A stretch of 64,000 bases of DNA from Methanococcus voltae PS (GTDB taxonomy: Archaea; AGJL01; Methanococci; Methanococcales; Methanococcaceae): positions 434,001 through 498,000 of the forward strand of contig NZ_JANUCQ010000002.1 in the NCBI RefSeq assembly GCF_024807035.1, given 5' to 3'. Position numbers and translations under genes: made by a program. Positions 1 through 64,000 of the stretch are shown here, piece after piece (the first letter of the stretch is position 1; every line of letters starts with the position of its first letter). The notes below the pieces were generated by a model. That model saw only the letters and a list, made by a program, of their open reading frames with translations, was not told the origin of the DNA and did not search any database.

Positions 1-2
1 AT

Positions 3-1382
3 GCAGTAATCGTGGTTGAAGGTAGGGCAGACGTTTTAAATTTATTGAGATGCGGAATCAAGAATGCAGTAGCTGTCGAAGGTACGTCTGTTCCAAAATC
101 AATTATCGAATTAACCAAAAGAAAAACTACTACGATATTTACGGATGGAGATAGGGGCGGAGAGCTAATATTAAAAGAATTGTTACAAACTTGTGATGTG
201 GATTATGTTGCAAGAGCTCCATATGGTAAGGAAGTTGAAGAAACCTCTAAAAAAGAAATATTAAAATGTTTAAGGTCTAAAATACCAATAGAACAATATA
301 ATATAAATATGGAAGAAGGTAAGACTGATAAATACGAAAAATCTGAAAAAACGTATAAAACCAGTAATAACAATGGAAACGGTAATGGGATTAATAGTAG
401 AGAAAATAAAAAAATAGAAGAATTCATACCTCAAGGTTCAAAAGATAAAGATAAAAGTAAAGATAAAGAAGGTTTTGGCTACCATAAATATAAAAAAGAG
501 CTAAATTCTAATTTAGAGCATATTAAAGAAAATTTTGGGAAATCTCAAATATTGGATGAAAAATCTGAAAAATCTGAAAAGGCACATCCTGTAAAAGATT
601 ACTTAAAAGGAGAAGGAATAATTGATGTTGACAAATTAAATGAAGAGTCAAAAATAAGTGAAAGTAGTAAAAAAAGCGAAGACACTATATTAGGTAAGAC
701 CTCAAAAAGTGCAGGTATGAATGTCGAAGTAAAAACTGAAAACTTAAGAAATAAGGAAAAAGATAGTTCCAAAACCGAAGTTTCAAAAAAGAAGATAATA
801 GAAATGGAAAATAAAAAATCTGGAAAAACAATTGAAGCTCGCGTACAAAAAAATGATGAAAAAGATAAAAAAATAAAAGCAGATGAACCTTTAACAGATT
901 CTAAAATATCTACGGAATTTAAAGCTAAAGAATTGGAAAAACGTAAAACCAAAGCATCTAAGGAATACAAGGAATCTAAAGAAAAAGAAGATAAATTTGG
1001 ACGCAATATTGGAAATATTATAAGTAACGATTCAAAAAATAAAGAATTAGTTGATAAAATAGAAATAGAATCTACTATAGAAGTAACGCCATTAATCGAC
1101 ATTAACGACATAAACAGTGTAAAATCCATTGTGGATAAAATTCAAGGAACTGGAATGGTTAGTATAATACATGACGGCGTAGAAAAGCTTATAAATATGG
1201 AAGAATTAGTAGATAATCCAGAAATTAAAGACAATGACATTATAATTTTAGATTATCCTATAAATCAACAAATTGTTGATAAATTATATAACAAAACCAA
1301 ATTAATTATCGGTAAAAACGTTAATGTGTCAAAAAGACCGTCAGAACTTAGATTACTTTCATTCAATGAATTAAAAGCATAA
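3..1382 (+). CDS. dnaG: Archaeal DnaG-type primase, 5' truncated by window edge
   Basis: The reading frame is open from the first bases, so the N-terminus lies outside the window. The visible start reads [18 protein letters not shown], the beginning of a TOPRIM domain, followed by the acidic motif [10 protein letters not shown] that binds metal in TOPRIM enzymes. Archaeal DnaG makes or handles RNA primers and is also found with the exosome. The next roughly 250 residues are a Lys/Glu/Ser-rich low-complexity linker with almost no hydrophobic core. The last roughly 95 residues return to a folded-looking domain ending in [11 protein letters not shown]. The linker is the odd feature: it makes the protein much longer than the TOPRIM core needs and resembles inserts in several other proteins of this window. 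The family call is firm; the role of the linker is unknown. Confidence 0.9.
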
Positions 1383-1439
1383 AATAACTAATAAAATAAA
1401 TAAAAATAGAATATCTATTAATTTTTTTATCAAATTTAA

Positions 1440-1736
1440 TTATCTTTTTTTCCGTGCAATTTCTTTCCCAATTTTTTCCCCGGTATCCTTTAACCTACTT
1501 GCCACACTTCTTGGAACGTCGCCTTTTTCAGATAATATCTTTCCTATGATACTTGACAATAAAAATATTGCGTAAGTATGTTCTGATTTAGTTCTGTGTA
1601 TATGGTGAGGCCTGATGTTCAAGTTATCGTATTCCTCGAAACTGTCCCCTAAAGTATCTTCACCAAAAGTAGTGTAGAGGTCTTTTCTCATATATACTAA
1701 AAGCTGATGTAATTGAATTAATTCATCATTATGCAT
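1440..1736 (-). CDS. UPF0058 family small archaeal protein
   Basis: A 98-residue protein starting MHNDELIQLHQLLVYMRKDL, matching my memory of the archaeal UPF0058 family, which has no established function. Conserved-looking features are the helical N-terminus, the HHIHRTKSEHTYAIFLL segment with clustered histidines (possible metal ligands, an inference), and a basic C-terminus ending ARKKR. The ATG has a GGTGG ribosome site six or so bases upstream. It converges with dnaG, with only a 57 bp A+T-rich gap between the stop codons. No partner gene suggests a role. Confidence 0.75.
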   Translation of the reverse strand: MHNDELIQLHQLLVYMRKDLYTTFGEDTLGDSFEEYDNLNIRPHHIHRTKSEHTYAIFLLSSIIGKILSEKGDVPRSVASRLKDTGEKIGKEIARKKR

Positions 1737-2034
1737 TTAACCACCATGATAATATAGTAAACAAATAAAAAATACTAAAAATATATAATCGTAACTACTT
1801 ATGGGTTAATTTTATTTATACATTTAGTAGTATTCTTATGATATCATATTGTTTTTAAATTAATCATATTTAAGCATATCTTATATATTAAAACGTTTTA
1901 TGAAAAATACACTCAGAAGTAATATATTTAAGATGTCAATTAAATATTATATTTTAAGAAAAATAAAAATAGGGTGATATATTTAAAAATAAAAATAAAA
2001 ATAAAAATACAATATATTATATTATATTATATTA

Positions 2035-3345
2035 TTATTTAAATTCTGGAACTACTGCTCGTATAAACTCTTTTTTACCTTTTGTTAAATCCATTGTAGC
2101 GTCAATACCCATTTTTGCAGTTAATTTCATCTTATGGTCTGCTGAGGGGTCTAATGAAGAGCCTTTTGCACCATCTATGATTATAACATCTCTTGAACTT
2201 TGAACTCTTGTAGCTATTGCATATTCGACATCTACTGGGTTGTATATATCTATATCATCATCTACGATTACAACATGCTTTAAACTTGGGTGTGCTGCCA
2301 AAGCTGCCAATATTGCATTTTTACCATCGCCTTGTGTTTTTTTGTCGATTGATACAACAGCATGTAACCAACAGCAACTACCTTCGGTTAAAGCTACATT
2401 CTTAACAGATGGAACTGTGTTTCTAATTCCTTTAAACATTCTAGGTTCTTGAGGTAAACCCATCAAAATCTTATGCTCTGTTCCACCTGGGAGCAATGCG
2501 TGGAATATCGGGTCTTTTTTTGTCCTAAGCCCTGTTACTTTTATAACCGGTTGCTTTCTTATAACGTCGTATGTTCCAGTAATGTCAACAAATGGACCTT
2601 CATCATCATTTTTATTTGTTATTTTACCTTCGATTATAAACTCAGCTTCCGGGATTTCTAAATCAACAGTTTTACCCCTTATAGTTTTAATAGGCTTATT
2701 CATAATTGCAGAAGCGTATTTTAATTCGTTGAAAGAAACATCTCCGGAAGTTGATGCAGCCAAGAGTAAAGCAGGTTCTACACCAATTGCTATTGCAACA
2801 TCTATGCCTTCCTTGCCTTCTTTTATTGCGTTTTCAATGTTTTTATGATATATGTAATGAAGGTGTCTTTGTTCAACCATTCTTATAACCAAATTTCCAT
2901 CTGGTCTTATTAAAATTCTGTGGATTGAAGCATTTACGCCTTCGTCTTTATCCTTAACAATTACGATACCTGAAGTCAAGTAAGGTCCTGCATCTTCACC
3001 ATAATATGTAGGAATAGGATATTCGATTATTTTTTGCACTTCATCGTCTACATATTGGTTTTCTAATTCCTTATCCAATACAAGTTCCCCGTTTGGCTCG
3101 TTTTCCATTGCTTTAATCATGTGATTCATCAAGTCTTCGGGCTTTATATTCAAACTTTTTGCAACATTCTCACGGGTGCATAAGTTACCCACTACCTTAT
3201 AACCGTTTACATTTTCAATCATAACTGTATTGGCGTTACCTTTATCGTTATCGTTTAAAACCTTTGAAATTTCAAATATTTTGTTTGCTGAATCAATTTT
3301 TACTTTATCCAATGAATTTATAAATTTTCTGTAATCGCTTTCCAT
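2035..3345 (-). CDS. UbiD-family decarboxylase, probable anhydromevalonate phosphate decarboxylase
   Basis: About 436 residues of the UbiD fold. Family signatures are visible: RMVEQRHLHY in the first half, LLPGGTEHKILMGLPQEP, and the late VIVDDDIDIYNPVDVEYAIATR segment. UbiD enzymes use prenylated FMN for reversible decarboxylation. The single-copy archaeal member (MJ1133-like) is the anhydromevalonate phosphate decarboxylase of the modified archaeal mevalonate pathway, which feeds lipid synthesis; I infer that role from length and lineage. The frame also allows a GTG start nine bases earlier (3354); I prefer the ATG at 3345, but neither start has a strong ribosome site. It stands alone between A+T-rich spacers. 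A geranylgeranyl reductase at 56.6 kb serves the same lipid pathway. Confidence 0.8.
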   Translation of the reverse strand: MESDYRKFINSLDKVKIDSANKIFEISKVLNDNDKGNANTVMIENVNGYKVVGNLCTRENVAKSLNIKPEDLMNHMIKAMENEPNGELVLDKELENQYVDDEVQKIIEYPIPTYYGEDAGPYLTSGIVIVKDKDEGVNASIHRILIRPDGNLVIRMVEQRHLHYIYHKNIENAIKEGKEGIDVAIAIGVEPALLLAASTSGDVSFNELKYASAIMNKPIKTIRGKTVDLEIPEAEFIIEGKITNKNDDEGPFVDITGTYDVIRKQPVIKVTGLRTKKDPIFHALLPGGTEHKILMGLPQEPRMFKGIRNTVPSVKNVALTEGSCCWLHAVVSIDKKTQGDGKNAILAALAAHPSLKHVVIVDDDIDIYNPVDVEYAIATRVQSSRDVIIIDGAKGSSLDPSADHKMKLTAKMGIDATMDLTKGKKEFIRAVVPEFK

Positions 3346-3560
3346 ATTTTCCACTACATCACTACTTTTTTAATGAATATAATTTAATAAATTTATTAAA
3401 AATATACTATTTATAATTAAGGTGTAATTTCAGAGATAATGAAAAATAAAAAGTAAAATTTAAAGATAAATATGTAAAATTATGTATTAAAAAGAAAAAT
3501 AAAATTTAAAATAATAAAATTTAAACTAATAAAAAAGAGTAAAAAATAAGAATTAAAGAA

Positions 3561-5111
3561 TTAATTTGTATAATCACTATTGTCTCTTTTTTTACCATCT
3601 TTCGGATATTTCAATTTCCAACCTTTTTTAACCCATTCGTCATCGTAATTATTTTCTTCTGCCCATTGTTTTAAGAAGCTTTCCCATTTATTCCATAATT
3701 CTGCATAATTACGTTTTATTAATTCAATTTCCCCAGTTTCCATTGCGGGGCACATAAAACAACCTACCCTATCGAAATTCTGCTCATAAAGTACATTGTA
3801 AGGTGCTTCATTTCTTAAAATATAAACCCAAACGTGCATAGCTGTCCACTCTAATATAGGAGCTGCTAATGTTTGTTTTTTAATATTTGGACTTTGCCAA
3901 ATTCTTGGTTTCTTTGAACGATTGATAGACTCGTATTTTCGTAATCCCACAAATGTAAGGCAACCTTTAGAGTATTTGGCATCTATTAAATCACCTAGAG
4001 GTCTTAATTTACATTCTTCACTACACCAACGATTATCTCTAGATGGTGGACCGTATGTTTTAACTAATTCCCAGAAATCACTTGATTTGGTTCTCAATAT
4101 TTCCTTACCATAGTGTTTTTCCATTATATCAATGTTTTCTAGCGTCTCGTCAAATTCGATACCCGTGTCATTAAAGAGTATTTCATAAGATGCTTGGGAT
4201 TTTTCAATTTCGGGGTCATTATTAAATGCGTTTCTTGCAAGTAAATAAACTACTAAACTGTCTTTACCGCCAGAATAAGCAACTGTTGGAGGTAAATTTA
4301 TTTTTTCGGCAGTATTTCTCATGAAACCCACTGCTTGTGTTTCAAATTTATCCATTGGTGTTTTATTTGCTTCCACCATTGTTTTAAAGTCTGAAGTTAC
4401 AGGATTCGTATTTGCAGGTCTTGGCTCTTCTGATTTCCTAACTTTTGCAATCATTCCTTTTTGGGCGTCTATCATTTCTTTATAGTCCATTCTTGCCCTA
4501 CCGACACCTAAAATATCCATTTTACTTGCATCTATTTCTAGCGGGGTTTTTTCCAACAAATCAGTGTAAACTCCATTTACATCCCCATATTTAGATATTA
4601 ATTCTTCGTTTTCAACTAATATGATTACATCGTCATCTGTTTTAATATCAGGTGACGCATAAGCTAAACCTGGTCTTAATATCGAAGCTCCTTTTAAAAT
4701 ATATGGGGGTACATCGTTCTTAATAACGATTATTTTTTTATTCACGGTTTCTATAAACCTTCTTGCCCCTTCAATCGTGGGAATAACTTTCCATTGACAG
4801 CTTTTTTCGTTGTAATTTAAAATACCAACTACTTGACCATCTAAAATTATCTCTTGCATATATTCGGTGCCTGGTACCTTATTTACTAAAGCTACCTTAT
4901 TTTCAAAGATATTTTCAGTTATTCCAAATTGATTGTGTAATGTTTCATTTATAAGTATTATATCATTCTCAAATGCAGGTCTTGCATCTGCTGGAGGGGT
5001 TACTTTTACTTCAAATGTTTTATTACCACATTTTGAACATTCTTTATCCAAAACTGGTACGTTACATGTTTCACACCATCTTAAATGGATTTTTCCCAAA
5101 ACTGTTTTCAT
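3561..5111 (-). CDS. Archaeal PAPS-reductase-like PP-loop protein with N-terminal zinc ribbon and PUA-like region
   Basis: A 516-residue multidomain protein. Residues about 10-32 form a zinc ribbon (WCETCNVP...CSKCG). Residues about 125-180 look like a PUA RNA-binding domain (KGASILRPG). The C-terminal half is a PAPS-reductase/adenylyl-sulfate-type PP-loop domain with AYSGGKDSLV at about 278-287, then RDNRWCSEECK, GLRKYES and RVGCFMCPA. PP-loop enzymes of this class activate or transfer sulfur, and a zinc ribbon plus PUA suggests an RNA substrate rather than free PAPS; that is inference. Methanococcales carry related proteins (MJ0066/MJ0973 type) without a settled function. The start is ATG behind GGTGA. 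Its neighbour is ThiI, another PP-loop sulfurtransferase, 109 bp upstream on the same strand. Confidence 0.8.
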   Translation of the reverse strand: MKTVLGKIHLRWCETCNVPVLDKECSKCGNKTFEVKVTPPADARPAFENDIILINETLHNQFGITENIFENKVALVNKVPGTEYMQEIILDGQVVGILNYNEKSCQWKVIPTIEGARRFIETVNKKIIVIKNDVPPYILKGASILRPGLAYASPDIKTDDDVIILVENEELISKYGDVNGVYTDLLEKTPLEIDASKMDILGVGRARMDYKEMIDAQKGMIAKVRKSEEPRPANTNPVTSDFKTMVEANKTPMDKFETQAVGFMRNTAEKINLPPTVAYSGGKDSLVVYLLARNAFNNDPEIEKSQASYEILFNDTGIEFDETLENIDIMEKHYGKEILRTKSSDFWELVKTYGPPSRDNRWCSEECKLRPLGDLIDAKYSKGCLTFVGLRKYESINRSKKPRIWQSPNIKKQTLAAPILEWTAMHVWVYILRNEAPYNVLYEQNFDRVGCFMCPAMETGEIELIKRNYAELWNKWESFLKQWAEENNYDDEWVKKGWKLKYPKDGKKRDNSDYTN

Positions 5112-5220
5112 AAATTCACCAAATAATTAAATAACTACCAAATATTACATATTTTTATAGTTTTATTTTTATTTTTATGTTACTATTTTTTATTTTTTTA
5201 TTTTTTATTTTATCTTATTT

Positions 5221-6564
5221 TTAATTTTCTTCTTGTTCTTTTTGTTCCGATTCCTTTTTTAATAATAATTCTTCAATATTATTAATTTCATTTTCTCTTG
5301 CATCAGTTGCAGGGAATTTCGGTACTGCAAAACAGTGTAATTCTTTACTTGTTGATATTTTAAGCGTGCCTATTTTATCGGCTAACCTCATTATTTCAAC
5401 TTTATCAAAACCGATTAGCGGTCTTAAAACTTGCAAATTTGTGCAACTACTGATTACCCTTAAATTTTTAAGTGTTTGAGAAGCGACCTGCCCCATATTA
5501 TCTCCGTTTACTACAGCGTCGCATTTGTACTTGTATGCAAATTTTTCGGCAATCTTTAACATTTTTCTCTTACAGAATACACAAGTATATTTTTCTTTCT
5601 TCAATTCTATTAAATTATCTTTTATATCCCCTAAAGTTTCTTTAAAATCTACTTCAATATACTTTAAGCTTGGGTCGTAATCTTTTAAAATTTCAACCAA
5701 TTTTTGAACTTTTTCAGAACCTTCTTCCGAAGTTTTCATGTGTAAAAGTACTAATTTACAGCCTCTTTTAGCCATCATAAATGCTGAAACTGGGCTATCA
5801 ATACCGTCAGAGGTTAAAACCAACACTTTTCCTTGTGTACCCACAGGTAAACCGCCGATACCTTCAAAACGTTCACTGAATATGAATGAATAATCGTTTA
5901 ATAACTCTATATCAATTGAAATATCCGGGCTAACTAAATCAACTTTTAAGTTATATTTACCACCCATTTCGCCACCTACTGCCATATTAACTTCTAATGA
6001 ATTCATAGGGAACTTTTTTTGCATCCTTTGGGTTTTAATTCTAAAAGTTGTCTCTTTAGTATTATTATTATTTTTATTATTATTATTTTTATTATTATTA
6101 TTATTTTTGTCATTTAATCGTTTTTCTACTTCTTCAAAAGCTTTTTCCTTTATTTTCTCAATTGTGGGCTCCATTATCACAGTACAAGGGCTAAATGAAA
6201 CTATACCTGGAGTTCTAGCGAGCAAATCTTTTAATTTATCGGTATTTTGTTCTTCAGTTGCTACAAGCAATCTAGTATGCAATAAATACACGTTCACCTT
6301 GAAATTGTGCATTTCGCAGACTGATTTTATATTTTTTGCAAGTAAACGCTCAAATCGGTGCATGGTTTGTCTTGACTTTGTACCAATTTCCCCGTATCGT
6401 AATATAAAATAATTTAAATTTAAATCATTATTATCTATTTTTTTATTTAACTCATCTATTTGTTGCTTTTTTATTTCTTGTCGAGTTGATTGTTTCTTTA
6501 CTTGGTTTATTTGTTCTACTTGTTTCACATGTTCTTCAGGGTTTTTTTGAGTGTTGCTATCCAA
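5221..6564 (-). CDS. thiI: tRNA 4-thiouridine synthase ThiI (archaeal type, no rhodanese domain)
   Basis: ThiI adenylates U8 of tRNA and inserts sulfur. The THUMP domain begins at LNYFILRYGEIGTKSRQTMHR (residue about 50). The PP-loop is present as TSDGIDSPVSAFM, with Asp where SGGxDS usually has Gly. No rhodanese domain follows; instead a TCVFCKRKM CxxC pair is present, the cysteine pair described for methanococcal ThiI. The first roughly 50 residues are a Lys/Gln-rich extension starting at TTG, and a poly-Asn run encoded by AAT/AAC repeats sits in the THUMP-side region near 6060-6110. Both extras look lineage-specific. ThiI lies upstream of the PAPS-reductase-like gene and may be cotranscribed with it. 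Confidence 0.93.
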   Translation of the reverse strand: MDSNTQKNPEEHVKQVEQINQVKKQSTRQEIKKQQIDELNKKIDNNDLNLNYFILRYGEIGTKSRQTMHRFERLLAKNIKSVCEMHNFKVNVYLLHTRLLVATEEQNTDKLKDLLARTPGIVSFSPCTVIMEPTIEKIKEKAFEEVEKRLNDKNNNNNKNNNNKNNNNTKETTFRIKTQRMQKKFPMNSLEVNMAVGGEMGGKYNLKVDLVSPDISIDIELLNDYSFIFSERFEGIGGLPVGTQGKVLVLTSDGIDSPVSAFMMAKRGCKLVLLHMKTSEEGSEKVQKLVEILKDYDPSLKYIEVDFKETLGDIKDNLIELKKEKYTCVFCKRKMLKIAEKFAYKYKCDAVVNGDNMGQVASQTLKNLRVISSCTNLQVLRPLIGFDKVEIMRLADKIGTLKISTSKELHCFAVPKFPATDARENEINNIEELLLKKESEQKEQEEN

Positions 6565-6987
6565 TGTTTCACATCCTGTAGTCTAACTTATATCAGTATT
6601 GCATTACTTGTATTATTGTGTGATATCAATTATTAATTAAATTAAGAAATTATAATAACTATAATAATTTTTAAAATAGATTAATATAAAAATGGATTAT
6701 CAAATATATAAAGATTTATTTAATTGAATTAATTTCGTAAAATAAAGTCTAAATCTTAAACATCGGTAAAAGATAAAAGATAAAAGATTAAAAAAAGAAT
6801 TATTTAATTAAAATAAAAAAAATAAAGTTGTGGGCATTTTAGTGGTAATATTACATATATAGAGGTTATATCCATATTATTCCATTATTGGTATTTGTCA
6901 TATGTTTTATTTAACATAAATTGGGCATATAATATCATATAATTTAAAATTATTAAAATATTAAATATATTTTATTATGTTATTTTA
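6565..6987. other. Intergenic gap thiI-fprA
   Basis: The 423 bp contain no gene I can support. The sequence is almost entirely A+T, with a short tandem AAAGATA-type repeat near 6768-6790 and a slightly less A+T-rich patch at 6830-6900 that holds the palindrome GTAATATTAC. Both flanking genes are on the minus strand, so the right side should hold the thiI promoter and the left side the fprA 3' end. I found no hairpin strong enough to call. Confidence 0.4.
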
Positions 6988-8205
6988 TTATTTAATTGCA
7001 TTTGCTAATTTTTTACCAATATCGTAGCAATTTACTAACTCTTCTTCGTCAGGGATGTAGTATAATTCGTAATTATCTAGAACATCAAACCCAGCTTCTT
7101 TTAATTCGTCTGCAATGAACTCAATAGCTCCCCCTCTTCCACCCATTGAACCAAATACAACGGATTTCTTTTTGTAGCCTGTTCTTGCAAATCTTAAACC
7201 TTTAATGTAGTACATTAAATCGCCAATACTTGGGTATGGTACGTCATTAATTGTAGGAATACCGAATAAGACTGCTTTACTGTCCAACATATCTTTTACG
7301 ATTTCACTTCTTTCATCATTATGTAAATTATACATAACAACGTCGATACCTTCACTCATTAAACCTTCTGCCAAAGCATGTGCCATTTTTTGAGTTGAGC
7401 CGTGCATTGTATCATATACGATTGTAGCCTTATTTTCACATTGACCGGTTGCATACTTTTGATATTCTCCAATAGCTTTCATTGGGTCGGTCCAAATTTG
7501 ACCATGTGATGGAGCTATCATTGTTATTTTATCGAGTAAACCTAATTCGATAACTTCATTGAACTTTTTAAGTACTAATTTAGATAGTGGAGTTATTAAG
7601 TTAGCGTAAAATTTCTTATTTGCATCGAGTAAAATGTTTTCAGGTATTTCATTGTCGTATCTTTCAGAGAAACAAAGGTGTTGTCCGAAAGCGTCATTTG
7701 AGAATAAAATTCCTTCTTCGTTGTACATTGTAAACATACTATCTGGCCAGTGTAATAATGGGGCTTCTAAGAATGTTAATGTTTTACCGCCTAAATCTAA
7801 AGTTTCAAGAGATTTTATAACTTTGAAATCCGCACCTTTTAAAGCAGGGTAGTGCTTTAACAATCCTTTAACTGCTACTTCGGTACAGTAAATCGGTGCT
7901 TCAGGGAATTTTCTATGAGCTTCCACTAATGCACCACTGTGGTCTTTTTCAACGTGATTTTGAACAATTGCATCGATTTTGAAAGGTTTTCCTTCTTTTT
8001 CACATGCGTCTTTGATTCTACCCCACATCTGCGCTGATTGTCCAGGGTATGTGTTATCTATCAAAACGGTTTTATCTTCGCCAAATACCAAAAAAGCGTT
8101 GTAAGTCGTACCTTTTAACGTGTAACCGTGGTACATTCTTATATCCCAATCCATGACACCAACCCAGTAAGTGCCATCTGCTATTTTAAAAGCGTCTGCT
8201 TTCAT
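6988..8205 (-). CDS. fprA: F420H2 oxidase, flavodiiron protein FprA
   Basis: A 405-residue flavodiiron protein. The N-terminal metallo-beta-lactamase-like half carries the diiron ligands in [12 protein letters not shown], with later ligand regions around [18 protein letters not shown] and APSHGQIW. The C-terminal half is a flavodoxin domain starting [22 protein letters not shown], which binds FMN. In methanogens this enzyme reduces O2 to water with coenzyme F420H2 and protects the anaerobe. Length is typical and complete. The ATG follows GAGGTGA. The upstream region contains a five-copy 8-bp tandem repeat (8254-8293), an unusual leader for this gene. Confidence 0.95.
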
Positions 8206-8600
8206 AATCGCTTCACCTCAAATTTTTATAGATTATTGATATATCATAAAATTACTGTAATACTGTAATACTGTAATACTGTAATACTGTAATAATTTAT
8301 TGTGCTAACCATTTTCTAAATAATATCTATGTATGTACCCTATATATTATATTTATGGTGTGTAATTCGTCTTTTTTAAAAAAAAATTAACGAATATCGG
8401 ATTATGTTTAATTAACGCCATTTATTCGATAATTATTTATGATTATATATGAATTTTAACAATATATTTATATATATTAATTGATTAATTAACTAATTCG
8501 TGATGAAATGATACAGATGTACTTATATGTAAAGTATATAATATAAAATTTAAAATTTAAAATTAATATTTACAAAAAATACTAATTATTTGGTGAATTT
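8206..8600. other. Divergent promoter region fprA / thiolase
   Basis: This 395 bp gap lies between two divergent genes and so must hold both promoters. On the fprA side it holds the ACTGTAAT repeat array and, further out, a minus-strand TATA-like stretch near 8340-8355. On the right, a TATATATTAATTG stretch near 8470 may serve the thiolase gene. Nothing else is supported. Confidence 0.4.
8254..8293. repeat. Five tandem copies of ACTGTAAT upstream of fprA
   Basis: Five perfect, uninterrupted 8-bp units lie 49-88 bp before the fprA ATG. Joined units also make the small dyad ATTAC-T-GTAAT. If fprA transcription starts about 25 bp after the TATA-like sequence near 8345, the array lies inside the mRNA leader. 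It could be a tandem operator or a slippage-prone microsatellite; the sequence alone does not decide. Confidence 0.9.
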
Positions 8601-9680
8601 ATGAAAAGTTCTGAAAATTATAAAATCGATTACCCTATTGATGTTAAGGAATTGAAAAAATACTGCAATCCATCTTATGTCGTAATAAGGGATGATAAAT
8701 TAATTGTCTCAAATAAGAGATATGCAAAATTATCCAAAGAAAAAATGAAAAATATTGAAAAAGATTTTGGAATACCTGTTGTTTACTCACGAGTTTATGA
8801 GGAGATTTCTGAAAAAATGGGTAGGTTTGTAGCAAAATACAACATTATAAACCCTCGAAATAACATTGTCGTTGGTTTAAGTGGTGGAAAAGATAGTCTT
8901 GCATTATTGCATCTTTTGGAACCATATAGACGTAAGTTTGGTATATCCATAACTGCCATTACTGCCGATTTAAACATTGATGGTAAAAGACCTTGGGGCA
9001 ATATTGAAGAAAATACTCATTTAAAAAAGGTACATGAACAGTGTGAACACTTGCGAATACCTCATAAAATAATTAGTCATTGTGGTAACGTTGTGGAAAT
9101 GTCAAGATATTTAACAGAAAATGCAAAGGTAAAAGGTATAGAATACTCACCTTGCTTCTCTTGTTCACTTACTAGAAGACATATAATTACGAATTACATC
9201 CATGATAATTGTGAAACTTTTGAAACAAACGGAACCGATGAAAATAAAAAAAATAACTCTAAGAATTATAATAACCATAAAAATTATAAGATAGCTTTTG
9301 GTCATACTCTTGAAGATAATTCCGATACAATACTTGCGAATATGTTTAAAGGAGATAAGATAAAATCTTTAGCACCTATTAAAGAATTTACCCCTATGAA
9401 TGTGCCTTTTGACGAATTTGGTTTCAATTTGGACTTAAAACCTTGCACGATTATAAGACCGATATTAGCAATTAAAGAAGAGAAAATAGTTAAGGCACTT
9501 GAAGAATGTGACATTTGGTACTATAAAGATAAAGACGAATGTCCATACAGTAGGGCAAACGGTGACGGAATTAGGAAAAGAGCTCACTTTGTATTAAAAG
9601 ACCTTGAAAAAAATATTCCAAATGTTCGGGAAATGGTTATATCATCTACTTTAAAGACTATTGGTGATGATTTCGAATAA
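8601..9680 (+). CDS. TtuA/TtcA-like PP-loop tRNA thiolation protein
   Basis: A 359-residue protein with the PP-loop VVGLSGGKDSLALLHLL around residues 91-106. Three cysteines sit as in [4Fe-4S]-dependent tRNA thiolases: Cys185 and Cys188 in SPCFSCSLTRRH and Cys314 in DECPYSRA. The TtuA/TtcA/Ncs6 family adds sulfur to tRNA bases (2-thiouridine or 2-thiocytidine). The N-terminal roughly 80 residues lack the paired zinc ribbons of classical TtuA, so the exact target base is uncertain. An Asn/Lys-rich insert (TDENKKNNSKNYNNHKNYK) lies between the CxxC and AFGHTLEDN. ATG follows GGTGA. It is the third PP-loop sulfur-type enzyme within 6 kb. A guide RNA candidate begins on the opposite strand 31 bp after its stop. 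Confidence 0.75.
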   Translation: MKSSENYKIDYPIDVKELKKYCNPSYVVIRDDKLIVSNKRYAKLSKEKMKNIEKDFGIPVVYSRVYEEISEKMGRFVAKYNIINPRNNIVVGLSGGKDSLALLHLLEPYRRKFGISITAITADLNIDGKRPWGNIEENTHLKKVHEQCEHLRIPHKIISHCGNVVEMSRYLTENAKVKGIEYSPCFSCSLTRRHIITNYIHDNCETFETNGTDENKKNNSKNYNNHKNYKIAFGHTLEDNSDTILANMFKGDKIKSLAPIKEFTPMNVPFDEFGFNLDLKPCTIIRPILAIKEEKIVKALEECDIWYYKDKDECPYSRANGDGIRKRAHFVLKDLEKNIPNVREMVISSTLKTIGDDFE

Positions 9681-9694
9681 TCACCATTTATTAA

Positions 9695-9711
9695 TTAACC
9701 TAAAAGGTTAA
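9695..9711. terminator. Perfect 7-bp hairpin between thiolase gene and sRNA
   Basis: TTAACCT, a 3-nt AAA loop and AGGTTAA form a perfect hairpin. It lies 15 bp after the thiolase stop and directly at the 3' end of the minus-strand guide RNA. It could mark the 3' end of either transcript; this is an inference. Confidence 0.4.
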
Positions 9712-9805
9712 AGCCTCAGAGCTCATACGGTTCATCATACATACTTTAAATTTAAAAATATCTTTAAATTTAAAATATTCAGGTAGCTTAATTCATCATC
9801 GGCTT
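9711..9805 (-). ncRNA. Box C/D guide sRNA candidate
   Basis: Read on the minus strand, the order is terminal stem AAGCC (9805-9801), box C GATGATGA (9800-9793), 10-nt guide (9792-9783), box D' CTGA (9782-9779), box C' ATGATGA (9738-9732), 12-nt guide (9731-9720), box D CTGA (9719-9716) and closing stem GGCTT (9715-9711). All four boxes match consensus, the guides have archaeal lengths and the ends pair. Unusually, D' and C' are 40 nt apart; this interval contains two copies of the self-complementary TTTAAATTTAAA (9745-9756, 9763-9774), giving a 12-bp hairpin with a 6-nt loop. Such RNAs direct 2'-O-methylation by fibrillarin, Nop5 and L7Ae. By the fifth-nucleotide rule both guides would target a cytidine. 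A second hairpin lies just past the 3' end. Confidence 0.8.
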
Positions 9806-9962
9806 AATTATCAATATTTATTTAATTATTTAATTATTTAATTTTATTTTTCATTTTAGATATATATAATTAGTAGATTTAATTAACAGATATTATAGAA
9901 AATATAAATAACATATTTTATTGTTCTTATTTATTACAAATTATAAAAATATAAGGGAAATT

Positions 9963-11603
9963 ATGAAATTTTTAATACTCGATGGATATACAGACGAACC
10001 TGCAGGGCTTGGAGTTCCACCATACCTGGGCACTTACCCGAGATATGTTGCAGGAGCATTGTATAAATATAAACAAGATGTTAGTTACACGACTATCGAT
10101 AAACTTAGGGAAGATTTAACAGAATATAATGGTAAAGGAATAGATTATTTAAACAGATACGATGCAATAATCGCTATTTGTGGATTCCATACGCCTGGAA
10201 AATACATAAACGCAAATCCTGCAACTCTTAGAGAGTTTGTTTCTATTATGCATAACTTTAAGGGTTATAAGATGCTTGGAGGCCCTGTGGCCACCAAATT
10301 TGGGTCTTCGATGGAAGGGGGCAAAATTCACAACGATGATAATTTAAAATATTTCTTTGATTTTGTAGTTGAAGGAGATATTGAAATTGTATTAAACGAT
10401 ATAATTTCTGAATTTGTAGAAAATAATTTAATCGGTGCGAATAACAAAAAGAATGTTATTTCAAAAATTAATTCAAAGGTTAATTCTTTGAAAACACGTG
10501 AATATGATGAAATTAGAGAATTTGCAATATTGGGGGCAAATATTGTAAAAATGCACCCCAATTATCCAAATATTATATTAGAACTTGAAACATACCGAGG
10601 TTGTTCCCGTGCTTTAAGTGTCGAAGGAAATGAAGGCAATAATTGTGGTTGTAGTTTTTGTACAGAGCCTAAAAGATATGGAAGTCCCAAGTTTAGAGTA
10701 ATTTCCGATATAATTGAAGAAGTAAAAGCACTTGCACAGAATGGCGTTAAATACTATAGGGTAGGTCGTCAACCGTGTATGTTTTCTTATATGAGCGAAG
10801 AATCTGAGAAATATGAAATCCCCAAACCAAATCCTGAAGCACTTGAAAAACTGTTTAAAGGAATATATAGTGTTGCAAATCCTAAGGTATTACATATTGA
10901 TAATGCAAATCCCTCAGTTATTGCACGTCACGAAGTTGAAAGCAGAGCAATTGCTAAAACACTTGTGAGATATTGTACGGGAGGTAATACTGCAGCTTTC
11001 GGGGTTGAAAGCTTTGATAGAAAAGTTATTGAAAAGAATTGCCTACTTACAGAACCTGAAGACGTCTTTAAAGCTGTTCAGATATTAAATGAAGAAGGTG
11101 GAAAAAGAAGCGATAGCGGTCTTCCTTACCTATTACCCGGTATAAATCTATTATTTGGACTTAAAGGAGAGAATAAAAATACCTTTGAAACAAACTATGA
11201 AAATCTTATGGAAATATACGATGCAGGGCATATGTTAAGAAGAATAAATATACGTCAGGTTGTGCCATTCTTTGGAACTAATATTACAGAAAAAGATATT
11301 AAAAAGGCTCAGAAATTCAGGCATAAGTTTTTGACATTTCGTGAAAAGATTAGGAATGAGATAGATAATCCAATATTAAAACGAATGGTTCCTAAAGGAA
11401 CAGTTTTAAAGGATGTATTTGTAGAACTTAAAGAACGGGATAATTTGTATTTTGGTCGGCAATTTGGAAGTTATCCGCTACTTGTTGGTATAGATACATC
11501 GAATAAAGAAGATAGGGATATTATAGAGATAGGAAAATACTACGATATTGAGGTAACAGACTATGGTAAAAGGTCCATTACAGGGAAAATCATTAAAAAA
11601 TAG
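9963..11603 (+). CDS. Archaeal radical SAM protein of unknown substrate
   Basis: About 546 residues. The start MKFLILDGYTDEPAGLGVPP resembles the short N-terminal cobalamin-binding-like domain of this family. The radical SAM core follows with Cys214 in TYRGC, then Cys228, Cys230 and Cys233 in NNCGCSFCTEP. The usual CxxxCxxC is therefore stretched: Cys230 and Cys233 form the CxxC part, and the first ligand is either Cys214 after a 15-residue insertion or Cys228. Further family segments are YYRVGRQPCMFSY and FGVESFD. The last roughly 60 residues look like a TRAM-type RNA-binding beta barrel (DVFVELKERDNLYFG), hinting at RNA modification. I chose the ATG at 9963; an open frame extends upstream to 9921 without a better ribosome site. 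The next gene overlaps its 3' end. Confidence 0.8.
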   Translation: MKFLILDGYTDEPAGLGVPPYLGTYPRYVAGALYKYKQDVSYTTIDKLREDLTEYNGKGIDYLNRYDAIIAICGFHTPGKYINANPATLREFVSIMHNFKGYKMLGGPVATKFGSSMEGGKIHNDDNLKYFFDFVVEGDIEIVLNDIISEFVENNLIGANNKKNVISKINSKVNSLKTREYDEIREFAILGANIVKMHPNYPNIILELETYRGCSRALSVEGNEGNNCGCSFCTEPKRYGSPKFRVISDIIEEVKALAQNGVKYYRVGRQPCMFSYMSEESEKYEIPKPNPEALEKLFKGIYSVANPKVLHIDNANPSVIARHEVESRAIAKTLVRYCTGGNTAAFGVESFDRKVIEKNCLLTEPEDVFKAVQILNEEGGKRSDSGLPYLLPGINLLFGLKGENKNTFETNYENLMEIYDAGHMLRRINIRQVVPFFGTNITEKDIKKAQKFRHKFLTFREKIRNEIDNPILKRMVPKGTVLKDVFVELKERDNLYFGRQFGSYPLLVGIDTSNKEDRDIIEIGKYYDIEVTDYGKRSITGKIIKK

Positions 11604-12045
11604 TTTTTTATCCATTTTCTTAATATTTCTATCTTTAAATTTTTCATTATTAGGTAGTGGTTGTATAGATAATTCAAGTAATAAGATATCTAGTTATACC
11701 TATGAAATTAACTTAACAGATTCAAAATTAATAGATGAAAAAAGTACTAAAAAGAACTATTTTTTAAATTTAACATTTTATGATAACGAAAAAGTTAATA
11801 TAAATTTAAAAGATTTGGGGTTGAATAAATCAAACCAGATACAAATACCGTATAAATTTGAAAATAAAAGTAATATGTACATCATATCATATTTGTTAAA
11901 AGATAACGGTTCAGGAATTGATATAAATGTCCAAATAGATAAGAATAACGGCACATTGTATTTAAAATCTAACTATCTATCTAAAAAAGGCATATTTCCT
12001 AATGATACTAAATTTAATGTTTTAAATGTGGAAAATAACATTTAA
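11563..12045 (+). CDS. Small predicted lipoprotein, unknown function
   Basis: A 160-residue protein. A basic start (MVKGPLQGKSLKNS) is followed by a hydrophobic stretch FLSIFLIFLSLNFSLLGSGC whose end resembles a lipobox, so Cys34 is a likely lipidated residue. The rest is a Ser/Asn/Lys-rich exported-looking sequence with short beta-prone runs and no motif I recognise. The start lies inside the radical SAM gene and overlaps it by 41 bp in another frame, suggesting translational coupling or a start further in. I see no clear ribosome site. The function is unknown. Confidence 0.6.
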   Translation: MVKGPLQGKSLKNSFLSIFLIFLSLNFSLLGSGCIDNSSNKISSYTYEINLTDSKLIDEKSTKKNYFLNLTFYDNEKVNINLKDLGLNKSNQIQIPYKFENKSNMYIISYLLKDNGSGIDINVQIDKNNGTLYLKSNYLSKKGIFPNDTKFNVLNVENNI

Positions 12046-12530
12046 CCAGTGTATTCTTTATTTTATAAGGATATAACTAGGATTTTAGCGGTTAATCTTA
12101 TTTATTATATCTTATTTTTTATAAAATCGACTATAAATCTAATTTTAATACCGGATTATAGTATAAAATTTTAAATCCTATCTTTTTTAGCTATAAATAC
12201 TATACGACCTTCTATAGGGGTATTCATATTCATTTTGTAAATCTTTGCAAATAAAGCAGATTATATAAAAATATGACTTTTTAAGGGTTTTAAAAATTAA
12301 TAGTATATAAACTTTTTCCCATAGTTATATAAATGGTAAAAAATAAAATAAGGTTTATGTTTTTAATCGTGATTTTAAAAAAAATCGTTTTTAAAATTAT
12401 ATTTAAAATTATTTAATTATTTAATTATTTAATTATTTAAAATTGTTTTTGACTTATGAGTTAAATTTACACAAATATGGAAAATTAATGGTTAATTTAA
12501 AATCCATATGATTGTTTTAGAGGAGATTTA
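12046..12530. other. Long proVWX upstream region
   Basis: The 485 bp carry no supported gene. Visible structure includes an imperfect hairpin at about 12130-12162 (ACTATAAATC pairing with GATTATAGT), a TATA-like TTATATAAA near 12326-12334, and a tandem TTAATTAT repeat at about 12410-12440. The region probably holds the osmolyte-transporter promoter and its control sites, but no operator is recognisable. Confidence 0.4.
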
Positions 12531-13688
12531 ATGACACTTATTGAAGTAAATAATCTATATAAAATTTTTGGGAAAAAGCCTGAAAAAGCATACCCATTAA
12601 TCGAAGAAGGACTGAATAGAACCGAAATTAAAGAACGTGTCGGTAATGTTGTAGGTCTTAGAAATATTAATTTTGAAGTTAAGGCAGGCGAAATATTCGT
12701 TGTAATGGGTCTTTCAGGGAGTGGTAAATCCACTCTTTTGAGGTGTATAAACAGATTAATTCCTACAACTAGTGGTAGGATACTAATTGACGGCACAAAC
12801 ATTTGCGACCTATCAAAAAAAGAACTAAGGGATATTAGAACAAAATATTTTGGAATGGTTTTTCAAAAATTCGGATTATTACCAAATAGAACTGTTTTAG
12901 ATAACGTAGCTTTAGGATTAGAAGTTCAAAAAATGCCTCAAAATGAGCGTTATGAAAAATCTGAAAAGGCTATTGAATTAGTTGGTTTATCAGGCTGGGA
13001 ACAGAGTAAGATAACAGAGTTAAGTGGCGGTATGCAACAACGTGTTGGTATTGCAAGAGCTTTGTCAATCGACCCTAAGATATTATTAATGGATGAGCCA
13101 TTTAGTGCGTTAGACCCTATTATAAGAGTAGAAATGCAAGAACTATTGCTTAAAATCCAAAAGAGAATGAAAAAGACTATTATATTTATCACCCACGATT
13201 TAAATGAGGCTATTAAACTTGGGGATAAAATTATGATATTAAATGAACAGGGAGAACTTGTTCAAATGGGTACCCCCGAAAAGATACTTTTAGAGCCTGC
13301 GAACGATTTTGTAGAGTCTTTTGTTAAAGAAGTTGACAAAACTACCGTTATACGTGTAGAAATGTTAATGAAAAAACCAAAAATGACAATTACAATTGAT
13401 ACGGATATTTCTTCAGCTATTCAAACTCTTGAAAAATTAGAAATGGATTACGCTTACGTCTTAGATGGTGGAAAATACGTAGGTATTGTTGAAACAGAGC
13501 AGTTAAAAGCTTGCAAATCAGTTGCAGGTTGTATTATTAAAACAAAAACTGTGGAAGATATTAAAACAATAAACCAAGTATTACCAGTATTTATAACTTC
13601 TGAACACCCTGTACCAGTTGTTGATATAGATGGTTTATTTATGGGATATGTGGATTTAAAGGACGTAGTAGAAGTAATTAAAGACTAA
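12531..13688 (+). CDS. proV: Glycine betaine/proline-type ABC transporter ATPase ProV (OpuAA)
   Basis: A 385-residue ATPase. Walker A is GLSGSGKSTLLR (near residue 63), the Q-loop is FGMVFQKFGLLPNRTV, the signature is LSGGMQQRVGIARALS, Walker B is ILLMDEPFSALDP and the switch His is in IFITHDLNEA. The last roughly 110 residues form a CBS-domain-type regulatory tail, as in OpuA/ProV proteins where it senses ionic strength. The N-terminal EKAYPLIEEGLNRTEI segment is the family-specific insert before Walker A. ATG follows GAGGAGAT. It is the first gene of proV-proW-proX, 76 bp before proW, and would import compatible solutes under osmotic stress. Confidence 0.95.
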   Translation: MTLIEVNNLYKIFGKKPEKAYPLIEEGLNRTEIKERVGNVVGLRNINFEVKAGEIFVVMGLSGSGKSTLLRCINRLIPTTSGRILIDGTNICDLSKKELRDIRTKYFGMVFQKFGLLPNRTVLDNVALGLEVQKMPQNERYEKSEKAIELVGLSGWEQSKITELSGGMQQRVGIARALSIDPKILLMDEPFSALDPIIRVEMQELLLKIQKRMKKTIIFITHDLNEAIKLGDKIMILNEQGELVQMGTPEKILLEPANDFVESFVKEVDKTTVIRVEMLMKKPKMTITIDTDISSAIQTLEKLEMDYAYVLDGGKYVGIVETEQLKACKSVAGCIIKTKTVEDIKTINQVLPVFITSEHPVPVVDIDGLFMGYVDLKDVVEVIKD

Positions 13689-13764
13689 AAAATAATTAAT
13701 TTAGTTAAATAGTAAAAATAATGGCAAAATAATAATATAAAAACATAAATTAGAGAGTGAAATT

Positions 13765-14601
13765 TTGTATGAAGAAATAATTCCTAAAATTGAAATAGGT
13801 AATTTACTTGTAGATTTTATAAATTACCTTGTTGATAACTACTCTTGGTTTTTTGATGGTTTATCTGAAATTATAAAATATGTTGTAACTCTTTTTAACG
13901 ACGGACTTTTAATAATCCCTCCATTAATATTTGTAGCAATTATAGCTTTAATTGTCTGGAAAGTGGTTAATTTAAAAACAGTTCCTTTTGCAATTGTATT
14001 TTTAATAACCATTATAAGTATGGGACTTTGGGAAATCTCAATGAATACCCTTGCTTTGATAATAACTTCGACTTTAATCGCTTTAATTATTGGTATACCG
14101 TTGGGAATATTAAAAGCTCGTAGTAAAAAGATTGAATTGTTGCTAAATCCATTACTTGATTTTATGCAAACTTTGCCATCTTTGGCTTATTTAATACCTG
14201 CGGTGCTCTTCTTTGGAACAGGTGTTGCGCCAGGGGTATTATCAACGGTAATATTTGCGATGCCCCCTACAATCAGGTTAACTGCATTAGGTATTGAACA
14301 AGTTTCTAATCAGCTTGTAGAAGTTGGTGAGTCATTTGGGGCAACTTCTTGGCAGATATTGACCAAAATAGAATTACCTACAGCTATGCCCTCCATACTC
14401 ATGGGAATAAATCAAACGATATTACTTTCCTTCTCAATGGTTGTAATTTCTGGATTTATTGGTTCAGGTGGTTTGGGAGATTCCATTATTTCTGGAATTC
14501 AGAGATATAGTTTAGCCCCGGCACTTGAAGCGGGCATTGCTGTAACATTTTTAGCTGTGATTTTTGATAGAATTACCAGAAATCTTGTTAAAAATAGTTA
14601 A
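13765..14601 (+). CDS. proW: Glycine betaine/proline-type ABC transporter permease ProW (OpuAB)
   Basis: A 278-residue membrane protein with about six or seven hydrophobic segments. The BPD-type permease EAA loop appears as VEVGESFGATSWQILTKIELP at about 190-210, the contact with ProV. The FMQTLPSLAYLIPAVLFFGTG segment is typical of the betaine permeases. The start is TTG at 13765 behind AGAGTGA; there is no ATG that would keep the first hydrophobic segment. It lies between ProV and ProX on the same strand and forms the channel of the same importer. Confidence 0.93.
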   Translation: MYEEIIPKIEIGNLLVDFINYLVDNYSWFFDGLSEIIKYVVTLFNDGLLIIPPLIFVAIIALIVWKVVNLKTVPFAIVFLITIISMGLWEISMNTLALIITSTLIALIIGIPLGILKARSKKIELLLNPLLDFMQTLPSLAYLIPAVLFFGTGVAPGVLSTVIFAMPPTIRLTALGIEQVSNQLVEVGESFGATSWQILTKIELPTAMPSILMGINQTILLSFSMVVISGFIGSGGLGDSIISGIQRYSLAPALEAGIAVTFLAVIFDRITRNLVKNS

Positions 14602-14717
14602 TAATCAAGTAAATAAAGTAATTAGTTAATTTACATTGGCTAATTTAAATTTTCATTAATAATCTTACAAATATTAATAATATTTATTTAAATTAAAATA
14701 AACTCAAAGGTGTTAAT

Positions 14718-15638
14718 TTGGACATTAAACCAATGAATTATTTAAAAAGTTCAAACATTGCGAAAGTATTGATAGTTGCATTATTAGGACTAATGGTAAC
14801 TTTTGCAGGATGTGTCGGATCAGATGATTCGACAGATAAAAGCGACGAAAAAGTCGTAAAATTAGGATTACCTCCTTGGCCTGGCGCTACAGTTAAATCA
14901 GAAGTAGTAAAAGAAATACTTGAATCAAAAGGATACACTGTTGAATTAATGAAATTAGATGCAGGTATCGTATACGCTCAGATGGCAGATGGCGAATTAG
15001 ATGGTACAGTTGCAGCATGGATGCCTGTTACACATGCCGAATACTGGAAACAGTATGGCGATAAACTAGATAAAGCAAATGCTAACTTAGATGTAGCTTG
15101 TGTTGGTTTAGCAGTACCTACTTACGTATATGATAGCGGAATAAAATCTGTTGCTGATTTAAAAGGCAATGGTGAAAAATTCGACGGTACAATCGTAGGT
15201 ATCGAACCTGGTGCAGGTGTTGTAATTAATACAGAAAAAGCACTTACAGACTATGAATTAGCAGACTTTAAATTAAAAACTAGCAGTACACCTGCTATGA
15301 TTGCAGAATTGGATAAAGCAATTAAAAACGAGAAATTTGTTGTAGTTACTCTTTGGGAACCACAATCCGCATTTGTTAAATTCAACATCACAATGTTGGA
15401 AGACCCTAAAAAGGTTTACGGCGGTACAGAACAAGTGTACACAATCGTTAGACAAGACTTTAAGGACGATAATCCTGAAGTATATTCATTCTTCCAAAAA
15501 TTCAACATATCCTCTGCAACTCAGAGCGAATGGGTATACAAATACAGTGACTTAAATGAAGACCCTTCAGAAATTGCAAAAGAATGGATTAAAAACAATC
15601 CTGAAGCAGTTGCTGAATGGACTAAAGACATGAATTAA
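14718..15638 (+). CDS. proX: Glycine betaine/proline-type substrate-binding lipoprotein ProX (OpuAC)
   Basis: A 306-residue secreted binding protein. A signal peptide ends in the lipobox VTFAGC, so the mature protein is probably anchored by a lipid on Cys32 or nearby. The OpuAC domain shows LGLPPWPGATVKSEVV, DGTVAAWMPVTHAEYW and VVTLWEPQSAFVKF; the tryptophans are of the kind that box quaternary ammonium ligands. The TTG start at 14718 is preferred over the ATG at 14733 because GGTG lies 5 nt before TTG. It is third in the proVWX operon, after a 116 bp gap. The substrate (betaine or another osmolyte) is inferred from the family. Confidence 0.94.
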   Translation: MDIKPMNYLKSSNIAKVLIVALLGLMVTFAGCVGSDDSTDKSDEKVVKLGLPPWPGATVKSEVVKEILESKGYTVELMKLDAGIVYAQMADGELDGTVAAWMPVTHAEYWKQYGDKLDKANANLDVACVGLAVPTYVYDSGIKSVADLKGNGEKFDGTIVGIEPGAGVVINTEKALTDYELADFKLKTSSTPAMIAELDKAIKNEKFVVVTLWEPQSAFVKFNITMLEDPKKVYGGTEQVYTIVRQDFKDDNPEVYSFFQKFNISSATQSEWVYKYSDLNEDPSEIAKEWIKNNPEAVAEWTKDMN

Positions 15639-16051
15639 GTCATTCCTTTCTTTTTTTTATTTATTTTTACGTTATTAGTTGATATTTATATTTAATATTA
15701 TATTTTTTAAGGATATTTGCGGTATTTTACGGAATTATGATAGTGTTCTGAAATCTATATTTTAACCATTATTTTTAAAAAAAGCACATTTTATTGTTTT
15801 TCGACGTTAGTATATAAAGCAGACAAAATATAGAAATTGTCAGTTAAAAATTTCCGGACAAAACTACCCAATTAAGTAATTTAAAAATTTGACTATTTAA
15901 GTATATAATTACTTAAATACTTAGATATATAAGTATTTGAATATTTTACTATTTAAGTATTTAAGTAATTATATTTAAACTAAAAAAGGTTAATTATAAA
16001 TTTAATAAAAAATAAAAGGTAATATGATAATTAAAAAGGCAAAGGGAAAAT
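15639..16051. other. Gap between proX and recombinase gene
   Basis: The 413 bp lack a gene. The left part has a T-rich stretch after proX (15647-15668) that can act as an archaeal terminator. The right part contains the TAAGTA/TACTTA repeat array described separately, then an A-rich leader with AAAGGG just before the recombinase ATG. Confidence 0.5.
15892..15974. repeat. Inverted-repeat array, possible recombinase/operator site
   Basis: A perfect 21-bp inverted repeat occupies 15903-15923 and 15954-15974 with 30 bp between the arms. Nested inside and beside it are two smaller dyads with 6-bp spacers. One has arms TATTTAAGTA and TACTTAAATA around TATAAT (15894-15919). The other has arms AAATACTTA and TAAGTATTT around GATATA (15915-15938). 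ACTATTTAAGTAT occurs directly repeated at 15892-15904 and 15948-15960. A 6-bp spacer between roughly 10-bp arms is the geometry of Xer/dif-type sites, and the next gene is a tyrosine recombinase. The same layout could equally be a repressor operator. Confidence 0.85.
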
Positions 16052-16687
16052 ATGCGGACGGATATAATTAATAGCCATAATGTTCAGAAAAATGGTTCTA
16101 AATATAACTCTAAAGGTAATCAAAACAAACAATACAAGGTTAAAAAACACTATTGTAAAGAATGGTTAACTAAGGAAGAACTTAAGGTTTTCATAGATGC
16201 TATAGACTATAGCGAACATCGATTATTCTTTAAAATGCTATATGGAATGGCCTTACGGGTTTCAGAATTGTTAAAAGTAAAAGTACAAGATTTACAACTT
16301 AAAGAAGGAGTTTGTAAATTATGGGATACAAAAACGGATTATTTTCAAGTTTGTTTAATACCCGACTGGCTTATTAATGACATTAAAGAGTATATAGTAC
16401 TTAAAGGCCTAAGTGGCGAAGATGAATTATTTAGATTTAATAATCGCAAATACGTATGGGAACTTGCCAAAAAGTATTCAAAAAAAGCGGACTTGGACAA
16501 GGATATATCTACCCATACATTTAGGAGAAGTAGGGCACTACACCTCTTAAATGATGGCGTACCACTTGAAAAGGTTAGTAAATATTTACGTCATAAGTCA
16601 ATTGGGACTACTATGAGTTATATTAGAATAACAGTTGTAGATTTAAAACAGGAATTGGATAAAATTGATGATTGGTACGACTTATAA
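16052..16687 (+). CDS. Tyrosine recombinase, short Xer-like catalytic domain
   Basis: A 211-residue protein with the complete active-site set: Arg69 (ALRVSELL), Lys94 (DTKTDYF), His155-x-x-Arg158 (HTFRRSR), His181 (LRHKS) and nucleophile Tyr190 (MSYIRI). Enzymes of this class cut and rejoin DNA through a 3'-phosphotyrosyl link. The catalytic domain begins almost at once after a Lys/Asn-rich 35-residue head, so the usual N-terminal core-binding domain (about 100 residues) is missing. An M. jannaschii protein (MJ0367) is annotated similarly, as far as I recall. The ATG follows AAAGGG. It sits 78 bp after the inverted-repeat array and 63 bp before the HTH gene. It could be the chromosomal dimer-resolution enzyme, an element integrase or a regulator-linked invertase. 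Confidence 0.85.
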   Translation: MRTDIINSHNVQKNGSKYNSKGNQNKQYKVKKHYCKEWLTKEELKVFIDAIDYSEHRLFFKMLYGMALRVSELLKVKVQDLQLKEGVCKLWDTKTDYFQVCLIPDWLINDIKEYIVLKGLSGEDELFRFNNRKYVWELAKKYSKKADLDKDISTHTFRRSRALHLLNDGVPLEKVSKYLRHKSIGTTMSYIRITVVDLKQELDKIDDWYDL

Positions 16688-16750
16688 AATATTATAAAAT
16701 AATTTATAAATTATAAATAATTTGAAGATTTAAAGTAAAATAAAGATATT

Positions 16751-17431
16751 ATGAACGAATTGAACGAATTAAAAAATCCGGACAAAATAGATGAAAATAT
16801 TTCTAAAAATGATGAAAATATTGATAGTAGTAAGGAAGATTTAGGCGATTTAAACCAGGTAACACAGTTGGATGAGTTAGATAAGCTAAAAAATAATCTA
16901 AATTCCAAATATAAAGTATATAAAACATCTAAATATCTTACAAAGAAAAAAGTTGAAGAGATTATTCAAAAGGACTACGATGAAATAATTATGCCTCAAT
17001 CGATATATAATCTAATGGATGAAAAAAATAAAAGTTCTATGGAAAAGCTAAGATTATGTGGAGTTATCATAAAGACTACCGATAACGTTGGTAGACCTAA
17101 AAAAATTACGAAATATGATAAATACAGGATAAAAGAGCTTCTCGTAGATGGAAAGAGTGTTCGTAAAACTGCGGAAATAATGAATATGAAAAAAACCACA
17201 GTTTGGGAAAACATTAAAGATAGCATGGATGAAATAAAAATTGAAAAATTTAGAAAACTGATTTATGAGTATAAAGAATTACTTATTTTACAAGACCGTT
17301 ATGGTTCTTATATAGAAAGTTTATTCTTAGAGCTTGATGTTTACATCAATAATAAGGATATGGAAAATGCTCTTGAAATATTGAATAAAATAATAATCTA
17401 TGCAAAATCTGAAGATAATTCCGTTAAATAA
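16751..17431 (+). CDS. Helix-turn-helix protein paired with the recombinase
   Basis: A 226-residue protein I cannot name. Residues 1-50 are an acidic/Asn/Lys-rich disordered head with no tryptophan and few aromatics. Residues about 112-155 (GRPKKITKYDKYRIKEL through VRKTAEIMNMKKTTVWENI) form a helix-turn-helix like the resolvase/invertase Hin type. A final helical stretch (LLILQDRYGSYIESLFLELDVYI) could be a dimerisation helix. It follows the recombinase on the same strand by 63 bp. A sensible hypothesis is that it supplies the site recognition the short recombinase lacks, or represses the pair; both are inferences. There is no clear ribosome site before its ATG. Confidence 0.65.
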   Translation: MNELNELKNPDKIDENISKNDENIDSSKEDLGDLNQVTQLDELDKLKNNLNSKYKVYKTSKYLTKKKVEEIIQKDYDEIIMPQSIYNLMDEKNKSSMEKLRLCGVIIKTTDNVGRPKKITKYDKYRIKELLVDGKSVRKTAEIMNMKKTTVWENIKDSMDEIKIEKFRKLIYEYKELLILQDRYGSYIESLFLELDVYINNKDMENALEILNKIIIYAKSEDNSVK

Positions 17432-17552
17432 GAAAACAAAAATAAAATATGACAAAAATAAAATAAAATAAAATAACAATAATGTTAATAATAACAATAA
17501 GAAAAATAGTATAAATATATAGTTGAATAATTAATTAAATTTTAATTAATAA

Positions 17553-17738
17553 TTATTCTTCTTTTTCTACTTTTTCGTTTTTCTTGTATTCCATGTATCC
17601 ACATTTACCGCATGCGAATCTGTTTAAGTGTTCTGCCATAAATACTCCTTCTCCACATTTAGGGCATGATTTTTTTAATCTTTCTACTTTTTCGCCATCA
17701 ATTTTGTAGTAATCTGACTTTTTTGTTTTTTGTGCCAT
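17553..17738 (-). CDS. rps27ae: 30S ribosomal protein S27ae (eS31)
   Basis: A 61-residue zinc-finger ribosomal protein. The finger is [24 protein letters not shown], a C-x2-C...C-x2-C set, preceded by the basic [19 protein letters not shown]. It is a small-subunit component conserved in archaea and eukaryotes. The ATG follows a strong AGGAGGAAT. It lies downstream of S24e on the same strand after a 131 bp spacer, wider than the tight coupling common in archaea, and that spacer contains the 18-bp repeat at 17797-17814. Confidence 0.95.
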
Positions 17739-17796
17739 AATTATTCCTCCTTTAAATACATAATTAAGTACTGGTTGTTTTTATCCAAATTAATAG

Positions 17797-17814
17797 TTTA
17801 AGTAATTATATTTA
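17797..17814 (+). repeat. 18-bp direct repeat of the recombinase-side array
   Basis: The 18-mer TTTAAGTAATTATATTTA here is identical to 15960-15977, the right end of the inverted-repeat array before the recombinase. The pair brackets the recombinase, the HTH gene and rps27ae. It may be an att-like duplicate or chance in very A+T-rich DNA. Confidence 0.75.
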
Positions 17815-17869
17815 GTTAAATTTTAATTAGTATTAGTTATAGTTAGTTATATTTAGTTATTAAGTTTAA

Positions 17870-18172
17870 TTATTCTTGAGCTTCTTCTGCTTCTTCAACA
17901 ATCTTGTTTTTCTCAATGATTGATTTCTTTTCGATTGAGTTCATAGCTTCTTCGCTTTCGTAAATTTTAGCATATCCTTTTGCTTCCATTGTACCGAATT
18001 CTTGTGCTAATTCATCAATTACTAACAATTGTTTGTTTGCGTTTAAAATAGCAACTAATTTCATTTTAACATCTTTTACTGCAGGTGTAGCACCTTCGTA
18101 TGTTAATGCAAATTTTACTTCTTTTCTACCTAATAAAGGGTTGTTTTTCTCTGAAACTACTTTTATTTCCAT
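17870..18172 (-). CDS. rps24e: 30S ribosomal protein S24e (eS24)
   Basis: A 100-residue protein starting [19 protein letters not shown], the diagnostic S24e opening, followed by [16 protein letters not shown]. The C-terminus is acidic (VEEAEEAQE). It is a small-subunit protein. The ATG follows GGTGAAATC. A minus-strand TATA-like TTATATAAAA at about 18216-18226 could be its promoter. It precedes S27ae in the same direction, as in other archaea. Confidence 0.95.
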
Positions 18173-18662
18173 GATTTCACCATAAATTATTTTTATATAT
18201 CTTATTTTCTAATTTTCTAAATTTTATATAAGACAGATATTTTATATTTTATTAGCATTTGCTTAGAATATACGAAATATCTTAATCAATTAGCATTATA
18301 ATATAAAACAATATCATATGATAAGTACTACATACGTACTACATACTACCTTAAGATATTTAAATATTAAGTCGTAATAGTCGATAGATGAATAGTGGGA
18401 TAATCAAATTATTATATCATCATAATTATTATATCATAATATATTGTAATCCATATTCCATAACAATATACGATTATTTATAGTTATTTATTGATTATTA
18501 TTGATTATGGGAAAAATATTACAATTCAATAATTGATTACTTCCTTTATGAAATTATTTTTTATGTCAATATCTTGTTTAAATTATATAAAATCCTTTAT
18601 TACAACTATTTCTATTTTTATAATATGTAATAATAATAATAATAATATTAATAGTAATATTA
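18173..18662. other. Gap between dephospho-CoA kinase and S24e genes
   Basis: No gene is supported in these 490 bp. The right part has GTACTACATAC-type direct copies near 18326-18350 and TTGATTATTA repeats near 18492-18510. The left end holds the probable S24e promoter. Confidence 0.4.
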
Positions 18663-19178
18663 TTAAAAAGGACTTTTTCTAAATTTAAAAAGAATTTCAT
18701 TAACATAGTGTTTTAATTCTTCCGTTATCTTAACAACTACTACTCCTTCATCCGGTTGACCATAGAATATATAGCAACCTATTGGAAAGTATTTTATTAC
18801 AGGAATTGTTAATAAATCCTCTTCTCCTGTAACTATTAAAGCTACTTCTCTATCATCTATGTCAGATAAGTATTTAATTATTTCCATTGATGTTTGAGAT
18901 ATAGTACCTGCAGGGTTATCAACATTGTATACTTTTTTAAATGTGTGAGGTATATCTACCGGTATATCCCTCTTAGTTTTAAAATCCAAAATTGATAAAT
19001 TAGGAATTACCCCATACTCTACTAGGTTTTTAGTAGTAACGTCACCAATTGCAATTATTAAATTATTATCTGATACAGATATATCTTTTTTAAAGACTTC
19101 AGGAATATTAGGATATAATTTACCTAAAGGCTTTTTCAGTAAAGGTTGTACTTCTTCAGTTACTATGTAATTACACAT
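18663..19178 (-). CDS. GTP-dependent dephospho-CoA kinase (DUF359)
   Basis: A 171-residue protein of the DUF359 family, shown in Thermococcus to phosphorylate dephospho-CoA with GTP, the last step of archaeal CoA synthesis. Family motifs are IAIGDVTTKNLVEYG, DFKTKRD, VDNPAGTIS, VTGEEDLLTIP and FYGQPDEGVVVV. The acidic D and E residues in these loops are the metal and GTP ligands of the family. The length is normal. It starts at ATG behind GTGAT. It is read toward S24e and follows Spt4 by 130 bp, within a minus-strand information-processing cluster often seen in archaea. Confidence 0.9.
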   Translation of the reverse strand: MCNYIVTEEVQPLLKKPLGKLYPNIPEVFKKDISVSDNNLIIAIGDVTTKNLVEYGVIPNLSILDFKTKRDIPVDIPHTFKKVYNVDNPAGTISQTSMEIIKYLSDIDDREVALIVTGEEDLLTIPVIKYFPIGCYIFYGQPDEGVVVVKITEELKHYVNEILFKFRKSPF

Positions 19179-19308
19179 AAAATCACAAGATTGTTAATAT
19201 ATTTTATATATTATATATTATTCGTTGGTTGGTTAGTTTATTTAATTATCATTAGCTTTAGTATATTAATTTATATTAATTTATATTAAAATATATCAAT
19301 TTTAGTAA

Positions 19309-19500
19309 TTATTTTACGGATAACGCATATTTGCCTTTAATATCTTTTTGAGCTATTTTAGCAACTTCTGAATGTACCGGGTCTAATATAATTAATAAAC
19401 CTCTGATATTCTCAGATGTTTCATTCTGACATATTGGACAAAAATCGTCATGAGTGATATAATTACATTTTGTACATGCTTTTAATCCTTTTCTTGCCAT
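19309..19500 (-). CDS. spt4: Transcription elongation factor Spt4 (RNA polymerase subunit E'')
   Basis: A 63-residue zinc-finger protein, ARKGLKACTKCNYI followed by FCPICQNE, then the short beta domain GLLIILDPVHSEVAK. Spt4 pairs with Spt5 and clamps RNA polymerase for processive elongation. The length is normal and the ATG follows GGAGGG. It lies immediately downstream of rpoE1 (Rpo7), the classical archaeal gene order, although here with 323 bp between them. Confidence 0.95.
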   Translation of the reverse strand: MARKGLKACTKCNYITHDDFCPICQNETSENIRGLLIILDPVHSEVAKIAQKDIKGKYALSVK

Positions 19501-19823
19501 GTTTGCCCTCCTAATTTTGATTATTGATAGTATTGGTAAGTTTAATAAGTATTATTGTAAAAGATAAAAATAATTAGTAGTAAAATATTTAAAATAAGAT
19601 ATAATAATCCATAGAATTCTATAGGTATATTAAAAATTAATTTTATATTTATTTAAATCATTAGTTAATATAAAGTTAAATCATTATTTTAAATAATCAC
19701 TATATAAATTTCTATTATTAGCTTTATTATTTTTATTATTTTTATTCTTTATTTTAGTTTTATTTTATTTATTACTAATTTAGTATTTAATTTAATATTT
19801 AATTTAATATTTAATTTAACATT
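19501..19823. other. Gap between rpoE1 and spt4
   Basis: These 323 bp show no gene, only A+T runs and TTTAATATTTAATT repeats next to the rpoE1 stop (about 19780-19820). A minus-strand promoter for spt4 is probably here but I cannot fix it. Confidence 0.4.
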
Positions 19824-20390
19824 TTATTCAGCATTTTCCATTGCTTCTAATTTCTGTTCTTCGAGCCATTCTAATTTACCAAGTGCAGGTTGTCTCATAG
19901 TTAAAGCTATTTTGCTACCTCTTTTTCTGTCCTCTTTCAAGCTGACTGCAACAATTCTTGCTCTTACCTTGTCACCTTTTTCAAGAACTTTTCCGGTCTC
20001 TTTTCCGATAATAGCTTCTCTTTGTGGGTCAAATGCAACATAATCATCCATAACTTGGGAAATGTGTATTAAACCATCCAAAGGTCCAAGTCTTATGAAA
20101 GCACCAAACTCAACAATATCAACAATTTCACCCTCAATTATTTCGTGAACTTCTGGTTCGTAAGTGAGGATATTAAATGTGGTATCGTGGTATGCTGCAC
20201 CATCACCGTATATAATATCTCCTTCGGATATCTGGTCAATGTCTTCAATTGCTAAAATGAAGCCAAGTTCTTTGTCCAATATTCCTTCGTATTTTTCCAT
20301 TAAAACCTTTTGAACATTTTCTTTCAAAGGTTTTCCGAACATTTTTGGAGGAATTCTTATTGTATCTTCAATAGTTAATATTTTGTACAT
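19824..20390 (-). CDS. rpoE1: RNA polymerase subunit Rpo7 (E')
   Basis: A 188-residue subunit with the Rpo7 N-terminal domain (MYKILTIEDTIRIPPKMFG) and a C-terminal S1 RNA-binding domain (EGEIVDIVEFGAFIRLGPLDGLIHISQV). With Rpo4 it forms the polymerase stalk that binds emerging RNA. The frame is open to 20456, but the ATG at 20390 has GAGGTG just upstream and gives the family N-terminus. The C-terminus carries a short acidic tail. It is followed by spt4 on the same strand. Confidence 0.95.
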   Translation of the reverse strand: MYKILTIEDTIRIPPKMFGKPLKENVQKVLMEKYEGILDKELGFILAIEDIDQISEGDIIYGDGAAYHDTTFNILTYEPEVHEIIEGEIVDIVEFGAFIRLGPLDGLIHISQVMDDYVAFDPQREAIIGKETGKVLEKGDKVRARIVAVSLKEDRKRGSKIALTMRQPALGKLEWLEEQKLEAMENAE

Positions 20391-20722
20391 GTAAACACCT
20401 CTCTCTTCTAAAAGCCTGGGCATAAAATAAAGAGCATTATTTTTGAGATTCGTCAATTTGTAGTTTAAGTTTATAATTCACAATCTAGTAAGTTATAATG
20501 AAATATAAGATTAAAGATTAATAGTTAATAAATGTATTCAATAAACTTTAATTAATTTAATTAATTAAATATAAAACAGTATCGATAATACAGCACAGGT
20601 AATATCATAACTATATAATAATTTTATAATATATAAATACATACCTAAAAATATATTGAAAAATGAAGTCAAAGGAAAATTAAAAATATCCGATAATTCA
20701 AATATTTAGGAAAATAAATCAA
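20391..20722. other. Gap upstream of rpoE1
   Basis: The left half is the rpoE1 leader and promoter zone on the minus strand; the rest is A+T-rich sequence up to the tRNA-Arg promoter. I see no gene. Confidence 0.4.
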
Positions 20723-20738
20723 CGAAACATTTATATAC
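20723..20738 (+). promoter_or_regulatory. TATA/BRE promoter for tRNA-Arg leader
   Basis: CGAAACATTTATATAC is a good archaeal BRE plus TATA element. Position 20761 lies about 27 bp downstream of its centre and is preceded by TATGC, resembling the methanococcal start box. The inverted repeat ATACTAT/ATAGTAT (20735-20741, 20754-20760) spans the region between TATA box and start. Confidence 0.7.
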
Positions 20739-20760
20739 TATGGGTGCTATCCTATAGTAT

Positions 20761-20830
20761 GCTCTTGTGAGTTAGTGAAGTAAAACAGAAAGCAAGATGC
20801 CCTAACGAATTAGAAATTAGTTCGATTTTT
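20761..20830 (+). ncRNA. Pseudoknot-like leader RNA before tRNA-Arg
   Basis: Transcription from the upstream TATA box should start near 20761. GCTCTTG (20761-20767) can pair with CAAGATGC (20793-20800, one bulge). GTTAG in its loop (20771-20775) can pair with CTAAC (20802-20806), forming an H-type pseudoknot. A further hairpin, CGAA...TTCG (20806-20824, stem extended by wobbles), is followed by a T run (20826-20830). The segment is richer in G+C than its surroundings. It may be a separate small RNA or a processed tRNA leader; no known family is recognised. Confidence 0.4.
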
Positions 20831-20835
20831 AAAAT

Positions 20836-20910
20836 GGGCCCGTGGCCTAGTCTGGATACGGCACCGGCCTTCTAAGCCGGGGATCGGGGGTTCGAATCCC
20901 TCCGGGTCCG
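20836..20910 (+). tRNA. tRNA-Arg (anticodon TCT)
   Basis: A 75-nt cloverleaf with acceptor GGGCCCG pairing with CGGGTCC, discriminator G, T arm CGGGGGTTCGAATCCCTCCG and anticodon stem CCGGC/GCCGG. The loop CTTCTAA gives anticodon TCT at 20871-20873. CCA is not encoded and there is no intron. Confidence 0.97.
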
Positions 20911-21011
20911 CTCTTTAATTAAATAAAATATATATGAAACTATTATAAATTGTAAATTAATATGTCAAATACGGACTTTTAGCTAACGCTATGAATAAGA
21001 TAAAGTATCTT

Positions 21012-21086
21012 GCTCCAGTGGTGTAGTCCGGCCAATCATGCGGGCCTTTCGAGCCCGCGACTCGGGTTCAAATCCCGGCTGGAGCA
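21012..21086 (+). tRNA. tRNA-Glu (anticodon TTC)
   Basis: A 75-nt cloverleaf with acceptor GCTCCAG/CTGGAGC, discriminator A, anticodon stem CGGGC/GCCCG and loop CTTTCGA, giving TTC. CCA is not encoded. A run of seven T follows (from 21088), a typical archaeal stop signal. The perfect 6-bp hairpin AAGATA/TATCTT (20997-21011) abuts the 5' end. Confidence 0.97.
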
Positions 21087-21723
21087 CTTTTTTTATAAAC
21101 GATTTTTAAATTGATATATTCAAATATTTTATTTTTTATTTAATATAATATATTTTATTATAAGTTTAATATTATTGTAATTCATAGGACATAATACATA
21201 TTATTAGAATTAATTTTCATCTGATGAGCAATGTTTATTTTACCAATAAATCAAAAATTAACTAGGTTTTAGCATTTTTTTTAAAAATTTTATGATTTTA
21301 CAATAATCTATAAATATAAAATTTAATATACTCCATAGAGAAATACATTAAATCTATATATTTAGATAATAATTATATTTTATTACGAAGTTGTTACTGC
21401 CGTCCGCTCATCGACAAAGTAGTTGGCGAGCTATAAACCGAAGGTTTATTTAATGGCAGTTGGGCTAAGGCAGTTGGTCGTTAATTGTAATTTGCATAAT
21501 AAGAAATTATGAAATAATAACTTAAATCATAAAAATATTATATTAATAATAACGTTCAAATCATTTATTATATGTTCATAACCATAACTATATTTAAAAA
21601 TATATCATTATTGAGTACTACAATTTGATTTATACTTAATTAATCGAAATGAAATTTGACTTAATTATCTGTATTAATGACGACTAAATCCTATTACTAA
21701 TAGATTATATTTAGAGGGATAAA
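21087..21723. other. Gap between tRNA-Glu and pycB
   Basis: This is the longest gap in the window (637 bp). It contains the structured RNA candidate at 21385-21481 and, after it, A+T-rich sequence that should hold the pycB promoter (TATA-like ATATTTAAAAATATA near 21590). No protein gene is supported. Confidence 0.5.
21385..21481 (+). ncRNA. Unassigned structured RNA candidate (G+C-rich island)
   Basis: By hand count about 47% G+C, against surroundings well below 25%, the signature that has revealed non-coding RNAs in A+T-rich archaea. Predicted pairings are as follows. The basal stem is ACTGCC (21396-21401) with GGCAGT (21469-21474). An extension is GTCC (21402-21405) with GGGC (21462-21465). 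One hairpin is GCTC...CGAC with GTTG...GAGC (21406-21431). A perfect hairpin is ATAAACC-GAA-GGTTTAT (21433-21449). GGCAGTTGG occurs twice (21455-21463, 21469-21477), so ACTGCC has two competing partners. TATA-like sequence lies at about 21350-21360. It is not a tRNA, and box C/D or ACA motifs are absent. It could be a stand-alone RNA or a distant pycB leader. Confidence 0.55.
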
Positions 21724-23448
21724 ATGGTTAAAACCGTAAAAATAACAGACACTACTTTTAGAGATGCTCACCAATCTTTAATGGCAACCAGATTAAGACT
21801 TGCTGATATGTTGCCAATTGCTGAAAAAATGGATGAGATAGGCTTTTATTCAATGGAAGTTTGGGGAGGGGCAACCTTCGATTCTTGTATAAGGTTTTTA
21901 AATGAAGACCCATGGGAAAGATTACGAGAATTAAAAAAGAAAATAACAGAAACACCCTTGCAGATGTTATTAAGAGGTCAGAATTTAGTCGGATATAGAC
22001 ATTATTCAGATGATGTCGTTGAAAAATTCGTACAAAAATCCGTTGAAAATGGTATCGACATCATACGTATATTTGATGCACTTAATGACGTAAGAAATTT
22101 AGATTACCCAATAAAAGTTGCAGTTGATTGTGGTGCTACTGTTCAAGGTGCTATATCATATACTACGAGCCCTGTTCATACTATCGAACAATACATAGAA
22201 CTTGCAAAAAAATTCGAAGAACTTAAATGCGATTCAATTTGTATTAAAGATATGGCAGGATTGTTAACTCCATTCGATGCAAAAGAATTAATTAAAAGAC
22301 TTAAAGAAGAAGTATCAATACCTATTGACTTACACAGCCACTGTACTGCAGGTATTGCACCAATGACTTACATTACATCAGTTGAAGCAGGCATTGACAT
22401 ATTAAACTGTGCAATTTCACCTTTATCGATGGGTACATCACAACCACCTATTGAAAGTATGGTAGCATCGTTACAAGGTACCGAATATGATACAGGATTA
22501 AATTTAGTTGCTTTAACAGAAATTAGAGACTATTTTGATGAAATTAGGAACAAATACAAATATTTAATAAACCCAATATCTGAGAGAGTTGACGCTAGAA
22601 TCTTAAGATACCAAGTTCCAGGCGGTATGTTATCTAACTTAGTTTCACAGTTGAAAGAGCAAGGTGCTATCGATAAGTTCGAAGAAGTTTTAAACGAAAT
22701 ACCGAACGTAAGAAAAGATTTAGGTTATCCCCCATTAGTAACACCTACCTCTCAAATCGTAGGTACACAAGCTGTTATGAACGTTTTAACCGGGGAAAGA
22801 TACAGGATTATCACAAACGAGGTATCCAACTACGTTAGAGGATACTACGGAAAAGCTCCTGCGCCAATGGATAGGGACTTAATTAAAAGAGTATTAAAAA
22901 CCGGCGAAAAACAAATCGAATGTAGACCTGCAGATTTACTCGAACCAGAATACGAAAAAAGAGCTAAAGAAGCTAAAGAAAAAGGACTTATCAGAAGTGA
23001 AAAATATGCAATTGAAGATATATTGACTTATACCTTATATCCACAAGTTGCTATTAAATTCTTAAGAGGAGAAGCTAAGGAAGAGCCTATCCCTGAAGAA
23101 AAAGAAGTTTCAAAATTCTCTGAAATACCTACCCAATATGTTGTAGAGGTCGATGGTGAAGCTTACGAAGTTAAGGTAGAACCTGTTTACGGTACAGAAT
23201 ATAAGCCTAAAGAAGAAAAAATAGACTCTCAGACAGAAGGCGCAGTAAATTCACCGTTTAGAGGAATGGTTACTAAAATCAACGTTAAAGAAGGAGCAGA
23301 AGTAAAAGCAGGCGACACAATTGTAACTTTAGAAGCTATGAAAATGGAAAACCCTGTTGAATGCCCTGTTGATGGAAAAGTTGAAAAAATTATCGTACAC
23401 GAAGGTCAATCAGTTAGTGTTGGCGATATTTTAATGGTTGTTAAATAA
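21724..23448 (+). CDS. pycB: Pyruvate carboxylase subunit B (carboxyltransferase plus biotin domain)
   Basis: A 574-residue subunit. The carboxyltransferase (HMGL-like TIM barrel) begins TFRDAHQSLMATRLR, with metal-site segments CIKDMAGLL and IDLHSHCTAG. A linker of Lys/Glu then leads to the biotinyl domain with VTLEAMKMENPV; Lys540 is the biotin site. It transfers CO2 from carboxybiotin to pyruvate, making oxaloacetate for biosynthesis in autotrophic methanogens. ATG follows GAGGGAT. It is followed by pycA after 152 bp, giving the two-subunit archaeal enzyme in the order B then A. Confidence 0.96.
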   Translation: MVKTVKITDTTFRDAHQSLMATRLRLADMLPIAEKMDEIGFYSMEVWGGATFDSCIRFLNEDPWERLRELKKKITETPLQMLLRGQNLVGYRHYSDDVVEKFVQKSVENGIDIIRIFDALNDVRNLDYPIKVAVDCGATVQGAISYTTSPVHTIEQYIELAKKFEELKCDSICIKDMAGLLTPFDAKELIKRLKEEVSIPIDLHSHCTAGIAPMTYITSVEAGIDILNCAISPLSMGTSQPPIESMVASLQGTEYDTGLNLVALTEIRDYFDEIRNKYKYLINPISERVDARILRYQVPGGMLSNLVSQLKEQGAIDKFEEVLNEIPNVRKDLGYPPLVTPTSQIVGTQAVMNVLTGERYRIITNEVSNYVRGYYGKAPAPMDRDLIKRVLKTGEKQIECRPADLLEPEYEKRAKEAKEKGLIRSEKYAIEDILTYTLYPQVAIKFLRGEAKEEPIPEEKEVSKFSEIPTQYVVEVDGEAYEVKVEPVYGTEYKPKEEKIDSQTEGAVNSPFRGMVTKINVKEGAEVKAGDTIVTLEAMKMENPVECPVDGKVEKIIVHEGQSVSVGDILMVVK

Positions 23449-23600
23449 ATAAGACGTTGATTTAAATTTATAAAATAATGGTAAAACTAATAATAAAAAT
23501 AGACTAAATTAAAGTAAAATAGAATATATTGGATAATAAAATAATAATCTCAAATTAAAACAATATATTCTTATTTAATTTTCTATAATTGTGTGAAATC

Positions 23601-25115
23601 ATGTTTAAAAAAATTCTTATTGCAAATAGGGGAGAGATAGCAGTTAGAATTATCCGAGCCTGTAAAGAATTGGATATTAAAACTGTTGCGGTTTATTCCG
23701 AAGCTGATGAACATTCATTATATACTGCCCTTGCTGACGAATGTTACAGTATTGGAGAAGCTCCGGCTTCTAAGAGTTACTTAAATTATGAAAAAATTCT
23801 TAAAATTGCTGAAAAAGCTGGTGTTGACGCTATTCACCCGGGATATGGTTTTTTATCCGAAAATTCAAAATTTGCCGAAGAGTGTGACAATAGAAACATT
23901 GAATTTATCGGACCACCTATAAGAGCTATTGAACTTATGGGTAGCAAAATTAATGCTAAAAAAACCATGAAAAAAGCAGGCGTTCCAGTATTACCAGGTC
24001 GAGAAGAACCTATTGAAGACGAACAAGAAGCAATAAAGATTGCAAAAGAAATTGGATATCCTGTAATTATTAAAGCCTCTGCAGGTGGTGGGGGTATAGG
24101 AATGAGTGTTGCCAACGATGAAAGCGAATTAGTTGACACCATACAATCTACAAAATCCATTGCTCAAAGTGCTTTTGGAGATTCGACAATCTTTATTGAA
24201 AAGTATCTTGAAAAACCAAGACACATCGAAATACAGATATTAGCGGATAAACACGGTAATGTCATCCACTTAGGAGATAGGGAATGTTCCATCCAAAGAA
24301 GACATCAAAAAGTTATCGAAGAAGCACCATCTCCAATTATGACTCCAGAATTAAGAGAAAAAATGGGAGAAGCTGCAAAAATTGCTGCTAAATGTATTGA
24401 CTACTACAGTGCAGGTACTGTTGAATTCTTATACAACGCCGGAGAATTCTATTTCTTAGAGATGAATACGCGTGTTCAAGTTGAGCACCCTATCACGGAA
24501 ATTATCACTGGCGTAGATATTGTCAAAGAACAGATAAAAATAGCATATGGAAACAAACTTCCATACGAACAAAAGGACATAACATTTAATGGACACGCTA
24601 TAGAGTGTAGAATTAATGCTGAAGATTCAGTAAACGACTTCATTCCGTCTCCAGGAAAAATCAAACATTACAGGTCACCAGGTGGACCGGGTGTAAGACT
24701 TGATAGTGGTGTGTACGGCGGTGCAGAAATTCCTCCGTATTATGACTCAATGGTTGCTAAATTAATAACCTTTGGTAAAAATAGAGAAGAAGCAATCGTC
24801 AGAATGAGAAGGGCGCTTTCTGAATACATGGTATTTGGAATTATATCTAATATACCATTCCATAAGTCAGTATTAGAAGAGCAAGATTTCTTAGATGGTA
24901 ACTTATCAACACATTACATTGCAGAGCATGAAAAATTACTTCATGATAAAACATTGGATTATGCAGTTGAAATTGCCTACGAAGAAAAAAGATTCATTGA
25001 AAAAGTATTTAGGGACGATAAAAAGACTGTAGCACTTGTAGGTGGATTAAGTGCCTATATAACTACCCTTAAGAATAAAGATAAAAAACAGTATTGCCCT
25101 AAAGAAAACGAGTAA
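23601..25115 (+). CDS. pycA: Pyruvate carboxylase subunit A (biotin carboxylase)
   Basis: A 504-residue ATP-grasp enzyme opening [21 protein letters not shown]. It has the glycine-rich loop [25 protein letters not shown] and the catalytic segment [16 protein letters not shown]. It carboxylates biotin on PycB with ATP and bicarbonate. It carries no biotin domain of its own, as expected for the two-subunit form. An open frame adds four residues upstream, but the ATG at 23601 with GTGA before it gives the family start. It ends 164 bp before tRNA-Val. Confidence 0.96.
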
Positions 25116-25194
25116 AATTTAATATTTTAATATTTTAATATTTTACTTTATTTTTATTTTGATAAATTACTTTTATATTAATAAGTTTACATAT

Positions 25195-25210
25195 CGAAAG
25201 ATTTATATAT
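25195..25210 (+). promoter_or_regulatory. TATA/BRE promoter for tRNA-Val
   Basis: CGAAAGATTTATATAT matches the same BRE plus TATA pattern seen before the histone gene and tRNA-Arg. The mature tRNA begins 70 bp downstream, so a leader of roughly 45 nt would be removed by RNase P. Confidence 0.65.
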
Positions 25211-25279
25211 TATATCAAATTTTATATATATTAGATTTATTATCTTGTCAACTAAAATACATTTAATAACTAGTGTATT

Positions 25280-25353
25280 GAGTCTGTGGTCTAGTTGGCT
25301 ATGACATCGCCTTGACTCGGCGAGGATCGGGAGTTCAAATCTCTCCAGACTCA
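25280..25353 (+). tRNA. tRNA-Val (anticodon GAC)
   Basis: A 74-nt cloverleaf with acceptor GAGTCTG/CAGACTC, discriminator A, T arm GGGAG/CTCTC and anticodon stem TCGCC/GGCGA. The loop TTGACTC places GAC at 25314-25316. The base after the anticodon is T, where a purine is usual. CCA is not encoded. The discriminator and A35-C36 fit valine. Confidence 0.85.
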
Positions 25354-25556
25354 CTTTTTATTTTTAAAGATTTTGAGTATTTTGATAAAATCTATAATTA
25401 TTTTATAATTATTTTATAATAATTTTTTAATTAAATTTTTATATTTTAAAAGCTATTTTATAATTATATAATATTGTTGATGTATCTTTGGCATATTAAG
25501 AACATGTCATAACGTTATATTAAAAGGAAATAAAGGAAAGGAATTAAGAGGATACT

Positions 25557-25976
25557 ATGGGATTTTCGCAAGTTGTAGGTATTTCTGGCCTTATTGTTAT
25601 ATTATTAGCTTCTTTATCTATGATATTTATAACAACAGACCATAATTTTGAAAAGGTTATGAATTCGCAAAATGAACACTATGATAATATAATTATAAAA
25701 AATCATGAAAAAATCTTGATTAACAGTATTAAAATTGATTCTGGAGATAACAATAATCTTGTAGTAAATATTACAAATACCGGAAATACGGTTATAGAAA
25801 TTGAAAAGCTATCTGTATTAAAAAATGGAATATATTACACTGTTACTCTAAGTAGTGGATATATTGCACCAAAAGAAAGCGAAAAGATAACTATATATGA
25901 CATTAAAGCAAATATTGCCGATAAAATAAGTATTGTGTCAGAACACGGCTATAGGGATATTGCCACAGTAAGTTAA
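25557..25976 (+). CDS. Archaellum FlaF/FlaG-like membrane-anchored protein
   Basis: A 139-residue protein with one N-terminal hydrophobic segment (residues about 5-27, VVGISGLIVILLASLSMIFI) and an exported beta-rich domain (LVVNITNTGNTVIEIEKLSVLKNG). The opening MGFS followed at once by a hydrophobic helix, and the Ig-like repeat style of the rest, resemble FlaF/FlaG, the periplasmic stator proteins of archaella. There is no archaellum operon here, so it is an orphan paralogue or an unrelated surface protein. ATG follows GAGGAT. The family assignment rests on architecture and is tentative. Confidence 0.5.
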   Translation: MGFSQVVGISGLIVILLASLSMIFITTDHNFEKVMNSQNEHYDNIIIKNHEKILINSIKIDSGDNNNLVVNITNTGNTVIEIEKLSVLKNGIYYTVTLSSGYIAPKESEKITIYDIKANIADKISIVSEHGYRDIATVS

Positions 25977-25984
25977 TACCTTTT

Positions 25985-26085
25985 TTATTTATTTTATTTA
26001 ATATACTTTTATTATTTTATTATTATTATTTTATTATTTTATTATTATTTTCTTATTATTTTTATTATTCAATTTATTATCTGTT
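25985..26085. repeat. TTATT/ATT low-complexity tract before metG
   Basis: A pyrimidine-rich tract of TTATT and TTA repeats follows the archaellum-like gene. A similar tract follows metG at about 28340-28410. T-rich tracts of this kind can end archaeal transcription; no stem is present. Confidence 0.5.
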
Positions 26086-26189
26086 TTAAACCTAATAACT
26101 ATTTTAAATTTCATAGGCTAATAATTATATATATTAAAAATAGTAATAGATTGTATAGTAAATTATTATTAAGCTTATATGGTGATATT

Positions 26190-28328
26190 ATGGAAAAAAT
26201 GCAAAGAAAGGCAAACTTATTAACTACTGCATTGGCATACACTAACGGACCGTTACATTTGGGTCATGCAAGAAGTACATACATTCCTGCGGATGTATAT
26301 AGAAGATTTTTAAAATTAAAAGGTGAAGAGGTCTACCATATTGGTGGTACCGATAATCACGGCGTCCCTATTACCCTTACTGCCGAAAAAGAAGGGGTTA
26401 CGCCATTAGATATTGTTACAAGATATCATAATGCGATTAAAGCCGATTTGGACACTTTAAACGTAGAATTTGATAACTTTGGACAAACACATAGTGATGT
26501 ACATATTGAAACTTCTCAAGAATTCTACAAAGAATTAAAAGAAGCTGGATACATCTATGAAAAAGAGATTGAACAATTTTACTGTCCAAAATGTGATAAA
26601 TACCTAGCAGATAGATATGTAGAAGGATTGTGCCCATTTTGTGGTGGTGAAGCAAGAGGTGACCACTGTGAAGTTTGTGGTAGGCACCTTGAACCTACAG
26701 AATTAAAAGAACCGTACTGCGTACATTGTAATTCAACACCTGAATTAAAAAAGTCGACACATTACTTCTTTAAATTAAGCGCTTTAAAAGATGAATTAAT
26801 TAAATACCTTAATTCAGCTGAAAAAATGCCTGAACATGTTAAAAACCTTGCTTTAAACTGGGTTAATGAATTACACGACTGGGACGTTTCAAGGAACTTA
26901 AAATGGGGCGTACCAATTCCGGGTTGTGAGGACCAAGTAATGTATGTATGGCTAGAAGCTCCTATAGGTTATATTTCATTCAGTAAAGCTTTAGGCGATA
27001 AATGGGAAATTCTTTGGAAAGAAAATAAAGAAAATAATGAAGATGAAGAAAGCGAAAATAAAAAAGAAAGTGAAATAATTCACTTTATTGGAAAAGATAT
27101 TACTGTGCACCATGCGGTATTCTGGCCTGGAATGTTAGAGGGAATTAATAAAGTAAATGGCTATAAAATGCCTACTGCGGTTGTAAGTGGTGGATACCTT
27201 ACATTAGAAGGTAGAAAAATGAGTACCAGTAAAAATTGGGTTGTATGGGTTTCTGACTTTGTTAAAAACTTTAACACCGATTATTTAAGGTACTTCTTAC
27301 TTGCAAATGCACCACTTTATAGAGATACAGACTTCTCCTGGGATGAATTCCAAAAAAGAGTTAATACTGAATTAATTGATAATATCGGTAACTTTACACA
27401 CCGTTCATTAGTATTTGCAAACAGAAAATTCGATAAAGTACCTTTAGTTGATGAAAATGGTTTACTTGATGTAGATAAAGCTTTACTTTTAAAAGCTGAA
27501 GAAACAGTTTCTAAAGTAGATGAATTGATAAGAAAATTTAACTTTAAGGATGCGCTTATGGAAATTATCCTTTTAGGAAAAGAAGGAAACGGATACTTCC
27601 AATCAAACGAACCTTGGGCAATTGAAGATGAAGAAAGACTTAAACAAGTGATTTATACTTGCTGTAAAGTTGTAAAAAGCCTTACTTATTTGTTATCCCC
27701 ATTTATGCCTGAAAAAACTTCTGCACTCTTGGATTTAATGAATGAAGAAAATGACTTAGAAGTTAGAGGAAACGAACTTAAAAAGCCAAAAATTTTATTT
27801 TCAAAAATTAGCGATGAATCAATTGCGATGATGAAGAAAAAACTTGAAAAATTGATAAAAGCGGAAGAAAAGAAAAATAAAAATAAAGATAAAAATAGTA
27901 AAAAAGAAGACGGAAAAAACAATAATAATAAAAAAGATGAAAATAAAAGTAGTCAAGGAAAAGATACTAAAAATAAAAATGGTGAAAACATGTGCGAAGA
28001 AAATACACTCATCAGTATTGACGACTTTGCAAAAATCGACTTAAGAGTCGGTAAAATAGTTGAAGTTGAAGAAGTTAAAAGGTCAAAAAAGTTATACAAA
28101 ATTATGGTTGACATTGGAACAGAAACAAGACAAATTGTTTCAGGTTTAAAAGAAGACTACGAAATCGATGATTTAGTTGGTAAAAAAATCATAGTTATCT
28201 GTAATTTACAGCCTGCAAAATTATGCGGTGTTGAATCACAAGGTATGCTTTTAGCTGCTGAAGACGATAAACTTGTAAGTTTATTAACTTTAGATAGGGA
28301 TATTGACCTTGGTTCAAAAATTCACTAA
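26190..28328 (+). CDS. metG: Methionyl-tRNA synthetase with C-terminal tRNA-binding domain
   Basis: A class I synthetase of 712 residues. The HIGH motif is HLGHARS, two zinc knuckles follow ([25 protein letters not shown]), and the KMSKS loop is KMSTSKNW. An anticodon-binding helical domain precedes a Lys/Asn-rich linker (about 575-620). The C-terminal EMAP/Trbp111-type domain follows ([27 protein letters not shown]), which binds tRNA and often dimerises. The frame is open upstream to 26151, but GGTG 5 nt before the ATG at 26190 sets the start. The linker and an acidic insert near residue 290 ([15 protein letters not shown]) are lineage extras. Confidence 0.97.
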
Positions 28329-28533
28329 ATAAAATGAAATAAAATAAACTTATTTCTTTATTTTTATTTTTTTATATTATTTTATTATTATTTTATTATT
28401 ATTTTATTATTTTCAAAAACTAGATAGAAAAATGAATATAATACAATATTCATAAATATCTATAGAAATTTTTACTAAAATTTACTATCCTATTGTACAA
28501 TTTCATAAATTATACAATCTAAAAGGCGATTTA

Positions 28534-30297
28534 ATGATTTTAAAAGTAAAATATGTTGATTTAGATATCGAAAAAAATTCTGTTGTAATTAATGAAGAAG
28601 ATTTAAAGAAAAGTGGTTATAAAGTAGGGGACAGGCTATTTTTAGAAGTACAAGGTAGTTCTTTAGTTGTGGTTATACACTCTACAAGCACTATTGTAAA
28701 ACCTGGAGAAGTGGGCATAACTAGACATATTACTTTAAAATTAGAGGAAGGACACGATATAGAACTAAAACAGGCTATTGTACCAAAATCCATAAAAATC
28801 ATTAAAAAGAAGCTTAACGGGGAAATTCTTTCTACCACGGATATAAATACACTTATTGCAGAATTAAAGATTAGTAGACTTTCAAACACTGAAATATCAT
28901 CATTTGTAGCAGGTAGCTATATAAATGATATGAATATGAACGAAATTGTTGATATGACGAAAAGCATGGCTTCAACCGGTGATTTATTAGACTGGGGTAG
29001 AGATACAGTTGTAGATGTCCACAGTATTGGAGGTATTGCTGGAAATAAATATGCGTTGCTTGTTGTTCCTATTGTAGCGGCTGCAGGTGTTAAAATACCT
29101 AAAACGTCATCCCGAGCTATTACTAGTGGTGCAGGTACTGCAGATGTACTCGAAGTTGTAACAAACGTTACCCTCACTAAAAACGAGATAATGGACTTAA
29201 TTAGAGACACTAGCGGTTGCTTAATTTGGGCAGGAGGTATGAGTTTAGCACCAGTGGACGATATGTTTATAAATGTGGAAAGTAGGCTCTCTATTAATCC
29301 TAAATGCTTAATGTTGTCAAGTGTAATGTCCAAAAAAGTTGCAATGGGTATAAAATGTTTAGTAATTGACATACCTATTGGAGAAGGTGCCAAAGTAAAA
29401 ACAGAAGCCGAAGCAAGGAAATTGGCAAGTAGTTTTATAGAACTTGGAGAATTGTTGAAAATAAAAGTCGAGTGTATTATTACATACGGCGGTCAGCCAC
29501 TAGGTAGAGCAATAGGTCCTGCTTTAGAAATGAAAGAAGCATTAGAAGCTCTTGAACATCCAGAAGAAGCACCAGAAAGTTTAATTGAAAAATCGTTATC
29601 TATTGCAGGTATACTTTTAGAACTAAGTGGGGCATCAATGAAAGGAGATGGAATGGAAGCTGCAAAAGAAATATTGTATTCAGGCAAAGCTCTTGACAAA
29701 TTTAGAGAAATAATTTATAAACAGTATGAAAATAAAGTGAAAATAAAGTCGAAAAGTGAAAATTCGGAAAATATAAGCTTTGATGAAAATTATAACGTAA
29801 GTGAAAAATTATTTGAAAATTTAAACTTAAGTGTAGATTTAGATTCTGATTCAGATTCTCAGGATAAAAATGAAGAAAATTCAGAAAATATCGCTAAAAA
29901 AGATAACTTAAGTAAAAAAGGTAAAAAAGACAAGAAAAATAAAATTGATGCCCAAAATATTGAAAAAACATATTTAAAAAAATTAAACAATTTGAAATCT
30001 GAAGATATAAAAATAGCCAAATATAGCTACGATATCGTTTCCCCTACAAGAGGCTACATTACTAAAGTTTCAAACAAAGGATTGATAGATGTTGTAAAAG
30101 AGGCCGGAGCTCCTTTTGATAAAAAAGCGGGTATTATGTTAAATGTTAAAATTGGAAATAATGTCAAAAAGGGCGATATATTATATACCGTTTATTCAGA
30201 TTCTGAAGAAATGCTTACCAATGCCATTACTTTAGCAAGACGTATTTACCCAGTGAATGTTGAAGGTATGATTATCAAAAAAGTCAGTAAATTCTAA
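28534..30297 (+). CDS. deoA: AMP phosphorylase (archaeal thymidine-phosphorylase family)
   Basis: A 587-residue enzyme of the nucleoside-phosphorylase class II fold. Archaeal AMP phosphorylase splits AMP with phosphate to ribose 1,5-bisphosphate, feeding the type III RuBisCO pathway. Visible family segments are the roughly 80-residue N-terminal domain, DVHSIGGIAGNKYALLVVPIVA, SSRAITSGAGTADVLE, IWAGGMSLAPVDD and YGGQPLGRAIGPALE. Between about 400 and 490 an acidic/Lys-rich insert (DLDSDSDSQDKNEEN and neighbours) interrupts the C-terminal domain, which resumes at YDIVSPTRGYITKVSNKGL. The normal enzyme is about 500 residues, so the insert explains the excess. ATG follows GGCGAT. Confidence 0.92.
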   Translation: MILKVKYVDLDIEKNSVVINEEDLKKSGYKVGDRLFLEVQGSSLVVVIHSTSTIVKPGEVGITRHITLKLEEGHDIELKQAIVPKSIKIIKKKLNGEILSTTDINTLIAELKISRLSNTEISSFVAGSYINDMNMNEIVDMTKSMASTGDLLDWGRDTVVDVHSIGGIAGNKYALLVVPIVAAAGVKIPKTSSRAITSGAGTADVLEVVTNVTLTKNEIMDLIRDTSGCLIWAGGMSLAPVDDMFINVESRLSINPKCLMLSSVMSKKVAMGIKCLVIDIPIGEGAKVKTEAEARKLASSFIELGELLKIKVECIITYGGQPLGRAIGPALEMKEALEALEHPEEAPESLIEKSLSIAGILLELSGASMKGDGMEAAKEILYSGKALDKFREIIYKQYENKVKIKSKSENSENISFDENYNVSEKLFENLNLSVDLDSDSDSQDKNEENSENIAKKDNLSKKGKKDKKNKIDAQNIEKTYLKKLNNLKSEDIKIAKYSYDIVSPTRGYITKVSNKGLIDVVKEAGAPFDKKAGIMLNVKIGNNVKKGDILYTVYSDSEEMLTNAITLARRIYPVNVEGMIIKKVSKF

Positions 30298-30475
30298 TTA
30301 GATAATACATATTTTTATTTTTAATTTATTTTTAATTTATATAATAATATATATTACTTTTTTTAAAATATATTATAAAGAAATATCACACATATTTATC
30401 TGAGGTAACAATATTTCAAAAGTATTTTATAAGGTATGTACATAATGTGTCATAATAATTTAATTCGGTGTAAAA

Positions 30476-31282
30476 ATGGATATAATTCAGATTATCGACA
30501 ATTTTATATATGAACACTATATTTATCCAATAGAAGCAGGAACAGGCTACAATCTAGTTCAAGAATTTACTTACGGGATATTATTATTTGTAATGGTTTA
30601 TTTATTTTATAAAATAGCTCAAAGATTCCAAATAGAAATTGATGAGAAATTTGCGAAAGTAACAATCTTCTATATCATATTAATTACACTTATGCGTGCA
30701 TTAGTTGATGCTGGCGTTATTGAGAGATTAGTCTATACAGTTACTCCCGGAATTGTGATATTAATTGGGGCTTACTATTTACTTTCCTTGATTATTTCGG
30801 GAGCTTTATTGAAGAAAAAATATTACCTAGGCTCTATAGTAATGGCGGTAATCCCGATATTGTATTTTTTATATGAATTTGCTCAAAGAATAGTGCATAT
30901 TGAAGCATTTACACTTGTAGCAGTGATACTTGCAATATCCTATGTTTTATCGATATTATTACTAACCAGGATTAAGAAATCAAAAATTGAAAAATTAGAT
31001 AAGTATACAATATTTTCTCAACTTGTTGACGCCTCTGCTACTTCTGTGGGTATTGCAGTTTATGGTTATTGGGAACAACACCCGGTACCAAGATTCTTTA
31101 TGGATTTACTTGGCCCTTATGCCATGATACCTTTAAAACTAATCGTAGTAGTGCTAGTATTAGAGTTATTCAATAGGGAAGTTGAAAATAAAAATCTTAG
31201 AAATATTTTAAAAATAGCGGTATTATCATTGGGACTAGCACCAGGTCTTAGAAACTTATTTAGAACTATTATGGGTGTTTAA
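30476..31282 (+). CDS. DUF63 family integral membrane protein
   Basis: A 268-residue protein with about seven hydrophobic segments spread over its length. The segment QLVDASATSVGIAVYGYWEQHPVPRFF is typical of the archaeal DUF63 family, as is the LMRALVDAGVI region. The function is not established. ATG follows GGTG. It is read in the same direction as the AMP phosphorylase gene upstream and the DUF2097 gene downstream, with 178 bp and 81 bp spacers. Confidence 0.8.
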   Translation: MDIIQIIDNFIYEHYIYPIEAGTGYNLVQEFTYGILLFVMVYLFYKIAQRFQIEIDEKFAKVTIFYIILITLMRALVDAGVIERLVYTVTPGIVILIGAYYLLSLIISGALLKKKYYLGSIVMAVIPILYFLYEFAQRIVHIEAFTLVAVILAISYVLSILLLTRIKKSKIEKLDKYTIFSQLVDASATSVGIAVYGYWEQHPVPRFFMDLLGPYAMIPLKLIVVVLVLELFNREVENKNLRNILKIAVLSLGLAPGLRNLFRTIMGV

Positions 31283-31363
31283 TAGATTAATAGATTAATA
31301 ACTATCATATAATTAAATAGGTAAAGATAATAATTATTGATGAAAAAATGGAAAGGCGATTAT

Positions 31364-31663
31364 ATGAGTTATGAAAAAGATATTGAAGGAATGGAAATTA
31401 TTGAAAGAACTATGGATTATGATGAATTAGTTGATTACGTAAAAAAATATGTTGATGAAGATGATTACGTTGAAGTTTATTTTGGACGTGCACATGTTGA
31501 AGGTACTATTGAATCCATTACAGATACTCATTATAGAATAGATACCCATCACGATAGTATGGGACTATTAGAGTTTGATTTAAAAGATGTAGAAGAAGAT
31601 TTATTGGAATTTGTACATATTCCAGAGTCCGAAACTAAAAGAATTGTAATATCCATATTGTAA
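31364..31663 (+). CDS. DUF2097 family protein
   Basis: A 99-residue acidic protein (MSYEKDIEGMEIIERTMDYDELVDY), resembling the methanogen-restricted DUF2097 family. The middle VEVYFGRAHVEGTIESITD looks like a small beta barrel. The best start is the ATG at 31364 behind GGCGAT; the open frame reaches 31337. The function is unknown and nothing in the neighbourhood explains it. Confidence 0.65.
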   Translation: MSYEKDIEGMEIIERTMDYDELVDYVKKYVDEDDYVEVYFGRAHVEGTIESITDTHYRIDTHHDSMGLLEFDLKDVEEDLLEFVHIPESETKRIVISIL

Positions 31664-32025
31664 AATTCTTTTTTTATTTTATTTTTAGTTTTTTTATTGC
31701 GTTTATCGGCACTTCATATAATATTTATACTGCTAATGGGGTATATTAAAAATTTAATAGTCATATGTTTTTATGAATAAATAACAAGTTTTTTAAATAA
31801 GGTATCAATATATTTATTATAATAAATTTAACGAGATATAACTTAATAAAAAAACTCCTAAATAATGCCAAATTAATGTTTTTCAAGTTAATATCATTTA
31901 ATAAATATCATCTAATATTATTCATAAATATAAAAATACAGTATTAAAATTTAAAAACACTCTTGCAAAAAATTGATAATATAATATATTGTAGAAGAGA
32001 TGAAAGAAGCCCGAAAGGTGAAAAT
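31664..32025. other. Gap upstream of the 32026 hypothetical
   Basis: These 362 bp have a T-rich stretch directly after the DUF2097 gene and a slightly less A+T-rich patch at 31697-31745. The rest is A+T. The last 60 bp carry GGTG 5 nt before the next ATG. No gene is supported. Confidence 0.4.
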
Positions 32026-32448
32026 ATGGCAGTAATGGGTGCACAAGGTAAAAAACTTGACATTACGTATGGGGATAATGCCATACTAAAATTGATAAAT
32101 GAAGAGGGAGAATTATTAGATAATGCAATTATGGACGATGAAACGGCTACATTATTTATAACTCTTTTAAACCAAGGTGTGGTGTTATCCGAAGAAATAA
32201 ATAGGAAATATAAAAAAGATGGGATTAGATTACATAAAATACAAGACGTAGGCACTTGTTTTGCGGATGATTGCAGAGTTTCAATTGCGATACTACCTGC
32301 AGATGAAAAAAGGACTGCTTCCATATTAATAGGAATACATAAAGAAAACACGCATAACGCATTGATTGTTAAACCTAAAAGAGCTTCATTTATTAGTTTT
32401 ACAGTTTTAAAAATGTTAATGGAAAATGCAACTATGGAAATTGAATAA
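32026..32448 (+). CDS. Hypothetical protein, unrecognised
   Basis: A 140-residue soluble protein (MAVMGAQGKKLDITYGDNAI) that I cannot assign. It has an acidic first half, two cysteines in DVGTCFADDCRVSIAIL, and a hydrophobic C-terminal helix region (ASFISFTVLKMLM). Codon use and the clean GGTG-ATG start argue for a real gene. It has no membrane segment or signal peptide. It faces hjc tail to tail, with 144 bp between stops. Confidence 0.6.
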   Translation: MAVMGAQGKKLDITYGDNAILKLINEEGELLDNAIMDDETATLFITLLNQGVVLSEEINRKYKKDGIRLHKIQDVGTCFADDCRVSIAILPADEKRTASILIGIHKENTHNALIVKPKRASFISFTVLKMLMENATMEIE

Positions 32449-32592
32449 TAGTTTAGTAATCTATTAAATAACTACTAAAATATAAAATAAGATATTAATA
32501 CGATAAAATACTATAATATATCATAAAATAACTATAAAATAAAATATTATAAGTTATAGTATAACTTAAAAATAGCATAACTTACAAATTAT

Positions 32593-32991
32593 TTAAATCA
32601 ATCTTTTTTGAACATCTTTTCCAACTAGTTCGTCAATATCTCTAGATAAAGGACATAATTTTGTATAATCCAAAGCGTAATTTTTACCTGCTGAAGCTAT
32701 ATCATCGGGATTTATAAATAAACATTTGTTCATAATTTTTACGGCAAGATATGGCTCCCCTCCAAAAATTTCGGAAAATTCAACTAATTTTTCAACGTCT
32801 TCGTTAGGTATATACATTTTTTCTTTAGAAGTTGATTTACACTCAAATACAAAGTGCTTTCCACTTTTACCTGCAACCAAATCAACACCGTGACTTCCTG
32901 CACTTCGGATAACTGCAAAGCCTTTATTTTCTAAATTTTTTTTTAATTCTCTTTCAAAAGTTGAACCTTTTCGATATTTATTATATGCCAT
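32593..32991 (-). CDS. hjc: Holliday junction resolvase Hjc
   Basis: A 132-residue nuclease of the archaeal Hjc family that cuts four-way DNA junctions during recombination. The opening YRKGSTFERELKKNLENKGF carries the first catalytic Glu. Next come AVIRSAGSHGVDLVAGKSGKH with the metal-binding Asp, and VFECKSTSKEK with the E-x-K pair. All of these are the PD-(D/E)xK nuclease residues. The length is normal. ATG follows AAGGTAAG. The mscS gene lies downstream on the same strand? no: mscS lies upstream of it (33119-34219), also minus. Confidence 0.95.
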   Translation of the reverse strand: MAYNKYRKGSTFERELKKNLENKGFAVIRSAGSHGVDLVAGKSGKHFVFECKSTSKEKMYIPNEDVEKLVEFSEIFGGEPYLAVKIMNKCLFINPDDIASAGKNYALDYTKLCPLSRDIDELVGKDVQKRLI

Positions 32992-33118
32992 CTTACCTTA
33001 GCCCCGTTAAAATTTTAAGTATTTTAATATATAAATTGATAATCGCATAATTTTAAAAAATAATAGATTTAAGTATTTATTTATTATATTACTTTATTAT
33101 TTTATTAGTTTATTTCAA

Positions 33119-34219
33119 TTATTGTTCCCTTTCACCAATGAAATTAACATTTAGTGCATCGTCATCATTTGTTAAGTGTAATGTCTGAGTAGGGAATGCA
33201 AAGTCTATTCCTGCGTCTCTGAATTTAGTCATTATTTTTGTATTTACTTCGTCTACGGTTGTAAGGAAGTAATCAAAACCAAATTCTCTGACAAAGTACT
33301 CCACCCTAATATTTAGTGAGAAATTTCCAAATTCTGTAAATGAAACTCTGATTGGGTCAACTACTCCATGATGCTCATCCAATATATCTTTAATAATTTC
33401 CTTAGCTTTTACCATTTTTTCGGGTGTTGTGCTGTAAGTAACCCCAATTGTGGTTTTTACCTGCCTTTTTCGTCTTGCAGAATAGTTTTCAACCTCTGTT
33501 TTTACCAAATCACCATTAGGCACTGTTATAATGGTATCCCCAAAAGTTCTAACTTTGGTACTTCTAATACCCACTTCTTCAACGACACCTTCTCCACCGC
33601 CCCATTTTATCCAATCGTGTATTAAAAATGTCTTATCGGAAATTATGATTAATCCGCCCAAAAAATTTTCAAGCGTATCTTGTGAAGCCAATGCTACTGC
33701 CAAACCACCTATACAGATACCTGCTAGTAGTGCGGATATGTCAACCTGTAAATTGGCTAGCATTAGTAAAATACCCCCGATAACAATGAAGATTTTCAAT
33801 AATTTCCTTACAGGGGGTATAATTTGGTCATCTAATTTACTTTCCGATTTTTCAGCCCTTGGAATAATCCAATAGATAAAAACATCGTCAACAAATTTTA
33901 AAGTAAATATTAATAAAGCTAAGATATAAACTACATTTACACTTTCATTTACCAATGTTATTAAATTTGGCGTTAAATTAAGACTTAACATACCATATCT
34001 AAAGAATATTGCAAATACTACAATCATAAGTGGTAATTTTACAGCATCAATTACAACGTCGTCCCATACGGTTTTCGTTTTTCCCACTAATTTTTTAGCG
34101 TATTTTTCAATTAATATTTTTAAGACTTTTCCGGCAATTACGCCCAAAAAAATGTACACTATCAACATGACATACTCAAATATCGTATTTCCAAAAAGCA
34201 TAAAATTCAAATAATCCAT
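33119..34219 (-). CDS. MscS-family mechanosensitive channel (copy 1)
   Basis: A 366-residue membrane protein. Four or five hydrophobic segments cover the first roughly 190 residues. The pore-lining helix is rich in Gly/Ala (LLAGICIGGLAVALASQDTLENFLGG), followed by the beta domain (FLIHDWIKWGGGEGVVEEVGIRSTKVRTFGD, TIITVPNGDLV) and the C-terminal cytosolic part. It releases solutes on hypo-osmotic shock. It pairs functionally with proVWX by inference. A homologue of the same architecture lies at 45222-46298, matching the two MscS-type channels described in M. jannaschii. The ATG at 34219 follows GTGAT. Confidence 0.93.
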   Translation of the reverse strand: MDYLNFMLFGNTIFEYVMLIVYIFLGVIAGKVLKILIEKYAKKLVGKTKTVWDDVVIDAVKLPLMIVVFAIFFRYGMLSLNLTPNLITLVNESVNVVYILALLIFTLKFVDDVFIYWIIPRAEKSESKLDDQIIPPVRKLLKIFIVIGGILLMLANLQVDISALLAGICIGGLAVALASQDTLENFLGGLIIISDKTFLIHDWIKWGGGEGVVEEVGIRSTKVRTFGDTIITVPNGDLVKTEVENYSARRKRQVKTTIGVTYSTTPEKMVKAKEIIKDILDEHHGVVDPIRVSFTEFGNFSLNIRVEYFVREFGFDYFLTTVDEVNTKIMTKFRDAGIDFAFPTQTLHLTNDDDALNVNFIGEREQ

Positions 34220-34566
34220 AATATCACACAAATGTCGATTTTGGTTAGATTTATTTAATAATTTATAAGTTTAGTATTATATATTTATTTCTTTATTCCA
34301 ATATGAATTTATTGATTATTTTAGAGTTCATATTTATGAATATTTATTTATGAATATCGATTGGATTAAATTGTTCAATAGTCTATTAGTCGCCTGTATA
34401 TATAATATAAAAATTAAGGGGTTAAATAGAAAACTATGTATATTTTTATATAGAATGTAAAAATACGATTTAAATTTAATTTACAATATAATTTTAAAAT
34501 TATTATTAACTTATTAAATTATTAAATTTGCTAAATTAGAAACAAAATAAGTACTATGTGATAGTT
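34220..34566. other. Divergent promoter region mscS / cbiL
   Basis: These 347 bp lie between divergent genes. They contain the direct repeat TTTATGAATAT (near 34332 and 34348) and the TATA-like TATATATAATATAAA near 34398. No gene is supported. Confidence 0.4.
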
Positions 34567-35268
34567 ATGGTTGTAAAAAAAGTTTATGGAATCGGTGTTG
34601 GCCCAGGTTCTAAAGATATGATAACATTAAAAGCTCAAAAAATTTTAAAAAACACTAAAAAATTATTTGTGCCAATTTCTAAACACGGAAAAACCTCAGT
34701 AGCTTATGAAATAGTTAAAGAATTTTTAAATCCTGAAACTGAAGTTGTAGAATTACTTTTCCCCATGTGCAAAGATGAAACGCTATTGAAAAAACATTGG
34801 GATGAAGCAACAGAGCAAATTATTAATTCAGAGGATGAAGTCTCCATAATTACTATTGGGGATGTAACATTATACAGTACCCTCTCATACGTTTGGCATA
34901 GATTAAAAGATAATAATATTGACGTAGAGATTTTAAACGGCATATCATCACCTTTCGCTGCAGCTAGTGCTTTAAACATTCCCCTCGTAGAAGGAGATGA
35001 AAAATTAGCAATATTGCCCCAAGGAAAAGATTTAGAAAATACTCTAGAACATTTTGACACTGTAGTCATTATGAAAACCAATGATTTAGAAGAAAAACTT
35101 AAAAATTGTAAAGAATTAATGAATAATAAAGAAAAATACATTATTGGTATTGTAAATCGTGTAACTTGTGATAACCAAAAAATAGATTTTGGAAAAATGG
35201 ACGAAATAGATTTTAATTTAGTTAAAGAATATCTTTCGTTGGCAATTATCAAAAAAATAAAAGAATAA
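34567..35268 (+). CDS. cbiL: Cobalt-factor II / precorrin-2 C20-methyltransferase CbiL
   Basis: A 233-residue SAM-dependent tetrapyrrole methylase. The family start KKVYGIGVGPGSKDMITLKA is present, followed by SIITIGDVTLYSTLSYVW and NGISSPFAAASALNIPL, the C20-methyltransferase signatures. It acts early in anaerobic cobamide synthesis; methanogens need cobamides for their methyltransferases. The ATG at 34567 follows GTGAT, and two in-frame upstream codons give a GTG alternative at 34558. A CobT-like protein lies 2 kb downstream, also tied to cobamides. Confidence 0.92.
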   Translation: MVVKKVYGIGVGPGSKDMITLKAQKILKNTKKLFVPISKHGKTSVAYEIVKEFLNPETEVVELLFPMCKDETLLKKHWDEATEQIINSEDEVSIITIGDVTLYSTLSYVWHRLKDNNIDVEILNGISSPFAAASALNIPLVEGDEKLAILPQGKDLENTLEHFDTVVIMKTNDLEEKLKNCKELMNNKEKYIIGIVNRVTCDNQKIDFGKMDEIDFNLVKEYLSLAIIKKIKE

Positions 35269-35395
35269 TTAATAAGATAGATTTAAAAATGATAGATATA
35301 AATATCTAAGTAAATTAATTAATAATTAAATTATTAAATTATTAAAATAAAATTGTAACCAAATATGAATTAAATCAACTATAATCGGTGTTATG

Positions 35396-37051
35396 ATGAA
35401 TATGAGAAGTGACAATGTTAAAAAAGGTGTTTCAAGAGCCCCTAACAGAAGTTTATTAAAAGCTTGCGGATACACTAATGAAGAAATCGAAAAACCATTT
35501 ATTGGTGTTGTAAACAGCTTTACCGAGGTTGTACCTGGGCATATTGATTTAAATAAGGTTTCTGAAGCTGTTAAAAAGGGTATTTACGCTAATGGCGGTA
35601 CTCCTTTTGAGTTTAATACAATGGCGATTTGCGACGGTATTGCTATGGGTCATGAGGGTATGAAATACTCCTTACCATCAAGAGAGTTAATTGCGGATAC
35701 TGTTGAAAGTATGGCAAAAGCTCACGGCTTTGATGGTTTAGTTTTAATACCTGCGTGCGATAAAATAGTACCTGGAATGATTATGGGTGCTTTAAGGTTG
35801 GATATTCCATTCATAGTTGTTACTGGTGGCCCAATGATGCCTGGAGAACTTAAAGGTAAAAACTACGACTTGATAAACGTATTTGAAGGCGTAGGGGAAT
35901 ACAACGTTGGAAAAATTACCGAAAAAGAACTTTTAGAAATTGAAGATTGTGCTTGTCCAGGAGCTGGTAGCTGTGCAGGATTATTCACTGCAAACAGTAT
36001 GGCTTGCTTAACTGAAGCTTTGGGTCTTTCACTCCCAATGTGTGCCACAACTCCTGCAGTAGATGCTTTAAAAGTTAGATTGGCTAAAAAAAGTGGTATG
36101 AAAGTTGTAGATTTGGTAAAAGAAGACGTAAAACCTACTGACATTTTAACAAAAGAAGCATTTGAAAATGCCATACTTGTTGACCTTGCATTAGGTGGCT
36201 CCACAAATACAACATTACACATTCCCGCAATTGCAAACGAAATAAGCGAGAAATTTATCACATTAGATGATTTTGACAGACTTTCAGATGCTGTACCACA
36301 TATTACGTCCATTAGCCCGGGTGGATGCCACTATATGGTAGATTTACATAAGGCTGGAGGCATACCTGCAGTTTTAAACGTTTTAAAAGACACTATTAGG
36401 GATGTTAAAACCGTTTCTGGGGAAACTACACGTGAAATAGCTGAAAAAGTAAAACACTTTGACAAAACAGTTATAAGAAGTGTTGAAGAACCTGTTCACA
36501 AAACCGCAGGTTTGAGAGTTTTAAAAGGAAATCTTGCTCCAAATGGGTGTGTTGTTAAAATCGGTGCGGTTAGCCCTAAAATGCACAAACATGAAGGACC
36601 TGCAAAGGTTTACAATTCAGAAGAAGATGCAATTACTGCTATATTCAATAATGAAATTGTTAAAGGCGATGTCGTAATTATAAGATATGAAGGTCCTGCG
36701 GGCGGTCCTGGAATGAGAGAAATGCTTTCCCCAACATCTGCAATTTGTGGAATGGGCTTAGATGATAGTGTAGCTTTAATTACTGACGGTAGATTTAGCG
36801 GTGGTAGTAGAGGACCTTGTATCGGGCATATTTCACCTGAGGCACAAGCGGGCGGACCTATTGCATTAATCGAAAATGGGGACATTATAAAAATTGATAT
36901 GATTGAAAAATCTATTGATTTACTCGTAGATGATGCAGAATTAGATAAAAGATTGAAGAACTGGAAAAAACCCGAGTTAAACGTTAAAGGTTACTTAAAA
37001 CGATACTCTAAGCTAGTTTCATCTGCAGACGAAGGAGCAGTTTTAAAATAA
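35396..37051 (+). CDS. ilvD: Dihydroxy-acid dehydratase
   Basis: About 551 residues, full length. It dehydrates 2,3-dihydroxy acids in valine, leucine and isoleucine synthesis. Fe-S ligand cysteines sit in [10 protein letters not shown] and [20 protein letters not shown]. Further IlvD/Edd signatures are [27 protein letters not shown] and [15 protein letters not shown]. Three ATGs occur within nine bases (35393, 35396, 35402); 35396 has GGTG 5 nt upstream. The gene stands alone. Confidence 0.97.
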
Positions 37052-37259
37052 TTAATAAAATACTAAACTAAATTATCACATATCTTATTATATATTTATA
37101 TTATAATTTTTTCTTTTTTATAGGAATATACTTTAAAAAAATACTTTAAAACAATAATTTGAAATCAACTATTTTATATAGAATTAAATTAAATCATTTA
37201 TTCATACTTATAATAACCATTTATAATATCAAGATATTACATTAAAATTATGGGATACT

Positions 37260-38390
37260 ATGGAAAATAAAAAAAATTTGGAAAATTTCAATAATTTAAA
37301 CGAAAACATTTTAAAAGTAAACAATAGCGAAAATTTCGTTGAAAAATTTACTAACACCAAAAATGCACTTTTTGCGTGTACTATTTCATCAATAGAGACC
37401 ACGAAAACTATACCCATTTCTGGAGTAAATGCAAAAGTGATTGATTATACACCTGCAGCGGATATGGAGCTTGTAACATTAGGAAAAAGCATATCTCTAT
37501 CTCATCCCCCGATAGACGCTACAAATTGTCCTAGTCCAGCTACAATTACTCGAGCAGTTGTAGATTTATTAAATATGCCTTGTATTACCATTGATGCAGG
37601 TAGTAATGTAAAACCTAAAATACCATATATACTTGCTGAAAAGGAGCCTACTGGCGATATAAATTTAGGTAAGGGTATCAAAAATTCAAAGCTTTTGATA
37701 GAACGGGGTAAATTAATTGGTAAAAATTTGACTTGTGACAAATTGATACTTGGAGAAAGTGTACCTGGTGGAACTACTACTGCTATGGGTGTTTTAATTG
37801 GTTTAGGTTATGATGTGAAGGATAAAATAAGTTCAGGCTCTGTTGCAAACCCTAAAGACTTAAAAGTAAGTGTTATTCAAAATGGTTTGAATATGATGTA
37901 TGGAACATTAACCGAAGATAAAAATAAAGAAATTAAAGCTTCTATTTATGACATCTTAAATGCAGTGGGCGACAACATGTTGGCAATTAATGCAGGTATT
38001 TGTATTTCATTAGTTGAGAGAAATATACCTGTTTTATTAGCAGGTGGTGGACAAATGGCCGGTGTTCTTGCCGTAATAAAAGAAATAAGTCCAGAAACAC
38101 TTACAAAAGAATTAATAGGTATAAGTACTACAGAATTTGTATATAATGACCACAATGCTGATTTACAGGGTATATTAAACCAAATATATGCCATACCTAC
38201 GTACATATCCACATTTGGCTATGAAAATTCGTCCATAGAAGGTTTAAGGGCTTATTGTTCTGGTTCTGTCAAAGAAGGAGTAGGGGCTGGAGCTATGGCC
38301 ACATATGCTTACTTAAACGGATTAAAACCGGAAGATATAAGGAATTACATTGAAAAATATTATTATGAATGGTATAAAGAAATATTGTAA
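37260..38390 (+). CDS. CobT-like nicotinate-nucleotide phosphoribosyltransferase homologue (UPF0284)
   Basis: A 376-residue protein with the CobT-like archaeal family pattern: DYTPAADMELVTLGKS, SHPPIDATNCPSPATITRA, CDKLILGESVPGGTTTAMGVL, VLLAGGGQMAGVLAVI and the tail EGVGAGAMATYAYL. CobT activates the lower-ligand base of cobamides. Whether archaeal homologues use the same base is uncertain. The first roughly 30 residues are Asn/Lys-rich and look like an extra extension. ATG follows GGGAT. It lies downstream of ilvD and upstream of the methanogenesis-marker gene. Confidence 0.85.
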   Translation: MENKKNLENFNNLNENILKVNNSENFVEKFTNTKNALFACTISSIETTKTIPISGVNAKVIDYTPAADMELVTLGKSISLSHPPIDATNCPSPATITRAVVDLLNMPCITIDAGSNVKPKIPYILAEKEPTGDINLGKGIKNSKLLIERGKLIGKNLTCDKLILGESVPGGTTTAMGVLIGLGYDVKDKISSGSVANPKDLKVSVIQNGLNMMYGTLTEDKNKEIKASIYDILNAVGDNMLAINAGICISLVERNIPVLLAGGGQMAGVLAVIKEISPETLTKELIGISTTEFVYNDHNADLQGILNQIYAIPTYISTFGYENSSIEGLRAYCSGSVKEGVGAGAMATYAYLNGLKPEDIRNYIEKYYYEWYKEIL

Positions 38391-38580
38391 TTATAATATA
38401 ATTGTATTCTAATTAAGGTTATATATCATTTTATATCAATTGAAATGCGATAATATTTTAAAAATGGATTACATAATTAGATAATATAGATAAGATAAAC
38501 CATATAACTATATTAAAAATAAGAATATAATTTAAAATACGATAGTATAAAATTTTATTAAAACTTTATTTGGTGACTAT

Positions 38581-39081
38581 ATGAAATCAAAAGTTATAAT
38601 GCTTGCAGATGATGCAAAAACTTCACCTTCTAAACTTTTTAGGTACTTAAATTCTTTAGAAGAAGATATTAACGTAAAAGAAACTTGTTTTGGTGCTTTT
38701 ATAGAGGGAGAAGATGAATTAGTTGATAAAATAGCAGATAAAGTTCGAGATTTGGAAAAAAATAAAATATTTTGTAAGGATAGGGGCTTTCCAATATGGG
38801 ATAAACGTAGATGTAGGGCTTTTAGGAAAGGAGGCCCTAGGGAAGGTTTCCATCAACTTGAAGCAGAGCATAGGGCTTTAAAAACTATATCTGAAGGTTT
38901 AGATGAGTATGAATCTGAAAAATCTACCTATGAAAATGTTCAAGAATTAAAAAAGAAAGTTATGGAAGAATACGATAAAACCCTTAAAAAGTCTGAAAAG
39001 GTTTCGGTGGGTTCTTTTGCAAAAATTGCAGAAGAATATAAATCAGATGATGCATCAAAAACTAAAAAGGCTAAAAACTAG
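38581..39081 (+). CDS. Methanogenesis marker protein, probably marker 6
   Basis: A 166-residue protein. The block CFGAFIEGEDELVDKIADKVR, then IFCKDRGFPIWDKRRCRAFRKGGPREGFHQLEAEH, resembles the conserved core of methanogenesis marker protein 6, found only in methanogens and relatives. The function is unknown; marker proteins of this group tend to be linked to methyl-coenzyme M reductase maturation or cofactor use. The C-terminal roughly 50 residues are Lys/Ser/Glu-rich and low in complexity. ATG follows GGTGAC. It converges with the aryl-CoA ligase gene, with only 24 bp between the stops. Confidence 0.7.
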   Translation: MKSKVIMLADDAKTSPSKLFRYLNSLEEDINVKETCFGAFIEGEDELVDKIADKVRDLEKNKIFCKDRGFPIWDKRRCRAFRKGGPREGFHQLEAEHRALKTISEGLDEYESEKSTYENVQELKKKVMEEYDKTLKKSEKVSVGSFAKIAEEYKSDDASKTKKAKN

Positions 39082-39105
39082 ATTTTAAAAATGTTTTAAA
39101 GTCTT

Positions 39106-40401
39106 TTAAAGTCTTTTATCAATGATTCTTTTACTTTTTTTCTCACTACGAGGTAATTCTCCAGAATTTACACATTCTACGTCAATTTTAATACCAATGA
39201 AGTTTTTAAATTTCTTCTGGACTTCTTGCTCTAATTTTAATAGAGCTTTTGAATCAATAATTAATTCTTTTTTCAACTCCACTCTCAAAAGCATATTGTC
39301 CCTACCTTCGTTCTTTGTGAGAACTACTTGGTATTCGCTACATAATTCGTCTAGACATTCAATTACTTTTTCAATTTGTTGAGGGAATATATTTACTCCT
39401 TTAATTTTAATCCTATCGTCCGAACGTCCCAAAATTCTTGAAATCTTTGGATATTTAGCACCACAGCTACATTTTCCAGTCATTATTTGTGTTAAATCCC
39501 CTGTCCTATATCTAATAAGTGGAGCACCTTCTTTTACGAGTGTTGTTATTACAAGCTCCCCAATTGTTCCATCTGGCAAAACTTTGCCTGTTATCGGGTC
39601 TATTATCTCGAATAACAAATAATCATTCCAATAATGTAATCCATCGTGTTCGTCACAGTCTATAGCTATTCCAGGACCGTAAACTTCGGTTAAGCCATAA
39701 ATATCATATGTTTCCATATTTAGCTCTTTTTCTATCCTGTTTCTCATTTTTTCGCTCCATCTTTCAGAACCGATTATACCTTTTCTAAGGCATATTTTAT
39801 CAGAAATACCTCTTTTGTGAATTTCTTCTGCTAAAAGTAAGGCATATGATGAAGTAGAGGTTAATACTGTTGATTTTAAATCAACCATCATTTTTAATTG
39901 TTTTTCCGTGTTTCCTGGACCCATCGGTATAGTCATAGCCCCCATTTTTTCAGCACCTAATTGGAAACCAATCCCTGCAGTCCATAATCCATAACCTGGC
40001 GTTATATGGACTCTGTCAGTACTTATGACGCCTGCAACCTCATAACATCTTGACATCATGTCTGTGAATACTTCAACATCTTTTTTCGTATAAGGGATTA
40101 TAACCGGTTCACCAGTTGTTCCAGACGTTGAATGGATTCTAACGATTTCTTCTTCACCTACTGCACTCAGTCCTAGGGGATAAGCTTTCCTTAATTCTGA
40201 TTTTGTAGTGAAAGGTAATTTTTGAATATCTTCGAGTGTCTTAATTTCTGAAACTTCGATATCTTTTAATTTTTCTTTGTAGAATGTTCCTTTTTTAGCC
40301 CTTTTTACCAAATCTATCAATAAATCAATCTTTTTATGGTTTTTATTTTTATTTTTATTTTTATCCTTATTGCCATTATTATCAATATTTTTATTACTCA
40401 T
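39106..40401 (-). CDS. Phenylacetate-CoA ligase-like acyl-adenylate ligase
   Basis: A 431-residue AMP-forming ligase of the PaaK type. The phosphate loop is VRIHSTSGTTGEPVIIPYT, later motifs are YDIYGLTEVYGPG and LIRYRTGDLTQI, and the C-terminal domain holds ILGRSDDRIKIKGVNIFPQQIE. It would charge aryl acetates (phenylacetate, indoleacetate, hydroxyphenylacetate) with CoA. It lies 9 bp after the stop of iorB and belongs to the iorA-iorB-ligase operon, which supports use of aryl acids in aromatic amino acid synthesis. The first 25 residues are an Asn/Lys low-complexity head. Confidence 0.88.
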   Translation of the reverse strand: MSNKNIDNNGNKDKNKNKNKNHKKIDLLIDLVKRAKKGTFYKEKLKDIEVSEIKTLEDIQKLPFTTKSELRKAYPLGLSAVGEEEIVRIHSTSGTTGEPVIIPYTKKDVEVFTDMMSRCYEVAGVISTDRVHITPGYGLWTAGIGFQLGAEKMGAMTIPMGPGNTEKQLKMMVDLKSTVLTSTSSYALLLAEEIHKRGISDKICLRKGIIGSERWSEKMRNRIEKELNMETYDIYGLTEVYGPGIAIDCDEHDGLHYWNDYLLFEIIDPITGKVLPDGTIGELVITTLVKEGAPLIRYRTGDLTQIMTGKCSCGAKYPKISRILGRSDDRIKIKGVNIFPQQIEKVIECLDELCSEYQVVLTKNEGRDNMLLRVELKKELIIDSKALLKLEQEVQKKFKNFIGIKIDVECVNSGELPRSEKKSKRIIDKRL

Positions 40402-40410
40402 ATTATCCCT

Positions 40411-41043
40411 TTAAATTTTAATAACATTGTTAGAATTAATATTCGCATATTTTTCAAAATTATTAATTGCAAATTCTACGGCTTTTAAATTTATATCCTT
40501 AATTTTGCTTGGCATTTCTTCTTTTATTGTGCTATTTAATTCATCTACTGAAAAAGGCAAATAATTATTAAAACATGCGATTGCTATCATCATAATATTC
40601 ATAGTTTTTAAATTTCCAAATTCTAAAGCCATTTTATTAAAATTACATGCTGTTAAAGTATTATTTTTATCAAATAGTTCAATAATTTTAATAACTTCCT
40701 TTTTAGAATATATTTCATTCTCTGGCGTTTTAGAACTTGAATATATTGGATTACTATTTAATAATACTTTAGTATCCTTATTTAAATACTCATTGTATCG
40801 GTAAGCTTCAGCAGGTTCAAAACCTATAATAACGTTTGCTTGCCCTTTTGGGATTAAAGAACCTTTTCTATGACTATCTAATCTTAAATTACTTACCACA
40901 CTACCACCTCTTTGCGACATTCCGATAGTTTCTGCAGTACTTATTTTATAACCTTTTCTTAACGCCATGGTTGCTATTAAACGTGATGCTAAAACTATAC
41001 CTTGACCTCCTACGCCCGATATGATTATATCACATTTTTCCAT
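40411..41043 (-). CDS. iorB: Indolepyruvate ferredoxin oxidoreductase, beta subunit
   Basis: A 210-residue gamma-domain-type subunit. IIISGVGGQGIVLASRLIATMAL and GMSQRGGSVVSNLRL are the family signatures. With IorA it interconverts aryl pyruvates and aryl-CoA using ferredoxin. In methanococci the reverse, reductive carboxylation, lets aryl acids enter aromatic amino acid synthesis. ATG follows GGTG. It ends 9 bp before the aryl-CoA ligase start. A 213 bp gap separates it from iorA. Confidence 0.95.
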   Translation of the reverse strand: MEKCDIIISGVGGQGIVLASRLIATMALRKGYKISTAETIGMSQRGGSVVSNLRLDSHRKGSLIPKGQANVIIGFEPAEAYRYNEYLNKDTKVLLNSNPIYSSSKTPENEIYSKKEVIKIIELFDKNNTLTACNFNKMALEFGNLKTMNIMMIAIACFNNYLPFSVDELNSTIKEEMPSKIKDINLKAVEFAINNFEKYANINSNNVIKI

Positions 41044-41256
41044 AGATTACACCTTTTATTACTATTCTTACTATTCTTACTATTATTTTTTTATTAGATT
41101 ATTTTTTTATTCTATTACATTATTTTAATTTTTTAAGTACATCGAATACTTATTTCGTACACTTTTGGATTAATTTCATCCATATCTGTACTTATCACAT
41201 CCTTCGAAAACCCGAATATCACAAATATTGTCGACATATAAAATTATTTTTTAGAA

Positions 41257-43359
<2,103 letters not shown>

Positions 43360-43651
43360 AAAAATCCCTCGTAATAGTTATTTTGTGACCATTTTAATAA
43401 TATAAGTATATAATTAAAGTTTATTTATATAAATATCGATTAATTTAAATTATTATGGCATAATTGCACAATAATTATTTGATTACGCATGGATTGATTA
43501 TTTTTTATATTTCTAATATTTCTAATATTTAATACAAAGATATAATAAACATAAAACATATTATTTTAAACAAAAGTATAAAAATTTATAAAATAAAAAA
43601 TAGAAATAATTTAGTCAATTTTTTCAGATGTCTAATTTACAAGGTGTTTTA

Positions 43652-45196
43652 ATGGAATGGGTTGAGAAATATAGACCTAAATCTATGAATGATGTAGCAG
43701 GGCAAAATAAAATCAAAGAAGAGCTTACAAATTGGATTGAAGAGTACCTTCAGAACGGCGGATATCATAAACCGTTATTACTTGCCGGACCTCCAGGCTG
43801 TGGAAAAACCACTTTAGCGTACGCTTTAGCAAATGATTACAATTTTGAAGTAATAGAATTAAATGCAAGCGATAAAAGGAATAAAAACGTAATTCAACAG
43901 GTTGTAGGTACCGCTGCAGTTTCAAAATCATTGAGCGGTAGGCGCTCATTGATAATTTTAGACGAAGTGGACGGTTTGTCAGGTAATGAAGATAGGGGAG
44001 GGGTTTCGGAAATTATAAAGGTTGCTAAGACTGCAAAAAACCCGATAATACTTACAGCGAATGACCCGTATAAATTAAACTTGTCTTCTCTTAGAAACTC
44101 CGTTCATCTTGTGAATGTGAATTCAGTACATACTAACTCGATACCGCCAGTACTTAGAAGAATAGCATTGCAAGAAGGCTATGAAGTTGACCCAAAAGCT
44201 ATTAAAATGATAGCATCACATGCTAGTGGTGATTTAAGGGCTGCCATAAATGATTTGGAATCATTACTAATCGGAAGAACTACACCAATGGAAACCGAGG
44301 ACGTAAGAAACTTAGCAGACCGAGATAGTAAAGGAAATATATTTGATGCAGTTAGGATTGCATTAAAAACCACACACTATGATATCGCAGTTTCTACGAG
44401 TAGAGACTTGAAGGAAGATATTGGAACGGTTCAAGAGTGGTTAGCTGAAAACATACCTAGGGAATACCAAAAACCACACGAAATAGCAAAAGCTTATGAC
44501 TATATTTCCAAATCAGACATTTATCTCGGTAGAGTTTACCGTAGGCAACATTTTGGATTTTGGAAATATGCTTCAGCACTAATGACTGCAGGTGTTGCAT
44601 TATCCAAAGACGAAAAGTATCGAGGATTTATACGATATTCGCCCCCTACAATATTTACTAAATTAAGTAGGTCTAAAGTACATCGTCAGAAAACTAAAGC
44701 AGTAGCCTTAAAAATAGGTCAAAAAGTTCATTTATCCTCTAAACGTGCTATGGAATACATGAGACTATTACCTTTAATTTTTGAGAATGATATAGACGCT
44801 TCAATCGGATTAATTGAGTATTTTGAATTAACTAGGGATGAAGTAGAATTTTTGAGTAAAAAAACTATTGCAACCAAAATATTTAAGCAAATTCAAAAAG
44901 ATGAAAAAGAACAAGCCAAAGCAAGAAAAAAAGAACTTAAAGAGATGAAAAAATCAAATAAAGAAAGTAATGGCGAGTCTAAAACTACTACTAAAACTAA
45001 AAGTAAGAAAGATAAATCATCTAATTCTTCGAAAGAAAATGGAAATAGCTTAGAAAAATTCTTAAATCCTACTAAAGTGAAAAAAGAAATAGAAATAGAA
45101 GTTGAAACAGAAGTTGAAATCGAAAAAAAAGAGGATAATTCGGATAATTTAAAAAATATGCCTAAAAGTCAAATTACATTAGATAATTTCTTTTAA
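43652..45196 (+). CDS. rfcL: Replication factor C large subunit
   Basis: A 514-residue AAA+ clamp loader. It opens MEWVEKYRPKSMNDVAGQ, with Walker A in AGPPGCGKTTLAYAL, Walker B DEVD in LIILDEVDGLSG and the sensor-type LTANDPYKLNL. The tail is a Lys/Glu-rich low-complexity stretch (about 430-505) ending in QITLDNFF, a good PIP box for PCNA. It loads PCNA with RfcS. The frame is open 24 bases further upstream, but GGTG 5 nt before the ATG at 43652 fixes the start. Confidence 0.96.
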   Translation: MEWVEKYRPKSMNDVAGQNKIKEELTNWIEEYLQNGGYHKPLLLAGPPGCGKTTLAYALANDYNFEVIELNASDKRNKNVIQQVVGTAAVSKSLSGRRSLIILDEVDGLSGNEDRGGVSEIIKVAKTAKNPIILTANDPYKLNLSSLRNSVHLVNVNSVHTNSIPPVLRRIALQEGYEVDPKAIKMIASHASGDLRAAINDLESLLIGRTTPMETEDVRNLADRDSKGNIFDAVRIALKTTHYDIAVSTSRDLKEDIGTVQEWLAENIPREYQKPHEIAKAYDYISKSDIYLGRVYRRQHFGFWKYASALMTAGVALSKDEKYRGFIRYSPPTIFTKLSRSKVHRQKTKAVALKIGQKVHLSSKRAMEYMRLLPLIFENDIDASIGLIEYFELTRDEVEFLSKKTIATKIFKQIQKDEKEQAKARKKELKEMKKSNKESNGESKTTTKTKSKKDKSSNSSKENGNSLEKFLNPTKVKKEIEIEVETEVEIEKKEDNSDNLKNMPKSQITLDNFF

Positions 45197-45221
45197 TATT
45201 CTTTAATAAATTCTAATTTCT

Positions 45222-46298
45222 TTAATTTGTATTTTCAATATTTTCTTTGCTTAAATACAATGTTTGCGATGGGAATGCAAAATCCAAATTTTCCTTTTCA
45301 AATTCTTCCCTTATTTTTAAATTAACGTTTTCACAAGTATTTAAATAATAATCATAACTTAGATTGTTAACGTAATATTCTACACGTATATCTAAAGAAT
45401 AAGACCCATAATTTGTAAAATTAACCCTTATGGGGTCTACAACCCCTTCTTCGTCATTTAATATCTTTTTTACAATGTTTGTTGCTTTTATAATCTCTTC
45501 TTTTGAAGTATCGTAGGTAAGTCCCAGTGTTACAACTGTCCTTCTTTTTCTTCTTGCACTTTTATTTTCAATTTCCGAATTTATTATATCCATATTTGGT
45601 ATTATTAGCAAGCTATCATCAAAAGAACGTATTTTTGTACTTCTAAGTCCTATTTCTTCAACAAAACCTTGCCCAGTATCCCATTTTATCCAGTCGTGAG
45701 TTATAAATGTATTATCTGTATAAATTATAATTCCCGCTATGAAATTTTCTAAAGTAGGTTTTGAAGCCAAAGCTACAGCTAAACCACCAATACCCAAACC
45801 TGCAACTACTGTGGCAATATTAAAACCCATATTTTCCAGTGCTAAAATTATAGCTCCCAAAATAATCATTATTTTTAATAATTTTCGAACCGGTGGCAAT
45901 ATATGACCATGCAATCGATTGTCAGAGTCTTCAATTCTCGGGTTGATATAATGTACAAACATTTTGTCAATAAATGACATTGTGAACAATACCATCGCAA
46001 TAATATATGAAATTGATATTGCGTCATTTAGCAAAACTCTACAGTGTGGTTCTAAAGTTAAAGAAAGAGACGCATATCGGACTGCACTAGTAAATATAAA
46101 TATTACAATTGGAGTAATTGCTGAATCGATAAAAATACAGTCTATTCCATTCCTTCCATTTTTAATTTTGTTTTTTAATCGATATTCTAATAATTTTTTT
46201 ATTAATTTTGCAACCAATATTCCCAATAAAACGTAAATTATAAAATAAAAATACTTATATATTGGATTTCCAAAAAGCATATCGTTTATAAACTCCAT
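45222..46298 (-). CDS. MscS-family mechanosensitive channel (copy 2)
   Basis: A 358-residue channel with the same plan as the gene at 33119-34219: several N-terminal membrane segments, the glycine/alanine-rich pore helix (VVAGLGIGGLAVALASKPTLENFIAG), FITHDWIKWDTGQGFVEEIGLRSTKIRSFDDSL and LIIPNMDII. The two copies share long identical-looking stretches and arose by duplication. It converges with rfcL, the stops 25 bp apart. It would act in hypo-osmotic shock. Confidence 0.92.
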   Translation of the reverse strand: MEFINDMLFGNPIYKYFYFIIYVLLGILVAKLIKKLLEYRLKNKIKNGRNGIDCIFIDSAITPIVIFIFTSAVRYASLSLTLEPHCRVLLNDAISISYIIAMVLFTMSFIDKMFVHYINPRIEDSDNRLHGHILPPVRKLLKIMIILGAIILALENMGFNIATVVAGLGIGGLAVALASKPTLENFIAGIIIYTDNTFITHDWIKWDTGQGFVEEIGLRSTKIRSFDDSLLIIPNMDIINSEIENKSARRKRRTVVTLGLTYDTSKEEIIKATNIVKKILNDEEGVVDPIRVNFTNYGSYSLDIRVEYYVNNLSYDYYLNTCENVNLKIREEFEKENLDFAFPSQTLYLSKENIENTN

Positions 46299-46521
46299 TA
46301 TAGTAACCCCCTTGGTTAAAATTACCTATAAAATACAATATGTAAAGAAAATTAATAATAGCTAATTAAATACATTTAAATCTATAATATATTATAACAT
46401 ATTCGAATATTATATATGTTATTTATTACTTGATTTAACTAAAAAATAATATAAAAATATAAAAATAAAATAATATAAAAATAAAAGTAAAACTAAAGAT
46501 AAAAAGAAATATTAAAATTAT

Positions 46522-47487
46522 TTAAATGTTCATTTCTTTCATTTTTTCCCTAATTGGGGTCACAATTTTAATCATTGCTTCTGCAACCATATTTTTTAAG
46601 TCCATTGGGTGTAATCCTTCCACGTATGCTTTTTCTAATTCTTCGTAGGTGTTAAATACGATATTTCCACCGTATTTTTCAGGTCTTTTCAATTCTGCAG
46701 GATAATCTAAATAATAGTGTGCAATTTCTAAAATTGGATTTCCACTAACTTCTTTCATAGGACAGTATGCTTCTTTTATTTTTTTATTAATATCGCTATC
46801 TTCATCATCCGCAGCAATTAAATTTCCTTTTGAAGATGACATTTTACCAACGCCGTCTAATCCTGATAAAACCGGATTATGTAAACAAATTGGTGTTTCA
46901 AAATCCATGTTTGGCAATAATTCTCTAGCTAAAACGTGTATTTTTCTTTGTTCCATTCCACCGACAGCTACTGCAACTTTCAAGTATTTTATATCGTTTA
47001 CCTGCATTAAAGGGTAAACTACTTCTGCTACTTTTGGGTTATCGTCTTCTCTTGCGATAACTTCCATACTTCTTCTTGCTCTTTTTAATGTAGTTTTTAA
47101 AGCCAATTTGTAAACATCTTCTGTATATTGGGCTCCTAATTGGTATTCTGAGCCATAAACGTAATCTGCTTCAAGTCCCATAGCTTCAAATACTGACCTA
47201 TTGTATTCACCCAATTCCCTAATTTCTTCGAGGGTACCTTTTTGATTCAAGTAAGCGTGGAAGTCTGCCAATAAAATTACAACTTTAAAGCCTGCTTTGT
47301 GTAAATCCATCATTTTTCTAATTTGTAAGTAATGACCCATGTGAATTTTACCACTTGGTTCAAAACCTATGTATGCTATCTTTTCCCTTTTGTTTGTTTC
47401 GTCGGATAACATTTCTTTTAATTCGTCTTCTCCGATAATTTCAACACTGTTCCTTTTAACAAGGTCAAATTTCTCATTAGCGTTCAT
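46522..47487 (-). CDS. tyrS: Tyrosyl-tRNA synthetase
   Basis: A 321-residue archaeal-type TyrRS. The substrate-binding opening is [23 protein letters not shown], with HMGH as the HIGH motif. The block [33 protein letters not shown] follows, and KMSSSKGN is the KMSKS loop. It aligns closely by eye with the well-known M. jannaschii enzyme and is complete. ATG follows AGGTAG. Confidence 0.97.
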
Positions 47488-47871
47488 TCTATCTACCTAT
47501 TATGTATTAATCAATAATTTATAATATTATACTTATAATGTATTGTATAATGTATTGTATAATTTATCTTATACTATTGCATATGGTTATAAAGTTATAT
47601 ATTGTGAAAAATCATATTTATAAAATTAAAATATAGATTAAAATATGAATTAAAATATGAATTAAAGTATTAAATAAATACGAGTTTAATATATTAAACA
47701 CTTCTGTATATAAATTTATAGTACCATTAAAATATCCAAATAATATAGTTATTATTTTAGTTATTAAATACTAAATATTAATTTTATAGTTTCTATCATC
47801 GCTACTATAATTTATATATATTATGTAACAACTATGTAATAAGATAGTTAAATTTTATTAATAGGTGAATT
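47488..47871. other. Divergent promoter region tyrS / DUF2067
   Basis: These 384 bp carry no gene. Features are the repeats TAATGTATTGTA (near 47535 and 47548) and TAAAATATGAAT (near 47639 and 47651), and TATA-like TTTATATATAT near 47810 for the right-hand gene. Confidence 0.4.
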
Positions 47872-48489
47872 ATGAAAAGAGTTATATCAGTTAGTGGTTC
47901 TGAAGAAGAAACAGTTGAAATATGTGAAAAGGTTGCTAAATTAGGTTTGGAATGTTCCTTTGATTCAAAGGTTAAAAGTACTGACGGCTCGATTTCAAGT
48001 ATTATGATAAAACTTTATGGTAATGACCGTATAAAATTAAAAGAAGACCATAAAGATATTTTAGCAATAATAACTGACGTTAAAAACAAATATAATGCAA
48101 ATAAAAAGGGAATGTTTACATATCAATTAAATGATTTAAAAACACCTGTTAACAAAGACTTGATAATAGATGCTTTAAAATACTCTAAAATAAAATGCGA
48201 GTATTTAAAAAGTGAAAACGAGTTACTTGCAGAAATAACCGCTCCAGAATTAGATGATTTACTTAAAGAATTACAAGAAATCTATGTAGATTTATCTTAT
48301 TACCCTATCGGTTCAAAACCGGTTAAAAATGCCGTAGTACTTGGAGTATACATCTCAGGTGTTGAAATGGAAGATATATTGGAATTGGGGCTTGAAAAAG
48401 GTTGTTTTAGAGAAGAAGATGATAGAATTGTGCTAAATATGGATATCAATAAAGTAAAAACTATATTATGCAATGAATTAAAGAATTAA
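47872..48489 (+). CDS. DUF2067 family protein
   Basis: A 205-residue soluble protein beginning MKRVISVSGSEEETVEICEKVAKLGLECSF, resembling the archaeal DUF2067 family of unknown function. Two repeated alpha/beta segments are seen, with a predicted break near residue 75 (NANKKGMFTYQL). The ATG follows GGTGAATT. It lies ahead of rpoL in the same direction after 220 bp, a neighbourhood of information-processing genes, which is only weak evidence for such a role. Confidence 0.6.
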   Translation: MKRVISVSGSEEETVEICEKVAKLGLECSFDSKVKSTDGSISSIMIKLYGNDRIKLKEDHKDILAIITDVKNKYNANKKGMFTYQLNDLKTPVNKDLIIDALKYSKIKCEYLKSENELLAEITAPELDDLLKELQEIYVDLSYYPIGSKPVKNAVVLGVYISGVEMEDILELGLEKGCFREEDDRIVLNMDINKVKTILCNELKN

Positions 48490-48709
48490 TGAATTAAAGA
48501 ATTAAAATATTGATATAATTAAGATATAAATCCTGCAGATAACAAAATATATAAATAAAATATGGCCTATATACTTATAACTACCGAAATTATGAGTATG
48601 ATAAATAATTATTTATTAAGTATAAAATGTAATTATTACAAGTATTATATTACAATTTTAAAATTTTTTATAATTACGCTATATAACCATAAACCATATT
48701 GGTGAAAAC

Positions 48710-48994
48710 ATGATTAAAATTATAAAGCAAACGGAAAACTACCTTGAATTTGAATTAAAAAACGAAGACCATTCGTTACCTAACATATTAAAAGATATAA
48801 TGTTAGTAAAAGAAAATGTAATAATGGCTTCATACAACGTTGAGCACCCGGTTTTAGACCCTGAAAGTGGTAAATATATCTCAAACCCAGTTTTAGTTTT
48901 AAAAACTGCTGAAGGAACTAGTGCAGTTGAGATTTTAAAAGAAAGTTTAAGCGATTTAATCAAGTTATGTGATGAAGGATTAAAAAATTTATAA
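48710..48994 (+). CDS. rpoL: RNA polymerase subunit Rpo11 (L)
   Basis: A 94-residue alpha-like subunit. The family motif NYLEFELKNEDHSLPNILKD is present, as is ASYNVEHPVL. Rpo11 pairs with Rpo3 in the assembly platform of archaeal RNA polymerase. The length is normal. ATG follows GGTGAAAAC. Confidence 0.95.
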   Translation: MIKIIKQTENYLEFELKNEDHSLPNILKDIMLVKENVIMASYNVEHPVLDPESGKYISNPVLVLKTAEGTSAVEILKESLSDLIKLCDEGLKNL

Positions 48995-49197
48995 TCCACG
49001 TATTTTAATACATATATTGAGTTATAACTCTCCATATATACTATTTTTTTAATTTATTAAGTCTTTAAAATGATAATATTGTACATTAAATTGTGATGTA
49101 AAAATATTAAATAGAAAGCTATTTAATCCATAAATTAAATAAATTTGTACTATTAAATAGTTAAATATTTACATTTTTAAACATTGTTGGTGAAAAA

Positions 49198-49449
49198 ATG
49201 GTAGACGTTATAAACCAGAAAAATCCCATTTTAGCAGGTATTTTGTCCTTTTTAATTGTTGGTGCAGGTCAAATGTACAACGGCCAGATTAAAAAAGGTA
49301 TATTGTTACTTATAGCTGGTTTAATCTCAGGATTTTTATTGTTCTTCTTAATTGGATTTATATTATTACCTATTGTTTACATATATGCGATTTACGACGC
49401 TTACACTACTGCAGATAAAATAAATAAAGGCGAAATATTTATTAATTAA
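49198..49449 (+). CDS. TM2-like small membrane protein
   Basis: An 83-residue protein with two hydrophobic helices: NPILAGILSFLIVGAGQMYN and GILLLIAGLISGFLLFFLIG, plus a third weaker segment LLPIVYIYAIYDAYTTADK. The G-x-GQ-x-YNGQ turn is the TM2-domain style motif. The role is unknown. The ATG follows GGTGAAAAA. It sits between rpoL and the L1 operon, in the same direction. Confidence 0.65.
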   Translation: MVDVINQKNPILAGILSFLIVGAGQMYNGQIKKGILLLIAGLISGFLLFFLIGFILLPIVYIYAIYDAYTTADKINKGEIFIN

Positions 49450-49604
49450 ATTTATATTTTTTTATTTTTTAATATTTTTTATTACCCATACTACAAATTT
49501 CTATATATAGTTTAACGACAATAGCATTATACAATATTATTTCTTTAAAAATTTTTAAAACATTTAAAACATTTAAAACATTTAAATTTTATTTTTATCG
49601 TAGT

Positions 49605-49645
49605 AATATTTATATAATAGTTAATCAATATTAGATTTGCTCCAT
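49605..49645 (+). promoter_or_regulatory. Promoter of the L1-L10 operon
   Basis: A TATA element TTTATATAA occurs at 49609-49617. TTTGC at 49636-49640 fits the methanococcal start box, about 25 bp downstream. A 9-bp tandem repeat ATTTAAAAC (about 49562-49587) lies upstream of it. Confidence 0.55.
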
Positions 49646-49688
49646 GTTAAGACTGAGAAGTCATATAACAATTACAGGAGGCTACACA

Positions 49689-50330
49689 ATGGACAGTGTA
49701 AAAATAATAAACGCAGTGAAGGAGGCTCGAAATTCAGCAAAGCCGCGAAACTTCACACAGTCTGTTGACCTTATCATAAACCTTAAAGAGCTTGATTTGT
49801 CAAGACCTGAAAACAGGATGAAACAACAAATCGTTCTCCCAAGTGGTTTAGGAAAAGAAATCAACATTGCTGTGATTGCTAAAGGAGATTTAGCTGCTCA
49901 AGCTGAAAGCATGGGCCTCACTGTAATAAGACAGGAAGAATTAGAAGAATTAGGAAAAAATAAAAAGCAAGCTAAGAAATTAGCTAACGCAAACCAGTTC
50001 TTTATTGCACAAGCTGATATGATGCCTATCGTAGGTAAATCATTAGGTGCCGTTTTAGGTCCTAGAGGTAAAATGCCACAACCTGTTCCTGCTAATGCAA
50101 ACCTTAAACCTTTGGTTGAAAGATTTGGTAAAACCATTAGCATTAACACAAGGGATAAAGCATTTTTCCAGGTTTACGTAGGTAAAGAATCAATGAGTGA
50201 TGAAGAACTTGCAGCAAATATTGAAGCAGTATTAAATACTGTTGCTAGAAAGTATGAAAAAGGACTTTATCACGTTAAAAACGCATTTACAAAACTTACA
50301 ATGGGTGCTTCTGCGCCTATAGAAAAGTAG
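49689..50330 (+). CDS. rpl1: 50S ribosomal protein L1
   Basis: A 213-residue protein with the archaeal L1 opening [22 protein letters not shown], and [15 protein letters not shown] and [13 protein letters not shown] further on. It binds 23S rRNA at the stalk and represses its own mRNA. An in-frame ATG lies 45 bp upstream (49644), but AGGAGG 8 nt before 49689 and the 213-residue length known for M. vannielii L1 support this start. L10 follows after 13 bp. Confidence 0.97.
49716..49756 (+). promoter_or_regulatory. L1 autogenous operator within the L1 coding region
   Basis: GTGAAG (49716-49721) pairs with CTTCAC (49751-49756). Inside it GGCT (49724-49727) pairs with AGCC (49741-49744) around an asymmetric internal loop, mimicking the L1 site on 23S rRNA. 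It lies 27 bp after the ATG, the position reported for Methanococcus L1 mRNA. L1 binding here would block translation of the operon. Confidence 0.85.
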
Positions 50331-50343
50331 AGGGGTTGAGATT

Positions 50344-51354
50344 ATGAGTGAAGTAAAATTTGAACATAAGATTGCCTCTTGGAAAGTAGATGAAGTTAAC
50401 TCATTGAAAGAATTACTTAAAAGTGGTAATGTAATTGCTCTTATCGATATGATGGAAGTTCCTTCAGTTCAACTTCAAGAAATTAGAGACACAATCAGAG
50501 ACTCAATGACTTTGAAAATGTCAAGAAATACGTTAATGAAAAGAGCGATTGAAGAAGTCGCTGAGGAAACAGGTAATCCTTCATTCACAAAATTAATTGA
50601 TTGTATGGAAAAAGGTGCTGCACTTATTGCAACCGAAATGAACCCATTCAAACTCTACAAGACTCTTAACGAGAGCAAAAGCCCTGCGCCAATTAAAGCT
50701 GGAGCTACTGCACCTTGTGATATTGAAATTAAAGCTGGTTCAACAGGTATGCCACCAGGACCATTTTTAAGTGAATTGAAAGCTGTAGGTTTACCTGCTG
50801 CAATCGAAAAAGGTAAAATTGGTATCAAAGAAGATACAATCGTTGCTAAAGAAGGAGATGTAGTATCCGCTAAATTAGCCGTGGTATTATCAAAATTAGA
50901 TATTAAACCTATGGAAGTAGGTTTAAATGTATTAGGCGTTTACGAAGATGGAATTGTATACGACCCTGAAATATTAAAAATTGATGAGGATGAATTCCTC
51001 GCTAAATTACAAAGTGCTTACACTGGTGCATTTAACTTATCCGTTAATGCAGTTATTCCAACATCAGCTACAATTGAAACAATCGTACAAAAAGCATTCT
51101 CCAATGCTAAGGCTGTATCAATTGAAGGCGCATTCTTAACATCAGAAACCTCAGACGCTATATTAGGAAAAGCTACCGCTCAAATGTTAGCAGTTGCTAA
51201 ATTAGCTGGTGAAGATGCTTTAGATGATGAATTAAAAGGAATGGTAAGTGGTTCAGAAGTAGAATCAGCTCCTGCAGCTGAAGAAGCTCCTGCAGCTGAA
51301 GAAGAGAAGAAAGAAGAAGCTCCTGCATCAGTAGGTATGGGATTATTATTCTAA
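50344..51354 (+). CDS. rplP0: 50S ribosomal protein L10 (P0), stalk base
   Basis: A 336-residue protein. The L10 N-terminal domain binds rRNA (EFKHKI-like opening [28 protein letters not shown]). The archaeal-specific insert follows ([21 protein letters not shown]). The alanine/glutamate-rich hinge ([19 protein letters not shown]) leads to the GMGLLF tail that binds factors and L12. It is 13 bp downstream of L1 and under its control. Confidence 0.96.
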
Positions 51355-51552
51355 AATCTTCAATTTTTTAGTATATCATATGAATAAATTTAATATATTT
51401 GATTATAGAAATATAATTATAGGAAAAATAACGATTTAAAAAAAATCTAAGGTATATATTGAAAAAATATATATACTTCAATAGATTATCTGAAAACTAA
51501 TAATTATAAAAACACAAAACTAAGTAAATTATTAGTATTTGAGGTGTACTTT

Positions 51553-51852
51553 ATGGAATACATATACGCAGCTTTATTATTAAACTCAGCAGATAAAGAA
51601 ATCACAGAAGATGCAGTTAAAGCAGTTTTAACCGCTGCTGGTGTAGAAGCAGACGATGCAAGAGTTAAAGCATTAGTTGCTGCTTTAGAAGGAGTAGACA
51701 TTGAAGAAGCTATTGCAAAAGCAGCAGCAGCTCCTGTTGCAGTTGCAGCAGCTCCTGCAGCAGCTGAAGCTCCTAAAGAAGAGAAAAAAGAAGAGAAAAA
51801 AGAAGACAACGGTGCTGCAGCAGCAGCTGGTTTAGGCGCTTTATTCGGATAA
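51553..51852 (+). CDS. rpl12: 50S ribosomal protein L12 (P1/P2-type), stalk
   Basis: A 99-residue acidic stalk protein beginning [17 protein letters not shown], with a helical dimer domain, an Ala-rich flexible hinge ([15 protein letters not shown]) and the conserved tail GLGALFG. Multiple copies bind L10 and recruit translation factors. A GTG lies nine bases upstream, but GAGGTG forms the ribosome site for the ATG at 51553. The spacer from L10 is 198 bp, longer than in related operons, and includes TATATA tracts that could be a separate promoter. Confidence 0.96.
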
Positions 51853-52120
51853 TTAAATTAAATCCGAATACTCTTATTCTTTTTAATAAATCATATGATA
51901 AAACTTGTTAATTTGGAACATTTAATATTATTAAACTATTTTTTATATCATCTTACAGATTATAATTATATATATTAATATAAAAATATATTTATAAATT
52001 TAAATATAGTTATATATCACATATTTAGTAACTATTTTCTGCATATTTAATAGAATATAATAGAATAGGGTGTAATATAATATAATATAATTGGGACTTA
52101 TATTTAATAAATTATAAAAA
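51853..52120. other. Spacer after rpl12
   Basis: A T-rich stretch follows the rpl12 stop (CTCTTATTCTTTTT at about 51871-51884), a plausible terminator. The rest is A+T-rich without a gene, up to the TBP promoter. Confidence 0.45.
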
Positions 52121-52150
52121 GTATATAAATACCTTTATATACTATATAAA
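52121..52150 (+). promoter_or_regulatory. Tandem and inverted TATA boxes before the TBP gene
   Basis: GTATATAAA (52121-52129) and TTTATATAC (52134-52142) are a perfect 9-bp inverted repeat around TACC, followed by a third TATATAAAT (52144-52152). All are TATA-like, lying 35-65 bp before the TBP start. TBP could bind several of them, which invites the idea of autoregulation. Confidence 0.7.
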
Positions 52151-52185
52151 TAAAACTTATATTATATGTAATATAGGTGAGAGCT

Positions 52186-52731
52186 ATGGAACCTGAAATA
52201 AAAATTGTTAATGTGGTAGTTTCAACACAGATAGGAACAGATATAGACTTAGAATATGCTGCAGATGTTTTAGACAACGCAGAATATGAGCCAGAGCAAT
52301 TCCCGGGTTTAGTTTGTAGATTAAGCGACCCAAAAGTTGCATTATTAATATTTAGAAGCGGTAAATTAAACTGTACTGGTGCTAAAAATAAGGAAGAAGC
52401 AGTAATAGCTATTAAAAAGATAATTGCAGAGCTTAAAGAAGCAGGTATGGAATTAATTGAAAATCCAGAAGTTAACGTTCAAAACATGGTTGCTACAACC
52501 GAATTGGGCATGGAACCTAACTTAGATGATATTTCGACATTAGAATGTACTGAATACGAACCAGAGCAATTCCCGGGTTTAGTATACAGATTAAGCGACC
52601 CAAAAGTTGTAGTATTAATATTTGGTAGCGGTAAAGTTGTTATAACAGGTTTGAAGAAATTTGAAGACGCATATATTGCATTTAACAAAATATTGACTAC
52701 ATTAAAAGAGCTTGAAGAAGAATTTTACTAA
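52186..52731 (+). CDS. tbp: TATA-box-binding protein
   Basis: A 181-residue TBP, two near-symmetric repeats of about 90 residues. They share the block EYEPEQFPGLV with LSDPKV and F-x-SGK, once at 44-66 and once at 128-150. The repeats hold the four intercalating Phe/Pro positions of the DNA-binding saddle. It nucleates transcription with TFB. The ATG at 52186 follows AGGTGA with 5 nt; a GTG nine bases earlier overlaps the ribosome site and is not preferred. Confidence 0.97.
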   Translation: MEPEIKIVNVVVSTQIGTDIDLEYAADVLDNAEYEPEQFPGLVCRLSDPKVALLIFRSGKLNCTGAKNKEEAVIAIKKIIAELKEAGMELIENPEVNVQNMVATTELGMEPNLDDISTLECTEYEPEQFPGLVYRLSDPKVVVLIFGSGKVVITGLKKFEDAYIAFNKILTTLKELEEEFY

Positions 52732-53001
52732 TAAATATTAATACATATTACCTATTTTATCCATTTTTAAAACATACTACTAATTGTATATTTTTATTTT
52801 TACAGCATATTTTTTAAATAATTTTTATTTTCATCATATTAAATCAATACAATAACAATTATTGGGAGATATTAAAATATGTATATATACTATAATTGTG
52901 TACTTTTTATGTAATTTAATTTTAATTTAGGTTAAGTCCATTATTTTATTGATTTATTAGAAAATTATATAGTAACTAATTATACAGGTGCATGTGAAAT
53001 T

Positions 53002-53643
53002 ATGATTGCCATTATCGATTATAACGCAGGAAACTTAAGAAGCATTGAAAAAGCATTTTCAATTTACGAAAGGGACGTAAAAGTTACAAATGACCCAGAA
53101 ATTATATTATCCGCAGATAAAATTGTATTACCTGGCGTAGGAAACTTTGGAGATTCAGTAAAGAATATAGAAGCTGTTAAATTTGATGAAAAAGTATGTG
53201 ACAAAATAAATACAAATTGTTCAAACTTAAAAGAGTTAATTACCCAAGATATTGGAAAAGTACCTTTTTTAGGCGTCTGTGTTGGAATGCAGTTATTATT
53301 TGAAAAAAGTGAAGAAAGTGAAGGAGCAGGATTAGGCGTATTTAATGGAGAAGTAGTTAAATTTACCAATGTTCCAAAAATACCACATATGGGTTGGAAT
53401 AACGTCAAACAAATCAAAGATATACCATTATTTGAAGGAATAAAAGACAATGACTACTTTTATTTTGTCCACTCATATTATGTAAAAACTTTTGACGAAA
53501 AAATAATTGCAGGTATTTGTGATTACGGTACAAAGTTTACCTGTGCAGTTAATAAAGATAATATATATGCTACACAGTTTCACCCTGAAAAAAGTGGAAA
53601 ATCCGGCTTAAAAATGATTGAAAACTTTGTAGAATTAATTTAA
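53002..53643 (+). CDS. hisH: Imidazole glycerol phosphate synthase subunit HisH (glutaminase)
   Basis: A 213-residue class I glutamine amidotransferase. MIAIIDYNAGNLRSIEKAF opens it, GVCVGMQLLFE holds the nucleophile Cys, and YATQFHPEKSG carries the catalytic His-x-Glu pair. It supplies ammonia to HisF in histidine synthesis. HisF is not in the window. It is complete and stands alone. Confidence 0.96.
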   Translation: MIAIIDYNAGNLRSIEKAFSIYERDVKVTNDPEIILSADKIVLPGVGNFGDSVKNIEAVKFDEKVCDKINTNCSNLKELITQDIGKVPFLGVCVGMQLLFEKSEESEGAGLGVFNGEVVKFTNVPKIPHMGWNNVKQIKDIPLFEGIKDNDYFYFVHSYYVKTFDEKIIAGICDYGTKFTCAVNKDNIYATQFHPEKSGKSGLKMIENFVELI

Positions 53644-53782
53644 AAATAGAAATAAAAATAAAAGTAAATATAAAATAAAAATAAAATAAGAAATAAAAAA
53701 ATAATATAATATAATATAATAAAAAATAAAATTAAATTCTATTTTTTTATAAATTAATATATTGGTCATATCATTTTATTTA

Positions 53783-54925
53783 TTATAATAAGTAATCTTT
53801 AGCTACGTCAACGCCACATCCTGCGTTGTATCCAAGTTTTTTAAGACCTGCTTCAATTAATGCTAAAGTACCTAATATATGGTGCTCTTTTACACTACCC
53901 ATGTGTCCTACTCTAAAGATTTTACCTTTTAAGTGAGCTTGACCACCTGCAACTAAAACGTCGTAATCTTTGTTTAAAGTTCCTCTGAAATCCTTGTCAC
54001 TTATTCCTTCAGGGTATAAAGCAGATGTAACTGTTACAGACCTTGCTCTTTCTTTTGCGAATAATTCAAGACCCATTGCTTCTAAACCTGCTCTTGTAGC
54101 TTCTGCGAATTTATCGTGTCTTTTGAATCTGTTGTCCAAACCTTCGTCAAGTACAAGCTCTAAAGCTTTATTCATTGAATAGGTCATTGATACTGATGGT
54201 GTGTAAGGTGTTTCTTTACTACTGTCCCATTTTTTCTGGTAAGCTTTGATATCCAAATAGAATGATTTAGTCTCGGTATTATTGATAACGTCCCAAGCTT
54301 TGTCATTTACTGAGATAGCTGCCATTCCAGGAGGTGCAGCAATACATTTTTGGGAGCCTGTTACACAAATGTCGATGTTAAATTTATCCACATCTACGTA
54401 ATCGCCACCTAATGAAGAAACTGTATCTACAATGTAGATTGCGTCGTGTTTTTTCACTATTTTTCCAATCTCTTCGATAGGGTTTTTTACACCCGTTGAT
54501 GTCTCGTTGTGAACGATGGTAACTACTTTTGTATCAGGGTTTTCTTCGAGTGTTTCTTTAACCTTTTCTACATCTGCCATGTCTCCCCATTCATTATCGA
54601 GCTTTATTGTGTTTGCTTTATAGGTATTTGCAATTTTGTAAAACCTGTCTCCAAAGTTTCCATTTACTATGTTTAGTACTTTATCCCCTTTGTCCACGGT
54701 GTTTGAAATTGCCATATCCATTGCTGCAGTTCCTGAACCTGTTATTAAGTGAGCGTCATGTTTTGTTTGGAAAACTTTTTTCATTTTGTCCACTGTATCT
54801 TCCAAAAGTGCCCCATAATCTGCGGTTCTATGCCCAATAATAGGTAAGGACATTGTGTTTAAAACTTCGTTTGGAACCATTGTAGGTCCAGGTATCATTA
54901 ATAACTTTTCAGTATTCAATTTCAT
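53783..54925 (-). CDS. Class V aminotransferase (aspartate/serine-pyruvate type)
   Basis: A 380-residue PLP enzyme. LLMIPGPTMVPNEVL opens it, GSGTAAMDMAISN contacts phosphate, DTVSSLGGD is the PLP-ring Asp region, and TGSQKCIAAPPGMA carries the Schiff-base Lys. The Methanococcales homologue MJ0959 is reported as a broad-specificity aminotransferase using phosphohydroxypyruvate and oxaloacetate, so a role in phosphoserine or aspartate synthesis is likely. ATG at 54925 follows GAGGGAT; a TTG precedes it. Confidence 0.9.
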   Translation of the reverse strand: MKLNTEKLLMIPGPTMVPNEVLNTMSLPIIGHRTADYGALLEDTVDKMKKVFQTKHDAHLITGSGTAAMDMAISNTVDKGDKVLNIVNGNFGDRFYKIANTYKANTIKLDNEWGDMADVEKVKETLEENPDTKVVTIVHNETSTGVKNPIEEIGKIVKKHDAIYIVDTVSSLGGDYVDVDKFNIDICVTGSQKCIAAPPGMAAISVNDKAWDVINNTETKSFYLDIKAYQKKWDSSKETPYTPSVSMTYSMNKALELVLDEGLDNRFKRHDKFAEATRAGLEAMGLELFAKERARSVTVTSALYPEGISDKDFRGTLNKDYDVLVAGGQAHLKGKIFRVGHMGSVKEHHILGTLALIEAGLKKLGYNAGCGVDVAKDYLL

Positions 54926-55285
54926 CAAATCCCTCGAGGATATTGTTGTTTTATTTTTTAGTTTATTATTTGGAATTATTTATAAATTATTTTATTATAT
55001 TTTAACTATATTCTATATATTTTGATATATTATACATATTTTTACATTGTTTAATAGTATAAATAGTTAATTTATTTAGAATACAATATATTTAGGGCAC
55101 TAATTTTAGAATACTAATATTAGTAAATATAAATAATCCAATATTATTATCGATATCCTTTTTAATTACTATTATATAATAATTAGCATAACTAAATTTA
55201 AAATAAAATGTCAAATAATACGTCAAATAATAAGGATATACCTATAAAATATAATAATTTAATAATTCAAGGTATGAGGGATAAA
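54926..55285. other. Divergent promoter region before the DUF84 gene
   Basis: These 360 bp lie between divergent genes. The right half is open in frame with the DUF84 gene from 55208, but reads as Asn-rich low complexity (MSNNTSNNKDIP...) with no ribosome site. I treat it as leader. Confidence 0.45.
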
Positions 55286-55972
55286 ATGAACAAAAACGAA
55301 GAAAATAAAAGTCCATTTGAGGATAAAGTTTGTGAAATTTGTGGAAAACCTGCAAAAACATATCGATTTGGAGCTATAATCTGCGAAAATGAGGAATGCC
55401 TTAATAAGGCGATGAGTCAACGAGGAGGTCCTGCAGGACATCAGCTAAGAGTGGCTTCTATAGGTACCTTGAATCCGGTTAAAATTAGCGCAGCTCAGGA
55501 GGCCGTAAGTCGTGCCGTAGGTAGTGTTTTGATAACTTCAGTAGATGCAGATAGTAAAGTATCTGACCAGCCTATCGGATTCGATGAAACATTTAAAGGT
55601 GCGTACAATAGGGCAAAAGAAGCGTACGATAAAGCTTCTTCGATGTATGGTATAGGTTTAGAAGCAGGTATTGTTGAAATTGGTGAAAAAAAGTTGGACA
55701 TCCATATTTGCGTAATTTACGATAGTTTTAGACATACTGTGGGTACATCTTCAGGATTTCAAATACCTCAGGAAATACTTTCAGGGATTGAAAAAGGTGT
55801 TGAATGTGGAGAAATTGCAGGAAAAATATACAATAATCCAGAAATAGGTAAAAATATAGGTTTAATAGGACGTCTTACTGATGAAAACATCGTTAGGAAA
55901 GATTTATGTAAGCAAGCCATTACTATGGCGTTAGTACCAAGATTAGCGCAGAATATGACCACTAAATTCTAA
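55286..55972 (+). CDS. Inosine/xanthosine triphosphatase (DUF84/YjjX) with N-terminal zinc finger
   Basis: About 228 residues. The C-terminal roughly 175 residues are the YjjX-type NTPase: LRVASIGTLNPVKISAAQEAV, GFDETFKGAYNRAKEAY, YGIGLEAGIVEIG and LTDENIVRKDL. The enzyme cleans non-canonical purine nucleotides (ITP/XTP). The N-terminal roughly 50 residues add a small cysteine domain (CEICGK...CENEEC) not found in bacterial relatives. The preferred ATG at 55286 follows GAGGG; upstream in-frame starts at 55274 and 55208 would lengthen the disordered head. Confidence 0.85.
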   Translation: MNKNEENKSPFEDKVCEICGKPAKTYRFGAIICENEECLNKAMSQRGGPAGHQLRVASIGTLNPVKISAAQEAVSRAVGSVLITSVDADSKVSDQPIGFDETFKGAYNRAKEAYDKASSMYGIGLEAGIVEIGEKKLDIHICVIYDSFRHTVGTSSGFQIPQEILSGIEKGVECGEIAGKIYNNPEIGKNIGLIGRLTDENIVRKDLCKQAITMALVPRLAQNMTTKF

Positions 55973-56444
55973 ATTATATTTATAATACTGTTTTAATTAG
56001 GATTTATTTTTTTATTTTTTTATTTTCACTTATAACCACAAACAATAGATTATTTTGGATATTCTAACAAATAAAATATAATTAAATGGTTAAATTATTA
56101 AATAAAATAGAAAAGCATAAAAACATAGGTTGGATAAATATATAAAAGTAATTTAAAGAATTCTACAAATTTTATAAAATTTATAATTTATTAGTACTCA
56201 AATTAAAAATAAAACATTATATAGGACATTTAATAATAGGTATTATTGAATTCACTACATCAACATATTGCTTGGCTTAGCTAACAGGGTATTCGTGTCA
56301 ATTTATCATTTTTAAAAACTAAGATTAAAAAATACGAAAATTGAAAATTGAAAATTGAAAAAATATGAATAAGCTTAAATACCGATAATAATCTAATTTA
56401 ATATATAATGTGTTATTTTTGTTTTCACATTGGGAGAGGATATT
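55973..56444. other. Gap before the ferredoxin gene
   Basis: The 472 bp contain no protein gene. At 56262-56306 a less A+T-rich island (GCTTGGCTTAGCTAACAGGG) stands out. Before the ferredoxin lies a tandem AATTGAAA repeat (56338-56360). TATA-like ATATATAATG near 56401 probably drives the ferredoxin. Confidence 0.45.
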
Positions 56445-56609
56445 GTGAAAGTAAATAATTTAAAATGTGGCTACTGTGGGGCATGCGTTGGCATATGTCC
56501 GAGGAATGCAATAGAACTTATTGAAAATAAAATAGAAATCGACAACGAAAAGTGTAAAGGTTGTAAACTTTGTAAAGAAATATGTCCAGTAAATGCTTTG
56601 GAGGAATAA
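56445..56609 (+). CDS. Small 2[4Fe-4S] ferredoxin
   Basis: A 54-residue protein, too short for many gene callers. Two complete cluster motifs are present: C8[11 protein letters not shown] and C37[11 protein letters not shown], each C-x2-C-x2-C-x3-CP. The start is GTG with GGGAGAGGAT upstream. It ends 2 bp before the geranylgeranyl reductase ATG, and its 3' end contains that gene's ribosome site, so the two are translationally coupled. It probably donates electrons to the reductase. Confidence 0.9.
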
Positions 56610-56611
56610 AT

Positions 56612-57787
56612 ATGAGGGCACTAATTAACAGTTACGACGTCGTAGTTATCGGCGCAGGACCTGCGGGGAGTATGGCTTCGTATAATGCTTCAAAGATGGG
56701 AGCTAAAACACTATTAATAGAAAAATCACAAGAAATAGGTGAACCAGTACGTTGTGCTGAAGCAGTTCCTAAAATTGATGAATTATATGGGATACCTGCA
56801 GACCCAAGTTTTGTACGTACCACATTAGACGGTGGTTACATAATAGCACCAAACGGTAAAGTAATAGCAATTAGGGGTGGAAAAACTGATGGATACGTTG
56901 TTGAAAGAAAAATATTCGATAAACACCTCGCAATCAGAAGTGCAAACCAAGGCACTAAAATCGCCGTAAAAAGTAGAGTTACAAATATCGAAAAAGAAGG
57001 AAGTGGATATGTTATAACTATCAATCATATGGGCGAAGAATACAAAGTAAGAACCAAAATAGTTATTGCTGCAGATGGTGTTGAAAGCTCCATGGCCGAG
57101 ATGGTTGGTTTAAAATCTAAAAAGAATGTTAAAGAAGTATGTTCTTGTGCGGAATATGAAATGATAAACGGAAAATGTATTGACGATAAAATGCTCGAGC
57201 TATACTTTGGAGGCGTTGCACCACAAGGTTATGCCTGGATATTCCCAAAAGGAGATACTGTAAACGTAGGTTTAGGTATTATCGGGGGTAAAAAGAGTGC
57301 ATTAGAGTATTTAGATGATTTTATAACTAATCCTATACTTGAAGGAAGATTAGAAAATGCCACACCTGTTGAATTTAAATGCGGTGGTGCACCTGTTGGA
57401 GGACCTATTGAAAAAACGTATGCTGAAGGTTTCATTGTTGTGGGTGATGCTGCGGGTCAGATTAGTCCATTAACTGGTGGTGGAATATCACTTTCTATGG
57501 ATTGCGGTTTAATTGCTGGAGAAGTAGCTGCAAAATGTATTAAACAGAACAATTGGTCCGAAGAAGCTATCAAAGAGTATGAAACAATTTGGCACGAAAA
57601 ATATTTACATTTACTCAATAATGACTTAAAATATAAAAGTATCCTTCAACAATTAACTGATACAGAATTAAACGCCATAGGAGATTCTATAGAAGGGGAT
57701 TTAGATGATGTGAATGTTCCAAAAATAGCATTAAAGGCAGTTAAAAAGTCACCGTCATTATTGAAATACTTAAAAGAGATATTATAA
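56612..57787 (+). CDS. Digeranylgeranylglycerophospholipid (geranylgeranyl) reductase
   Basis: A 391-residue FAD flavoprotein. The FAD-binding loop is [18 protein letters not shown], the active-site block [12 protein letters not shown] follows, and [16 protein letters not shown] is the second FAD motif. It saturates isoprenoid chains of archaeal ether lipids. Several archaeal reductases need ferredoxin, and one is encoded directly upstream. The ATG follows GGAGG. It joins the UbiD-type decarboxylase (2035) in the lipid pathway. Confidence 0.95.
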
Positions 57788-57865
57788 AAATTAAATTAAT
57801 TTAAATTAGTCTAATTTATTTTTTAAATTATTTTTTGTTGATTATTTTATTATTTTATTATATTA

Positions 57866-58498
57866 TTATTTACTAAACATTTTAAATATGCTTTTCCTAT
57901 ATTCGTAAATAAATAACAATCCAATAATGAATATAACTAATAAAACGTTTTCTTTTACAAATATTGATAAATAACCCACTTTAGGAATTACAAATAAATT
58001 ATCATTCCAAGATAAAGCTCTTTTCTTAATTTGCTCTGGTTTGACAAGTTCGGGGTCCCTATCCTGATTATTATCCCCTTTGATGATATAGTAGATATTA
58101 CCATTTTTATCAGTGTAATTTCCAATAATCCTATGAATTACAGGCCTAATATTTCCGTTATCAGGGTATATTCCATACTTATAATTTTCATATACTATTA
58201 ACTGGTTAGGATAATTCCCCAATTCGGGAACCCAGTGCGCATCGTAAATAACTACATCCCCAGTCTTTACATTGTTTAAATCAAATTCAAAACCGGCGTT
58301 TTCAACTAAAACAAAGTCCCCTCGTTCCATTATTGGATACATACTATTGGAAACAACTACATTAACATGTGTCCAGATTAAAAAGAACAGTACTACGAAA
58401 ATTACAAATTCTAAAATACTTCTACTGATTTTTTTATTTTTTTTATTTGTTTCAGTATTTTTATTAGGTTTCTTATGATTATTATCTTTATTATCCAA
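57866..58498 (-). CDS. Type I signal peptidase (archaeal Sec11)
   Basis: A 210-residue membrane protease. After a Lys/Asn-rich head, the first membrane segment is ILEFVIFVVLFFLIW. Catalytic Ser52 is in SNSMYP, His122 in VIHRIIG, and Asp142 and Asp148 in KGDNNQDRD. A second membrane segment closes the C-terminus (VLLVIFIIGLLFIYEY). The enzyme removes secretory signal peptides on the outer face of the membrane. TTG at 58498 is the only start in the open frame and gives the residue numbers I recall from the M. voltae enzyme. It faces the reductase gene tail to tail. Confidence 0.95.
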   Translation of the reverse strand: MDNKDNNHKKPNKNTETNKKNKKISRSILEFVIFVVLFFLIWTHVNVVVSNSMYPIMERGDFVLVENAGFEFDLNNVKTGDVVIYDAHWVPELGNYPNQLIVYENYKYGIYPDNGNIRPVIHRIIGNYTDKNGNIYYIIKGDNNQDRDPELVKPEQIKKRALSWNDNLFVIPKVGYLSIFVKENVLLVIFIIGLLFIYEYRKSIFKMFSK

Positions 58499-58703
58499 AT
58501 CAGATATCTCAAATGTATTATTACCTTTATTGTTGGTTTTATTGCGAGTGGATTTTTTAGTAATAATACCATCTCCATTAATATTTAATATAATTGCTTA
58601 TTACATTTTAATATTATATTCATAGTTCATATATATTACTAATCATTATTTTAAAATTAACCATAATCCATATAGCCTATAGCATACATATACGGCGATA
58701 TTT

Positions 58704-58720
58704 CCGAAAGATTTATATAG
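58704..58720 (+). promoter_or_regulatory. Histone gene promoter
   Basis: CCGAAAGATTTATATAG is the clearest BRE plus TATA element in the window. Transcription starting about 25 bp later gives a short leader with GAGGTGAT before the ATG at 58764. Confidence 0.75.
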
Positions 58721-58763
58721 TTTGAATTGCAAAGTTAAAAATGTAAAAGACAGAGGTGATTTC

Positions 58764-58967
58764 ATGGCAGAAATTCCAGTAGCTCCAGTAGTGAGAATAT
58801 TAAAAAAAGCAGGCGCTGAAAGAGTAAGTGAAGGTGCAGCAAAATTATTCGTAGAAGAATTAGAATCAATTGCAATGGATATTGCAAAAGAAGCAGCAGA
58901 ATTATCAAGACATGCTGGTAGAAAAACCGTTAAAGTAGAAGACATCAAAATGGTTTTAAAAAGATAA
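58764..58967 (+). CDS. Archaeal histone
   Basis: A 67-residue histone-fold protein: [27 protein letters not shown], a long central helix with [21 protein letters not shown], then [19 protein letters not shown]. The RK-x-TV and VEDI segments are the DNA-contacting loop and last helix. It wraps DNA as dimers and multimers. It lacks the C-terminal extension of the M. voltae HmvA type, so it is one of the short histones. ATG follows GAGGTGAT. Confidence 0.97.
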
Positions 58968-59579
58968 TTTAACGGTTATTCTTTATATTTTCGTTTTAAA
59001 TATTGTTAATTACTTTTAAAAATATTATAAAACACTGTATTGATTTACAATATACTTTTATTTATAATATTTTTATCATTTTTAATTAATAAAATGATAA
59101 AAGTATACCACTTTCGAATTGCTATTAAATTGCTATTTTTGAATTATTATATCGACATGTTGAATCGTTGATTATTTTAGTATTATTATGTTATACTTGT
59201 CAGTGTTATTTTGTACATATAGTTAGTATCCTAATATATTGTATAAATATCTAAAAATTGTGAAAATTGCATTTTAATTTTCGGTATTTATATGGATTTC
59301 GGGCTATACTTTTATATAGTGAATGAATATAATATTTAGGAATTTTTATCCGTAACTTTACCAATAATTTATTCATAAAGTCTGAACTATAATAGTTCGC
59401 TAGATTAATTTTAATAATAGTAAAAGTAAATTTAAAAGAAATTAAAAGAAATTAAAAGAAATTTAAGAATAACATAGAATGGTAAATAATTTCCAAAATT
59501 GAAATTTAAAATTGAAATTAAAATTAAATGTCAAATATGGTATAAAATAATAAGATATACGAGAATAAGAGGTTTTGAA
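58968..59579. other. Long gap between histone and UMP kinase genes
   Basis: These 612 bp hold no protein gene. They contain a long hairpin (59067-59106), a TATA-like TTTATATAG near 59310 followed by two small hairpins (59355-59381, 59384-59398) that may be a small RNA, and a tandem ATTAAAAGAA repeat (about 59430-59462). The UMP kinase promoter must lie within. Confidence 0.45.
59067..59106. terminator. 16-bp hairpin after the histone gene
   Basis: TTTTATCATTTT and AAAATGATAAAA form a perfect 12-bp stem around TAATTAAT, extended by four pairs including one G-T. It lies about 100 bp after the histone stop. It may mark the transcript end or protect the mRNA. Confidence 0.4.
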
Positions 59580-60257
59580 ATGAGAGTTGTATTTGCGTTA
59601 GGCGGTTCTGTATTAATGCCCAAAGAAGGGGCTTCAAAAGAAAATATTGCATCTTATGCCGAAACCTTCAAAAAACTAAAAGATGAAGGTCACGAAATTT
59701 CCGTTATCATTGGCGGAGGAAACACGGCTAGACAATACATTTCAATCGCAAGAGAATTTACAAATGATGCCTTTTGTGATGAAATAGGGATTATGTCGAC
59801 TCGATTAAATAGTATGCTTTTAATATCTGCGTTAGGTAATTACGCTGTCAAAAATGTTCCTACAAGCTTTAAAGAAGCTGAAACTATTTTGAATTTAAAC
59901 AAAATTGTCGTTATGGGCGGTACTCATCCTGCACACACAACCGATGCGGTTTCTGCTTCATTGGCGGAGTTTTTAGATGCTGATTTATTAGTAATTGCTA
60001 CAAATGTGGATGGCGTATATACAAACGACCCACGTATCGATTCAAACGCTAAAAAACTAAAAGAAATGACAATTTCAGAATTATTGGAAATTACAGGTAA
60101 TTGTTCAATTTCGGCAGGTTCCTCAAGTGTTGTGGACCCATTAGCATCTAAAATAATCGATAGAGCAAAATTAAAAACAATTGTGGTTAAAGGAACTCCA
60201 TCTGAAATCATTGGTTCAATTAATGATAATCACGACGGTACCACAATATTACCATAA
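59580..60257 (+). CDS. pyrH: Uridylate kinase (UMP kinase)
   Basis: A 225-residue amino-acid-kinase-fold enzyme: MRVVFALGGSVLMP, VIIGGGNTARQYI, MGGTHPAHTTDAVSA and ATNVDGVYTNDPR. It phosphorylates UMP to UDP. The open frame extends 81 bases upstream but as a basic A+T-rich translation; the ATG at 59580 with GAGG upstream matches the archaeal N-terminus. Confidence 0.95.
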   Translation: MRVVFALGGSVLMPKEGASKENIASYAETFKKLKDEGHEISVIIGGGNTARQYISIAREFTNDAFCDEIGIMSTRLNSMLLISALGNYAVKNVPTSFKEAETILNLNKIVVMGGTHPAHTTDAVSASLAEFLDADLLVIATNVDGVYTNDPRIDSNAKKLKEMTISELLEITGNCSISAGSSSVVDPLASKIIDRAKLKTIVVKGTPSEIIGSINDNHDGTTILP

Positions 60258-60473
60258 TCATTATTTATTTTATTTTAACTATTTTAACTATTTTAACTAA
60301 CGATAACGATTTTAAACTATTAACATTATTATTTTATTACATTGAGTTATATACAAATTTATTACATAACTATATATTTTAAAAATAACAATTTGATAAT
60401 ATATAATAATAGAAAATAATTAAAATATATGATTAAACTATATGATTAAATATAGCATACTAGGGTGTAAAAT

Positions 60474-60659
60474 ATGGAAAAACATAAACATTGTATAAAC
60501 TGTGGATTATCAGTACCTCCAGAAGAAGACTTTTGTTCTACAAAGTGTAAGGAAGAATATGCTAAAAGAAGAAAAAAAATGTTAAGAAGTCAACTTTTAA
60601 TGTTTGGTGCTTTTGTTATAGTATTTGGTGCTTTGATAATATCAAAATATTTAAATTAA
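60474..60659 (+). CDS. DUF2116-type zinc-ribbon membrane protein
   Basis: A 61-residue protein. The N-terminus holds a zinc motif (HCINCGLSVPPEEDFCSTKCKEEY), a basic stretch RRKKMLRSQ follows, and one membrane segment (LMFGAFVIVFGALIIS) closes it. The layout matches the archaeal DUF2116 family of unknown function. The ATG follows GGGTG. It is monocistronic by spacing. Confidence 0.75.
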   Translation: MEKHKHCINCGLSVPPEEDFCSTKCKEEYAKRRKKMLRSQLLMFGAFVIVFGALIISKYLN

Positions 60660-60792
60660 ATACAGGGCTTAACTGTAAAACTTAATCATATTTGATATGT
60701 CAAATAATTGCTAAATAATTTTATTTAATTTTTTAATTCATATCTTATTTTAATATAGTCTAAAATTATTTCAAAACTAACGAGGGATGGTT

Positions 60793-61251
60793 ATGAGTAA
60801 TACTAATTTAAAAAAATATAATATTTACGAAATTGGAAAATATTTTAAAGGTCAAAAGCCAGAGGATAAAAATCACGTTGTAATCTATGAGGAATACATT
60901 CCTTGTATGGAAGGCTTAGCAGTTGGTAACAAAATCATGCTTTTATTTTGGTTTGATAAATCAGATAACGAAGAAAAAAGAAGTATTATGAAAGTTCACC
61001 CACGTGGAAATGTGAAAATACCAATAAGAGGAGTTTTTGGTACTCACTCCCCAGTTAGACCTAATCCTATCGCTTTATATGATGTTAACATATCAAAAAT
61101 TGATTTTGAAAAAGGTATAATTTATATTGAAGAGGAAATTGATGCTTTTGATGAAACTCCTTTAATTGATATTAAAGTATCCGCTAATTCTTTAAATTTT
61201 GAAAAATATGGCGAAAAAGTTGAAAGTTACGATAAATATGGATGTAAATAA
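60793..61251 (+). CDS. TrmO/TsaA-like tRNA methyltransferase family protein (UPF0066)
   Basis: A 152-residue beta-barrel SAM-dependent family member. The core GVFGTHSPVRPNPIALYDVN and the preceding KVHPRGN match the UPF0066 signature (RSPxRPNPIG). The bacterial TrmO methylates threonylcarbamoyladenosine at tRNA position 37. The archaeal substrate is not settled, and the family C-terminal domain is reduced here. ATG at 60793 follows GAGGGA; a second ATG lies six bases upstream. Confidence 0.8.
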   Translation: MSNTNLKKYNIYEIGKYFKGQKPEDKNHVVIYEEYIPCMEGLAVGNKIMLLFWFDKSDNEEKRSIMKVHPRGNVKIPIRGVFGTHSPVRPNPIALYDVNISKIDFEKGIIYIEEEIDAFDETPLIDIKVSANSLNFEKYGEKVESYDKYGCK

Positions 61252-61309
61252 AATAATAATAAAATAATAAAATAATAAAATAAATTTTAATTTATAAAAT
61301 TGTGAAAAT

Positions 61310-62167
61310 ATGGAAATTTTAAAGAACCTTCCGATAACTGATAACCATATACATATTGATGAAAAAAATGGTATGGGTTCGGTAAAAGTTGCCCAAGTAT
61401 TTGAAAAAGCAGGCGGTAAAACTATGATAATCCCCAATAAACCTGCTTTTAGTTTAGAATTGGAAAAACCAATTGATGAATTACTTTTGTCATTACAAAG
61501 AATTGAAGAGGAAACAAATGTAAAGGCTTTCGGTATGGCGGGAGTACATCCGGTAGAATTTATTAACTTCGTTAGAAATGGTATGAGCATTGAAGAAGCC
61601 AAAAATAGAGTTATTCAAGCACTGGACTATTGCCAAAAGATTGTAATGGAAAATGACAATATTGTAGGGATTGGGGAAATTGGTAGACCACATTTTGAAT
61701 TAACTGGCGATGATGCAGAAATACTATGGGCTACATCAAACGAATTGTTTACTTATAGCATGGCACTTGCAAAAGATGCTGATTGTGCCATCCAAATACA
61801 TGCTGAAAGTGCTTCAGATGCACAGTTTAAAGAATTTTCAGAAATGGCAAAATCGGTGGGCTTAAATCCTGAAAAAGTAATTAAACATCATTGTGATAAT
61901 CGGGTTAATGAAGGTATCAAATATGGAATTATGCCTTCAATTGTGGCATCTTCACCTTGTGACGAAGCTATAGCTATATCTGACCGTTTTTTAATGGAAA
62001 CGGACTATATAGATGATTTAAAGCGCCCTGGTGTGGTATTAGGTATAAAAACCGTTCCGAGACGTACAAGGAAACTCCTGCAAAACGGTTTAATGACTGA
62101 GGAAATGTGCTATAATATTCATAAAAATAACGTTGAAAAATGCTATAATATTGAAATTGACTTTTAA
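61310..62167 (+). CDS. TatD-like metal-dependent hydrolase
   Basis: A 285-residue TIM-barrel amidohydrolase. Metal ligands appear as ITDNHIHID near the N-terminus, GIGEIGRPHF, IQIHAES and KHHCD. The family includes TatD DNases and archaeal relatives of unknown substrate. The C-terminal DRFLMETDYIDDLKRPG holds the terminal Asp region. ATG follows GTGAAAAT. The gap after the TrmO-like gene is 58 bp, so cotranscription is possible. Confidence 0.85.
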   Translation: MEILKNLPITDNHIHIDEKNGMGSVKVAQVFEKAGGKTMIIPNKPAFSLELEKPIDELLLSLQRIEEETNVKAFGMAGVHPVEFINFVRNGMSIEEAKNRVIQALDYCQKIVMENDNIVGIGEIGRPHFELTGDDAEILWATSNELFTYSMALAKDADCAIQIHAESASDAQFKEFSEMAKSVGLNPEKVIKHHCDNRVNEGIKYGIMPSIVASSPCDEAIAISDRFLMETDYIDDLKRPGVVLGIKTVPRRTRKLLQNGLMTEEMCYNIHKNNVEKCYNIEIDF

Positions 62168-62248
62168 TTAGAATATAAAGGAAAAATAAGTAAAATAAAA
62201 TAGTAAAATAATAATATAAAAAAATAATATATAATTAATATATTGGTA

Positions 62249-64000
62249 TTATAATTCTCCCATTAATTTAGGGAATCCATTATAATAACTTTCTTTTATT
62301 TCTTCTGATGAAATGTTTACAATTTCTTGACCGTTTAATTCAACTTTTAATTGTTTTTCGGCTGTTAAATTGCCCAATTTTGTTGCAAATATCTCGTTAC
62401 TACTGAATTTTGAAATTACGTACTCCATAATTTCAGGGGTTACTGCAACTAAGATTCTACCTGATGATTCAGAGTAAAGATTTGTTATATTTGATAAATT
62501 GCTGTTGATAGCAATATCCACACCCAAATCAGTATTCATTACCATTTTGCTTAATGCAATAGCCATTCCTCCTCTCGAAAGGTCAACAGCTTCGTTAATT
62601 AATCCATTTTCGATTAAATCAACTAATATATTGTATGTATTCATTTCTTTTTTCAAGTCCGCTTTTGGGATAAATCCATCTTCAGTGTTATGAATTACTT
62701 TGTGGTATTCGCTACCGCCCATTTCTTCCTTAGTTTCACCGATTAATAATAAAACATCGTTTTCTTTTGGTTTCACTAATACATTAGGTATTAACTCGAT
62801 GTCTTTAATTTTTCCGATGATGCTTATTGTAGGTGTTGGGTTTATAGGGTAATCTTTACCTTCAATGATTGTTTCGTTGTATAAACTTACGTTTCCACCC
62901 ACAACAGGAACGTTTAAAAACTCTGCTGCGTCTGTTAATCCTTCGATTGACTTTTTAAGTTGCCAGTATCTTTCAGGCTTTTCAGGATTTCCAAAGTTTA
63001 AGTTGTCCAACATTCCAATAGGTCTAGCACCTACAGTCGCTAAATTTCTTACGCTTTCACATACTAAGGTTTTAGCTGCTTCGTAAGGGTTTAATTTTGA
63101 GAATGTAGAGTTACAGTCAGCTGTTAAAGCTACACCCATTGGGTAAATATCTTGTACTTTTAAAGCTGCTGCATCCTTTCCTGGTTTTACAACGGTTCTT
63201 AATTGAACTTCGTGGTCGTATCTTTCATATATGTTTGATTTTGAACATATGTTTGGACTTTCTAGCATAGTTTTAAGTGTTTCGTTGTGCTCTTCCTTAG
63301 TTTTTGGAGTTTTTGCGTCTGCTTCCAATTTCTCTGTATCTTCTGCTTTTTCTTTTATATCTTCTTTTTCAGGCAAATCATACAATGGAGCTTCACATAA
63401 TAACTCGAGCGGTAAATCAACTACTAATTCATCATTGTGGTAAGCAATTAATCTTTTGGTATCTGTTGTCTTACCGATTACTGCGCAAGGTAATTCATAT
63501 TTTTCGAAAATACTGAGTAATTCTTCTTCAGAGCCTGCTTTAACAGCAAATAAATTTCTCTCTTGACTTTCTGAAATCATTATTTCGTAAGGAGTCATTC
63601 CTTGCTCCCTTAAAAATACGTTTTCAAGGTGTAATTCTGCACCTACGCCACCACTAAAGCACATTTCGGAACATGATGAGGTTATACCTGCTGCCCCTAA
63701 ATCCTTCATTGCTTTTACATTGCCGGTTTTACAAGCTTCTAATGTTGCGTCGATTAATTTCTTTTCTTTGAATGCGTCGCCGATTTGAACACTTGGCCTG
63801 TCGCCTTCACTTTCACTGGTTAAGTCTTTTGAAGCAAATGAAGCCCCCCCAATACCATCTTTTCCAGTATCGCCCACTAAAATTATAGATAAGCCTTCTT
63901 CTTTTGCCTTACCTTCAATAATTTCATCTTCGTGGACTAAACCAATAGCCACAACATTTACAAGGTTATTGTAGTCATATGATGAATCGAATTCGCATTC
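62249..64000 (-). CDS. purL: Phosphoribosylformylglycinamidine synthase subunit PurL, 5' truncated
   Basis: The frame runs off the right edge, so only the last about 583 residues are seen; the complete protein is about 700 or more. Visible signatures include VGDTGKDGIGGASFASKDL, GDAFKEKKLIDATLE, GAAGITSSCSEM, LDNLNFGNPEKPERYWQ and NVPVVGGNVSLYNE. It converts FGAR to FGAM in purine synthesis with PurQ and PurS. An acidic/Lys-rich insert (EDIKEKAEDTEKLEADAKTPK) interrupts the middle. The GTG at 63952 is not a start, because the family sequence continues upstream. Confidence 0.96.
   Translation of the reverse strand, partial: ECEFDSSYDYNNLVNVVAIGLVHEDEIIEGKAKEEGLSIILVGDTGKDGIGGASFASKDLTSESEGDRPSVQIGDAFKEKKLIDATLEACKTGNVKAMKDLGAAGITSSCSEMCFSGGVGAELHLENVFLREQGMTPYEIMISESQERNLFAVKAGSEEELLSIFEKYELPCAVIGKTTDTKRLIAYHNDELVVDLPLELLCEAPLYDLPEKEDIKEKAEDTEKLEADAKTPKTKEEHNETLKTMLESPNICSKSNIYERYDHEVQLRTVVKPGKDAAALKVQDIYPMGVALTADCNSTFSKLNPYEAAKTLVCESVRNLATVGARPIGMLDNLNFGNPEKPERYWQLKKSIEGLTDAAEFLNVPVVGGNVSLYNETIIEGKDYPINPTPTISIIGKIKDIELIPNVLVKPKENDVLLLIGETKEEMGGSEYHKVIHNTEDGFIPKADLKKEMNTYNILVDLIENGLINEAVDLSRGGMAIALSKMVMNTDLGVDIAINSNLSNITNLYSESSGRILVAVTPEIMEYVISKFSSNEIFATKLGNLTAEKQLKVELNGQEIVNISSEEIKESYYNGFPKLMGEL

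Follow-up and report, generated by a model that had tools for sequence, protein, structure and literature searches.

The locus analysed here raises the question which DNA site is served by a small tyrosine recombinase (Rec) and the HTH protein encoded next to it, and to what end. For the Methanococcales, including the genetic model Methanococcus maripaludis, no description of how chromosome and plasmid dimers are resolved was found in the accessible literature. The window, i.e., the whole 64-kb stretch of DNA analysed, lies in a Methanococcus-like genome (G000). A first-pass annotation had proposed that enzyme, DNA-binding partner and a perfect inverted repeat directly upstream of rec form one module for site-specific recombination or switching. 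The genes are indeed part of a conserved module, and the role of target passes from the repeat to a candidate core located further upstream (Table 1).

Table 1. Features of the rec locus, in positions of the window.
Feature	Position	Strand	Remarks
Conserved block upstream of the core, including the left core half	15758..15834	+	Counterpart of the 77-bp direct repeat of G006
TATA-like GTATATAAAG immediately upstream of the core, possibly the promoter of rec	15810..15819	+	Identical in G000, G002 and G006
Candidate core CAGACAAAA-TATAGA-AATTGTCAG	15820..15843		6-bp spacer TATAGA at 15829-15834
Accessory box GTCAGTTAAAAATTTCCGGACAAAA that overlaps the right arm; the HTH protein may bind here	15839..15863	+	Core plus box once per rec genome
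8-bp periodic AT array	15895..15974		Contains both dyads and the 21-bp inverted repeat; not the conserved site
rec	16052..16687	+	211-aa tyrosine recombinase, catalytic domain only
HTH partner gene	16751..17431	+	226 aa, resolvase-type HTH, GRPKK motif, helical C-terminus

A Minimal Recombinase and Its HTH Partner

Rec contains a Phage_integrase domain (PF00589, 1.5e-23), within which R69, K94, H155, R158, H181 and Y190, i.e., the R-K-HxxR-H-Y residues of the tyrosine recombinase superfamily, are invariant in all eight genomes that carry rec. Some of its orthologues are shorter than the protein of the window (182 aa). The predicted model is of moderate quality (pLDDT 68) with a well predicted catalytic core, and the top match in a fold search was XerA (5hxy). 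Protein and profile scans of genome and viral contig collections, from which the nearest genomes are possibly absent, returned no close relatives of rec, and searches of phage and plasmid proteins returned distant integrases only. In the comparison of G000, G002 and G006, the dN/dS values of rec range from 0.03 to 0.06, and judged by these values the gene is under strong purifying selection. The HTH partner, with dN/dS values of 0.08–0.24, is encoded downstream of rec in the same direction, as the first-pass annotation had stated, and the two genes adjoin in all eight rec genomes. For the HTH protein no fold match below an E-value of 0.001 was obtained with its model and no match was found in the phage collection.

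A Conserved Core Flanked by a Box on One Side

The alignment of G000, G002 and G006 revealed a conserved block of about 100 bp that ends near position 15863 and is followed by the AT array. As dS of rec reaches 1.3–1.6 in the comparison with G006, the block can be regarded as a footprint. It contains the candidate core, which lies upstream of the interval reported by the first-pass annotation. The pattern C-N-R-ACA-www-N6-www-TGT-Y-N-G is present just upstream of rec in eight of eight rec genomes and was the sole match in each context in which uniqueness was judged (20 kb each, 64 kb for the window). It is rare throughout the order, with an estimated 0.4 or so chance matches per genome, and occurs once in G000; a looser pattern also matches elsewhere in G001, G003 and G006. 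The sites consist of a 6-nt spacer and symmetric 9-nt arms, of which six to eight of nine positions are paired in seven of the eight genomes as scored, the site of G004 being clear by the pattern. G000, G002, G006 and G029 have a G-C pair at the third position of the arms, G001, G003, G004 and G008 an A-T pair, and such a paired swap is expected for a dyad that is read by a protein dimer. The conserved box GTYRGNTWAAAATWTYCGGA directly abuts the core across the rec genomes and ends with CCGGACAAAA at 15863 in the window. Core plus box occur once in each of the eight rec genomes and are absent from G005, which does not carry rec. The core at 15820-15843 is well supported by sequence evidence as the likely recombination site.

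Further dyads of the type CYAACAwTTT-N-ATTTTGTYWG were observed at the borders of variable islands in G001, G003 and G005 (L161:5340, L162:5705, L164:6390, L165:5604, L166:7591). These islands hold restriction-modification genes and integrase fragments, and two of the G001 dyads have a 40-bp left flank in common. A different recombinase may use these dyads for attachment, or Rec may act on them as secondary targets.

The AT Array Upstream of rec

The inverted repeat that had been named as the target is present as described. Its arms (15903-15923 and 15954-15974) are perfect over 21 bp and are separated by a loop of 30 nt, and no other inverted repeat of the 64-kb window is perfect over 13 bp or more at loops of up to 60. 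In 3000 Markov simulations of the intergenic region (190 bp), arms of at least 21 bp never occurred. When the arms are extended (15903-15937/15940-15974), 86% of the positions are complementary. The two dyads with a spacing of exactly 6 bp were likewise confirmed, at 15896-15917 (TTTAAGTA-TATAAT-TACTTAAA) and at 15916-15937 (AATACTTA-GATATA-TAAGTATT). All of these belong to an array of 11.4% G+C with a period-8 identity of 0.66, which was equalled in none of 2000 shuffles, and with partial matches elsewhere in the genome. Since a unit and its reverse complement placed one unit apart give this spacing, the distance of 6 bp is a geometric by-product, and the perfect repeat and the dyads arise from an array with a period of 8 bp that changes fast. 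In G002 and G006 the array is as periodic as in the window and has been rebuilt, with insertions of some 30 bases. G008 and G029 keep both genes and lack the array altogether; here the distance from the conserved sequence to the start codon is about 10–25 bp, too short to accommodate it. Absence from relatives that retain both genes is one of the two outcomes that the first-pass annotation had named as refuting its reading. As it is not conserved, the array was rejected as target site.

The periodicity as such is kept in three related species while the letters turn over (window 15895-15974; L031, ~9510-9640; L032, ~10226-10440). RNA folding of the array is strong in the window (z -4.7) and weaker in G002 (z -2.2), and the array would make a strong RNA hairpin in the species of the window if transcribed.

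An Integrase-Less Element at the Core of a Close Relative

In the close relative G006 a virus-like element of 7,713 bp is located between opuAC and rec. It codes for a rolling-circle Rep, a GIY-YIG protein, small hydrophobic proteins and an ATPase with weak packaging/Zot-type similarity, and no integrase domain was detected in any of the ORFs that were scanned. The element is bounded by identical 77-bp repeats, to which the block of the window is 89% identical over 83 bp, and the window, having the same genes, represents the corresponding empty site. The repeat runs into AATTGTCAG on the rec side and into TAAAATGG on the other side, and as these continuations differ, the identity ends at the border of the 6-bp spacer and the right arm of the core. 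The rec and HTH genes of G006 lie outside the repeats, an arrangement that differs from an integrase gene flanked by its att sites. The copied 77-bp block includes the TATA-like sequence and is intact before rec, which would preserve rec expression. One such insertion was seen in all.

A second rolling-circle Rep gene of G006 adjoins a gene for a 346-aa type II-like integrase (L172, G006:C12:17711-19701), possibly another provirus of the same host.

A Second Recombinase Family Next to Homologues of the HTH Protein

Homologues of the HTH protein that are not accompanied by rec mostly adjoin recB, which encodes another catalytic-domain-only tyrosine recombinase of 183–230 aa in Methanococcales. 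In a phylogenetic tree rec and recB form separate, fully supported clades, and rec is placed, with moderate support (84/87), beside XerA-type proteins and not beside type II integrases. At many recB loci a dyad is followed by the same kind of box: TTGGACTTT-TGTGCA-AAAGTCTAA and then TTGGTTAAAAATTTTCGGAC in M. jannaschii, with dyads TTAGACTTT-CAAACC-AAAGTCCAA in M. fervens, GTTAACTTT-TAAACA-AAAGTTAAC in G011, CTGAACTTT-CCTGAA-AAAGTTCAG at a second locus of G029 and TTAAACTTA-N6-TAAGTTTTA in G017 and G019. Other recB sites fit less well, i.e., that of G009 is weak, those of G010, G013 and G016 have spacers of 5 or 7 bp, and the sites of the plasmid pMEFER01 and of the G011 plasmid are imperfect. 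The arms of the recB sites vary by clade and the box is constant; when 636 kb were scanned with a regular expression for the box, the majority of matches fell at recombinase/HTH modules. Because the box stays while the arms differ, and because of this location, the HTH protein is the putative ligand of the box. One or the other recombinase/HTH pair is present in about 16 of 27 good genomes and missing from several complete genomes of Methanococcales, thus the pair is not the universal chromosome resolvase.

The M. jannaschii recB/HTH pair has, at a distance of about 4 kb, a gene for an AAA ATPase that includes an HTH domain (ATPase_2, HTH_5; L119:12228-13457), which has been discussed as Orc-like and near a predicted origin.

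Sites and Gene Pairs on Plasmids

A genome-wide search for the box identified it, with a dyad before it, on three plasmids that carry no recombinase gene, i.e., the 58-kb plasmid pDSM2661_1 of M. jannaschii, a 12-kb plasmid of Methanocaldococcus sp. FS406-22 and a 5.1-kb plasmid of M. lauensis. In the M. lauensis genome no recombinase/HTH pair was detected although its plasmid carries the site. Tyrosine recombinases require matching spacers. The site of pDSM2661_1 (gtggacttt-AGCCCC-aaagtccaa) nearly matches that of the M. jannaschii chromosome (ttggacttt-TGTGCA-aaagtctaa) in its arms whereas the spacers differ, which would allow plasmid dimers to be resolved by the chromosomal enzyme and would discourage integration. 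A site very like that of the M. lauensis plasmid, with a spacer about 3 bp shorter, was observed on a 12.7-kb contig of G022 (L191:222, G022:C14).

The pair itself also occurs on plasmids of the pT26-2 family in Methanococcales, namely pMEFER01, where it is annotated as recombinase and HTH protein, and the members of FS406-22 and M. igneus. The accessible text of Badel et al. (2019, PMC6972569) places the integrated plasmids at 1,092,561-1,123,012 in FS406-22 and at 500,181-524,602 in M. igneus, ranges that enclose the rec/HTH pair of G029 (1,110,758-1,111,826) and the recB/HTH pair of G011 (512,668-513,734), respectively. In the same text the integrase of these plasmids is a longer type II enzyme acting at tRNA-Ser/Leu and distinct from the recombinase of the pair, so the plasmids carry the pair besides their own tRNA-targeting integrase, and no mention of a resolution function for the pair was found there. 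The rec module of G029 follows a sequence like the recB site of pMEFER01 (GGTAATCA...ATAAGGTTACTTTGAGTTAG; L034:10042-10180), which suggests that one recombinase cassette may have replaced another. A direct repeat bounding rec was sought in G029 and not found.

Comparison With Known Systems

The rec module shares with archaeal XerA/dif an XerA-related recombinase, a dyad core with 6-bp spacing and a single core-plus-box (Cortez et al., 2010, PMC2958812; reviewed in PMC8371274). In Sulfolobales dif lies near xerA and is flanked on one side by a sequence of 13 bp (Cortez et al., 2010, PMC2958812). In contrast to XerA/dif, Rec has no N-terminal domain, an HTH gene is dedicated to it, an extra box is present and the arms are unlike published dif. 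Xer/dif systems have two 11-nt inverted arms around a 6-nt spacer, and the rec core combines the 6-nt spacer with symmetric 9-nt arms. Against the XerA profile NF040815 Rec scores 110 bits, below the curated cut-off of 220 bits, and its match is limited to positions 83-262 rather than extending over the two domains of XerA. No XerA above this cut-off was found in 36 genomes; XerA-like proteins of about 300 aa below it exist in some Methanococcus genomes, including G000. As is typical for Xer/dif, where each circular replicon has one site, core plus box are present once per rec genome. Xer/dif sites lie in the region of the replication terminus; in G004, neither an origin nor a terminus was indicated by GC, AT or purine skew calculated over 80 stretches.

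The element of G006 resembles integrative mobile elements exploiting Xer (IMEX), such as the CTX phage, in that it has no detectable integrase and occupies the site of a host recombinase. It differs from them in that the host enzyme would be the minimal Rec with its HTH protein instead of XerC/D at dif, in that it copies 77 bp of host upstream sequence and in that it is archaeal. The short integrases of STSV/SMV and bicaudaviruses are 32–36% identical to recB proteins over nearly the full length; however, rec of the window falls outside the recB clade and its HTH partner has no counterpart in the phage collection.

Probable Multimer Resolution and Its Alternatives

We favor, with a probability of roughly 60%, a Xer/dif-like multimer-resolution system that is made up of a minimal recombinase, an accessory HTH protein and a box on one side of the core and that is exploited by an integrase-less element. 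Rec, reduced to the catalytic domain, would act on a pair of cores, with the exchange taking place at their 6-bp spacers, and the HTH protein would bind the box on one side of the core, providing the grip on DNA, control or directionality that other Xer enzymes obtain from their N-terminal domain and partners. As each replicon has a single site, Rec would normally act on the two copies in a dimer and convert it into monomers, be it of the chromosome, of plasmids or of both. The integrase-less element would integrate through the same core, in G006 carrying the 77-bp upstream block along. The module, the site, the element junctions and the purifying selection can be read from the sequences themselves. 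That Rec cuts the core, that the HTH protein binds the box and that multimer resolution is the function under selection are inferences from them.

This reading is supported by the adjacency of Rec and HTH genes in eight of eight genomes with invariant catalytic residues and strong purifying selection, by the core with its two-sided G-C to A-T swaps in the same genomes and by the end of the 77-bp repeat identity at the spacer/right-arm border. It is further supported by the pairing of the HTH family with a second recombinase family, for the most part in the same dyad-plus-box layout, by the dyad plus box on plasmids without recombinase, by the retention of the pair on pT26-2 plasmids despite their own integrase, and by the 36 genomes without XerA above the cut-off while Rec groups with XerA-type proteins. 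The XerA-like proteins of about 300 aa count against it as they could perform chromosome resolution, and so do the absence of the pair from several complete genomes, the M. lauensis site without a detected pair, the single element insertion and the recB sites with imperfect arms or spacers of 5–7 bp.

Several of the same observations would be expected if rec were the integrase of a mobile element, the core its att site and the chromosomal copies stranded remnants of viruses or plasmids: the pair of G029 lies inside an integrated pT26-2 plasmid, an element sits at the core of G006, the distribution of the pair is patchy and recB resembles bicaudaviral and STSV integrases. Yet in G006 both genes lie outside the element and in the window they accompany an empty site, rec is under strong purifying selection, the pT26-2 plasmids already possess another integrase at a tRNA gene, and the neighbors of the pair are common to related genomes (S24e-side genes or a DEAD-box helicase in Methanococcus, hypE/ilv/nadM in genus g2), which makes this explanation unlikely. 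Still less probable is that the conserved upstream sequence is no more than a promoter/operator through which Rec or the HTH protein autoregulates the rec-HTH operon, with recombination taking place elsewhere. The TATA-like sequence directly before the core and the box between the two genes at divergent recB loci agree with such a role, but in M. jannaschii and M. fervens dyad plus box lie downstream of the HTH gene, on plasmids they occur with neither a recombinase nor an HTH gene nearby, and the repeat identity of the G006 element ends exactly at the 6-bp spacer. A switch in which Rec flips or excises 15903-15974 or another segment and thereby controls expression is very improbable. In its favor are the inverted repeat preceding rec, which the first-pass annotation had connected with inversion or excision, and a weak resemblance of Rec to FimB/FimE-type invertases (1.5e-5). 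Such invertases act on two inverted cores around a segment, whereas the core pattern occurs once in G000 and lacks a second copy with which to invert. Moreover, conservation of the repeat is lacking, and 15903-15974 is nearly palindromic so that its inversion would alter little.

Implications for Methanococcales

Beyond the multimer-resolution reading of the rec locus, it can tentatively be proposed that the pairs represent a so far undescribed archaeal resolution system in an order without recognizable XerA, in which a tyrosine recombinase devoid of its N-terminal domain acts together with a dedicated HTH protein on one flank of the site. HTH protein and box would be constant and the recombinase exchangeable, since boxes of one kind are shared by two separate recombinase families, and the system would serve chromosomes, plasmids in trans and an integrase-less virus-like element. 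A catalytic subunit that can be exchanged while accessory protein and box remain constant would, if true, be unusual among tyrosine recombinases. Enzyme, partner and a site of about 45 bp provide testable candidates for dimer resolution in Methanococcales. Moreover, they suggest a possible role for the recombinase/HTH gene pair of pT26-2-family plasmids and may offer an archaeal parallel to the viruses that use the Xer sites of their hosts.
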